This document shows, one piece after another, positions 1 to 64,000 of a stretch of DNA of 64,000 nucleotides (positions are counted from its first letter, which is position 1; each line of letters opens with the position of its first letter). A model generated the notes under the pieces. That model saw nothing but the letters and a program-made list of their open reading frames with translations. It was not told where the DNA came from and searched no databases. The position numbers and the translations under genes were made by a program. Source of the stretch: Nannobrachium achirus (taxonomy: Eukaryota > Chordata > Actinopteri > Myctophiformes > Myctophidae); contig OY997641.1 in the NCBI GenBank assembly GCA_963921795.1, forward strand, positions 54,436,450 through 54,500,449, in the 5' to 3' direction.

Positions 1-275
1 TTCACTTGTATTCATCATGGCTGCAGATAAATGGATATATCTCGGATTCTTTTCCCATATTGTGCGTTTGTTCAAAACGGCCTGTTTTCTACCATAACCA
101 TAACTTCATCATCGCGGTTGTATTCTTTCTTCTACATGTGAAAGAAAAGACGTTCGTCAGTGTACATAATGGACACATGCTGTGTACATGGAGCCCTTTG
201 AAAGTCAGGTAAAAACAATAGGTAAAAGCCTTGGCAGTAATTTACATTAGTTATGACAAAACTATAGCAGTCTAA
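1..275. other. Unassigned non-coding sequence
   Basis: I see no gene here. A 68-codon open frame covers most of it but has no recognisable domain. The upstream coq7 exons must lie left of the window, because nothing between here and 3388 resembles the family's preceding exon. Confidence 0.4.
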
Positions 276-1247
<972 letters not shown>

Positions 1248-2749
1248 AAAGTGTTAAAAGACTGAGCTACTGAGCATTTCCAGGTCTTCTTGGTTTACAG
1301 ATATGACCACGGGTAACTAAATTTCATGCAGAGAAGGAATACACAAACACACGTTTTACACCCTCTCAGCACCTTGATGCCAGTCACACTCGCCACACTG
1401 GGTCAAAATCCAGCACCAAGGTGCCAACTCAGCTATTCATATCACACAGTTCCATGCTTATCAATGGTGCAATAGGGAATTCAAAACTGCCAGGCAGGTG
1501 ACATTTACCATGTGACTGAAAATTGTAGAAGGACCTGTCCAAGGACCAAGAACCCCTTAGCTGAAAGAGATATAAATACAATTGTGTTGCAGATTTCTTC
1601 TTCATAGATTTCATGGATGGCTTCATAGACATGTTTGACAGCACTATCATGTTGGATTTGTGTTAATGTGTATTTTCAGACATTTAATGGGCATTACTTA
1701 AAAAGTAAACTTGACCTTTCACTCTACTTGGTCTGCTCTAGAGGACCCCCTTATGGGTCCAGGACCCCCTTTTGATATCCATCCACGACTAGACTATTGG
1801 GCTGATACTTGATATTACATGACCGTTCAGTTTTAATTGCCATGCAACTATATACCTATAGAGTAGCTACATGCCTATACAGTATGTACATATTGCTCCA
1901 CTTTACTGTTGAATCTCCGTACATATATAACTACTATATATTATACATGTTACGCACATTGATCACATGCTCTTTTTTTTTATTTTTATCCCACAGTTTT
2001 GTAACCCATTTTGTTTCACTCAGTGCCAATTGCCTAAGCTATGTAATCCTGGGCTCTGCTCTCCCTCTGCCGTGCCTGGGGAGACAACGGACTGACCTCA
2101 TGCTTCCTTCAATGCACGAGTAGTCCAAGTTGTTTCTTTTCACCTGACAGGGTGGATTTCCCCAGTATGGACGGAGCGCATGGAAGGAGGAACACGTTAT
2201 TCCAACCAGTTCCTTTCCCCTCCATCAGGTGCCCCGGCTGGCCAGGGGGAGGCGTTATTGAGACCAGGATTACTGCATGTTTTTGTGAGGGTATCTACCC
2301 TAGGATCACATACTCTTAACTGCAACCTGGGTTCATTCCTAGCTGGGCATCAGGGTTGCATGTCATCCCTTTATTATAATCATTTACTGCCACCTACTGT
2401 ACCTTTTTTAAACTGCACTAGGACTAGTAGTTTGGACTGACAGTGAAGTTGGATGGATGGATGGATTTTTGGGTCCCCAGATAACAGTGTAGTGACAATT
2501 TGTGAACACCTTTTCCAAAAAGAAAAAGGCAAAATTCGGAGCTTGTAGATCTGCTATTTTTTACTACTTTTATCTGTGGAACCAAAAATGTAATTCCTCA
2601 ACTTCTACATTCCAAGTGTGAAAGGGTTGAGAACATCTGTGGTAAAGGAACATTCAAAATGTAATATATATTAACACTTGGGATGCCATTATTTTGGTAA
2701 TTATTTGGCTACAGAGTGCCACCATTCACTTGCGCTTTATTTTGAAGAC
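1248..2749. other. Unassigned intronic or intergenic sequence upstream of the coq7 exon
   Basis: I recognise no gene. A half copy of the window-wide hairpin module is at 2539-2562, and a short GGAT run is near 2450. If the coq7 gene continues left of the window, this is intron sequence. Confidence 0.4.
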
Positions 2750-2759
2750 CCCCGGAAGC

Positions 2760-3086
2760 AAGTTTCTAAATTCTAGGAGAGCTAAGGCAAGGAGCGCTCG
2801 TTTTCACCAGCGTCGGCAGGTTAGCTACTCAGTGTCTGTTTTACTGAGGTTAAGGTTAAGGTTAGGGTTAGAGTTAGGGTTAGGGTTAGAGTTAGGGTTA
2901 GGGTTAGGGTTAGAGTTGGAGTTAGGGTTAGGAATGGTTAAGGATAGGTTCAGGTTTTGGTGCACCTCCGCGGTCCAAGTGACTACAATGTAGCGCTCCC
3001 TATCTCCGGTTCAGCCAATCACAAGCTTCAAAAATGAGTCCGGGGCGTGGTTTTGCCTTAGCTCTCCTAGAATTTAGAAACTCGCG
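2760..3086. mobile_element. Short inverted-repeat element enclosing a telomere-like repeat
   Basis: Inverted arms of about 30 bp (left AAGTTTCTAAATTCTAGGAG near 2760, right complement near 3052-3082) are flanked on both sides by the 10-bp direct repeat CCCCGGAAGC (2750-2759 and 3087-3096). A 9-10-bp duplication would fit Mutator-like elements, but there is no coding sequence to confirm this. The interior contains the TTAGGG-type tract at 2848-2935. Confidence 0.65.
2848..2935 (+). repeat. Interstitial telomere-like (TTAGGG)n tract
   Basis: About fourteen GGTTAG/GGGTTA units with occasional GAGTTA variants lie wholly within the inverted-repeat element at 2760-3086. It is therefore a repeat carried by a transposon rather than a chromosome end. 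Confidence 0.85.
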
Positions 3087-3388
3087 CCCCGGAAGCCACT
3101 ATCGTGTCCATGTTGTGGAAATTCACAGTCTTGTAATGGCGACCAGTATGTTTATTTTCACACGGAAATGAAAATCCTAACCACGGCCTACTGTCAAGGC
3201 CCAGTGTCTCCATAAAAAAAAAAAAAAGGTTCTCTGCAATCGAAGCGTTTTTGGAAGTATATTCCGAGGTATAATAACAATCCTTGTTGTTTTAGTAGGG
3301 CAGCATTTAAGCAGAGAGCAGCTTCTCTTGGATATAATCCTTTCCCCGATACAATTGTACTTCTGAGTTGAATGTTTTTCTTTTTCAG

Positions 3389-6300
3389 CTGATCAAGGAG
3401 TTCCGGGATGATGAATTGGCACATCATGACACTGGACTGGACCACGATGCTGAATCAGTAAGTTCAAACATTCACCATTCATCAAGTTATATACCGTGCA
3501 CTCTACAGGCATGGTTGTTTTATGGTTGAGTTAAGCTTGCAATTACAAAAACATTCAGGTTAGGATTAGAATGACATTCAGAATTGTCAACTTTGTTGTC
3601 ACATCACTGGTTTACATGTGTAAAGATATTGTAGTTTTTGCGGCCATCGTTTTGTTGTTTTCCAGAAAGGGAGAAGAAGAAAAACAAGTGGGAGAGCAGG
3701 GAGGAAAAAAATCTAACTTTATTGCAGTGCGGTGTGTTGTGAGCTTTAGGGTTTGTGTTTGTTGTTCCTTGAAAGAACTTTGATTATTAACAAACTCTTA
3801 GCTGTGGATTAGAGGTCTTCGGACCTGCCCGAGATCCGAAATTACCCGCGATCCGAACCGAACCGAGCCGGGTAACGGGGCCGTTTTCTAGCTTTTACCG
3901 CGGGGCGGGCCGGGGCCGGGGCCGTCTGCCCCGGTTCCCCGGGTATCTCCTGTTACCCGAGTGGAGCCGAGACAGGCCGAGATTGAAGTGAAAGTGAACG
4001 CAACAACTGCACCAAATAGATAACGCCACACGATGGCACTAAAGATGCAGCATGTAATATGTTGCATTGGTTGTGAGAACTGAGAAGTAGAACTCACTCA
4101 GTCACAACAACACTGACTGTATCAGTTGGATTGTTATTATTATCAAAGATATTAACGTAACGTTTTGGTTAACGGTTTACAATGGAGTTGTCATTGCGTG
4201 TTGTCATGCTCTGCAGAGCAAAATGGACACTCAAAGCAGAAAGATATAATGAACAACACATGCGACAGAAAACGATAGCATTAGCATTGGCTATAGCCAA
4301 AGAAGAAGGAATAAAAACATGGATTTATTTGTATTTACAAACTGTCCGCATTGACTTACTGGTCTGGGAAAAGATCATCTTTTGGCGAGAGGCACAGCGC
4401 CGCTGACAGCAACAGCAGCACCGTGGCGACGTTAGGTAAGAAATATGTCTGATACAACTCTTAATATAATAACGTTGGCATTCTTTCATTTCGGGGCGAC
4501 AGGTTCGGGTCTCGGATCTCTCGTTCTGCTCGGGTATCGGATCCAATTTTTCTAATAACAGGCGGGGCCGTTCGGATCGGATCCATCACGTCTCGGGGCT
4601 GATCGGGTAACGGTTCTCAAATTCCAAATGATAGACGGGGCCATATGGGTCCGGGTCCGTTTCCCCCGGGTCCTTTTGGGTTCGGGTAGTTCAAATTGGA
4701 CCCGTGAAGACCTCTACTGTGGATGCAGTGACAGCAAGTTATAGAACACAAGAGGTGCATATGACAATAATGACATGCTACACAACAAAATGTGTTGGCC
4801 AGGGAAATGAGCCAAACACAATATGTACAAAAGTTCACACTGGACAGTCCCACCCCCTGGCCCATCATGGACAGCTCCACCCACCTCACCTGCTCCCACT
4901 TCACCACACCTGCACCCACTCGGCCCTAATCAGCTGCCTACATAAACTGCCTTTGCCCTCAAGTTCAGTAGCAGCAGCAGCAGACATGAGAGCTGGAGGT
5001 TGGAGAGTTTTCCTTGGATCTCAGACTAAACTCAAATCTGGGGTTATGCGTTAAATGAAAATAAAACCATAACACAAAATGGAATCCAACTCTTCAACTG
5101 GCATTCTTGCCGATGCCCCCATGGCGATTTTAACCCAACTTTAAACCAGCCCCCTGAAACCTCAAACCCTATAAAGCATGGTCCTTCGAGCCCGGATGAG
5201 CAAATTGCCATGGCCAAACCAAAAACAGATCAGGAGTGGTCAGACTGGCTGCAGGAGAGCAATCAAGTACTCCTGCTGATAAGGAAACACAAGACCTCGC
5301 TTCCTCCTGCAGCCAGTCCACCTCCTCGTCAGCCTCCTAATCTCCGCCTCCTGCAGCCCGGCACCCTCCTAGTCTCCGCCTCCTGCAGCCCGGCACCCTC
5401 CTAGTCTCCGCCTCCTGCAGCCCGGCACCCTCCTAGTCTCCGCCTCCTGCAGCCGAGGCTCCCTCCTAGTCTCCGCCTCCTGCAGCCGAGGCTCCCTCCT
5501 AGTCTCCGCCTCCTGCAGCCGAGGCACCCTCCTAGTCTCCGCCTCCTGCAGCCGAGGCTCCCTCCTAGTCTCCGCCTCCTGCAGCCGAGGCTCCCTCCTA
5601 GTCTCCGCCTCCTGCAGCCGAGGCACCCTCCTAGTCTCCGCCTCCTGCAGCCGAGGCTCCCTCCTAGTCTCCGCCTCCTGCAGCCCGGCACCCTCCTAGT
5701 CTCCGCCTCCTGCAGCTGAGGCACCCTCCTAGTCTCCGCCTCCTGCAGCCGAGGCTCCCTCCTAGTCTCCGCCTCCTGCAGCCCGGCACCCTTCTAGTCT
5801 CCGCCTCCTGCAGCCCGGCACCCTCCTAGTCTCCGCCTCCTGCAGCCCGGCACCCTCCTAGTCTCCGCCTCCTGCAGCCGAGGCTCCCTCCTAGTCTCCG
5901 CCTCCTGCAGCCCGGCACCCTCCTAGTCTCCGCCTCCTGCAGCCCGGCTCCCTTCTAGTCTCCTACTCCGCCTCCTGCAGCCCGGCCACCTCCTGTCTCC
6001 TCGTCTCCGGCACCCCAGGCTCCACCTTCAACCTCAGTCTCCGCCTCCAACAGCCAGTTCACCTGAGCCTTCCCCTGCACCTGGGCCCCCACAGTTTCGG
6101 CCGCCACCTGAGCCCCCCCCCAGTACCCATCTGTTCCTCATGGGGCGGCCCTATCCCAGTGTGACTTTTTTTTGGTTAAAATCTTGCAGATTTGGGGCGG
6201 CTGTACAAAAGTTCACACTGGACAGTCCCACCCCCTGGCCCATCATGGACAGCTCCACCCACCTCACCTGCTCCCACTTCACCACACCTGCACCCACTCG

Positions 6301-7801
6301 GCCCTAATCAGCTGCCTACATAAACTGCCTTTGCCCTCAAGTTCAGTAGCAGCAGCAGCAGACATGAGAGCTGGAGGTTGGAGAGTTTTCCTTGGATCTC
6401 AGACTAAACTCAAATCTGGGGTTATGCGTTAAATGAAAATAAAACCATAACACAAAATGGAATCCAACTCTTCAACTGGCATTCTTGCCGATGCCCCCAT
6501 GGCGATTTTAACCCAACTTTAAACCAGCCCCCTGAAACCTCAAACCCTATAAAACACAATATACTGTAGTGTTTATACAGTATTGGCCCACGTTGGCTCT
6601 TGTAAAATGTTTGACAATCGCTGATGGCCTGGCCAGTGACTGATTTGGTGTGTCTCTGGGTCTCGCTTCCAGTCAACCCGGTTCTCCATACATTTGGCCA
6701 GCTCGTTGGTACTCTGCGTTCCTGCATCTTTCTTGAGTGCATCGTTAATGTCAAAGTTAAAATGTTTAGGTTACTTGAACTCACGCTCACTGCTATCCAG
6801 TAGTTGTCAGGTAATGATAGTGTATGTTGTAGGTTTTGGTTCAGGACTTGCTAGTATCTAGTAGTTGACAGGTAAAGCGAGTGTATGACTGTTGTACGGT
6901 ATGTTTTGGTTCAGGGCCTGCTTGTGGTGAAACATGATTGATAAAAATGTCAACCACCTACTAGTCTTGTTATTGCATTGTTGTTCACGTCATCAGTCAT
7001 CTCATCTTGCTCGTGCACCTACACTATAGTGCACGAGCAGCAGTCTACTCTAGACTGGAGAAGCGAGATCATTGCGACCCAAGGTCGCAGTTTACCATGC
7101 GAAATGTCACAGCTTGTCTGTGTGTGTGTACACATCTTTACAGTCTATGGGTTGGTTCCCTTGACACATCACTGTGACATCACAGGTGATATGCCCATAT
7201 ATGAAGATCCCTGATGTCATCGATATATATATCACTGGCCAGATGGCCAAGACACGGCCCATATCTGTGTGGCTGGTTCAGATAGGGATATCCATGTATG
7301 GGCATAAAATATAATGTATGTTGTGATGTCATGGGAACCACTCTAACAGAATCCCTTTTATGCCCACATATGGAGATCCCTGATGTCATCAATATTAAGC
7401 CCATATCTAACAGGACTTTATATGGGAATGCCCATATATGGAGGAAGACAGCCCATATCTGTGCGGCTGGTTCAGACAGGGATCTCCATGTATGGGCATA
7501 AATTGGATGTACTATATACAGTACATGGATCTCCATATACTGTATGGGTAACTGGTCCGAGATACATCACTGGCCAGATGGCCAAGAATTTCCAACTCAC
7601 CCTTTAGGGCGAGGTCGCATGTCGCCCTGAGGCGTCTTACTAGTAGTATGTACAGTACACAGTACAGTACAGTAAAGGTAAAACAAAACAAAAGTGGTCA
7701 TCACTGTTTTGTTTCCTCTGCAGGTTCCTGGCTACTGGCTCCTGAAGGCTGTCATACAGGCAGGATGCAAAGCTGCCATTTATGCCTCTGAACGTGTCTA
7801 G
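3389..7801 (+). CDS. coq7: coq7, 5-demethoxyubiquinone hydroxylase: last two coding exons (5' end outside window)
   Basis: COQ7 is the di-iron hydroxylase of the inner mitochondrial membrane that makes the penultimate ubiquinone intermediate. Two exons are visible. 3389-3457 (23 codons, phase 0, after TTTTTCAG and before GTAAGT) encodes [20 protein letters not shown] and then AES. It carries the ExxH iron-ligand motif (ELAH) and the family signature HHDxGLDHDAE. 7724-7801 encodes [20 protein letters not shown] followed by ASERV and TAG, the usual COQ7 C-terminus (human ends in ...IQAGC.VAIYLSERL). Both splice pairs are canonical and in phase. The intervening 4.27-kb intron is packed with young transposons. 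Earlier exons must lie left of the window. Identification rests on recalled family sequence plus the neighbouring itpripl2 and syt17, as in mammals. Confidence 0.93.
3810..4716. mobile_element. Non-autonomous hAT element in coq7 intron
   Basis: The ends are TAGAGGTCTTC and its complement GAAGACCTCTA. They are flanked by a perfect 8-bp duplication CTGTGGAT (3802-3809, 4717-4724), the hAT hallmark. The interior is GC-rich with CCGAACC/GGTTCGG-like subterminal repeats and no transposase. Confidence 0.92.
4824..6556 (+). mobile_element. Young non-autonomous LTR retrotransposon (complete, both LTRs)
   Basis: Two direct repeats of exactly 355 bp (4824-5178 and 6202-6556) start TGTACAAAAG and end CA. 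The only difference I found is one base near the end (AAAGCA versus AAAACA). A 5-bp duplication CAATA flanks the element (4819-4823, 6557-6561). A primer site TGGTCCTTCGAG starts right after the 5' LTR and matches the 3' end of tRNA-Tyr apart from one extra C. A G-rich purine tract precedes the 3' LTR (about 6188-6201). The 1-kb interior has no reverse transcriptase, protease or integrase; most of it is the minisatellite at about 5330-5985. Near-identical LTRs imply recent insertion using enzymes from another element. Confidence 0.93.
5330..5985. repeat. 32/33-bp minisatellite inside the LTR element
   Basis: About twenty tandem units begin TCTCCGCCTCCTGCAGCC and come in two interleaved types: 32 bp with CGGCACCCTCCTAG and 33 bp with GAGGCTCCCTCCTAG. 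The 33-bp type is a multiple of three, which opens Arg/Gln/Glu-rich frames on the minus strand. These are repeat artefacts, not a gene. Confidence 0.93.
7050..7650. repeat. Dispersed repeat with CCCATATATGGAGATCC motifs, copy 1
   Basis: It shares several blocks with 22080-22470: GTTTACCATG, GTCACAGCTTGTC, TCCCTTTTATGCCCA, ATATGGAGATCCCTG and, at the right edge, GTCGCCCTGAGGCGTCTTAC. The inside is a series of self-complementary ATATGGGC/GCCCATAT blocks. It is a transposon family without coding sequence, and its left edge is uncertain. Confidence 0.6.
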
Positions 7802-8394
7802 AGACTCATCATCACTCTTTGGATTAAAAGACCATTGACTCTGAACTTTTGACCGAGGCAATGAACTTATAACATGTGGATTTCAAACTGCTTCACTGTA
7901 GTTGTTTAAGGTTACAAAAGGAGCAGGAGCTCAATGATAAAATGTTACGTTCAAATACTTTTAAGCTTGAAGAGGATGCTGGGCCTGTTATGTGAAGAAA
8001 CATAAGAACAATCCCCCAGAGTTTGAACAAAGGATTATGAAGTCAGCTACCCTTTCTTTACGAAAATAGAATGAACACTGACATTTACCTTCCTGATTTG
8101 AAAATGGCACGTCGTGGTGTGACATGTTGTGATCTTGTAAATGAGCTTTAATGGTTTAGTGAAGATTGTGATTGTTCACACACATAATACAATACCCACA
8201 GAGGTTTTGACATGAATCAACACACTGGCGTGCAGCTCATGTCCACAGTATCCAACCTCCTGATCATAGTTGCCAATCTAAATAAAGGCCAAGAGGGTGT
8301 AAGCAAAATTTCCTTAGAACTCGAGGTTCCGGTGTGTACTGGTATTCTAAACGTTAATAACGTGACAAACCAATGTGATGTGATGTTAAATAAA
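7802..8394 (+). other. coq7: coq7 3' untranslated region with polyadenylation signals
   Basis: Sequence after the TAG stop contains AATAAA at 8281-8286 and again at 8389-8394. These would give a 3' UTR of roughly 0.5-0.6 kb. No other gene is seen to 8880; an open frame at 8505-8732 has no recognised homology. Confidence 0.55.
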
Positions 8395-8880
8395 CTTGCA
8401 GACTATTGCACACTGATGTCTTGATGTGATTAATAGTTAACAATATTTAATGGTGTTAAATACCATTACCCCAGACGGTAATATACTAATTCAGATCTTT
8501 ACTCTTGGAGGCACTGGCCAGCTGCCTCCATGTCCCTCTTTGCCATTTACCAAGGCTCTGTAAAGAAGGAAAGGACAGGTACATCACTTTCTTTTCAGGC
8601 AATTCCTGCGGGCAGATTCGTCGTACTGGGAGGCAAACTGGAGCTGAAGGTTTGATGGTATGCATAGAAGTCAATGAGAGAGGAGGAAAAGCATATGATT
8701 ATGTGTCTGATTTTGCAGTAACTGGGCTGTAATCGCAAGACTGTTATTAGTGCCAGCATGTCAACCATTTCTTGCGATGACAGACCATACTGTGAGGAAC
8801 TTATTCTGTGCCCTTTAGATACATCAAGAAAATGATATAGCCTATTGAGCACATCGAGAACCAGCAGATGACAAATTATT

Positions 8881-9130
8881 AGGGCTGTCACGATTATGAC
8901 ATCTTACATTGTCACACAAATAATTGTGATTAACGATTTAATCGTGTTTTAATAGTTGAACATTGGAACATAATGAATACAAAATTACATTTCTGTTTGC
9001 TTTTTAGGCTGTAAAGTTGTTGCCTGACTGCAAGCGCCAGACATCTCACACTACTTTTCACTTCGGGAGAGAGTCTGAGATTACGGACGGAGATTCTACT
9101 TCGGCGTGGGCGGGCTAAAGCCTATTGACG

Positions 9131-9168
<38 letters not shown>

Positions 9169-9831
9169 ACACACACACACACGCGACGGCGACGTGGCGT
9201 GACATTGCAAAAATACGTTATTTCTCATAACATATTATATGTCTGCATGTTTACGTTAGTGCAAAATGGTATTAAAACGTGAGGAAACGGCACTATTTCA
9301 TAGTTTATTAAAATAATACGAGTCGAGTCTGACTCCGCCATGACAGTTTTCACGGACCAAAGAGTCCACTAGACTCTCACGTGGGCAGAGGACACCAATC
9401 AGAGTCCACGAGCGAGTCTCACGTGAGCTCAAGAGCTCTGTTTGGAGGGGGCTGGGACCGGAGCAGCCAAACCACGTGCCCCAAGCATACAACCCTGATT
9501 GGCCCATTCAATGCGCCCGCTTTTCAGGCGCGCTCGAAATAAAATAAAATATGTGCAGCTTCAGTCCACACTACAAACCACCCACCAACAGGGGTCTGGT
9601 GATGTGCGGACTGAAGTATCAGGCTAGTAAAGTTGCACAGGGCGGATATGACAAATAACCTGAATATACAAAGAATTTATACTTATAAATAAATGTGAAA
9701 CAAATAGTGGAAATAGACGAAAATTGTGGAAATAGCAGATCTACGAGCGCACAACACAGCTCAAAATGTATGAACATCTGGAAAACGATTTTCAATTAGA
9801 CGATTATTATGTAATGATTGTGACAGCCCTA
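8881..9831. mobile_element. hAT-like non-autonomous element (TAGGGCTGTCAC ends)
   Basis: The left end TAGGGCTGTCACGATTAT is mirrored on the right by an ATGATTGTGACAGCCCTA-type end. Flanks CAAATTAT and CCGATTAT agree at 6 of 8 positions, a decayed 8-bp duplication. The interior has a CA microsatellite near 9132-9182 and a half copy of the window-wide hairpin at 9731-9760. Confidence 0.7.
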
Positions 9832-12044
9832 CCGATTATATGACAAAGGTCACCTCCGTTTTGCTTGTGCCAGACGTGCGTCATCAGCATGTGCCATGGT
9901 GGAGAACATGTCTGCTTCCTGCTTTACATCGCCTTTCATACCAGCCACACAAGCCCTGCAGAGGTCCTTGCCGTCACAAATGGAAATATAAAGTTGAGAA
10001 TCAACACAGATACGAACACATGATGAGTGTTTATTTAATGAATGGCATGACGGGGCTTAAAGGAATGCAGTGTCACCACTAGTTTGATGCTGTGTCCTGA
10101 CAGCAGTTTCTGGTCTTGCTGTTTTCTGAGCTCTTTTTCATTCCTTTTTTCCTCCATCTTAAATAAAAAAGACATCCCAGAAAAACCATGCACTGCAGTA
10201 AGCAGTCATGCAAGACAGGGGAAGGATGATAAGAGAGAAAGATTAGGTAATAACATTATGTTTCATGGCAGATTGTGTTTTTCATGTTGTGTTTCTATTG
10301 TTGACCTGTAGGCTTTCATTGTCTCCCTTTTAGAATAGAAGACAGCCCAGAAACACTAGCTTGGCTATGGCCCCTGAATCGCTAGCCACGCCCATTAAAA
10401 AAATATATATATTCTGGCCATTAAGTGGTCTGGTGACGCTGTCGAAGGTGCGGCTTTCTCGGTTGAAAATCGAGTAAATGAACCAGTCTCACTTTGGCCA
10501 CACCTTTGGCTGCGCTGGGAGGGCTTTTAGACTGAATAATCATAATTCAGGCTACAGAAACACCAAAAGTGCAGCAGTAACCAGGTCCAGTCAGCCCCTC
10601 CAGTCCAAGGAAGCAATTAAGGTAGGCCTACTGTAAATGCTTGCAGCCATTGGTCGGTGTCAGCTCCACGCTTAAAGTATACTCTCAACCAATCACATAC
10701 AGCGCCCGATTTAAACTGTGTTGTTTGCATGGCTGATTCCTGCTTGCTGTTGCTGTCTGGGCAGCTGCTTGCTTGCTGCTACTGCTCACCCTCCACCACC
10801 CCAACTACTGTTTTGGATCTTCTTGTATGTGCTTTTGGGGATTCGGAATGACCTATTGGAAGGGGAGATGTAGTGTGCTCCATCAGAGTACATAAAAAGA
10901 GATCCATTCATTGCCAAACCAAAATAAATGTATTGCACATTTTTATATTCATTACAAATATATATATTTACTTCAATTATTGAGTTGTCCTTGCTGAACT
11001 GCTAGCACAGAATAATAAATGATCATTCCCCAATTACGACATACCCAGAACAAGGACGCTATAGGTTCAAGTGCTTAAGCCTTGTTGAAAGACTCAAAAC
11101 TATTTGATCTGTCAATCCAGATCCCTGATGATTATTAGTAGTCGTAGTATTGATGTTGTTTACAGTTTACAGTTTAGGCATTTAGCAGACGCTTTTAATC
11201 CAAAGCGACTTACAATAAGCAGATAATACATCACTATAATAAACAAGATAACATGTCAGAACATCAACAACAATATACAAATGCATATGAATATCAATCT
11301 AAAAAAAAACAATATCAGTAAAGAAAAAAGGATTCTAAAAAAACCTAAAAACAAATGCTAACTAGCTACATGTAAGGTCATTGAGTGTTTCAGTAGTGCT
11401 ATGGGTTTAAGTGGAGTCTGAAAAGGTGAGTCTTCAGTCCACGGCGAAAGCTGGCGAGTGAGTCCGTAGTTCTAAGTGCGACAGGGAGTTTATTCCACAG
11501 CTTGGGGGTCAGGAGGGCAAACTGTCTCGGACGAGTGGATTGTTGTTAATAATAATTATAATCTTTATTTATATAGCAGCTTATAGAGACAAAATGCATC
11601 TGAAAGTGCTTTACACAAAAGAAAATCATCAAAGAATGCATAAAACACAATAGAAGCAGATATATAAAATGAGCATAAAACTATGAAATGAGCATTAAAA
11701 CTGTACAAAAGCAACAAAACAAATTAAAATATTTATAAAAGATAATCACTAATATAGTCAAGACTGAATAAACATATCTTAAGATGACACTTAAAAGATT
11801 GTCTAGGTCCTCCAGAGGTATTCCAGAGGCTAAGGGCATAGCAACTAAAAGTGTCCTCTCTACTGTCTTGGTCCTGACTTAACTGAACTGTTCAGAGTTC
11901 AGTGCCAGGGAACCTCAGAGATCTACTTTATATCTTATGCTATGCATGATTATGGAGTGATCTACAGGTAACCAGTGCAGCGATCTTACCCATTTAGAAC
12001 AGGTACACATTATTGTGTATCATTATTTTATGCTTTAAGTATTG
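9832..12044. other. Intergenic, old dispersed repeats only
   Basis: I see no gene. At about 11165-11220 is the common fish repeat block TTTAGCAGACGCTTTTA followed by CCAAAGCGACTTACA. At about 11545-11660 is the TTTATTTATATAGCA...AAAGTGCTTTACA block seen in many fish dispersed repeats. The rest is AT-rich and unassigned. Confidence 0.4.
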
Positions 12045-12292
12045 AAAAATAGCAGATATACAAGCTCACAGCGCGGCACCGAGTGCCGCGCTGCGAGCTT
12101 GTAGATCTGCTATTTTTGAACATTTTTGAAAATTAGAATCTTTTGATTATTTATTTTTTTGAAAAACCCTATGTTTCTATGTCAGCAATCTGGCCAGCCA
12201 TCGTCAAAGAAAAGAGATCTACAATAGCAGATCTACAAGCTCGCAGCGCGGCACCGAGTGCCGCGCTGTGAGCTTGTATATGTGCTATTTTT
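12045..12292. repeat. Double-hairpin element, short version
   Basis: Two near-perfect hairpins (12045-12117 and 12223-12292) each have arms AGCAGAT(C/A)TACAAGCTC / GAGCTTGTAGATCTGCT and a GCGGCACCGAGTGCCGC core. They are separated by about 105 bp of unique spacer. The right hairpin runs into TGGTTAAAGCATTCAATAAT, which also edges the larger copies at 23898-24478 and 53223-53811. Confidence 0.85.
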
Positions 12293-13214
12293 CACTGGTT
12301 AAAGCATTCAATAATTCAAAGACACCCATGTTCAACCCATCTTCATACAATTGGTCCTCAGGAATGCACCTTATTATGGTTCCATTACCATCATCGATTC
12401 TGGCTTTCTATTCCTGGAAAGTTAGCATTCAATATAATGGAAGCCATTGTTCTTGCGTTTATAGAAAAAAAGAAAAAAAAAACCTGCCTAACGACGATGT
12501 CACTGGTAGGCGGGTTTCTGAAGTGTCCAAGGCACTCCTATGAAACCCAGACCGAGTAGAAGTCATCTACAGTACTTGACCAATAGCTTTCTTTGGCAGA
12601 TCATCCAGGTCAATGTTACTGTAGTCCAGCTTACTACTACTGTTACTGTTACTGTTACTGTTACTAATGTCCAGTGGAAGTTAGACATGGCTTTAGTGAG
12701 GTTAAGGTTAGTGTAAGGATCTTGGGAGGGCATTCCCTACATCATTTCTAGGTGTGTTTGTTTTCATTAACAAAATAGTAATAAAAGAAATATACAAGGA
12801 TTCAGTCAAATGTGAAGGAGAATGCCAAAAAAGAAATTCATCAAGCATAATGCCAAGGAATCGTGTGGGATGTTATCAATATCTATTTTAGATGAGTTGT
12901 TAAAAATATGTGGTTCAAGGTACTTAGAAATGTATTAGACTGAAACCAAATTAAAACCATTTAACACCTTTATAATGGTGTTGTCCACCTATATTGACAA
13001 CCATAACATGAAACCCAGACAGCTGTTATGCAGCTGTCTGGGTAATGTCTAATGTAATGTCTCAAACTGGTTATAAACAGTAACATTTATAAACCTCATG
13101 ATCTTGGAGGGCTCCAGTCAGTCAGCCCATGGTCATGTATGTAAGTTTACTTATTATTATTCACACTAGCAAGCACCACCAGTGCTCCTGCATGTTATGC
13201 TGTACATAGTCAGG

Positions 13215-14545
13215 CGGAAATTCTGGAAAAAGGCCTTCTATAAGCAGGTTAGAGGCATTTGGGGGTAAAAGTGGGTAACCAGGCCATTTTACATAATTCA
13301 GGGGTGCAGAATCTGAAAAACCTGGTTACCAATCAAAATTTTGAGTTTTTGACCTTCTAATTTGCATAACAAAGTGGCTACCGAATTGTACATTTTGAAC
13401 TATTTATTCAAGCAATATTTCTCTTTCAAAAAACGTTTCATTATTTTATCATATAATCAGGGTTTTGCGAACACCCAGGACAGTTTTTGAGTTGCTTGAT
13501 TCAGTTTATATTTAGATATTTGATATTCATTGTATCAGACACGCCCCCTTCCTATACAAACCCATTGTAACTTCAAACTCCATTTTAACCATGATAGATT
13601 TAATGAAAACACCCATCCTTTTTTCTGGTGACTCCTGACGCCCTCCTAATACGTGAGCAGGTCGTGTTCTTTCGATAACTCCTTTCATTTCTTTTTAATA
13701 ATTTATTTTTTGTATTTATTTATTTTTCATTTTCCCAAATAATTATTAAAAAGAAACTAAAAAAGTTATCGAAAAACACTGCCTGTTCGTGTATTAAGAG
13801 GGCGTCAGGAGTCACCAGAAAAAAAGGATGGGTGTTTTCATTGAATCTATCATGGTTAACTTAAAATGTTTTTGTATTTAAGTGAAATATCTCTTTTAAA
13901 TATAAATAAAACATTTTAACCATGATAGATTCAATGAAAACACCCATTCTTTTTTCTGGTGACTCCTGATGCCCTTCTAATACACGAACAGGTAGTGTTC
14001 TTTCGATAACCTTTTTAGTTTATTTTCTATAATTATTTGGGAAAATGAAAGAAATAAAATACAATTAAGAACTTATTAAAGATAAATGAAAAATGTTATT
14101 GACGAAACATAACCTGCTCACGTATTAGGAGCATATCAGGAGTCACCAGAAAAAAGGACGGGTGTTCTCATTAAATCTATCATGGTTAAAATGGAGTTTG
14201 AAGTTACAATGGGTTTGTATAGGAAGGGGGCGTGTCTGATAAAATGAATATCAAATATCTAAATCTAAACTGAATCAAACAACTCAAAAACTGTCCTGGG
14301 TGTTCCCAAAAGCTTGATTAGACGATAAAATTACTAAAGGTTTTTTGAAAGTGAAATATCCCTTGAAGAAATAGTTTAAAATTGACAATTCTGCAGCTAT
14401 TTTGTTATGCAAATTAGAAGGTCAAAAACTCAAAATTTTGCTTGGTAACCATTTTTTTCAGATTCAGCACCCTTGAATTGTGTAAAATAGACTGGTTCCC
14501 AACTTTTACCCCAACATGCCTCTAACAATCACATTTTTCAGAAAT
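13215..14545. repeat. Giant imperfect palindrome (fold-back element)
   Basis: Sequence from the left edge (GTTAGAGGCATTTGGGGGTA near 13248) reappears inverted up to GCCTCTAAC near 14526, covering about 1.3 kb. The arms share ATCATGGTTAA, AGTCACCAGAAAAA, GTGTTTTCAT and GGAAGGGGGCGTGTCTGA blocks. An additional inverted copy of about 270 bp is nested in the centre (13590-13950). It is related to the palindrome in otopetrin intron 5 (27443-28086). Confidence 0.88.
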
Positions 14546-14930
14546 ACCACTAGACTAACAGGAGAATGAAACATTAATTGAATACATGTTCCAGCCACAT
14601 GGGGGCAGTGAGACACAACAAATGCCTTCACATCAGGCATATCAAGTATTTTTTGTTTTGGCTCCTTGACATTGCAGCAGAAATAACATAAAATAAATAA
14701 AATAACAATAGAAATAGAATCAAACGTACCACAAGATAAAATACAAGACAATAACTCATTCAAGAGACCACACCTCTACTTAAGTTTAACAATGTATTGA
14801 AACGTAATGAGATGAATGTGCAACGTGGAAGAGAAATAGAGACGGAACAGAGAGCGAGAATCGAGGAAGAGCGAGAATTGAGGAGGAAGGAGGAGGTTGT
14901 GGTGGAAGAGGATGAAAAACTTGAAAGCAA

Positions 14931-15842
14931 CACTCTAAAAACTGCTGGGTCAAAAACAACTCAACTTGGGTCATTTTTGATCCAACTCACGGGTCAAATA
15001 GGGACCGATGCCCAGTTTGGTTATTTTAACGCAAGAAATTTGGTTATGAATGTTGACCCATAAATTGGGTCAAATAAATAACCAAATTATTTGTTTAAAA
15101 TGACCCAAGATTGTAGTCAATATAACGCAAGTTTTGGGTTGAGTGGGTTAAATGAATACAACCTACTATTATGCATAGTCTGGAGAATGACAATGCCAAT
15201 ATTATCTGACATTAACATAATATCAGAATGATCTGTTCAAAGTTTAGTAATATCAACATAAAAGTGCATAATTATATATATATATGCAATAATGTTGATA
15301 ATACAACAATCAGAATAGTTTAGAGAAAATAAACAAGAGAATCCCAAAATTACCATGAGTTCTTCTCATTCAGACAAGCTGGGGGAGGGAGCTCAACCCT
15401 AAGCTAGCAGCCAAGCACTTACGGCTATGGTTTAGACTCAAATACTGACAAATCAAATTCAGACATATGACAGTCAGCTTGCAGAGACAGACACATGGAT
15501 ATGACATATTTAGCATGTTTAGCTCCCAAAAGCTTAGAAAATGTCTCTGGAAACCCAGACAAATGCTTTTCCCAGCATGCTTTGCAAACAGGTTTATGGT
15601 GCCTGTCCCCTGATTGGCCCAAAGCTAGACCACTGACCCAAGTATATGTGTTACCACTAACCCCCAAAACGGGTCACCCCCAGATAAATATTACCTACCT
15701 CGAACAACCCTGGAATTGGGTCAAAATAATATCCCAATAACTCAAGGAAGGGTTGTGGCTCTGAGAAATGACCCCAAAATTTGACCTAACACAAATGACC
15801 CATGATTTGGGTCAAGAAATGACCCATGAGTTTTTAGTGTGA
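14931..15842. mobile_element. Inverted-repeat DNA element (CACTCTAAAAACTGCTGGGTC ends)
   Basis: The left end CACTCTAAAAACT is mirrored by AGTTTTTAGTGTG at the right. Both ends continue into GGGTCAAAA/TGACCC-type motifs that recur through the element. This resembles a common non-autonomous fish transposon. An open frame at 14797-15063 that starts in unique sequence and runs into the element is not credible as a gene. Confidence 0.75.
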
Positions 15843-16631
15843 ATGAATAGCAGAAATAGCCGATCTACAAGCGCAGTGCTCACAACCCATGTTTGGTCTG
15901 TAGTGAAGCAGAATAAGCAAGCCAGTCGAGTGTATTTATACTGCTGATTGCAACAAGGATTGGCCTTGGTGAGTGGAGGCAGGTGTAGTGGATACAGGTG
16001 ATTGTGAATAGGGAGTGGCTAATAGGTGAGGGAAGGGTGGTCTCTACTCCTGAACATACTTTGAACACAACTACATTCATAATTTTAGCGGGTGCACAAT
16101 TACATAGTGTGTACATGCACCAAATGCATTTGGATCCCCATCCGGAATCAATGGGGGTACATTTATTATCAAATTATCGTCTTAGTAATGTGACAAAAAA
16201 CAAACAACATTATTGATTTAAGTCTCCATGGCATGAATCAATAGAAAAAAAAATCATTTTGGGGGTGAACTACTCCTTTAATGTTGCGGTACCGCTTGCC
16301 TGACGGTAGCAGCTGAAACAGTCTGGTTGGGATGGCTGCAGTTCTTGATCATTCGACAAGCTTTCTAGACGCACTATCCACAGTACTATCCTGAATGCAA
16401 GGAAGCTCACATCCACTGAGGCTCTAATAGGATGGCGACACCACCCTGTCAGTAGTGTCTCTTTGGCCCTAGTGACAGCTCTTTTGCCCAAGCTCAAGAC
16501 TTGGAAAGAAGATTTTTGGAGCGGTGTGTGAAACACAGCAGCTCCGCTATAGGCAGTAATGTGTGTCTGTCCTCACTAGTACAAGTCTGTCCAGTCAAGT
16601 TTGAAGAGGATCTGCGCATGCACGATTTTAC

Positions 16632-16666
<35 letters not shown>

Positions 16667-17354
16667 AGCAGTTACACAACATTTCGGTACCTATCGAATT
16701 GAGTTCCCCTCCGCCCGGATGCATGGAGGCTGATGGGATTTATGTCTCTTTGAAGTGAGCCGGTTCTCTGGGATCCGTTCCTTTCAAAGAGCCGTTCGGA
16801 ACGGCTCCCTATAGTGCGAACCGGATCCCATCGTTCATTTCAAAGAGCCGCTCAAAGGACTCAATTCGTTCGCGAACGTCCCATCTCTAACATAGACTAC
16901 TGTTCACCGCAGCAGAAGTGGAGTGGAGGAGCAGTCACAGTTACGTGAAACACAAGTGGATTGATTGAATCTAAAACATAGACCTGGAACTGCTTAAATT
17001 CACCGCTCCACTTCGAACCAGGTTTGATTTTTTCTCCTGTGGCTGCCTTATCCCTAACAAGGACGTGGACAAAAAGAAAAAGAACAAACAAACAAACAAA
17101 TACAGAAAGAAAACTGGATTCATCCACAAATATTCATGCTTTTACTAAAACTGTTACTTGCACTTATGCACACTTGCACTTAAGCACAGATAACCAGCTC
17201 AGTGGCCTTTCAGGGTCAGAATGTCTACGCTGAGCCTGCGAGGTCCGGGTTCAACCCAATCATACCAAAAACTAAACCATGTACTATGAATATGGTACCC
17301 AATGCTTGGCACTCAGCATCAAGGGTTGATTTGGGGGTAATGCCATACGACATA
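15843..17354. other. Intergenic, fragments of repeats
   Basis: No gene is seen. A half copy of the hairpin module is at about 15850-15890. A block starting GCGGTACCGCTTGCCTGACGG (16288 on) resembles a dispersed vertebrate repeat. At about 16755-16890 a transposon end with AAAGAGCCGTTC/GAACGGCTC inverted motifs finishes in CGAACGTCCCATCTCTA, an hAT-like terminus. Confidence 0.4.
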
Positions 17355-17362
17355 GTCTAGTC

Positions 17363-17483
17363 CAGGGGTTTTCAAAGTGGGTGACGGGGCACCCTGGGGT
17401 GCCGCGAGATAATTTGATAATATTTGGAATTTATTTGGACACTTAAAAAAAAATCAAACCTCGGTTCGAAGTGGAGCGGTGAA

Positions 17484-17544
<61 letters not shown>

Positions 17545-18101
17545 TTGTGCAGCGCCCCTCCTTTAACTTGTGTGGCCACTCAAGGTATTGCCAGCCATAC
17601 CCAGCCAGCCAGCCACATAGCCAGCCAGCCACAGACATACCTGTCTATTGAGAGCGCTTTCACCGCTCCAAAAATATTTAGTATCATTTTAAACTTGAAG
17701 TACAAAGTTATTTTCAGTCAGTTCTAACCAAAATGGCAATTATCTCAATGTTTTCCTCACAACATAATCACTAAAATATCGTCACTGTCGGGCAGAAACC
17801 TCGCATCTCCAATTTCAAATGTGTACGTCTTTTGGTAAAGCAAAACCTTGCTTCATCATACAAGACTGTCGCACAAAACTAGTGAAAACAGCCGATCTAC
17901 AAGCACACAACGCCTCGCATTTAGTACATTTTATAGATGATAAATAAAAAAACTAACGGTTTTGGACATACAAGGTTTCCACCCGACATCAACGATATGC
18001 TATAAATGGGTGCTGGGAGTGAAAATTATAATGTAGGGGTGCCTCGGATTAAAACAAATATTTATGGGGTGCCCTGAGACAAAAAAGTTTGGGAACCCCT
18101 G
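17363..18101. mobile_element. hAT element (CAGGGGTTTTCAAAG family), copy 1
   Basis: The element starts CAGGGGTTTTCAAAGTGGG and ends TTTGGGAACCCCTG. It is flanked by the perfect 8-bp duplication GTCTAGTC (17355-17362, 18102-18109). Nested inside is a second inverted-repeat element with CGTCACTGTCGGGCAGAAAC ends, and within that a half copy of the window-wide hairpin. A GT microsatellite sits at 17486-17541. Confidence 0.92.
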
Positions 18102-18109
18102 GTCTAGTC

Positions 18110-18296
18110 TAGTGTCATGTCATGTCCAGAGTGGTGTACATCAAGCTGCCTCATGCTACATGGAAACAGGAGATTCCTGACCTTGCTGACCTATGGCATG
18201 TGAACCCTTGGTTCCCAAGGCTACTTATCTTTATCTTTATGTACATAGATAAGTGTTCTTGATGTATATCTGTGTTTACCTTAACACGTATCCCCC

Positions 18297-18346
<50 letters not shown>

Positions 18347-19287
18347 AATGTGACTTTGGGTACTTAGAAAAACACTATAAATTCCAGGTACTATTATTAA
18401 GTTCCTGGAGGAACTTGTGAGTGATCACACGTGATCAGTCTGGCAACGCCAGGCTGCGAGGCTATACCCATTCTGCACATTCCCCATTGCATTTTCCCTG
18501 CCCTGCTTTTTTCTTTGCTTGTGTGTCTTACCTAGCTTCATTGTAACCCTATTATCTCTCTTTTCTTTCCTTGTTGTAATGCTGTGTTTAGTACAGTATT
18601 GCGCAACATGCCTCACCTGTATGAGTCAATTCAACTTAAAATAAAACGCTCTTGTTTCTTTGCTTCCTCGTCATGGTCACAATGACAGAGCACCTTTTGT
18701 TGGTGACGAGTTCTTCCAGCATCCCGGCGGACCACTCCACCACCTGGATGGGTCCCACAGCACTCTCCCAGCAGCGCAGGCTTTCCAGGTAATGATTCCT
18801 ACATTCTGTTTTGTTTTGCCATATTTGTCTGTTTAAATTGATAGAAAAAATATATATAGAGAGGCTTAGGCTAGGCTTGGGCTTGGCTTTTAGTAAAGGT
18901 AAACATTATGCGCACAGTCATCTTCTTAGCCCCGAGAGAGATGTGCGCAACTGCATGCGCATTTACGCACAGCTTGCACAGCAAAGCAGCAGCAGCTGCA
19001 GCATACCTATTTCTATTATATTATTTGCCTATATCATCACTCTCCAGACAAGTGCCAGAATCAGTCAGAATCAAATATTAAAGAATTAATTTTAGTTTTG
19101 CCTCTTAAATATTTAGTATCTACTAATAGTAATTTCATCCACCTGGACCGAACTCAAACCGTATGATATGGCTTTTAAATTTCCTGTATAAATAATTTAC
19201 TTGGGGTGTAAATTTGTAGTATTCATTTAAGAGAATTACTTCTGAGAGAATGTATAAACGGAACCAAAACAGTTAAGTGTTCTGGGT

Positions 19288-19332
<45 letters not shown>

Positions 19333-21181
19333 GACTATTGGAAGTTTGCATAGGAAAAGGTACTGGACAGTTTGATACAAGGTCAACTAAAAAGGATAAA
19401 AACCACATTAAATGGCACAGTAATAATATAATACAATACAACACAACACAGTAGGTATGCATGTCCCAATATAGGATACTGCACGTTGCGTGGCCTATTG
19501 TCACCTCAGGGCCTTTTCCCATGGGAGAAAATCCCTGTACCTGTAGCCTATCCATGTGCACAAACATGTGTAGCCTACACACATTTTTATAGGAGCCAAT
19601 TCATTGCATAGACTTAAGCAGCATCGTGAGCATCATAGGAGAGACATGTAATCTTCCGGATTTTCTCAATTATCTGCAAGGTGGTGATATTTTGACAATT
19701 GCACAATAATTTGGCACAAGCAAGAGCAAACAATTAAAGATAAGATTGCATGTGACAGGCATCGTCTATCTGTGGGCAGTGGGCAGACAGTCCTTGGATT
19801 TTCCTTCATAATCTATCAAGATATTCACACAGAGGGCCGATGATAAAACAACAGAAAAGCTGGGAAAATAATATGAAGCCTAAACAATGATTGGAAATAT
19901 TTGTTAAAGGTGATACAGTGCCATCTAGTGGGTGTTCGTGAAAGTGGAGATGGTGGGTTTATTTGTGTGCTGCAGGTCTTACAGATTGGCCTACTATTTA
20001 TTAATTAATTGATGCATTTATTTATGTATTGTTAATTATCAGATTCATTTTGAATTATGTATACGTTATATATTATTAAGTAACAAAGAAAGAGGGTCAC
20101 ATCTTCAATGTATGCCTCTCACAACTTTTTCTATGATTTATGAGGAGCAAAGAACCTGATGCCCTGAAAACCTTGGTTGTTGTTTTTCTAGATGATTGTG
20201 TTGTTGTGTTGTTTGGCTGCTTGTTTGGTGTCTCCCTGCTGCAGTCTTCCAATGCAGTGTTTAAACATGTAACTATGAAAGCAAGGTGTCAGTAGAGAGT
20301 GTGTCAGTTGGGTCAGGCCTAAATGACTGGATCCCGAGGCTAGGTCAGGCCTAACCTCGTGTCACCAGGCTTTCTCTAGGTCAGCCCTGCATGTTATCCC
20401 CCAAGGGTCTATACTTGGTCCCTTCCTTTTTGCACTCAGTCCACACCTAATCTCTTCACCTGTCTACAAGCTCACAATACATTACATTGCAACGTTTTGT
20501 GAGCTTGTAGATCTAGATAGATTATTTCTTCATTTACACCTTTTAATCAATGGATGGTGTCAGGGCATTCCACATTTTGGTGGCAGTCTGGCAGGGTAGC
20601 AGAATGAGAATTTTCCCAAGCTTGTTCTATATTCTTTTGTGGTACCAGATCATGGTTACTCCCTCTTGTGTTATGGCTATGGGTGTCACTCACTTTGGAG
20701 AAGTAGTTAGTCATTTTCGTCGTGAAAGGTATTGAGGGCACTGCCTCTTTGACTATCTCAAATACAAATCCAGTTGATATTTGCTTAACCCCGTCTTCTA
20801 CCCAGAGCCATCCCAGAATAGCAAAGTATGTTGGAATTAGGTGGGTCATGGGCTTTAGGAATTTAGGCCGAGAAGTAGTCGAATCAGTTTGTTTCTAGAA
20901 TAGATGCATCAGGACACCCATGACATGAAAACATGAGGATGTTTTTTTTTCAAAGGGATGGAGCTTCCTCTACGGAGCAGGCTAGACAAGCAAGACAGGG
21001 CACTGAGTGCCTCAAGCACTTTGGTGAATGGATAATGCAGTTGGGCACCAAACCTCATTGCAATGTCCGCCTAGGTACAGAGTCCCTGCTGCGTGCGTGA
21101 CACATGCGAATGTGATCTATTCTTGAATGTCTCCACTGCACTCTTTTAAGCAGAAATGTCTTAAAATGAGAGGAGCGTTTC
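18110..21181. other. Intergenic, no gene recognised
   Basis: It holds a CA microsatellite (18299-18344), a TTGA tetranucleotide run (about 19287-19331) and a hairpin-module copy at 20463-20515. A stretch at 18420-18790 with an AATAAAA signal could be an old retroelement end but shows no paired repeat. Open frames here show no recognised domains. Confidence 0.35.
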
Positions 21182-21300
21182 CCACCATCACAGCCATTTA
21201 TTCAGCTTCAAGTTTCAAGTTTTATTAGAAAACACCATTGCATAACAGTAGACTGTTAGAGAGCAGCTGGGCGGGTCTGTCTGTTATCCCCAGCTGACGG

Positions 21301-21672
<372 letters not shown>

Positions 21673-21732
21673 ACAGTTGTTGCTCCAGTATGTGTGCTAT
21701 TGTATATTATAAAGTAGCCTACATTGCATAGC

Positions 21733-21912
21733 GTTGCTGTCGGGCAGAAACCTCCTATCTCCAAACTTTAACTTGTTTCTTTCTTTTTACAGCGTCACAC
21801 GAAAGTATCAAAAGTAGCAGAGCTCTACTTTTGCTACTTTGGAATTTGAGTCCTGAAAAGTAGCTGTTTTGGACATATGAGGTTTCCACCCGACATAGAC
21901 GATAAGTAACAG
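21733..21912. mobile_element. Inverted-repeat element with CTGTCGGGCAGAAACC ends
   Basis: The left end GCTGTCGGGCAGAAACCTCC is mirrored at the right by GAGGTTTCCACCCGACA. The same ends occur nested in the hAT copies at 17363-18101 and 61528-62045, and at about 37258-37700 and 54465-54682. It has no coding sequence, and the superfamily was not determined. Confidence 0.7.
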
Positions 21913-22079
21913 TAGTACCGCATATGCACCCTTTGCTATTTACACACAAATGAAAGGATACATGTGTAAAGAGTGTTTGTTTGTTTGTTTTCACTATGAG
22001 ATGCATATCCTGTGAGGCTGTGGACTGGCTATTTAGTCCATATGGGATATATACTACTAACTAGCCAGTTAGTAGTATA

Positions 22080-22470
22080 GCCAGTTTACCATGAGAAACG
22101 TCACAGCTTGTCCGCGTCCGTGTAGACGTCTATAAGGTCTATGGGCAAACCCATAGACCGCAAAAATGTGTCATCTTGATGTCATCCTGCTCTGATGTCA
22201 CTGTGATGTCAGGGGAACCACTCTACCAGAATGGGTTTGCCGCTCTGACATCACGCTCTGGCTTCACTGTGATGTCCCACTAACAGAATCCCTTTTATGC
22301 CCTGTTAGAGAGATCCCTGTGATGGCATGGGGAACACATCCCTTTTATGCCCATATATGGAGATATGGAGATCCCTGTGATGCCAGGGGAACAAATCCCT
22401 TTTATGCCCATATATGGAGATCTCCATATATGATGAGGTCGCTTGTCGCCCTGAGGCGTCTTACTAGTGA
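22080..22470. repeat. Dispersed repeat with CCCATATATGGAGATCC motifs, copy 2
   Basis: This is a paralogue of 7050-7650, with the same GTTTACCATG start region and the same GTCGCCCTGAGGCGTCTTAC edge. The ATCCCTTTTATGCCC / GATCCCTGTGATG unit is repeated about three times in tandem. Confidence 0.6.
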
Positions 22471-22854
22471 CGTGTATATGTGCCAAAACGAATATAGCCT
22501 AAAGCAGCACGGTCTTGATATCACATACAGTACATGTTTAGGGTAAACTTAAATGTGTCATGTGTGTGTATGGGTTGAGAGACCATTCTGTCTCTTTTTT
22601 TCTCAAGTTGAGCCATCTCATGCAGATTTGCACACATGCACATCTTGAAATCACGTACGTTACATGTTTAGGGTAAACTTAAACATGTTATGGTTTGAGG
22701 GACCATTCTGTCTCTCTCATGCAGATTTGCACACACAGGTCTGAAGTTTCATTCCTGAGACAATTGTGGTGTGGTTTGCCACCTTTCAGCTGTGTACTGT
22801 ATACTGTATGTATCCCCACATGCCATTACTGTTCAGTTTCATTTACAATTGACT

Positions 22855-23260
22855 GGTAGGCCTGTCACTGATTACATAATTGTCTAATCACAATTATTTG
22901 AGATAATCACAATTATTTTGCATAATCGCCATAATCATTTCCATGTTGAAAAATGTTGATATATTTTCAAACCTTTTCCAAAAATAGCAGAAATGGCAAA
23001 TCTACAAAGTGACTCAATGTAAGCTTGTCAGCTATTTCTGGCATTTTTACGTAGCCTATTTTTGAAAAGATAACATTATTAAATGTCAGTCATATCTTTA
23101 TTTATTTGTCATATCTTCCCTAAAAGGCAAACAGAAACATATTTTTTATTCATGTTGCCAACGACAAAAACACAATTAAATTGCGATTATTTGTATGATA
23201 AACGTCAACTTAAATGTTGTAATCGTGACTACATGTGACTGTCCAACATGTGTAGCGATG
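22855..23260. repeat. Degenerate AT-rich element with CTGTCACTGATTACATAATTG end
   Basis: It contains several ATAATCACAATTATT-type inverted blocks, a decayed hairpin-module copy (22983-23042) and a GTAATCGTGAC right part. It probably belongs to the group of the TAGGGCTGTCACGATTAT element at 8881-9831. The edges are approximate. Confidence 0.45.
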
Positions 23261-23897
23261 ACACCACAGTGTTCCCCGCATTACAAAGATCAGCGAAAAC
23301 CAGACACTTACAGTTCAAATCACAACCTTTGATCGACTGGAGATAGAAACATAATTGACACAAAGAAGTCATTGTCACACTTTGCACATTACACAGAATA
23401 TTGATTTACGAGCTTACTGGGAAATGGGAAGGCCGTTGCAATCTATTATTGTAACATCATGTTTGATCAAGTGACGAAAACATGCTTCAAAATGTATTTT
23501 CTTTCATTTAAAAACTTCCTTAACAGCTGGTAAATAGAGAGATGAGAGAGAGACTAAAAACTAGGTGGGCTCCTGCATGCCGCGCTAGTATTTTAGCACC
23601 CAGATCTGGGTATTTTCCCCAAGTGTCTGGAAAAATATTATCTGTTGAAATATGTGAGCTCATACTTATACAATGTGTTGTTTAAAATGGTATGGTATAT
23701 GGGAATTGTACAGTAATAATGGGCTTCCAGGAAAGAACGTATTTTGAACTTGCATGCATGGCTACGTGCAAAACACTCTCTGTGTGCATGCATGGCTATA
23801 TACGTGCAAAACACTCTGTGTGTGGTAATAATATGGTGTTATTCATAACCCATATTTCCATTGGTAAACGTGGGTGGGGGCTAACGATCCTCCCGTC

Positions 23898-24478
23898 TCT
23901 TAACCCATATAGGCCTAGAATTATTGAATGCTTTAACCAGTGAAAAATAGCAGATATACAAGCTCACAGTGCGGCACCGAGTGCCACGCTGCGAGCTTGT
24001 AGATCTACTATTTTTTTTAAAGTCGTGAAAATGTGTGCAAATCTTTGAATATATGTATTTTTAAAGCGAACGTTTGTAACTCAAATTTTGCTTCTGGGTG
24101 GTCCCTGGAACTAGATATTTTGAGATGGGGGTCCGTGGCCAAATAAATATCATTTTGGTTCTCAAAATGAAAAGGTTTGAGAACCACTGACATAGTAGTC
24201 TCTCAAGAACAGACTAACTGAGCTCCATTTAAGTGAAAAGGACCTTTTCTTTGACGATGGCCAGCCAGATTGCTGACATAGAAACATAGGGTTTTTCCAA
24301 AAAATCTTAGAAGGATTCAAAAGACACTTATAGAATCGTGTCAAAATTCTAAATTTCATGATTTTTCAAAAATAGCAGATCTACAAGCTCGCAGCGCGGC
24401 ACTCGGTGCCGCGCTGTGAGCTTGTATATCTGCTATTTTTCAATAGTTAAAGCATTCAATAACCCTAGGCCTAAATGG
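23898..24478. mobile_element. Double-hairpin composite element next to otopetrin exon 1
   Basis: The outer inverted ends are AACCCATATAGGCCTAGAAT and ATTGAATGCTTTAAC, mirrored by GTTAAAGCATTCAATAACCC and TAGGCCTAAATGGGTTT. Immediately inside each end is a hairpin (23942-24012 and 24368-24440). The centre carries an hAT-like TTTGAGAACCACTG end and is closely similar to 53223-53811. It finishes only about 145 bp before the otopetrin start codon and so must lie in the gene's promoter or 5' UTR. Confidence 0.8.
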
Positions 24479-24622
24479 GTTTAAATAGAGCTAGAAACAG
24501 CACAAAGATCAATTTTCTTTGGTGAAAAGATCTCACAACAGGCCAGAGACATCGTGTGTTTGAACCCGGGGTACCCCTGCGATTGTTTGACCACAGACGC
24601 TCCGTGTGAACCATGCAGGAAG

Positions 24623-27600
24623 ATGGCCAAAGACATGGAGATCGAGAAAGCCCACCTGTCCAGCAGCGACGTGGGCCTGGGGGCGACGTTGCCCGCCGTG
24701 CGGGACCCCAACGTGGACGCGTCGTCCGGCTGCGTGACGGAGGAGTGCGGGAACATGGGCCGGCTGATGTCCGGGGTCATCGCCCTCAACGTCCTGATGC
24801 TGGGCTCGGCCCTGGTCAGCGGGACGGCCTACAGCACGGTCACCTTCAGCTCCGCCGACCTGCAGGTAGGGGTGGGCGATTTAAGCAATATTACACGAGA
24901 GGGTGTGGTATAACTGAATTATTTGCACGACAGTGATGCGGTCAGGAACGAGCTGTAGGCGAATTCCGCCGAGCATCACTGGAGTGCAAATAATTCAGTT
25001 ATCCCACACCCTCGAGTGTAATATTGCAATTATACAACTGTTGCCCTTAAAAAAAAAACACGTCAACTTAATTTCATTGTAATTAACACATTGACCGCCA
25101 TTTTAACATACCTCCGTACTCCCACCTGCCATTCGTCTCCATAGACTTCCATGTAATTGGGTGTGCACGGATCATGCACACCCATGCCTAGATAATGCAC
25201 CACGTGTGTCCACATTGCTCACAGCTTTCAAACAAAAAAATCCGAATGGAAATCCGTTCAGGCATTCATGAGATAACAGCCACTATGTTTAACAAAGATG
25301 GCTGCCAAAATGGCTGCCATGCTTGAAAGATGGGGTTGCTATGGGGGTTAAACATGCAATTTCGCGATTGCTATCATGCCTACTCCATTTTTTGGGGTCC
25401 AAAACATTTTTTAAAAAAAAATTTTTTTTTGAATTTTTTTTTTTTTTTTTTAATTCTCGGGACTATCGGGCCTGGCGGGGAAAGACATTGGAATAATCTC
25501 GGGACTATCGGGCCTGGCAGGGAATGAGTTAAGATATTCAATAGGAATTTGTAATTTTTTGATGCCACATTTAGCTACTCTGTCCCTGAACGTCACATGA
25601 AAACCCCTAGCCTTGGCTGCCTAGCCGCCTAGCATAGTGTGGGGAGAGAGGCGCGCTTGCTGTCTTTCGTGACCATCGCAGCTGATTTCTTTACTTGATT
25701 ATGACAGTGCATCTGTGCTCGTTATATGCACGGTTGGAGAGCCTGTTTTCCATTGAGAGCCCGACTACCTGTTGTAAAAATGGTGATAATTATCGTTGAG
25801 ACGATACAATGTCTCCACGATACAATGTCTCCACGATATGCCTTTTCAGAGATATCGTATGTATCGTGATACAACTGAGGGAGCCTTGTACAAAATCCTG
25901 TTTAATCGTTAATGCAGAGATTCATGGGCGAATTCAATTTAAACCTGCATTTTGGTCTAAATCAGTAATTCTCAAACTTTAAAATGTCAAGGTCTCCACT
26001 TAACTCTGACAGCATACAAATGAAACCAAATGGACCCTTACGGGTCCATTTGGTTTCATTTGTATACTGTCAGAGTTACATACTTGTAAAGTTCAATTTA
26101 GACCTCCCAAAAGGAACCCACAGAGTCTAGTTTTTGTCAGGAACTTGAAAAATAACCATAAAAACGAACGTGAAAAAGAATCGTGATAAAATCGTGTATC
26201 GTGAATACAGATTGGGGAAATATGGTGATATTGTATTTTTCCATATCGCCCACCCCTACCTGCAGGTTTACCTCATCATTCTGATGCTCCTCTCCACCCT
26301 CTGGATGCTGTACTACACCAACAACACCACTCACAAAGATAAGGCTGTCCTCTTCAAGGATGCCCACGCCGGACCCATATGGCTCAGGGGTATGGATGCT
26401 ACAGTTAGTAAAGCGGGATGCAAATCCAAGGCTGATTTTTGTAGTTTGTTTTCCAGTTCAGGTTAAAAACCACAGCAGATTAAAAACGTGGCAGGCTTGT
26501 AAGCAATGCAACTAACTGCAGCTAATCAAGTTGATAATTTTGTTGAATTTGCATTTGCATTGACAATAGTCATCACTACACACATTTTTATTATTATTAG
26601 TTGCAGCTGCCTGATGCTGGTAATCTGCTGTAGTTTTTTAACCTGTCCTGAACTGGTAAACAAACGACAGAAATCAGCATAGGGTTTCATGCCTCTTATT
26701 ATTTGGTGGCGGTGGCGGCCTATTTTGAATTGACTATTCTTAGTCCATAATTTGTTTTTGTTTGTTGCTTTCTTTCCAGGGGGACTTGTGGCATTTGGCA
26801 TAGTCAGTCTCATGATGGACATTTTTAAGATTGCCAACTATATCGGCTACCTCCATTGTGACTCTGCGATCAAGGTGGTCTTTCCTGTCGTGCAAGTTGT
26901 GTTCATTTTCGTCCAGGTAAATAACGCAGACCACATCACAGTATGAGGATTGAATGGAAAACAAATCATTTTGTGTGATACAATTCCAATGAGTTGTTAT
27001 AATTGTTTCTTTAATTTGTTTCAGACCTACTTCCTGTGGTTCCATGCTAAGGACTGTGTGGAGCTGCAATGGAACCTAACACGGTAAAACTTACCAGTGA
27101 ATTTCCCTTTATCCGATAAAGTTTATAGCATGATTCACACATGGTAAACGTTGAAAAAAAATCGCTCACGGTTGCCAACTCTTGCCTCTCTTAGCTGTGG
27201 GCTGATGCTGATGCTGTCCACAAACCTAGTCCTGTGGATGACTGCTGTCACTGAGGAGTCCATACACCAAACAGCATTTCCAGATTCAGATCCTGAAGAT
27301 TTATCAGATAACACCACTCATCTCACATCTCGAAGCCTTCAGCTTCACATTGAGACAAGTAAGTATAAAGCATAAAGCAGTTGTTCTCAAAGTGGGGTCC
27401 CCAAAGTGGTTCTCAAAGTGGGGTCCCAGCTAAATTAGTTAAAGGGATATTCCACTTTCAAAAAAACTTTTGGTCATTGACTCATTTTATTGTCTAATCA
27501 GGCTTTTATGAACACCCTGAACAGTTTTTAATTTGCTTCATTCAATATTTAGATATTTGATGTAAATGTTACCTGGCCCTCCAGGCTCAGGCCTCTCCCC

Positions 27601-30600
27601 ACACACACCCATTGTAACTTCAAACTTCATTTTAACCATGATAGATTCATTAAAAACACCCATTATGTTTTCTGGTGACTCATATTACCCTCCTAATACG
27701 TGAGCAGACTGTGTTTTTTCAATAACTTTTTTCATTTATTTTTTATAAAATATTATTGTATTTAATTTTTTCCATTTTTCCAAAGAATTATTAAAAATAA
27801 AAGAAAAAAGTTATTGAAAAAACACGGTCTGCTCACGTATTAGGAGGGTAAAATGAGTCACCAGAAAAAATAATGGATATTTTTAATGAATCTATCATGA
27901 TTAAAATGGAGTTTGAAGTTACAATGGGTGTGTGTGGGGAGAGGCCCTGAGCCTGGAGGGCCAGATAACATTTACATCAAATATCTAAATATTGAATGAA
28001 GCAAATTAAAAACTGTTCAGGGTGTTCATAAATGCCTGATTAGACAATAAAATGACCAAAAGTTTTTTTGAAAGTGGAATATCCCTAATACTGTATATAG
28101 CATCAAAATCACTTTATCAGTATATTCCATTGATTTACAAGCTCACCAAACTGGTCGTGACTCGTGATGCAAAGTGTTGTGACCTTGTATATCTGTTTGT
28201 TTGGGGTTATCTTGAAAAAGTTTGGACAATTTTGAATATCTTTTGAAACATTCTAACAAAACAAATCTTGTATAGGGTCCCTGGCACAGCATTTTCAGAT
28301 GTGGTTGCGTGGCCAAATTACATAATTAATAGTTAATTTGCGGGTCCTTGACATGAACAAAATGTGATATAAAGCAAACAGACAAAACTGCCAACTGTGA
28401 CCTAATACATTGACCCCTTCACGCCGTCACATTTTGTTTAGTGAGCTACGGCGAAGACAAGTGCAAGTGCAGCTACTCTGCGTGCAAGATCATCAAGAAG
28501 GCCTACTACTACCTGTACCCCTTCAACATCGAGTACTGTCTCTTTGCGTCCTGCATGGCCTACGTCATGTGGAAGAACGTGGGCCGCCTCACCGACGAGC
28601 ACACCCATCCCCCCATCAAGTTCCGCGGCAAGGACATATTCTTCGGGCCCGTCGTGGGGATCCTCCTGGTGATAGCGGGCCTGGCGACCTTCGTGGTGTA
28701 CGAGGTGGAGATGGAGCAGAGCGACGTCCGCGTCAGAGACAACGCGCTGATGATGCACTTTGTGATGAATACGGTGATAGTGGCGCTGATGTCCGCCGCG
28801 ACCATGGTCGGCGTCGCCATCCACGTGCTGCACTACAGGTAGGGGTGGGCGATATGGAAAAGTACAATATCACGATATTTTCCCCAAGTTGTATCACGAT
28901 ACACGATTTTATCACGATTATTTTTCACGTTGGTTTTTATGGTACTTGACAAAAACTAGACTCTCTGGGTTCCTTTTGGGAGGTCTAAATTGAACTTTAC
29001 AAGTATGTAACTCTGACAGTATACAAATGAAACCAAATGGACCCGTAAGGGTCCATTTGGTTTCATTTGTATACTGTCAGAGTTAAGTGGAGACCTTGAC
29101 ATTTTGTATACTGTCAGAGTTAAGTGGAGACCTTGACATTTTAAAGTTTGAGAACCTACTGATTTAGACCAAAATGCAGGTTTAAATTGAATTCTGCAAC
29201 GAATCTCTGTATTAACGATTAAACAGGACGTTGTATAAGGCTCCCTCAATTGTATCACGATATATGCGATATCTCTGAAAAGGCATATCGTGGAGACATT
29301 GTATCGTCTCAGCGATAATCATCACCATATCGCCCTACAGGGAGCACGCGTCCGGGGAGAACCCCACGCGCAGCCTGGACGTCTTCCTGCTGCTCGGGGC
29401 GTCCATGGGACAGTTCATCATCAGCTACTACACCATCGTGGCCGAGGTGGGAACGGGAATCAAGACCCACCTGAACGGCCTCAACCTGGCCTGGAACATA
29501 CTGACCATCATCCAGGTCGGCGCGCAGAACCTCTTCCTCATCGAAGGCCTTCGCCGGGAGGCCTACCACGAGCCACACCCGGTTACCGTGTTGGCAAATC
29601 CATATGCGCCTCAAGGTAGGGCATTCGCCAAATATTCAAATATTCGAATATCAAAGTCACTATTCGACGTTGTTCACCGAAGTCGAATATTCGCTTATTT
29701 TTTATTGTTTTTTTCTTTAAAAAAAATTATAGTTTATAAAGCTTGGCTAGATAGGAAGTCATAAAAATGAGTTGTCAATGCCCCTGGTGGATGAATTTGT
29801 TAATGCTCTATACCAGGGGTTCTCAAACCTTTTTAGGCAGTGACCCCCAAAATAAACATATTTGAACTGGGGTCCCCCACCCTGACAAGCACTTGGAATT
29901 GTAGGTATTACTTTTAATGTGACTCGGTTCCACAGATACTAAATATTGTGAAAATAGCAGATCTACATGCTCACAACGCCTCGCAACTCGAGGCGTTGTG
30001 AGCATGTAGATCGGCTATTTTCACAATGTTTGCCTCTTGCTTCCTTAATATTTGACAGTTTGGCCAGCCCTGTCGAATATTCGACTATTCGAATACTTTG
30101 AGGTCGAATCATTCGAATACTAAAAATCACTATTCGTGAATGCCCTTCTTCAAGGCAGCAAAGACCTGAGCGTGCCGGAAGGTTCCGAAATCGACACCAG
30201 GACCACCACCAGGCCCGTGCCAAGCACAGTGCTCCCAACTCACAATGTGCCAGAATACCAGCCCAAGCTGACCTGGAAGAGAAGAGTCCTGAAGGAAGTC
30301 TGCGCCTTCCTGCTGCTTGGTAACGTTATTGTGAGTACTTACTTTCCCCCCTCATTTCCCGCTCTTTCACCCCTTTCGAACGATATCAACGCACTGAATG
30401 GGAATTTGTCACGTCTTTTCAGACCATTGAATGGTGCAGGAGCTGAGATACTGAGCAACCGGATGGGTTAATCATACCATTGATTGGGAGATAACGTGAC
30501 GAATTCCCATTCAGTGCGTTGATAGCATTCGAGGCCAGTGGCTCTTTAAATTCATTCATATAAAACTATCAAAATTATAAGTATATACAGCATGAAGCAA

Positions 30601-30808
30601 ATGCGTGTTTTTAGTTTTTTGTTTTTTTGATCAACAGCTCTGGTTTATGCCTGCCTTCGGTGCTCGGCCCCAGTTTGACCACTACCCTGACGCAAATTTC
30701 TACACATTCGCCATGTGGGCAGCAGTTGTCAACATTGGACTTCCTTTTGGAATCTTCTATCGTATGCATTCAGTGGCCAGTCTCTTTGAAGTGTATCTAA
30801 CCTCATAA
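24623..30808 (+). CDS. otop2: Otopetrin proton channel, otop2-like (complete, nine coding exons, 581 aa)
   Basis: Otopetrins are plasma-membrane proton-selective channels with twelve helices in two halves. Exons: 24623-24865, 26266-26389, 26780-26916, 27025-27083, 27195-27358, 28442-28838, 29341-29615, 30155-30330 and 30638-30808. All have GT-AG junctions, phases match, and the total is 1746 nt including TAA. Diagnostic blocks are DAHAGPIWLRGGL (exons 2-3), QTYFLWFHAKDC (3-4), YYLYPFNIEY and MWKNVGR (exon 6), NPTRSLDV and GQFIISYYTIVAEV (exon 7), LWFMPAFGARP and IFYRMHSVASLFEVYL (exon 9). The first helix is at about residues 47-67. I start at the ATG at 24623 because upstream frame sequence has no ATG and no homology; a further 5' exon is not excluded. 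NPTR.LDV, MPAFGARP and the C-terminus look closest to OTOP2, but the paralogue call comes from memory. Introns 1, 6 and 7 are exactly transposon insertions (separate entries). Confidence 0.93.
24867..26258 (-). mobile_element. hAT-like element constituting otopetrin intron 1
   Basis: Intron 1 is 24866-26265. The element begins TAGGGGTGGGCGAT and ends in the exact complement ATCGCCCACCCCTA. It is flanked by a perfect 8-bp duplication CCTGCAGG (24859-24866, 26259-26266). The first copy donates the G of the GT donor. The second donates the CAG|G acceptor, preceded by a pyrimidine-rich CCCACCCCTACCTG tract from the inverted repeat. Orientation is opposite to the intron 6 copy. A nested insertion of about 0.9 kb (roughly 24881-25785) includes a palindrome at 24886-25028. 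The right part holds a nested hairpin with ACTCTGACAG-type arms (about 26005-26078). Confidence 0.9.
24886..25028. repeat. Palindromic insert within intron 1 element
   Basis: The left arm GCAATATTACACGAGAGGGT reappears inverted as ACCCTCGAGTGTAATATTGC, with further paired ATAACTGAATTATTTGCAC and GTGCAAATAATTCAGTTAT blocks. The total is about 143 bp with a short unpaired centre. Confidence 0.85.
26418..26692. mobile_element. Inverted-repeat MITE within otopetrin intron 2
   Basis: The left arm contains GCTGATTTTTGTAGTTTG and the right arm its complement near 26658-26678, with CCAGTTCAGG/CCTGAACTGG also paired. It lies well inside the intron (26390-26779) and does not touch the splice sites, unlike introns 1, 6 and 7. 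A related arm appears at about 53996-54062. Confidence 0.75.
27443..28086. repeat. Fold-back palindrome within otopetrin intron 5
   Basis: The sequence starts GGGATATTCCACTTTCAAAA and its inverse ends in GAAAGTGGAATATCCC. The arms pair along their whole length with matching GTAACTTCAAACT, ATCATGGTTAAA-like and TATTAGGAGGGTA blocks. It is homologous to, but about half the size of, the palindrome at 13215-14545. It occupies most of the intron (27359-28441) but lies away from the splice sites. Confidence 0.88.
28840..29334 (+). mobile_element. hAT-like element constituting otopetrin intron 6
   Basis: Intron 6 is 28839-29340. The element begins TAGGGGTGGGCGATATGG and ends CACCATATCGCC. The inner sequence is the reverse of intron 1's right part (ATCACGATACACGATTTTAT, the CTCCCTCAATTGTATCACG block, and others). 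The left target copy is ACTACAGG (28832-28839). The right copy is CTACAGG (29335-29341) because about 9 bp spanning the last bases of the repeat and the first base of the duplication are missing. TACAG|G supplies the acceptor, and the last G of the first copy plus the T of the element supply the donor. It is the same family as intron 1, inserted the other way round. Confidence 0.88.
29617..30147. mobile_element. Second hAT-like family constituting otopetrin intron 7
   Basis: Intron 7 is 29616-30154. The element begins TAGGGCATTCGCCAAATATTC and ends GAATAGTGA-complement and GTGAATGCCCTT, so 10 of the outermost 12 inverted-repeat bases match. Target copies are CCTCAAGG (29609-29616) and CTTCAAGG (30148-30155), 7 of 8 identical. 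The donor and acceptor are again built from AGG plus TAGGG. The middle contains a perfect hairpin of the window-wide module (29947-30026) and an hAT-like GGTTCTCAAACC block. Confidence 0.88.
29947..30026. repeat. Hairpin module inside the intron 7 element
   Basis: The arms TTGTGAAAATAGCAGATCTA and CATGCTCACAACGCCTCG are paired with CGAGGCGTTGTGAGCATG and TAGATCGGCTATTTTCACAA. The stem is about 38 bp with one mismatch. The core differs from the GCGGCAC type found at 12045 or 53264, although the outer arms are the same. Confidence 0.93.
30376..30533. repeat. Palindromic MITE within otopetrin intron 8
   Basis: The left arm ATCAACGCACTGAATGGGAA is inverted at the right as TTCCCATTCAGTGCGTTGAT, with TTGTCACGT/ACGTGACGAA also paired. 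It sits inside intron 8 (30331-30637) away from the splice sites. Confidence 0.85.
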
Positions 30809-31464
30809 AAGCTGCAGGTCACCCATTATTGAGAATTGGGACAAAACGTTTTATATATACTGTATATATATTCTTAAAATGTATTTTAAAATATCAAAGT
30901 GACTATTAAATCATGTAACGAGCCAAACTCCCCACAACTGCTTAAGATGGCATATCTGACGGAATTGACATCTGACGGAGTCTGACGGAGTTGACAAAAT
31001 GTTTATGTATTATTATTATTGTTGACAAACAATCTTGGACACAACTTTAAAGGGCAAAAACATTTACAAAAAAAATATATGTTTTATAAAACAGAGTTGA
31101 TGTTATGTTTTTTTAACTAAAATAAAAGATATATATTTGAATCTTTGTCTGAGACAAGGTGTTTTCTGGCAGTGTAAGTTTTGATGAGAAGAATGTATTT
31201 TTTTTTTAAATTAGTGTGTTAATAAACAGCAATTTGAATTGTTTTGGTAGGGCATGATTTTTATCCCAATTCTCAAGAATGGGTGAATGTACTGTATGGT
31301 TATGACATTATAGGGCATAGCCGTGGCAGCCATTTTGTGGTGCTAGAGATAGAAAACCCACACATTTTCTCCATAGAGATTTACAAAAATATTTATCACA
31401 GTCTTACTTCCGTTTCCATGGCCCACATTAGCCAGCTCTGACTGGGGGATTCCCAGATGTAATA
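30809..31464 (+). other. otop2: Otopetrin 3' UTR and flank
   Basis: Sequence after the TAA contains AATAAA at 31121-31126 and 31221-31226, which would give a 3' UTR of about 0.3-0.4 kb. I see nothing else up to the hAT element at 31473. Confidence 0.5.
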
Positions 31465-31472
31465 GTCTATAC

Positions 31473-31941
31473 TAGGGATGCGGTATCGGTACTCGTGGTA
31501 TTGGTACTCGCCCCGATACCGGCCTATTTTGCGGTATCGGTACTCGTCAGATACTGCTCACAAAGCGCCCGAGTACCCTGTGTGTTCCGCCACTTCGCCT
31601 TTCTCTCTCTCAAAGTATCAAAGGTAAAAATACAAAATGTTTGAGCATAGCAGATCTAGAAGATCATGCACAGTACAGGAATTTCCATGGGCTAAACCTG
31701 AAAAAAAGTGAAATGTGTGGCAGTTGTGCCATGTTCTGGGAAAGCAATGCAATTTAATGTGTTATATACAGCCAGAAAGTGAGGAACATCTGATAAAAAA
31801 AAGAGGAAAAAAAAAACTTAATTTAAAGACATTTTGTATTATTAATTGTACTCGTATCGGTACTCGGTATCGGCGAGTACTCAAAATGAAGTACTCGTAC
31901 TTGTACTCGGTCAGCAAAAAAGTGGTATCGGGACATCCCTA
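31473..31941. mobile_element. hAT element (TAGGGATGCGGTATCGG ends)
   Basis: The ends TAGGGATG and CATCCCTA are flanked by the perfect 8-bp duplication GTCTATAC (31465-31472, 31942-31949). The subterminal regions carry repeated GGTATCGGTACTCG motifs. A degenerate part of the hairpin module is near 31648-31668. Confidence 0.93.
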
Positions 31942-31959
31942 GTCTATACCTCCATGCAC

Positions 31960-32935
31960 CTGGAAAAAAAGTACTCAATTTGTTTACTTAAGTAAAAGTA
32001 TCAATACTGCAATGTAGAAATATCCTGTTGGGTGCCCTCAGACCAAAATACCTACGAGAGTGGAATCCGTGTTCCGCCAATGCATTTCAATGAGAAGGGG
32101 GCGGTTTCATGTCAGTGGAGGATATGCGCTCCGCGCAGACCTTGCGTTTATGCTGGAGCAAAGAAATTCTCCACGCAGATTCTGGTTTGCCCCCCCCCCC
32201 CCTCTGTCCAATCGGGTGAGTCGAAGGCGTAACATTCCAAGAATCAGGAAGGGACTGGGAGATGTTTTGTTTTGATCAAGAGTCTCATGCACCCAAACTC
32301 TTCTCTTTTTAGCTTGTTGCATCTCCCCTTCCAATAAAGCAAGGGCGAGTACCCTTCGCCTGTCCATTATAGAGTTGTCACGTAAAATATGATGAGGATC
32401 GCTACGCTAGTGTAACAGGCTACAGGGAGGGAGGACGGTGCGGGAAGTGAGTGACAGGGGCGTCACTGGCTTTGGGACGGAATACGCTCTCTGCGTTTTT
32501 GCCAGCCGCGCACCAGAAGAGTTTATCCACTGCCGACCATATTTTGGTCTCATACCAAAATACCTAGAGTGGAATCCGCCAATGCATTTCAATGAGAATC
32601 GAGCGTTTTTTGTAGAAATCCTCTACTGGCAAAAAAACGCTCCATTCTCATTGAAATGCATTGGCGGATTCCACTCTAGGTATTTTGGTGTGTGGGCACC
32701 CTTACAAGTAGAAGTCTTCTATCCCAAATGTACTTGAGTAAAAGTCAAAATATCAAAATATAGGCCTATAAAGTATCAAAAACAGAAATACTCGTTATGC
32801 AGAATGTTACAAGTTATCATATGTCTAAAATGTATATAATCTTTGAAAATAACAGAGCAAGCTCACAAAGTGTTGCGATGTGAGCTTGTAGGTCGGCTGA
32901 GCGTCGCAATGTGAGCTTGTAGGTCGGCTATTTTA
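31960..32935. mobile_element. Nested elements: AAGTACTCAA-type hAT interrupted by a GGGTGCCC palindromic element
   Basis: Outer sequence from about 31960 (AAGTACTC, then TACTTAAGTAAAAGTATCAA) resumes at about 32703 (ACTTGAGTAAAAGTC). It also holds a hairpin-module copy at about 32845-32935. The insert (about 32029-32702) starts GGGTGCCCTCAGACCAAAAT and ends with the complement TATTTTGGTGTGTGGGCACCC. It contains a tight palindrome at about 32553-32692. Confidence 0.65.
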
Positions 32936-33000
32936 ATTAATGAATGTTTTGTAACAATGATCAAAATCAACAAATTCAATCAATAAGTGTCAAATCATGG

Positions 33001-33200
33001 CCAGGGCCACTGGCGAAGTGGTTCACCTAGGCTGGTCCATCTAGGCTGGTAATCCGGACTGACAGCGTGACGCGGGTTCGGGTCCCGATCCCGGTAACCT
33101 TTGCTGCGTGTGTAGCCCCCCCAGCTCTCTCCCCATTTCTTATCAACCTACTGTATACCTATTGATAAAGGCTTATGGGCAGTCCCCGGGTGGGCCAGCA
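33001..33200 (+). repeat. tRNA-derived SINE
   Basis: It has an A-box-like CACTGGCGAAGTGG and a B-box GGGTTCGGGTCCCGA at tRNA-like spacing. The body CTCTCTCCCCATTTCTTATC and ATTGATAAAGGC is shared with the SINE at 36012-36207. It is not a functional tRNA: no acceptor stem or cloverleaf closes around the boxes. The 3' edge is approximate. Confidence 0.75.
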
Positions 33201-34076
33201 TCTGCCTCGACCGTGTCGGGGGGGACAAAGAGATTGAGAAGGTTGACAACCACTCAAGGGATGAGGGACTTTGTTGTTTGATTTAGGTAGTTAGAATCAT
33301 TGTATCTTTTTTTTTTTTTTTTGTATTTGTATTTGTATTTTGTATTTATTTATTAGCACATAGTTGAAATACAAGAAACAATACATTTATGTGACATATT
33401 GTGCAGGAGAAGTTAAGAAGCCTGGTGGCTTATGAAGAACTTCCCCTAATTTTAAAGCAGACGTATACATATTGTAAAAAAATAAAACATTATACAATGA
33501 TACGTTCAATAAACATGCGTACATATAATTTACATACAATAAAGTACATGCATATATACTACAAACTCTACCCACGGACCTGTACACACATAATCAAATA
33601 CATACTGTATCTACTAATTTTTTGCTATGAGCATTTTTTGGGTAGTTGGCTTTAAAGACTGGTAATGAAAAAGCAGATGAAACTTTTATGAATGATATGA
33701 CTTAAACCCTACTTGGCCAGGATCTCCCAGGGGTCTTTACTTGACCCCTTCCATTTTTGTCTGTACAGATAGCAGATAGTTCATCATATTGTGATACTTT
33801 GTGAGATCTGCTGTTTTTTGCCAAATTTCCGACTACTGACATAGTCCACAAATTCACAATATGGACTCACAGGGTTCATTTGGTTAATATATCCTCAAAA
33901 TAAAGCTTAACACTAAAATTCACTGTCAGTGATTTATTTATTTATTATTAGTTATACTAGTGGGCCTACTATTACGTTGTATTTGCAGTTATTGGTGCTT
34001 TAATTGCCTTGATTAGTGACATATATTGTCTGCAGACCGCTTGCCCCCAGCTGGTTCTACTGAGGTTACGTTTAGG

Positions 34077-34742
34077 CAGAGGTGGAAAAAGTACTCACAT
34101 TTTGTACTTAAGTAAAAGTATCAATACTGCACTGTAGATGTACTCCGTTATAAGTAAATGTCCAGAATTCAAAATGTACTTGAGTAAAAGTAATAAAGTA
34201 TTGGCATCAAAATGTATTGGTACCAAAACTAAAAGTATTAAATGTTTGAAAATAGCAGATCTACAAGCTTGTAGATCTGCTATTGTTGTCAAATATCCAA
34301 GGCATAAAATAGGGCTAAAGTGGGTTAATGTGTTTTATAATATTATAATTTACACCTGCAAAGTAACTAATAACTAAAGATTTCAAATAAATGTAGTGGA
34401 GTAGAAGTACAATACTTGAATCCAAGATGTAGAGGAGTAGAAGTAAAAGTATTGGAAATTGGAAATATTCAAGTAAAGTATAAATAGTACAAATACCTCA
34501 AAAGTGTACTTAAAGGCCCACTTCACCTCTGGGACAGCATGATGCAGCATGATGCATCATATGATGCAAAATGCATCACTAGTCATGCTGAAATACTAAA
34601 ATATCTCAAAACACAGATTGAACACAAAAAAATAACTCAGGATTGTGTTGATCGTGTCCCAAACAACAATAAAATAAGATCTGGTTGTCCCAGAGGTGAA
34701 GTGGGCCTTTAAGTACAGTACTTAAGTAAATGTACACCACTG
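34077..34742. mobile_element. hAT element inserted in a 45-bp tandem repeat
   Basis: It starts CAGAGGTGGAAAAAGTACTC and ends AAATGTACACCACTG, flanked by the perfect 8-bp duplication CGTTTAGG (34069-34076, 34743-34750). A minimal hairpin-module copy is at 34249-34284. A nested palindrome at about 34512-34711 has arms AGGCCCACTTCACCTCTGGG. The host sequence is the tandem repeat at 34743-34890. Confidence 0.93.
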
Positions 34743-34890
34743 CGTTTAGGAATAAGGTTAGGTTTCGGCATAGTTTCACTGAGGTTACGTTTAGGAATAA
34801 GGTAAGGTTTCAGCATAGTTTCACTGAGGTTACGTTTAGGAATAAGGTAAGGTTTCAGCATAGTTTCACTGAGGTTACGTTTAGGAATAA
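34743..34890. repeat. 45-bp minisatellite
   Basis: A little over three units start GTTTAGGAATAAGGT at exact 45-bp spacing (34744, 34789, 34834, 34879). The first unit has variant TTAGG/TCGG bases. The part preceding the hAT insertion (34056-34076) continues the same repeat, so the array was split by the transposon. Confidence 0.93.
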
Positions 34891-35199
34891 GTGGTGGCGA
34901 CCATTATTCTGAGGTCGCCAGGTTTTCCCCAGGGCGAGAGAGTTTTGGGGCGAGCGGTTCTCAAACCTTTTGGTGTCAAGGACCCCCAAAAAGAGTGTTT
35001 CGACCACGGACCTTCATCTGAAGATGTTTTCGATGTGTTTGAAACGGTCACAAAAGATGTTGCTTAATTCTCTCGCAAAATCTGGCAACACTGGAAGTGT
35101 AATATCTCAGTAGTGGAATGTGCAGGGGTGTCACAAGGGGTAGAAAAGTGGGACTGAGTTACTAGGGCCCAAGGTGGTGGAGGGGCCTTAATTATTTTA

Positions 35200-35600
35200 T
35201 ACTTAGCTATCGAAAAATAGCAGATATACAAGCTCACAGCGCGGCACAGAGTGCCGCACTGGGAGCTTGTAGATCTGCTATTTTTGAAAAGTTGTGAAAA
35301 TGTGTGCAAATCTTTGAATATAAGTATTTTTTAAGCGAACATTTGTAACTCAAATTTTGCTTCTGGGTGGGGGTCCCTGGAACTAAATATTTTGAGATGG
35401 GGGTCCGTGGCCACATACATATCATTTTGGGGGTCCTTCACATGAAAAGGTTTGAGCTCCACTGACATCGAAACATAGATTTTTCAAAAAACCTTAGAAA
35501 GATTTGAAATATTCAAAGATTTTCATGATTTTTCAAAAATAGCAGATCTACAAGCTCACAGCGCGGCACTCGTGTATCTGCTATTTTTCAATAGTTAAAG
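35200..35600. mobile_element. Double-hairpin element, third copy, damaged right hairpin
   Basis: The left hairpin is at 35213-35285 and the right at 35535-35588, which has lost its inner arm after GCGGCACTCG. The spacer is the same as in 23898-24478 and 53223-53811, including TTTGCTTCTGGGTGG and GAAACATAGA blocks. Confidence 0.8.
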
Positions 35601-36011
35601 CACAGGGGCCCCACAGTGAATCCTTGTACCCGGGCCCAGAATTTGGTGCGACACCCCTGGGAATGTGGAATGTAATGAATGAGCCATGGTCATTTCTCTG
35701 AGCCCAAGTTCTGTCCAACAGAGCAGCCAGTAGGAGGAGCTATGGAACACTAGGAGATGATGCAACTGTTACAGTACAACATGCAATCCTTCAACACAGC
35801 CACATTACTCAACCAAAACATTACTACCTCATTTTGAAGTGGTATGAGAATACCATTTTTTTTGTTTTTATTTTAAAAACTCAGAAGGACACTGTTCATT
35901 ACCACAACACAACAACAAAAAACATAAAGTGTGAACATTGACTTAAAGGAGTAGTTCACAAAAAAATAAAAAGAAAGCTTACAGTATTTCCCATCAATTA
36001 CACACTCCATG

Positions 36012-36207
36012 GGTGCCCGCTGGCCTGGTGGTCAAGGCGCATACCACATACTAGGCTATGATGCCTGCTCGCGTCGCCGGTTCGATTCCCGATCCGGACG
36101 ACCTTTGCCACATGTCATTCCCCATCTCTCTCCCCATCCCCTGTCGGTCTACTGTCCTATCAATAAAGGCATAAAAAGCCCAAAAACAAATCTTTAAAAA
36201 AAAAAAA
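36012..36207 (+). repeat. tRNA-derived SINE with perfect target duplication
   Basis: The head has GCTGGCCTGGTGGTCAAGGC (A box) and GGTTCGATTCCCG (B box). The tail has CTCTCTCCCCATCCCC and ATCAATAAAGGCATAAAAAG followed by poly-A. The 16-bp duplication AATTACACACTCCATG flanks it exactly (35996-36011 and 36208-36223), showing LINE-mediated, relatively recent insertion. Confidence 0.93.
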
Positions 36208-36223
36208 AATTACACACTCCATG

Positions 36224-38210
36224 AAGCCTTAAATTCATGGATATTTCTTTTGTTTTCGTTGAACTCCTAAGCCAATAAGTTGATGACCAGGTCATCGGTC
36301 AATAGGAGACTCGATCCACAGTAGACTCCGCTGGTCATCAAATTATTCGCCCAGGAATGCGACAAAATCATCTCCTTGACATGACTTCTGGTCACTCGGG
36401 ATCTTCTTATGTTCTTTTGTTCAAGTCTAGATAGGCGGTAGTAGAGGCTTCAGACCCCAGAGAAGCAGGCTGGATTACACGCAGTCCATGCTGGAGCTGT
36501 AAATGTATTCTCTTTGTTTGACACAGAGTAGGCTATCCGTCACTAAAGATGAATATTATGCATGCAGCGTTCCACTTTGACCAGTTATTGAAATGAAACG
36601 GCAATCTTTGACAAACAAGGAAGGCATTCAGCCGTGAGAAGTTCCCGCCTGAATTTCAGTAATGCATGATGATGCATGATGACGACATTATCTTATATTT
36701 ACAATGGGCTTATTGCCGCATCCCACTTCCAACCCCCTTTACATCGACTTCAACTCATAGGTAGTCGCATAGGTAGTCGTCGCATAGGTAGTCGGTAGTC
36801 GTCAGGACGTAAGGAATACCGCCCATAACCCTATGCCGTCCGCTCATTCGCTAAGCACAAGAGAGAGGAGGCAACAGGGGAGGGGGGGCGGGCAAGCGAG
36901 AGAGAGAGAGTGACATTTGACACCACTGTGTTTGCATGTGCGCTGCTGCTGCTGCCTCCACAGTGACTGCAGAGAAATAGCAGAGGCATAACAGTCACTT
37001 CTCTCCAGTGCGTCCGGTAGTTTTTTAGTAAAGAAGCGGGCGTGGACTCTAGATGTGAGCGGCCGAAGGCCGCGAACCTCTAGTACAGTACAACTGTGTC
37101 TGAGTGTCAGTGTCTGGCAAAAGAGAGCTCTGGCTGTGAGAGCCCCCATGCATGGGAACTCAGTTCACAGAACGCTGTTCTAGGCTACTGTCTGAACATC
37201 AAGCCTGTCTAAAGACTCAGGCACTTTAATGCAGTACACTGTACACACTATTTTGTTGTTGTCGGGCAGAACATATGTCCATATATATATATTTTTAATC
37301 CATGCCCTACAGTAGTTGCTAATACTACAGCGTCACACGAAAATATCAAAAATAGCAGATCTGCAAGTTCAAGGGGATAAAATCCTCCAATCATTGCTGG
37401 GGAAAACCTTATGCATATAGCTTCATGTATGGTAGGCTACAAGTATATCGTCGTTGTCGGGAGAAAACTTTTTATGTCCAAAACCGTTCGTTTTGTATTT
37501 ATAATTTGAAAATTGATCTAAACTAGTGAAAACAGCCGATCTACAAGCACTGCGAGGCGTTGTGTGCTTGTAGATCGGCTATTTTCACTAGTCCTGTGCG
37601 ACAGCCTTATGTGATGAAGCGGCCGCGGGGCTTTACTTTACGAAAAAACCTTCAAATTTGAAACTTGGAGATACAAGGTTTCTGCCCGACACTGACGATA
37701 TGCTCTTGCTGACTGACATTATAGTGGCCCGATTTCCACTCAGGTGTCAGTTATGTGTCACTTTATCTGATCTAAGATGCTGTTTTTAGAGGCACACTGT
37801 GTCTTTGAGTCTGGGTATGCTTTCTGACAACACAACAGGAGTTCAAGCAGTTCAACCTGGTTGAACTCGTTTTGTCTCCTGCTTGTCATCACTAGATCCC
37901 AAAATAAGCCCCTAAAAGTGTTGGTAGTCTGTGTGAGTGCGTGCGTGGCTGCGTGCGTGTTGGACTGGCAGCTGGCCTGCGTATTTGTTTTGTTTATTGT
38001 TTATAAGTGTGTGTGTGCGTGTGCGCGTGTGTGTGTGTGTGTGTGTGTGTGTCTATGTGTATGTGTGTGTCTGTGTCTTTATCTCAATTAATGTTGAACG
38101 TGTGGTTTGATTCCAGCCACGCAGTTCACGCTTGGGGCATCAACAATTACCGAGGTCATTATTGCTTTGCTCGTAACTAACAGGACTAGTCCTGTGATTT
38201 ATAAACCCTT
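36224..38210. other. Intergenic, no gene; further inverted-repeat fragments
   Basis: CTGTCGGGCAGAA-type element ends occur at about 37258-37275, 37455 and 37668-37690. A perfect hairpin-module copy is at 37522-37591 (arms CTAGTGAAAACAGCCGATCT). A 101-codon minus-strand frame at 36844-37149 has no recognised domain. Confidence 0.4.
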
Positions 38211-38541
38211 AAGCCCCTATCATAGTCCAATGTGAAGAGCTATCCACCGCAAACTTTAGGTGTAAAGCTATCCACCTAAAGTGAGAAAATAAGTGGACGC
38301 CATCATAGTCAGTCACGGTGAAGTCCTATTCACCGTGACTGACTGGTCCAGGTCGATCAATCAGTGAACGGGGTGAAGATCCTATCTGTCTGAAAGTAAA
38401 AACAGAGAGATGTGTCGGGACTCGCGGTGGAAAGCTCTTCACCGCGAGGAATGACGTAACGTTGTAGTTTTATGACTCAAAAAGACTACACTGCGGTGGA
38501 TAGCTCTTCACCGCAGTACCGACTCTGATAGGGGCTTTAGT
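38211..38541. mobile_element. MITE containing four similar short hairpins
   Basis: The terminal inverted repeats are AAGCCCCTATCATAGTC and GACTCTGATAGGGGCTT. Inside are four small stem-loops with related sequence: AGGTGTAAAGCTATCCACCT, GGTGAAGTCCTATTCACC, GCGGTGGAAAGCTCTTCACCGC-like and GCGGTGGATAGCTCTTC-ACCGC. No coding sequence is present. Confidence 0.8.
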
Positions 38542-38680
38542 CTGTTAGAGCAGGAAAACCCCGGCCGTTACGCTTTCAATAACAGACGTCTGGCCTCAGG
38601 ACCGGCTGCACCGACTGCACGCCAACCATGTGACGGCAAGGCTGAATATAATCATTTTTTGCTGCAGACTGAAGCCATAT

Positions 38681-38681
38681 G

Positions 38682-38766
<85 letters not shown>
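38681..38766. repeat. (GT)n microsatellite
   Basis: An 86-bp nearly pure GT run. It is followed by a 55-bp block (38788-38842) duplicated at 39243-39299. Confidence 0.97.
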
Positions 38767-38847
38767 TGTGGTGTGAGCACGTGGTGGCTCAGTCACAAAG
38801 AGAGTGAGTGAGAGGGACAGACACAACTGAAGATGTCCATATAGTCA

Positions 38848-39235
38848 GTGGTGGCAGAAGGACTCAAAGTGGAAATATCACACATGCTCTGATACAACTA
38901 AGTAAAAGGCCTGTTTTTCAAAATGTAAAAATTAAAGTCTTGACATCAAAATCTACTGTACTTAAAGTGCCTCAATTAGAAATAGGCTACTAATCTGTAA
39001 ATACCAGTTACCAGCTTGTAGATTGGCTGTTTTTGAACATCTAAAGTATAGACTAAAGGTTTTGTATTAACAATACAAATCTAGTAACTCAAGTTTTCAA
39101 ATAAGTGTAGTGAATTAAAAAGTACAATAACCTTTCCCCCCCCCCCCCAGACGTTAGTGGAGAAATCTACAAAAGAAGTTTAAACTATACAGTTTTTTGA
39201 GTAAACTTATTTTGTTACTTTCCACCACTGTTTGT
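38848..39235. mobile_element. hAT-like element (CAGTGGTGGCAGAAGG ends)
   Basis: It starts CAGTGGTGGCAGAAGGACTC and ends TTACTTTCCACCACTG. Its neighbours 38788-38842 and 39243-39299 are a diverged direct duplication (CACAAAGAGAG...GAAGATGTCCATA). No clean 8-bp duplication was read. A half hairpin is near 39012-39036 and a poly-C run at about 39137-39149. Confidence 0.65.
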
Positions 39236-39608
39236 GAGCACATGGGTCACTCACAAAGAGAGGGAGTGGTGGGACAAACAACAAGTGAAGATGTCCATAG
39301 CGAATGTAATGCTGCCTTTAGCAATTGATTATCACTTTGAAGTTGATTTCTTTTTTTGTTGATTGCCAGTAAACGGAACCAGCCAGGAAATACAGCGTGA
39401 AGTCATGTGTCCTGTCACATGATCAGAAAATAATGGCGATGAATAGTGCCTACTTCCCTAGGCCAGGAAATTATTATTACAGATGACACAATTACCTAGG
39501 GGAATCAGCAGCCCTTTTCCATGTACAGAATGACGTTTTTCATGGCCTCAGCACAGGCACGATGGGAAAAGAACTGGCCTCATGTTGCTGTCAGAATCAT
39601 GTAGCCCA

Positions 39609-39647
<39 letters not shown>

Positions 39648-40371
39648 GTACTTTGCCACACTCACACGCGTGTGTGTGCCAAGCACGCGCGCACACACAC
39701 ACACACGCGTGTGCGTGTGGCAAAGTACATAATTATGATCAAAAGCACATGGTGTTTAGAGTCCCTGTGATGACCTTTATCTACTGTATGCCCATGTTTT
39801 TAGTTTTATTTCCTTATTATTTTATTATGCTTTTAAAAGTTTCTTTCATTTTCACCTTATGTAAAACACTTTGAATTGCCTTTTTGCATGACATGTGCTA
39901 TACTATGCATATCGTCACTGTCAGGCAGAAACCTTGTATCATTGAATTTGCTGAATTTGAACCATGTTTATTTAATGTTTTGAAATGTACTCGTGAACCA
40001 TAAAAATCCCACAAATGTGTCCAGACCCACTGTTTGGGAAACAGCGCTATGCACTATACAGTGTCTTCTATTCTTGTTTTCCCAGTCAGCACAGTTACCA
40101 CTTTCCCACCAGGTCAGTAAGTTTATCTAATCCAGCCATGTGTCTTTGTTTTGGGTTTGTTTCCTCCTCCAGTAACTCAAACATCTGTCTGTATCATCAT
40201 ACACAAAGCTGAGGTCATGCTTCCGGGAAGGTGTGAGACTGCATGTTTGTTGTGAATATACTGTCTGTGTGATGGTGCATCACAAAAATCATCCTTTGAA
40301 TAGGACGTACATACTGTATATTGTTGGCCCACATTTCTTGTCTTATCATGCAGTACAGTGACTCAAGGATA

Positions 40372-40566
40372 GAGTGGCCACTTGGCAACCGGAAGGTTCC
40401 CAGTTTGATCCCCGGCTGGCCCAAAGTTAGTCTCAAAGTGTCCTTGAGCAAGATGCTGAATCCGCCATCTGTGTATGAATGTGTGGGTGAATGTAACGCA
40501 CGATCTATGTAAAGCGCTTTGTAATGCACTATCTATGTAAAGGATAAAGGTGCTATATAAAAGCAC
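40372..40566 (+). repeat. tRNA-derived SINE, fish HE1-like type
   Basis: It carries GGTTCCCAGTTTGATCCCCGG (B box), the conserved body CAAAGTGTCCTTGAGCAAGA and the 3' tail AAAGCGCTTTGTAATGCACT leading to GGTGCTATATAAAAG. A 5'-truncated relative is at 51508-51575. Confidence 0.8.
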
Positions 40567-40770
40567 CACAGTACACTTTAGTTAGATTCAAATGAATTGG
40601 GCAGCGGCTGAGTCAGTTTGTTTGTACACCGAACCAATTGCAATGTCCTTTGAAACTTTAAACTGGCCTCTGCAGAAGTAAAAGTACTTACCTCAGGGTC
40701 TGTGACTCTAACGTCAATTAAACAACAAAGAGAAAGTATGCAGCTCTTTTTGTTCTGCATATGCGTACTG

Positions 40771-40772
<2 letters not shown>

Positions 40773-40840
<68 letters not shown>
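40773..40840. repeat. (CT)n microsatellite
   Basis: A nearly pure CT run. The Ser-Leu open frames across it are artefacts. Confidence 0.97.
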
Positions 40841-40843
<3 letters not shown>

Positions 40844-41246
40844 CTCGCTCACCTTCCATTTCTCTCCTTTTCAGTTTTCATCTTTGGTGACAAGCTACAG
40901 TATATCTCAGTGTTGGACCACGTTTTCCAAAACAGTGTGGTGGGATCCACGTTTGGGTCGCGGAACCAATTCTTATGTGCCGCGAGTAAATATCCCCTTT
41001 TCTTGTCTTTTTTTCTCTCTTTTTTTAACGTTTAAACAAAGAAATCACAACTTTTTATCAATTAAAGAACTATTCCAAAAATGGATCATGAATAATAATT
41101 TAAAAAGAAATCAAATAATTTCCATAAATAAATGTAAAAACAGTATCACACGGCAAGTTCTGAAGTTTATTACACACATGACATGACCAAAAGATATGAG
41201 ACAAGGACAAGAACAGAATGAATAGGAATAGGACATGCATCTCCTA

Positions 41247-41969
41247 TCATTGTGCACAGACGTCAGTGTATCTGATAAAGTACCTGATGGTCATGTCAAT
41301 TTTGCTTTTGATCCATCTGAGGTAGTGCCTCACTCTGGTGTACACCCCAGGGTAGGTGTCCTTGCCACCAAACTTAGATCCACCACACAGCATGTTGTCA
41401 GTGAGCCTGCCAAAGTAGAAAAAACTGCACCAGGGGATGATTGGTATGTCCACAACACGTAGGACAACAGAGAGGTATAAACCGTGGTAATACGTCACAC
41501 CCCAGCCACTAGTCGTGCAAGAGGCGCCGTTCTTTATTGGTGGGGTGTTGTTATCAGGCAGCGGGACTGGCTTGACATAGTAGTTGAATTGCACCGATTC
41601 ATTTAACTTCACGAGCATGATGTCATTATTGAAGGTGTAGCGCTGATATGCATGGGTAAATATCTTGGAGACCGTGAAGACCTGCTCTCTGCCCTCTGAT
41701 ACCAAAAGGCTGTGCTCGCCCAACACCACCCTCTGCGGATGGGTGGTGGGCCTCCTGCAGTGGGCAGCAGTCACCACCCACCGCTCGTTGACCAGGGTCC
41801 CTCCACAGTAATGTATCCACAGACCTTCCTTCCTAAGATACTGCAGAGAAGCAACATATGGAATAGAGTGCGGCCGAACCTCCTGACCACCGATGATTGC
41901 ACGTGTCTCTGTCACAGAGAGAGAGAGAGACAAAAGGAGAAGCAACGAATACCTTATCGTCTGAACCAT
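41247..41969 (-). CDS. Intronless granzyme/mast-cell-protease-like S1A protein lacking the catalytic-serine segment
   Basis: The 240-residue single-exon frame has an N-terminal signal peptide (about residues 1-24, Leu/Ser-rich), then the zymogen junction IIGGQEVRPHSIPYVASLQ, typical of granzymes and mast-cell proteases. The HYCGGTLV block and catalytic His in VVTAAHC are present, as is the catalytic Asp in NNDIMLVKL. After MLCGGSKFGGKDT the sequence jumps to YPGVYTRV. Compared with the sister gene at 43012-43797, about 30 codons are missing in frame, including GDSGGP with the active serine. Serine proteases of this family usually have five exons, so a one-exon copy suggests retrotransposition before tandem duplication. 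A minus-strand AATAAA lies at 41166-41171. It is predicted inactive; whether this is a pseudogene or a kept non-catalytic protein is open. Confidence 0.85.
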   Translation of the reverse strand: MVQTIRYSLLLLLSLSLSVTETRAIIGGQEVRPHSIPYVASLQYLRKEGLWIHYCGGTLVNERWVVTAAHCRRPTTHPQRVVLGEHSLLVSEGREQVFTVSKIFTHAYQRYTFNNDIMLVKLNESVQFNYYVKPVPLPDNNTPPIKNGASCTTSGWGVTYYHGLYLSVVLRVVDIPIIPWCSFFYFGRLTDNMLCGGSKFGGKDTYPGVYTRVRHYLRWIKSKIDMTIRYFIRYTDVCAQ

Positions 41970-42104
41970 CTTTCACTCCACTATGATCCAAGTTGTAGGT
42001 TTGATTTCGGTTGACTCTTTGGTCCCTAGAGAGTCTCCCTCTAACTAAGAGTAGGGTTTGAGTTGAGTCAGGAGGGCGCAGAACAAGATGCCACCAGGCC
42101 GTAT

Positions 42105-42278
42105 CACCCTGCAATTTCTGAAGTTTATTACACACATAAGAGAATATATACAGTATAGGACACATGACGTGACCAAAAGATATGAGACAAGGACACGAAC
42201 AGAATGAATAGGAATAGAACATGCTGATGATAAAGTACTATTGTTGATGGTCATGGTATCAAGGGTATCAATTATGCT
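42105..42278 (-). pseudogene. 3' remnant of another protease array unit
   Basis: CTGAAGTTTATTACACACAT and the following ACCAAAAGATATGAGACAAG repeat the 3' flank of the 41247-41969 gene. A degraded version of its last codons follows (GATAAAGTAC, TGATGGTCATG). The rest of this unit is missing; an hAT element begins at 42279. Confidence 0.75.
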
Positions 42279-42787
42279 CAGTGGTGTAAGTAACTAAGTG
42301 CATGTACACAAATATTGTACTTAAGTACAATTTTGAGGTATTCTTTTATTCACAATTTGCAATAATTTTACCTCTACTCCATTATATTCATCATTGTATG
42401 AAAACTTTAGTTACTACTTTGTAGATTTTGATTATTATTACAAATCACACTATGACTATACACACAATAAAGTTTTTTTTAAACAACAAAACACACTAGC
42501 CACTTCAGCCGTGTATATATATATATATATATATTTCGGCCATTTGAAGATGCAACGCATTGTGAGCTTGTAGATTGGCTATTTTCAAAATATCTTTTAT
42601 ACATGTTGAACTTTGTGAAATGGGACATTCAGCACAATGAGTGCTTTTTCTTTTGGTACTTTAAGTATATTTTGATGCAGACACTTTTGTACTTTTGCTC
42701 AAATTAGGGAGTTCTACTTGTAACAGAGTATATCAACATTGCAGAACTGATACTTTTACCAACATGTGAGTACTTCTTCCATCACTG
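42279..42787. mobile_element. hAT element inserted in the protease array
   Basis: It starts CAGTGGTGTAAGTAAC and ends CTTCCATCACTG, with a perfect 8-bp duplication ATTATGCT (42271-42278, 42788-42795). A paralogous empty site without the insertion is visible at about 44699-44745 (GGGTATCTATTATGCTTGC). A half hairpin module is at about 42557-42593. Confidence 0.93.
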
Positions 42788-42804
42788 ATTATGCTTACAC
42801 AGAT

Positions 42805-42807
42805 GAG

Positions 42808-42890
<83 letters not shown>
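42805..42890. repeat. (TGAT)n microsatellite
   Basis: About 21 GATT units, immediately 3' of the 43012-43797 gene on its strand. The gene's likely polyadenylation signal (minus AATAAA, 42899-42904) abuts it. Confidence 0.96.
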
Positions 42891-42891
<1 letters not shown>

Positions 42892-43011
42892 CGAATACTT
42901 TATTTAACAGTTTGCAGAGACGGGTACAGGGAAATACAGTACAATACAAGGTCTGCTAAAATGATTTTTCCAAGAAAGCCTATGGCTTGTCTCCATTGGG
43001 GTACTGTGTAC

Positions 43012-43797
43012 TCAATTTATCGAAAAATTAATCACATCTTTGATCCAGAAGACGTAGTTCCTCACTTTGGTGTACACATCAGGGAAGTATGGGCTGGCAC
43101 AACCGATGCCCCAAGAGTCAATGCCCTCCAATTTCCCATTGCAGATAAGTGGACCACCCAAGTCACCGTGGCAGGTGCCCTTGCCACCATACCGAGATCC
43201 AGCACACAACATGTTGTCATTGATCATGTACAGGTAGTAATAATGACACCTGGGGATGACTTGTACGTCCACAGCACGTAAGACAGGAGAGAGGAGTCTG
43301 TTACTGTAGACATGCATCGCACCCCAGCCGCTCACTGTGCAAGAGGTGTGGTACTGTACTGGTGGGGTGTTTAGATCAGGCAGAATGATTGGCTGGACAA
43401 CGCTGTTGAGTTGCACCGATTCACTTAACTTCATGAGCATGATGTCATGATTGTGGGTGTAGATATTAAATCCACGGAAAAATATCTTGGAGACATTGAA
43501 GACCTGCTCAAAGCCCTCCTGTAGCCAAAGGTTGTGCTCGCCCAACACCACCCTCAGCATAGAGGCCGCGGGCTTCCAGCAGCGGGCAGCAGACAACACC
43601 CACTGGCTGTGGATCAGGGTCCCTCCACAGTAATGTTTCCACTCCCCGCCTTCGAATCCATACTGCAGAGAAGCCTGATATCTAATAGAGTATGGTGTAA
43701 CCTCTTGACCACCGATGGCGATGATTGCACATGTCTCTGTCACAGAGAGAGAGAGAGACAAAAGGAGCAGCAACGAATACCTTATTGTCTGAACCAT
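43012..43797 (-). CDS. Intronless granzyme/mast-cell-protease-like S1A pseudoprotease (His and Ser replaced)
   Basis: The 261-residue single-exon frame has the same 20-residue signal start as the sister gene. The fold is complete: HYCGGTLI, THNHDIMLMKL with the catalytic Asp, SCTVSGWG, MLCAGSRYGGKGTC, SWGIGCA and the C-terminal helix WIKDVINFS. Two triad positions are changed: His57 is Arg (VLSAARCW) and Ser195 is Leu (GDLGGP). A 6-bp duplication also changes the zymogen junction to AIIAIGGQEV, which would disturb the free Ile16 N-terminus. The position equivalent to residue 189 is Gly, as in granzyme-B-like enzymes. All paired cysteines remain, so a folded but non-catalytic secreted protein is plausible. 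A recently decayed gene is the alternative. Confidence 0.87.
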   Translation of the reverse strand: MVQTIRYSLLLLLSLSLSVTETCAIIAIGGQEVTPYSIRYQASLQYGFEGGEWKHYCGGTLIHSQWVLSAARCWKPAASMLRVVLGEHNLWLQEGFEQVFNVSKIFFRGFNIYTHNHDIMLMKLSESVQLNSVVQPIILPDLNTPPVQYHTSCTVSGWGAMHVYSNRLLSPVLRAVDVQVIPRCHYYYLYMINDNMLCAGSRYGGKGTCHGDLGGPLICNGKLEGIDSWGIGCASPYFPDVYTKVRNYVFWIKDVINFSIN

Positions 43798-43919
43798 CTT
43801 TCACTCCACTATGATCCAAGTTGTAGGTTTGATTTCAGTTGACTATTTGGTCCCTAGAGAGTCTCCCTCTAACTAAGAGTAGGGTTTGAGTTGAGTCAGG
43901 AGCTCGCAGAACAAGATGC

Positions 43920-44090
43920 CACCAGGCCGTATCACCCTGCAATTTCTGAAGTTTATTACACACACATAAGAGAATATATACAGTATAGGACACATGACGT
44001 GACCAAAAGATATGAGACAAGGACAAGAACAGAATGAATAGAACCTCATCATTGTGCACAGACGTCATGTCATGGTATCAAGGGTTATCA
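43920..44090 (-). pseudogene. 3' remnant of a fourth protease array unit
   Basis: AATTTCTGAAGTTTATTACA, the AGATATGAGACAAGGACAAG block and CATTGTGCACAGACGTCA match the 3' flank and last codons of the 41247-41969 gene. The coding body is missing. The spacing from the neighbouring gene's start is the same (about 140 bp) as for 42105-42278, indicating a head-to-tail array. Confidence 0.78.
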
Positions 44091-46316
44091 AAAGGCGCAC
44101 AGCAAACCGGTCCTTGTGACGTGCCAGCCAATGGAATACACATTAAATGATAAAATAGTATACAGTCGCACAGCTGCTGATGCAAATGTTATTGTGGACA
44201 CGGAGACATAAAAATAACCAACGTTTCAAACAGAACAAGCTGCCTTCTTCAGGGTAGCCATGGTATCAAGCAGGCATGTGCACACCTAGAGATCAAAGGG
44301 GGCTTGAGCCCCTGCCCTTTTATCAGTCTGTGAAAAGTGTCCTCTCCAGACCATGAAAGCAGTTTTCACTATGGTCAAATGGGCAAATGCCCTCTTTCCA
44401 TGCCATATCTGAAGGCTGCATTCAAGAGAATTGCCTTGTCCAAACCCTCCTTATCTTGAATGCAGCAACTTATGTTGAAATAATTGCCCCCTTGGTGTAG
44501 AAATCCATGCTGAACGCCACATCCCCAGTATGCACTTGATTATGCTTAGTTCAGTGTGGTATCAAGCACCGATAATAGACGACCTCCAAGCTCACAGCGT
44601 TGTGAGCTTGGAGGTCTGCTATTTTCAATATTTTCACAAAAAGGCCCTTTTAGACATTTCAGCCCCTGCCTCTCTAACATTCTCTGCATGTCCCTGGTAT
44701 CAAGGGTATCTATTATGCTTGCTTACGCAGATGAATGATTCACCTCGTGTATGTACTGGGTCAAGCAGATAAAGGTCATAATTCAGCAGATCTACTGGCC
44801 TCACAACACTTCACCTCGCACCAGCACTTCGCTTCGTACGGCTATCTGCTATTTTCAATAGTTTGGGGTGCGGGTAAACGTCTAATTTCTCTTTTGGGTC
44901 TTGAGCTGAAAAGTTTTGGGAACCACTGGACAAGAGAACTGAATACAAGTCTGTACCTCACTCTCAACCGACTGTATTGCTAATTCAATATATGCAAAGA
45001 TTTCCAAAATGTTCCTTTTTTCTTTTCAAAAATAGGAAAAAGTAAGCAATTTACCCCGAGTGAGAGGACATTATGCTCTCATAATGTCCGCAGTGAGGTT
45101 GTTATCGGACGAGGCGCAGCCGAGTCCGATAACAACCTCACTCAGGACATTATGAGAGCATAATGTCCGACCCCGAGTGGTAAATAGCTTTTCTACCACT
45201 TTTTCCCGTATACATGAAAGAAAACACATAGTTGTAACTTGCAAGGATCTTAAGTTACAATCATTATTGCCTATAAAACTTCCGCGAGACAGCAGATAGT
45301 TCCACAAACAACATCTTCTACTCACCAACAGATGGCGCCAACTCCATACTAATCCATGCGTCTAGCTTACAGCTAAGCTAACGTCAGTTAGAAGTACCGT
45401 TCCGGCCGTAAATAGAGGCTGTTCGCTTCCAGAAAGGCATAGGTTCAGAGAAAAGGGGCTTTAAAGTTGGCGGATTGCATTGGATCCAAATAAATCGGCG
45501 ACTATAGCATGCACGTTAGTAAACATAGGACCGTTGCCACCGTCATTTGTTGGTTGGGGGAAGTCCCCGGATGTACACTGAGGCGCATTGATCTCGGACA
45601 CACAACTTTGCGGCAGTTGTCCTCTGATAACCTCCGGAATTTAGCCAATCAGAATCCAGTATTTGAACACGTGACTCGAAAAAGTGGTAGAATAGAAAAT
45701 CACCTACCAATGCTATTTGTCATACGACTAAGTACATACTGTACATGATACATGTTGTGGATGTATGGATTAAGTGGTTAAAAAATCCATTCCTGGTCTC
45801 AGGACTCGGGACCTTCAAGTCGAAACGCTCCTTTAGATAGTATCATTGTCTGTGAAAACTCCTCCATACCGCTGATACCGGCAGTGTTGGTAAAAGAAGC
45901 ATTAAAAGGTTTTACTTTAATAAGGTATCAATACTGCAATGTAGAAATGCTCTCTTACAAGTACAAAAGTCCAGAATTCATTCAATTATTATTAGACAAA
46001 GTGATTAATGTGTGTTTTGTAATACTAATCCAAAACTACAAAGTAACTGACCAATGTTTTCTAATAGTACTTGGAGTAAAAACGTACAATGTTTGACTCT
46101 TGAGATAGTGAAATAAATGTAAACCTATAACAAATTGGAACTATAACTATTCCAGTAAATCTTTCCACCACACAACATTGCTGACACGTAACTGCCAACA
46201 CGGTGAGGTTGAAGGTCATTTGACCCAGGTCAAAGGTGACACTGAGGTCACAGCAGATGGGACTGTACCTCATTATGAGAGAGACCTCTGACAAAGTAGA
46301 TGTTGTCTTTCCAGTG

Positions 46317-46352
<36 letters not shown>

Positions 46353-47750
46353 TCTGTGCGTGTGTGCGTGTGTGTGTGTGTGTGTGTGACTCAATGGTTT
46401 CTTGTTTAGATCTGCAGGCCACACCCAGTGCCTTTCCTGTTGATAAGTTGTCACAGACCACAGAACAACAGAGAGCTCTGTGAGTGCAAAGCTGCCACAC
46501 ACACCCGGCTCCCTGTATTTACAGTAGAAACAACAGTAATGCCTGTACAGTACTCTGTTGTAAAACATTACCACAATCTACAGTAATTATGGACCTTGTT
46601 ATGACTCGATCCATTTGACTCACAACGATGTTGTAAAAGTTCTCTCCTCTTTCCTCCCACGGCACGTTTAGCCAGCTATGCTTTATATATCAGTGGTTCT
46701 CCAAATGTACTTTTACAGGTAGGCTAATACTCTGAGAATGTACAGATGGGTTGAACAGATTTGTACACTCTAAAGGTTTTGGGGGTCCTTGAAATTAAAA
46801 GGTTTGAAAGCACTGATGTATACTGTGCCCCCCCTTACCAGAATTATAATCAGGCTAGGTGAATGACAAAGAGGAATGACAACAATTGACTCAGAGTTGT
46901 GTGAGATGAGTAGGCCTACGGGGTGATGATGACATTACAAAATCACCACCCAGTGTTACTGTATGTTTCCTTGGTAGATTAGATTAATATACAAATTAAG
47001 TAGCCTAAGGCCAGGATAATGACTGTACACAATGATCTGGTCATTATTGCTAATGAAATCCTGACAGGGCAGGTCTTACACAAAGGTGGAGTGCCTGGAC
47101 TGAGGAGGTTTCAGCACTGGCTGCATGTAAGACTCCTAACTCAAAAATGATGTAAAGAAAAGAGAGGATTCAGTGTAACGTTTGGGCGAAGGACCGCCAG
47201 GAACGGAGACTAGTTCGGCAAGAGTTCTGTGGTGCGCACGCCCACTCACGTGTCCCCTTCCCAGAATACTTAGGGAGGCCTGCCTAGTCACTAGTCAGTT
47301 GCTGCCGCACTGCTGAATCCAAGCCAAAACTATGCTCCTGCTAAGGCAATTGTTAGTTTATTATATATATTCCTAGTTCCTATTCTCTATGCATGTTTAG
47401 TATGCTGATGCTTAGTGTATATTATGTAGCTTATATGTTATGCTGTTGCTGCTCTCCTGTGTGCTGCTGCCATCCTGTTTGCCAATTAAGTATATTCTAA
47501 CCTAAAGAACGCTTCCTGAACTGCATTCATCCGTTCACAATCCTGACCAAAGAGCTTCGTTCAGTGATACAGTAGTCTTGTGAAGCCGGACAGGACAACT
47601 GTCCCAAAATGCATATAAATTGGAAGCATTTGAAAATTGTGGGAGGAAACAGTCTGGCCACGCGAGACTACTAGTGCCACAGGAAACAATGCATTTGTCT
47701 CTTTAAGAGGAGGGGAGGCGTGTTTATTAAGTGCCTCTCTTTTCCGTACC
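44091..47750. other. Intergenic between protease array and itpripl2
   Basis: Hairpin-module copies are at 44571-44627 and, degenerate, at 44785-44860. A separate palindrome is at 45065-45171. A (TGCG)n/(TG)n microsatellite is at about 46316-46387. I recognise no gene. The sequence from about 47180 has no identified repeat and could hold the itpripl2 promoter. Confidence 0.4.
45065..45171. repeat. Perfect-arm palindrome of about 105 bp
   Basis: The arms GAGGACATTATGCTCTCATA and GTGAGGTTGTTATCGGAC are mirrored by GTCCGATAACAACCTCAC and TATGAGAGCATAATGTCC around a GAGGCGCAGCCGA centre. Short flanking CCCCGAGTG matches continue outward. Confidence 0.88.
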
Positions 47751-47777
47751 TCCCTCTCTCTCCCTGTCTGTCTGTCT

Positions 47778-47778
47778 G

Positions 47779-47815
<37 letters not shown>

Positions 47816-48092
47816 CACTTCTCCCTACTGTTGAAATTCCTCTCTCAAGAGTTTGGCATTTCCTCTGAGCTCACTGGCCGAGAGACCCACCGCACCAACG
47901 GGAGAGAGAGGAGAGAGTGAGCGGGAGAGAGGGAAGGAGAGAGGACAGAGAAACACACAGAGAGAGAGAGGGAGGGACAGGGCAGAGCAGAGGATCTAGA
48001 GAGAGAGAGAAATAAGTGTGTGAGAGAAGGAGAGAGAGACACACAGAGAGACAGACAGAGAGAGACAGAGACAGACAGAGAGAGACAGAGAC

Positions 48093-48130
<38 letters not shown>
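47778..48130. repeat. CT/GA-rich low-complexity region in the probable itpripl2 5' UTR
   Basis: A (CT)n run at 47778-47812 is followed by a long GAGAGA/GACAGA tract. Polypurine tracts like this are common in vertebrate 5' flanks. Open frames across it are spurious. Confidence 0.9.
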
Positions 48131-48132
<2 letters not shown>

Positions 48133-48762
48133 GGAACTTTCAAACATTCATGTGTACAGTTTGAGAGAGTGGACACCCTTCTGAGTCCAAGGCATGCAGT
48201 TTCACTCAAAGAGGAACTTCACAAAAATAGGCCAGCTCAACTCTTGGTTCTTCTCTGCGAGCAGAGGAGGAACTTGGCAAAGCACACTGCATGGTGGAGC
48301 TTCAAGACGAGAAAGAACCACAGTATTTTCCTTCCAACCACTGGGCAGAGAAGAACCACCACCACCAAGCCAGGCTGGGGGAAAAGCTGTAAAGAGGATA
48401 AACTCTGGGAACAACAGGACTCAGAAGAACAGAGGGAGCAGATAACAGAGTGAGTGTTCACAAAAAAAATAAAGAAAAGGCAGCAAGGAAAGAGAAGACG
48501 TGGAGTTTGGCTGCATCAGCCACTGCATTTGGGAGTTATTATTTATACATGCTGTCTTTGACTGGGTGTCAATATGGGTTAGCCTTGAAACAGATCCCTC
48601 TGCCAGCCTCCAGCTAGGCGTGTGTTTACCAGACCTAAAACACCAGTAAACCTCATTCTACAGAGGATACATAAAGGTACAGAGGAGGGACAGCCCGGAC
48701 GTGGAACGGGGGTGGAAAGACAGCGAGGAGGACGTGTGGAGGAGGTCGGTGGAGATTGGAGA

Positions 48763-53214
<4,452 letters not shown>

Positions 53215-53222
53215 TACACATC

Positions 53223-53811
53223 AACCCATTTAGGCCTAGAATTATTGACTGCTTTAACCAGTGAAAAATAGCAGATATACAAGCTCACAGCGCGGCACCG
53301 AGTGCCGCGCTGCGAGCTTGTAGATCTGCTATTTTTGAAAAATCCTGAAAATTTGAATTTTGACCCCGATTCTATAAGTGTCTTTTGAATCCTTCTAAGG
53401 CTTTTTTTGGAAAAACCTATGTTTCTATGTCAGCAATCTGGCCAGCCATCGTCAAAGAAAAGGTCCTTTTCACTTCAACTGGAGCTCAGTTAGTCTGTTC
53501 TTGAGAGACTACTATGTCAGTGGTTCTCAAACCTTTTCATGTCAAGGACCCCCAAAATGATATGTATTTGGCCACGGACCCTCATCTCAAAATATTTAGT
53601 TCCAGGGACCCCCCAGAAGCAAAATTTGAGTTACAAACGTTTGCTTTGAAAATACATATATTCAAAGATTTGCACACATTTTCATGACTTTTTCAAAAAT
53701 AGCAGATCTACAAGCTCGCAGCGCGGCACTCAGTGCCGCGCTGTGAGCTTGTATATCTGCTATTTTTTTATAGTTAAAGCATCCAATAATTTTAGACCTA
53801 AATGGGTTCTT
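53223..53811. mobile_element. Double-hairpin composite element, fourth copy, abutting itpripl2 stop
   Basis: The outer ends are ACCCATTTAGGCCTAGAATT and AATTTTAGACCTAAATGGGT. Hairpins lie immediately inside (53264-53336 and 53695-53766), each with a GCGGCAC...GTGCCGC core. The spacer holds hAT-like GTGGTTCTCAAACC sequence. It would form part of the itpripl2 3' UTR. Confidence 0.88.
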
Positions 53812-55659
53812 AAAAGCAGCATTAACCACATCAACCCTATATACTTTGTTGACCAGGGGTCCCCCAGGGGTCCCTACTCGGCCCCCTCCTTTTAGTTCTG
53901 TTCTGCTACCCTTGTAGTTCTGCTACTTTCGCCGAATGTTGGCATGTTATGACATCCCTTATGCTAGGGGTCATGCGGTAAAGCAGCTGAAACCATTGGC
54001 TGATTTTGTAGTTTGTTTTCCGGCGCAGGCTAAAAACTACAGAAGGATCAAAACATGGCAGGCTCACCGTGATGTAAGCGACACAGCTGCACCTACAGTA
54101 ATACCATTGATATTGGGTGTGTTAGATTTAGGTGTGCCAATGTGCAAGCACTGATAGTACTGTTTTGACTGCTGTCAACAGTATAGCTTAGCGTTACATG
54201 CCCGTGTAAGGGTTTTACCAGTTTAACAATTGGAAATTGGAGTTGTTGCATTGCATCCTACAGTAAAAACCTGACTGAGTGTTTCCCAGTGCAGTTTACT
54301 AATCAACTATTTGCTGCACAAAATTGATTTCAAGTGTTTAAACTGGTAGTAAATTATACTTATTTAGCCGTATTTACTCCCTGGAACCCCCTCAAGGACC
54401 CCTGGGGACCCCCAGAATCCACTTTGAGAGCCACTGGTACAAACAAAGTGCATTATCATTTTGTTTCTGTCGGGCAGAAACCTTTTATCTCCAAACCTTT
54501 TGTAATTATTTTTTTAAATGAATGCCCTTCATAATACTGCATTGTCACAAAAGTAGCCAAAAATAGCCGATCTACGAGCTCAAATAGCACGTGTAGATCT
54601 TCTATTTTTGCTGCTTTTTTTATTTGAGTGCTGGAAAAGTAACCGTTTTAGACATATGAGGTTTCCACCCGACAACAACGATCTACATTCCATCTTCAAA
54701 GGTAAAAGAGACCGATTACAAAACGGAAATGGTACACACTACACACCCAATCTGGGTATTTTCTACGATTAAGCAGCATTTCATTCAGATGCTGTAGATG
54801 ATGGCATGGCACGATGGGCCTAGATGTGCTGCTCGGGGTTCACTTGAGGATCAAACAGAATTCCACAGATAATTGTGGAGTTAGGACAGCTGCTTTGTGT
54901 CATTATCCTTTAAGACCGGTGCTACTAATCACACCCATATTATCTGTCATTTGGAGATCTGGAGGGAATTAATGGATTCTGCCTACAGCCCTACACAGAC
55001 AAATAAAGGAGCCAACTGGAACACTAAACTGGTCTCTTCGCAGTGATGCCATAGAATAGAGCAGTGTTTCTCAAACTTTTACATTTCAAGGTCTCCCCTT
55101 AACTCTGACAGTATACAAATGGAAACAAATGGACCCGTTATTTGGTTCCATTTGTATACTGTCAGAGTTACAGACTTGTATGAGTCAATTTAGACCCCGA
55201 TAAAGGAACCCACAGAGTCCCTGGAACTTTGAGAATCACTGGAATAGAGGAACCTTTTTAGTTTTTTGTTCCAGAAAGCAGCATTTATTTTTTATATTAT
55301 GAAGAACCTTTCACCACTTAAACCCTTTAATACTACATCCACTACTACAAATGGAACCAAATGGGCCCTTTAGGTTCCATTTGTACAAACAAGCCTGTAT
55401 AATTGTCCATTTGGACCCCAGGTGGCCCCCGAACCCAACGTTGAGAACCACGTAGCTTGCGTCACACACTCACAAGAACACGCGCCCCTGGGGGCTTGCC
55501 CCGGCTGCTGGTTGCTATAGCGATAGCCACGTCGGGTCTGTTCCGGCGACTCACACTCAATTGCACCGAAGAGCCAATGAAAAAAACAAACACACAAACA
55601 CTCTACCCTAACCATTCCTTACAGATGTCCCTTGTGTGCTAGCTTAGATAGCTGTGCGC

Positions 55660-55704
<45 letters not shown>

Positions 55705-55931
55705 TGTGTGTGTCTGTGTCTGTGTGCGCGTGCGTGCACGTGTGTGTGTGTGTGTGTGTGTGTGTACACACTGTCGCTGATCTATGTGAGTCAGTGTGTT
55801 ATGACTATTTTTGTTCAACAGCGGCCTGCTGTTTTGTGTCTGTCTTGCCTGCCCTCGAGGCACGCCTCGGCTCGCGTCGAGGGAATTCTAGATAAAAGCA
55901 CCACTTCTCTAGGCTCAGACACACGCGCACG

Positions 55932-56000
<69 letters not shown>

Positions 56001-57023
56001 AAAATGATCAAACTATTAGAAATCCATTCCATGATACTATGACTGCACTGTCTGAAAGATGACAAGCTGACCTTTGTTTGTTCTTTCTTTCTTTCATGCA
56101 AAATAATTGAAAGAAAAAAGCTACCCAAAAAGAATTCCTCCGTGTCGATTGAAAAAAAGGGCCAGGCGAGAGACTAGAAAGAAGAACCGAATCTCAAGAC
56201 AGGCAAGGAAGTGAGTCATAACATCTGTGGACTCATATACCGGGTACGCGCTAACATTTTCAGTGTTCATGTTCATGGACACCGTGGATTTGACCGTGTA
56301 CACAGTTATTTAGGAAACTCTTCATGTGTGCTGTATAACAGCTATTGGTAAAACGCACAGGTCATATCTTCATACGGTACCTCATGTTGTTGAATGCATG
56401 TAATAATGGTATTAAATATGTCATTTAAATGCATTTGCTTTACAAACAATGCACCGTTAACCAAACATTTCAATGGGGGCAGCAGTGGCCTAAAGGTTAA
56501 GGTGCCAGCGTGCGTGCGACGTGCGCGCGTGCGTGTGTGCCTGTCTGTGTGAGTGTGCAGGGCGTTGAACGCTCAGCACCTGGGTAAATTAAAGGTTTAA
56601 AAAAGGGGGTCAAATGTCCTGCGACAAAACTTGAATGTAGAAATTACCAACCAATAATAAAGAACCATAGGAAAACATAAAGGTATTGAGATAATTATAT
56701 TTGTATTAATTCAAGCAGGTCATACGCCTGTAAGATCATGGGCACAATGCTGTAAAAATGAATGTATGATTCTGTTGAACATAATGTAATGTATATCATG
56801 GATTGTGAGGTACACCTAATTTCTGTCAAATGCTTTGTGCCAAATGTACAGATATTTAACATGACAATTGGCATCGGCTGGTCATAGAAATAAACGTGCT
56901 ATTTTGGATTATAGCCTGTGCTTCTTTTATCACTGTGGGGTGGGGGGTCCTCTCACAAACAAAAAAAACTAAGAGGTGACAATTAAGAGCTGGTCAAATA
57001 CTGGTAATTGTGCTAAATCTTGG

Positions 57024-57062
<39 letters not shown>

Positions 57063-59062
57063 CGTGCGTGCGTGTGTGTGTATTATGTGCTGTCTACTGA
57101 ACGGTTTAAGTTCCGTTTTATTTATGTTTTCCCCCTCAAACTGTGACTCAAGAAGAAGTGAAGCACGTGGGCACCACATGGCAGAACACCATGGACAGCA
57201 GGGTTTAGAGGAGGTGACTAAACACTGAACTACAGTTGCAATCTGTAACTTTGATGTCCTATTGGAACCCGGGTCCCTCACTCAGGCAAGCACCGACATT
57301 TCTAATGGGGCGAGCAATAATGGAAAGCCAGTTTGGGCAGATGATGAATCGCACTTTGACCGTTATCGATTGGGTTTTATACAATGCCGCAAACGGTGCC
57401 GGTGCCTAAGCGATGCCAGAAGCTCAGAGTCAGAACTGGTACTTATTTTGTACAATGTTGCTCTACAGTTTAAGACTGAGAGCAATCAATGTCACTGCGT
57501 AGATATTAGTCTGGAATCTCTGTGAGGAACCTGCATTTCCAAGGGGTGGATTAAAACAAATACCCCCGGTTATAAACCTGCACCATATTTACATACTAGG
57601 CCCATACTGGTTGGTCCCCACAACTTTGGGGGCAGCGAAATCCAATCACTACAGAGCGGACCAGACTAATCTGCAGAGAGTTTTTTGTTTGTTTTTTTGC
57701 ACTGGCAGATTTGTCTGGTTTCCAGGCTAATTCTAAACCAGTGGTCCTTGAGGGGGTTCCAGGTGGTCCCCAGCTAAATGATGGAGAGTTGGTAACCAAA
57801 TGGACCCTTATAGATATTTGACTTGAGAGTGTAAAATTGAACCAAATGGACCCTTTGGTTTGATTTTACGCTCTCAAGAGTTCAATTATTTTAACACCTG
57901 CATTACTTAAATTACGTGGAGTCTTTACCAATTAGAGAATGTAGAAGAATTGTTATTTTGTTTGCCTGTTCTCTCCTATGGTACCACATCAGTACAACAT
58001 GGAATTGTGGACAAAATCTTATCCAACGATAACAACATATTCTAAGTTTGGGGCCGTGGCTCAAATGCCGAATGAATAATGATATGAAAATGGTTGAAAA
58101 CCAGTGGTCTGAACCAACACACAATGGTACAGGTTCAATGTTATTGGTTCTAGTATGGTTCTGGTTCTAGTATGGTTCCGGTTCTCATATGGTAACGGCT
58201 CTCTGTACTCAAGCCTATATTGCCAACCAGTAGTGAACCTACCCATCCACAGGATCTAAATGTTTCAAAGGAAGAGAAGGTAGACCAACCAACTACAACC
58301 ATATACTGTATTAACATAGGATGGTTGTACTGTAGGTGCGGGGTATACACTGAGACACTTTTTACATTTGCTCCCCTCTAGGCGAACTAAAATATATATC
58401 AGTAAAAATGTACACATTTCCCAGTAATGTGGGATGTTTCCTAACAATGGAAGTTATCAGAATGTATTCAAGACAAAAATGCTTACCCTCCTTCATGGCA
58501 AGGGGGACATTCAAGGGGCTTGAAAATATAATGGTCACATGACCACAAATATGTTCCATTGCCTAGACCCCACTCTCCCCAAAATACCATTTTATTAATT
58601 GAAATAAGTTATTGTTGCAGCCTTAACTACTTAAACACAAATATTTTCCTAAATTATTTAAAAAATAGACGATCTTCAAGCTCAAAATGTGTCATGATGC
58701 AATGGGTTGAGAGCTTTTAGTTTGTCAGTTCAGTTTCATTATAGCCAGGTCTGCAAATTCCTAAAAACACAAATAGAAATCCAAAAGTATGGCACAACGG
58801 AAAAAAGAAATACAGTAAGTGTGACAAAGTAAAAAGAAATAATTAAATAAACTAGTCCTGAGATTGTGCAGTGTATGTTCACTCAACCTCAAATTGTCCA
58901 AAACAGCCTCAAGGTGGTGCTATAACAGGCTGTTGCAGCGGGGCGTGGTCTAATAGGTGCCATGCAGTCGTGCCACTGCCATCGCACCTGTAGCACATCA
59001 GGTAATTACAGGGGATGTATTTAAAAAGGGACCTAGACTGCCGTGAGTTCGTCAGTTCGTGA
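53812..59062. other. Intergenic between itpripl2 and syt17, no gene recognised
   Basis: Contents: a MITE arm related to otopetrin intron 2 (about 53996-54062); a CTGTCGGGCAGAAACC element (about 54465-54682) with a hairpin-module copy (54562-54609); an ACTCTGACAG hairpin (about 55105-55170); GT/CA microsatellites (about 55660-55765 and 55930-55995; GT/GC at 57024-57080); and a SINE-like head at about 56476-56500. A further palindrome with CAAATGGACCC arms is near 57795-57880. Open frames here show no recognised domain. Confidence 0.4.
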
Positions 59063-59070
59063 GTTCTATG

Positions 59071-59601
59071 CAGGCTTGTCAACTCTCCTGGATCTCCCAG
59101 GAGTCTCCTGGATTTTGAACCCCTCTCCTGGGAGTCTCCTGGATTGGCAAATCTCCTGGATTTCTCCTGGATTTTGTATCAAACTCCCAAAATTCACCAG
59201 AACACAGGAAATTACATCTACTATGTTAAAATTTTTATGGGGGAGGACCCCCAGACTCCCCGCTTTAGGGGTGGGGGCAATGCAATTGCATGCAAGAAAG
59301 ATCATACAGATATTCACTTAAGTAATGACTTAAAGATGAGAAATCATTATTAAAGATGTCCTTTTGCTTCTGTCATCAGATCTGTACTCCTACATTTGGC
59401 ATATTAGGCTGAAATTGTACACATGCTAGTAAAGTAAGCCTGAGAAATGTATCAAACATGCACAAAATTCAACAGAACACAGGAAAATATATCTATTCAT
59501 ACGTTTTGGGGAGAGGACCCCCCAGACCCCGGTTGGGGAGTTCCGAGCACCCCCCAAAAATAAATCTCCTGGATTCTGACAGTCCAATGTTGACAACCCT
59601 G
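59071..59601. mobile_element. hAT element (CAGGCTTGTCAAC / GTTGACAACCCTG)
   Basis: The terminal repeats are flanked by the perfect 8-bp duplication GTTCTATG (59063-59070, 59602-59609). The subterminal region has five TCTCCTGGAT-type repeats. No transposase is present. Confidence 0.93.
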
Positions 59602-60228
59602 GTTCTATGCAGTGAGGCTGCATACAGTGTCACTCAGTCTCCTGCCTTCTACAAGGCTGTCTTGTCTTTATGTCTACTTCCTGTATTTTTACTTGGTGAG
59701 AGTTTATTTTAAAGTTTTTGTATCTGTCAGAGTGTTAGTGATATACCAGACTGTTTGCTTGCCAAAATGTGTGGGCAAGGCATGTTTCTCACATAAAACG
59801 CGATTTTACCAACACCAAATTGGAATCACATTTTACAGGCCCTTTCTACAGAGAATCAGAGAATCAGAGATCATCAGCTTTCACTTCTGCACATGTCAAT
59901 AGAAACGCTACCACCTTCTCTGCTAACTAGTTTTTTACATTTATACAACCACTTAAGCAGTACTTTCACAATCTGCCAAGACTGCTATTGTCGCTCTTTA
60001 AGAAAATTCTGCTTATAGTGAGACCAGTTCAAAGTGGCTAACCATCGACAAAATACTGGAGCTTGTTACTAAATCTCATAAATCCATTATATCCAATGGA
60101 ATCCTTTTTCTTTTCTTTTTTTTCTTTCGTATTAATGGTTTTGGTAGCCTATATACAAGGTTTCCACCCGTTTCCACCTGACAGGAATTGGATATGGTCT
60201 TAAATTACATAATTGCCCATTTGGACAT

Positions 60229-60229
<1 letters not shown>

Positions 60230-60268
<39 letters not shown>

Positions 60269-60453
60269 CTCTTGTCATTCATCTTTGAATGAGAGCGAGA
60301 GGGAGAAAGAGAGAGAGAGGGGGGGGGGGGGAGAGGGGGAGAGAGAGTCACGGACGGATGAGAGGAGGAGGGAAGGACCACAGCAACAGGTCATCTGCCA
60401 CTTCGGTTTCCACGGTAACTCTAATTGGGTCATCCCAGCCAATAAACCTCAAC

Positions 60454-60533
<80 letters not shown>

Positions 60534-60729
60534 AGAGACTTCCAGTTATTAAAAACAGAGGCTTCACAGATCGGACAGATTTCATCTCAGTGCTTGTCTA
60601 CCTCGCCGTTCCGATCCTGTCTGTCTGTCTGCTTTGTCACCTCTCTTATTCTCGCTGGATTTGTGTCACCAACAGAGACACTAGTGGAAAGTGCAGACAG
60701 GTGACACACGGTGGCCCTGAGAGACGAGA

Positions 60730-60813
<84 letters not shown>

Positions 60814-61070
60814 AATATGTGATTTGATATCCATCAGCGCTCGTGCAAACGTGGATGAGTCATGGGCAGGGAAAGAGAGAGAGCAGAGAGAGAGAGAGAA
60901 GTGGGTGGGGTTGATGGCAGAAAGAGGGAGGGGATGGAAGTGTAACTGACTGGGAAGAGAGAGAAACAGGGAGTCAGAGAGAGAGAGATAAAGAGGGAGA
61001 GAGAAAGAGGGAGTGAGTGAGAGAGAGAGAGAGGGTCCCTGTGTCGTGTTATCATTGTTGTTTGAGTTTT
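60230..61070. repeat. CT, GA and CA microsatellite cluster upstream of syt17 exon 1
   Basis: A (CT)n run at 60232-60264, a GA/GGGGGG tract at 60300-60350, CA runs at 60456-60530 and 60730-60813, and a GAGAGA tract at about 60870-61035. It may lie in the promoter or 5' UTR of the syt17 gene. Confidence 0.9.
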
Positions 61071-61374
61071 TCTATTTTGGGGGGAGGGGGGAGGTGGGGG
61101 AAAGATGAAGGGATGAGCAGAGGAGAGAGAAAGACCAAATTGGTGACAGGTTTATATTAATTAAACCTTTGGGTTTGTCTTTCCTCACTGAGTCAGTCTC
61201 TTCATCTTCCTTTTTTGTCTGCGTTCACTGTTATTATTTTTTCTCTTGCTTCTTCTCCCGTCAACATTTTTTTTTCTTCTTCTTCCACCCGGAGTGAAAA
61301 GGGAGCGCTGGAGGAGGATGGGGGAGCGGACGGGTGACGAGGGACAGACCAGGGACTGAGGAGAGAGTGGCAAG

Positions 61375-61389
61375 ATGGCATACACACAG
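61375..61389 (+). CDS. syt17: Probable first coding exon of syt17 (five codons, gene continues right)
   Basis: ATG GCA TAC ACA CAG encodes MAYTQ and is followed by GTAGGA, a good donor. Human synaptotagmin-17 begins MAYIQ. The exon is on the same strand and directly follows coq7 and itpripl2, the mammalian order. Synaptotagmin-17 (B/K protein) is a tandem-C2-domain trafficking protein. No second exon with the expected Cys-rich N-terminal region is visible before the window ends. Fifteen bases alone are weak evidence; synteny carries the call. Confidence 0.5.
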
Positions 61390-61527
61390 GTAGGATCACT
61401 GCACAGTGCACACGCACACTCACGCACACAAACATCAGGACATACATGGCCAGTGCCACATACAACACCAGCCCATAGCCTACTTTCTCTGACTGCAAAC
61501 CAGCAGATCACATAGAGTACAGTAAAC

Positions 61528-62045
61528 CAGGGGTTTTCAAAGTGGGTGACGGGGCACCCTGGGGTGCCGTGACGGCAGTCCAGGGGTGCCGTGAGATAAT
61601 TTGATAATATTTGGAATTTATTTTGGACACTTTAAAAAATATTTAGTATCATTTTAAACTTGAAGTACAAAGTTATTTTCAGTCAGTTCTAACCAAAATG
61701 GCTATTATCTCAAAATATCGTCACTGTCGGGCAGAAACCTTGTATCTCCAAGTTTCAAATGTGTACGTCTTTTGGTAAAGCAAAGCCCTGCTTCATCATA
61801 CAAGACTGTCGCACAAAACTAGTGAAAACAGCCGATCTACAAGCACACAACGCCTCGCGATTGTAGATCTGCTGTTTTCACTAGTTTGGTACATTTTATA
61901 GATGATAAATACGAAACTAACGGTTTTGGACATACGATATGCTATAAATATAAGGTGCTGGGAGTGAAAATTGTAATGTAGGGGTGCCTCGGATTTAAAA
62001 AATATTTATGGGGTGCCCTGAGACAAAAAAGTTTGGGAACCCCTG
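61528..62045. mobile_element. hAT element (CAGGGGTTTTCAAAG family), copy 2
   Basis: It has the same ends as 17363-18101, flanked by the perfect 8-bp duplication CAGTAAAC (61520-61527, 62046-62053). It carries the nested CGTCACTGTCGGGCAGAAAC element and a hairpin module (61821-61882) with a CTCGCGATTG centre. It lies in the presumed first intron of syt17. Confidence 0.93.
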
Positions 62046-64000
62046 CAGTAAACTACTCTCTCTTTTCCCTCTCTCTCTCTCCCTCGTAACTTATTCTCTG
62101 TCATTGTTTTTGCAGACTCCTGCTGACGCCCAGCAAGATATTAAAACACTCCCAGAGTGAAATGATCCACTCTCTGATCTCTCTCTGCCCATGTTCATCC
62201 CTCCTTCTCCTACTCTGCACACACCTTGTCAACCCCTAGCTATAGCACAGCTAGACAATCCACCCATGTTAAAATAAGGTGGGGATGATATACTGTAATA
62301 CTGCAGTTAGTTAGCTGCATTAGTATATAGTCTGGCCAAGCCAGGCTAGTCAACCCGCAGCTCCTTATCCTTCACCCACAGGCAGTGTTGTTTTTCATGA
62401 CAGGAAAGTGCATCTCTCTCTCTCTCTCCCCCAAGAGAAAAGTTCCAGGCTCAATGAGAATGAGAACAAACAAACAAACAAACAAATTAGATGTCATTTT
62501 TTGTTTCAAATGTGTTTTCCCGTCCACACGTGGCGTTATCTGTGTCACACTTGTTGCTTTTGGTGTTCTGACGTGATGTGTGTATTATAGTGTGTAACCT
62601 GACGATAACCTATACGCACGCTCTGTTGTTATCAGAGCTTATGAACGTAACACACTGTTAATTGCACTGGTGAGCGTGGACACGACTCCTGAACGCAGCA
62701 CATAGCCACTTTAAATCTGGTGTCACTAGGCCTATTTGGGGCAGTGGCGTCAGTTCAGCAAAAGCTAAGGTACGGCAACATGACTGGTGTCATACATGCC
62801 CGTGCATGACACCAGTCATGTTGCCATACCTTTCAAAATCTTTGTCAAGATAGGGGGGATACACGTGTTGTGGAGAATATAATACCTTGTGAAAGCCATC
62901 ATTTTGTTCTAATTTGCATTGTAGTTAGTTTGAAGTAATTTAATAACAGAATAATCAACACAGATAGTCATAGAGACATTTGTGAATTTATTTTAAGAAG
63001 TACATTTATTTATTTTCCCCTGGAGCTCTGGTTTGGGGGGCGTCATTGGTGAACATTTTCAAAATGTCTCAAAATCTTTCACAATTTAACATTTTTCAAA
63101 GACATTTAGAAATAGCTCATACACCACACCATTGTATAATGGAAGTGGAAAGTAGGGCTTGAGCGGTTTTATGAATAACGGGAGATTCAGATGCAACAAG
63201 TTGTCGTAAAGTGACACATCTAAACATACTATGAAAACACAGCAGAATATTTTACTGAATTACACTAATTGGTGGTACTTATCTGTATTGTGTTTATTAT
63301 TGATAAATGATTATTGATAACATAATAGGTAGATTTTGGCCACTACAGCGAATGATGCATGATGGATTTCTTTCCAAAAAGCTTTCATGGCATTTAAAAA
63401 AATATAAGAGACGAAAAATAGACAGACATGCGTCATTTTTAAAACACAGATTTGTATTTGCTGTCAGTCAATCATTTCAATCAAAGCTATCAATCAATTC
63501 AGTCAATCAAATCCTCAGTGCTCATCAACTCTGATAGCCCCCATGCACGGGTCCATTTGGTTCCATTTAGTTATGATAAACTTAATTTCAGACACAATAG
63601 CTCCATAAAAACAAATATCGGCACCACAAGTGGGCCGTATAAAGTGGAGTGCGATGAGTTTTAAAAAGTGCTGTTTTGACATTGTAAACATGTGAAATTG
63701 TCATGCCAGCATGTCGGCTTGCTCATATACTGTAGCAAATGGTGCTACACATCAGTGTTGTTTTTGACAGCAAATTTTGATTTAGTTTTAGTTATAGTCT
63801 TTTGAATAAAATGTAACTTGGTTTTAGTCATAATTTAGTCACCTGAAAAGTATTAGTTTTTGTCTCATTTTAGTCGACTAAATCTACAGTTGATTCAGTC
63901 AAATTAAATGTATTTTGGCAGACCTTGATGGCATCGTAATGACTGATTTTACACTGGGTTGTGTGCTGAAAATAGCCGTCTGCTATTTTCAGCACACAAC
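62046..64000. other. Presumed syt17 intron 1, no exon recognised
   Basis: It contains a perfect-arm hairpin at 62768-62830 (arm GGCAACATGACTGGTGTCA, one mismatch outside). At the window end, a hairpin-module copy with almost no core begins at 63968 (CTGAAAATAGCCGTCTGCTA). A possible splice acceptor near 62115 leads to 14 codons and a stop and does not resemble syt17. Confidence 0.4.

Follow-up and report, generated by a model that had tools for sequence, protein, structure and literature searches.

The window, a stretch of 64,000 nucleotides from the myctophid fish Nannobrachium achirus (assembly GCA_963921795.1, contig OY997641.1), harbors an OTOP2-like proton-channel gene on the forward strand. 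When its exons are joined in silico at the proposed junctions, the gene (24623-30805) is intact and encodes a predicted protein of 581 amino acids. Its parts, together with the elements that occupy introns 1, 6 and 7, are as follows.

24623-24865, + strand: OTOP2-like exon 1, ATG at 24623 (joined 581-aa frame; alignment of OTOP2 relatives)
24859-24866, + strand: left target copy of intron 1, CCTGCAGG (from the sequence)
24866-26265, + strand: intron 1, 1400 bp, composed of the last left-target G, one element and seven right-target bases
24867-26258, + strand: element 1, TAGGGGTGGGCGAT...ATCGCCCACCCCTA, identical 14-bp inverted repeats, nested repeats inside
26259-26266, + strand: right target copy of intron 1, CCTGCAGG; acceptor CAG|G
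26266-26389, 26780-26916, 27025-27083, 27195-27358 and 28442-28838, + strand: exons 2-6, with the older introns 2-5 between them
28832-28839, + strand: left target copy of intron 6, ACTACAGG
28839-29340, + strand: intron 6, 502 bp, element 1 family in the other internal orientation; absent in relatives
28840-29334, + strand: element 6, left repeat intact, right repeat about 9 bp short (from the sequence)
29335-29341, + strand: right target copy of intron 6, CTACAGG, 7 bp; acceptor CAG|G
29341-29615, + strand: exon 7 (joined frame; alignment of relatives)
29609-29616, + strand: left target copy of intron 7, CCTCAAGG (junction repeat comparison)
29616-30154, + strand: intron 7, 539 bp, other TAGGG-ended element; absent in relatives
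29617-30147, + strand: element 7, TAGGGCATTCG...GAATGCCCTT, imperfect inverted repeat, nested hairpin repeat at about 29941-30031
30148-30155, + strand: right target copy of intron 7, CTTCAAGG, one mismatch; acceptor AAG|G
30155-30330, + strand: exon 8 (joined frame)
30638-30805, + strand: exon 9, then the stop codon (joined frame); the old intron 8 separates it from exon 8

Joining at 24865/26266, 28838/29341 and 29615/30155 yields the open otopetrin frame; the phases of these introns are 0, 2 and 1, as given in an earlier note on this DNA. The protein aligns without gaps to ten relatives at junctions 1, 6 and 7, and one of these relatives (P0105) carries two additional residues, placed two positions past junction 7. 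Compared with the sequence of the solved OTOP2 8ug6, junctions 1 and 6 are likewise free of gaps, while at junction 7 there is a 2-residue gap in 8ug6 within a poorly conserved loop. The nearest OTOP2 match in the sequence search is 65% identical and none came from the host species. A tree built from 120 relatives and rooted with two salmonids places the window protein as the sister of the remaining 118 and shows a long OTOP2 branch. The upstream start codon used by other fishes is GTG in this gene (about 24554). Translated comparison revealed no second, paralogous otopetrin within the window. The intron 8 donor has the same position in relatives, and the heads of unspliced relatives suggest that the end of intron 5 is common to them as well; the available portions of PMC3038909 and PMC12124190 leave the intron positions unsettled.

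Introns 1, 6 and 7 each start one base before a TAGGG-ended inverted-repeat element and end one target duplication past it; once they are removed, a single target copy and an uninterrupted frame remain, as had been proposed. The direct repeats at their splice junctions measure 10, 7 and 6 bp, respectively, compared to only 0-3 bp in introns 2, 3, 4, 5 and 8, for which the absence of such ends had also been correctly described. Donor scores of the three introns are 8.9-9.0, and those of the older introns span 5.4-9.6. The earlier note took all three for exact insertions of one hAT group. Intron 1 fits this description: its 14-bp inverted repeat is intact at both ends and the target duplication CCTGCAGG is perfect. 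In intron 6, however, the right end is about 9 bp short (CGCC|CTACAGG), and hence its duplication is only 7 bp long, while the target duplication of intron 7 carries one mismatch (CCTCAAGG/CTTCAAGG). Introns 1 and 6 do belong to one family, with 85% identity over about 480 bp and opposite internal orientation, but intron 7 is a different element, which starts TAGGGCATTCGCC and has only TAGGG in common with the other two. Since AGG followed by the intron 7 element end occurs just twice genome-wide, a numerous family behind intron 7 is unsupported.

The end of the intron 1/6 element, TAGGGGTGGGCGAT, was found in 4217 exact copies in the host genome, as against a single copy of the reversed control; this search had been suggested in the earlier note. 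The TAGGGGTGGGCGAT inverted repeat is present at both ends of the element. AGG precedes 234 of the 4217 ends (5.5% versus 1.6% expected with equal base use), an excess that partly reflects target preference, and T is favoured at position 3 (50 of 90 AGG ends). Among 66 AGG ends with a located far end the 8-bp duplication is perfect in 48 and has one mismatch in 16, and it is perfect in 16 of 22 control ends. Terminal inverted repeats of hAT transposons typically carry (C/T)AGGG. The label hAT is based here on two features, duplications of 8 bp and short repeats with TAGGG, since six longer copies contained no transposase (longest frame 112 aa). By these features the family can be regarded as hAT-like, numerous and apparently non-autonomous.

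Copies of this element also lie in other genes. We compared 90 AGG ends of the TAGGGGTGGGCGAT element with 28 control loci, which represent 27 elements as two loci are one element. The exonic class was chosen by eye with the hypothesis known to the chooser; so judged, 22 of the 90 AGG ends versus 1 of the 27 controls lie in a coding exon with the frame kept (p = 0.024), two of the 22 being in transposase-like frames (L025, L026). Homology supports an exonic position for 8 of 90 AGG ends versus 1 of 27 controls (p = 0.68, small sample), and this sample thus does not prove that AGG copies are enriched in exons. The eight show homology across the join or on both sides: TTC39 (L010), a RING|B-box protein (L030), a rhodopsin-like receptor (L070), NCOA (L063, slightly below the Pfam cut-off), leucine-rich repeats (L085, L095), LMTK2 (L043) and an LMTK relative (L047). 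C stands directly before AGG in 18 of the 24 exonic ends, compared with 22 of the 69 remaining ends (Fisher p = 0.0003). The coding score of the upstream flank, which in our reading misses many GC-rich exons, exceeds 5 in 13 of 90 sense flanks, 3 of 90 antisense flanks and 5 of 612 noncoding windows. For 66 non-AGG ends this score exceeds 5 in 2 sense and 8 antisense flanks, and these include several far ends of AGG elements and two control inserts that adjoin an exon (L115, L118). Stop-free flanks gave no strand signal (40 sense versus 40 antisense of 90) and were discarded as a coding test, as coding DNA rich in GC lacks stops on either strand.

Relatives were compared at OTOP2 introns 6 and 7 and at the LMTK2 insertion. 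Exons 6, 7 and 8 form a single frame in 118 of the 120 relatives among the matches listed, which may include paralogues. In 101 of those 118 listed matches the frame runs on through the intron-8 donor, and hence these represent unspliced sequence; as exons 6-8 are one continuous exon there, introns 6 and 7 are absent from these relatives. The earlier note had named introns at the same sites without elements as the finding that would speak against it; at introns 6 and 7 the relatives have exons 6-8 fused instead. At the LMTK2 site all 120 matches listed align across the junction, 113 of them without gaps nearby, and 46 of the 120 are unspliced giant-exon frames. The giant exon is unbroken in relatives, and the putative LMTK2 intron is new.

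These observations suggest a simple route from transposon to intron. A hAT-like element with TAGGGGTGGGCGAT ends and 8-bp duplications would insert into a coding exon at a target ending in AGG. The left target copy and the T of the element would then form the donor AG|GTAGGG. At the far end, the C-rich sequence would supply part of the pyrimidine tract, with the acceptor AG|G provided by the right target copy. Splicing would take out the element and exactly one target copy and leave the message unchanged, so that the insertion would be tolerable and might become fixed. In this manner OTOP2 introns 1 and 6 were probably born from the TAGGGGTGGGCGAT family, and intron 7 likewise from another TAGGG-ended element. 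Judging from genomic DNA, we consider it very probable that transposon copies act as a facultative introner in this fish, a vertebrate, with OTOP2 introns 1, 6 and 7 among the products. Many similar copies appear as whole putative introns in several genes, the introns of OTOP2 (6 and 7) and LMTK2 are absent from orthologues at the site, and the predicted splice sites come from element and target duplication with exact excision. The pre-adaptation proposed in the earlier note, that these ends become an intron when they land in an exonic AGG, gains support from the 22 judged exonic ends, eight of which are homology-supported. That this happens on a genome scale is likely: the ends of a hAT-like MITE would be pre-adapted such that any sense-exon AGG target gives a splice-neutral intron, with dozens of spliceosomal introns in more than one register, possibly with contributions from other TAGGG-ended families.

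The three introns might instead be old, with transposons that later filled them up to the splice sites. Transposons are common within introns, and nested repeats do lie inside intron 1 and inside the element of intron 7. However, duplications straddle the splice sites in these three introns alone among those of the gene, and introns 6 and 7, the two on which the orthologue evidence bears, are absent where relatives have a continuous exon, unless the relatives lost them. We find this history scarcely credible. Very improbable, too, is a plain disruption of exons, with a gene in decay or with elements retained in the message. The GTG at the start position of other fishes and the long branch would fit such a decay, but 581 codons are open and aligned with relatives, and plain disruption does not predict that many of the judged exon copies keep the frame and prefer CAG|G.

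It is also conceivable that exonic copies reflect a preference for AGG or GC-rich coding targets and have nothing to do with splicing, the OTOP2 introns being isolated events. The AGG frequency above the equal-base expectation, the similar favour for T at position 3 and a homology-supported exon count no higher than in the small control agree with this. Such a preference leaves unexplained, however, why coding flanks are in excess on the sense strand and why C before AGG is preferred only in exonic copies. Moreover, the LMTK2 intron is new, and L104, the sole control in a coding exon, has a donor and an acceptor in another register that likewise restore the empty site. A target preference of this kind is therefore quite unlikely as the whole explanation, and we favor the facultative introner.

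The origin of new introns is a long-standing question, and to our knowledge vertebrates have been thought nearly static in intron gain. Our literature search of open-licence papers found none on vertebrate introners. According to the available part of PMC9860276, introners are known in algae, dinoflagellates, fungi and copepods, and its survey of 3,325 genomes places them, among animals and land plants, in just two animal groups and describes no such pattern of gain for vertebrates. As in that account, dispersed similar copies fill whole introns here, splice sites come from the target duplication and, as in most of its families, message length would be unaltered; the differences are a teleost host, a hAT-like element and copies that, among those examined, mostly sit outside coding exons.

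Several described cases come close. Introns 3 and 5 of notothenioid slc26a2 are also teleost introns of transposon-like sequence, and intron 3 has its gt-ag within direct and inverted repeats (PMC12357937). This case, however, concerns one gene, NTE-1 starts with tgt, ends with aca and has 4-nt repeats, and the accessible text describes no further introns genome-wide. In fishes, the intronless genes of MC2R/MC5R and other receptors acquired introns, mainly at proto-splice MAG|R sites; as far as the accessible text of PMC3151243 goes, some of these introns contain repeats, but an element whose ends and duplication match is not shown. The introner elements of Amoebophrya share inverted repeats and direct repeats that overlap exon boundaries, but in the portion of PMC7789003 at hand they mostly have non-canonical splice sites and direct repeats of 3-5 nt, unlike the GT-AG and 8 bp seen here. 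The lineage studied here offers many apparently young introns with legible birth marks, which opens intron gain, its cost and the splice-site rules for survival to direct tests in a vertebrate. The data further suggest that an ordinary transposon may be a good intron maker merely through its end sequence.

The AGG ends also comprise other situations. In our reading, five (L012, L017, L051, L084 and L090) lie at pre-existing splice sites, and the keratin-like locus L050 has an AGG target, yet its two sides are in different frames.

The plus strand of the window carries a complete OTOP2-like (otopetrin) proton-channel gene, whose nine exons join into one stop-free reading frame of 581 aa:

24623-24865, plus strand, exon 1
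26266-26389, plus strand, exon 2
26780-26916, plus strand, exon 3
27025-27083, plus strand, exon 4
27195-27358, plus strand, exon 5
28442-28838, plus strand, exon 6
29341-29615, plus strand, exon 7
30155-30330, plus strand, exon 8
30638-30805, plus strand, exon 9

The upstream peptide of other fish OTOP2 (MCLNTGYPC...) is, judged by eye, still in frame at 24554-24622. Its start codon reads GTG here, and therefore translation probably begins at 24623. The joined protein matches the OTOP2 structure 8ug6 in the PDB with E = 2.1e-142; the alignment has no gap at junctions 1 and 6 and a 2-residue gap at junction 7, in a poorly conserved loop. Alignments to ten OTOP2 relatives, of which eight are named fishes, are gap-free at all three junctions ('SADLQ|VYLII', 'HYR|EHAS' and 'YAPQ|GSKDL' for introns 1, 6 and 7), and one of the ten has two extra residues just past junction 7. 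The phases 0, 2 and 1 claimed for these introns in the earlier note are those of the joined frame.

The same note described introns 1, 6 and 7 as exact insertions of a single hAT group. Exactness holds for intron 1, TAGGGGTGGGCGAT...ATCGCCCACCCCTA, which has a perfect copy of CCTGCAGG on either side. Intron 6 shares its left end with intron 1 and has a shortened right end (CGCC|CTACAGG), and is thus exact on one side only. Intron 7 starts with TAGGGCATTCGCC, ends with GAATGCCCTT and lies between CCTCAAGG and CTTCAAGG, so that the description fits it loosely. The special ends are indeed confined to these three, since identical repeats at the splice junctions measure 10, 7 and 6 bp there versus 0-3 bp in the remaining five introns. 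The single group did not survive: introns 1 and 6 belong to one hAT-like family, intron 7 to another. Introns 1 and 6 share 85% identity across some 480 bp in opposite orientation, and so are independent insertions of one family. AGG followed by the end of the intron 7 element occurs twice in the host genome, too few to show this second family to be a repeated one.

The comparison that the earlier note asked for supports it for introns 6 and 7, which are absent from the relatives described here. Exons 6, 7 and 8 were joined into a query of 283 aa, and 120 listed of the 177 proteins found were considered; about 105 of these are nameless and those named are fishes. A single alignment spans both junctions in 118 of the 120, and none of these relatives has an insertion of more than 13 aa. 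For 101 of these 118, the reading continues as 'NVI|VS', the reading of the intron-8 donor GTGAGT, while ten continue with 'LW' like the spliced sequence. Since the frame reads through that donor, the 101 are unspliced sequence in which exons 6 to 8 form one single exon, with intron 8 at the same position as in the window. Part of the 120 listed relatives may be paralogues.

The sequence contains the anatomy of an insertion, with an 8-bp duplication and reading frames kept. The donor AG|GTAGGG is composed of the G of the target and the T of the element, and the second target copy, placed behind the C-rich repeat, provides the acceptor AG|G. The donors of introns 1, 6 and 7 score 8.9-9.0, those of the older introns of the gene 5.4-9.6. 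If the spliceosome uses these sites, the insertion could be near-neutral and might reach fixation.

The earlier note had proposed to look for further copies, and these are numerous. The 14-bp element end has 4217 exact copies in the assembly of the host, which comprises 1.66 Gb in 564 contigs, versus 1 for the reversed control, and 234 of the 4217 are directly preceded by AGG. The sample was drawn from the first 100 listed of these 234 places (92 retrieved, three within the window, five left out) and comprised, after removal of duplicates, 90 ends at 87 loci. Element length was 361-551 bp in 49 of 68 elements measured at both ends; for 66 AGG ends the far end could be located as well, and the 8-bp duplication was perfect in 48 of them and had one mismatch in 16.

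By eye, and with the hypothesis known, 22 of the 90 AGG ends were judged to lie inside coding sequence whose frame is preserved if a single target copy is retained; the class also admits ends with a coding left side where the right end was out of reach. These are loci L010, L025, L026, L030, L035, L037, L043, L047, L059, L061, L063, L064, L066, L070, L079, L085, L087, L091, L094, L095, L097 and L098. Homology supports eight across the join (including L043 and L047) and four on one side; the other ten were called by their reading frame. Thirty peptides were submitted to Pfam (a few loci twice) and 11 matched a family. Matches across the join or on both sides were TTC39 (L010), RING + B-box (L030), a rhodopsin-like receptor (L070), leucine-rich repeats (L085, L095) and NCOA (L063; 33.1 bits, below the cut-off of 33.6). 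On the left side only, they were olfactomedin (L059), an immunoglobulin domain (L064), Nup88 (L091; a single residue separates the join from the end) and a piggyBac-like transposase (L026). L026 is a transposase frame and no ordinary host gene; the same is probably true of L025. Outside the exonic count are five loci read as pre-existing splice sites (L012, L017, L051, L084, L090), low-complexity frames (L036, L041, L055), loci with an ambiguous left flank (L020, L028, L038, L062, L071) and the keratin-like L050, whose two sides are in different frames.

Another interrupted exon is that of LMTK2 (L043), which joins to 865 aa. The search found 485 relatives; each of the 120 listed aligns across the site, 113 of them gap-free within 14 positions. 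The kinase motif is absent from 46 of the 120 and their frame passes the donor after 'VTVYLFDQ', so that these are unspliced giant-exon frames, uninterrupted at the site where the giant exon of the window species holds a 1173-bp element. A second member of the LMTK kinase family (L047; best LMTK2 match 52% identity over about 60 aa spanning the join) carries its own element copy.

Several patterns hint at splicing. The codon score exceeded 5, as in coding sequence, for 13/90 upstream flanks read in the sense direction, 3/90 read antisense and 5/612 noncoding windows, and exceeded 10 in 7, 0 and 0 of the same sets. C precedes AGG in 18 of 24 exonic ends (the 22 and the window's two) versus 22 of the 69 remaining ends (Fisher p = 0.0003). 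Tested against a C frequency in coding DNA of 31.7%, estimated by hand from a codon table, the excess has a binomial p of 1.7e-5. T is found before AGG in none of the 24 and G in two. The longer pyrimidine run, judged by eye, is at the far end in 15 of 20 classified exonic ends versus 21 of 49 others (p = 0.019).

Among 27 control elements with unselected targets one, L104, was judged to lie inside a coding exon; a Pfam search with its peptide gave no match. Its target GGTAAAAC yields a donor GATGAG|GTAAGAC and an acceptor CCCAG|GTAAAAC, in a register that differs from the AGG cases, with a one-base change in the left target copy closer to the donor consensus. As the predicted excision gives back the empty site letter for letter, this copy too can putatively be spliced. 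The judged counts (22/90 versus 1/27) differ with p = 0.024, but the homology-supported ones (8/90 versus 1/27) do not differ (p = 0.68). With so small a control set and non-blind exonic calls, exon enrichment of AGG copies is suggested, not proved.

The element would work like an introner as far as the sequence features tested go, with splicing predicted. It is not a dedicated introner, because the majority of examined copies sit outside coding exons. Its features resemble those of a common MITE that its end sequence makes an intron where the target permits. Extrapolation of 22/90 to the 234 AGG ends, from first-listed places and judged cases, gives about 57 introns from intact-end copies. 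A survey of 3,325 genomes reports introners in 175 of them; within animals and land plants it names two animal groups only, and it sees no pattern of gain in vertebrates. Some of its families take the donor as well as the acceptor from the target (PMC9860276). The nearest vertebrate precedent in the sources consulted is slc26a2 of notothenioid fishes with two transposon-like introns (PMC12357937), and receptor introns of fishes are reported to have been gained mostly at proto-splice sites (PMC3151243). We found no report of a genome-wide introner set in any vertebrate in the open-licence literature.

Some further observations were made on the way. At the five loci read as pre-existing splice sites the copies lie at or near apparent old splice sites; an exon end and the AGG target may overlap there, and these copies may shift old sites rather than create introns. 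When L085 is joined to L119, the LRRC4-like frame stops again near position 1055, after ...HRLERV, and no TAGGG element was seen there; this second break is perhaps a new intron of different origin. Intron 5, an old OTOP2 intron, appears by eye to hold at 27440-28090 another transposon, a long near-perfect inverted repeat with arms of roughly 300 bp. Two adjacent uninterrupted trypsin-family frames lie on the minus strand (41247-41969 and 43012-43797). The second has GDLGG in place of the serine protease motif GDSGG, and retrocopies or inactive enzymes are possible. At 51796-53214 there is a long frame that encodes a Mab-21 C-terminal domain. Finally, a palindromic hairpin repeat, about 70-90 bp long, is found again and again across the window, also within the intron 7 element (12036-12116, 24369-24449, 29941-30031, 35214-35284, 50349-50419, 53265-53335 and 53696-53766).
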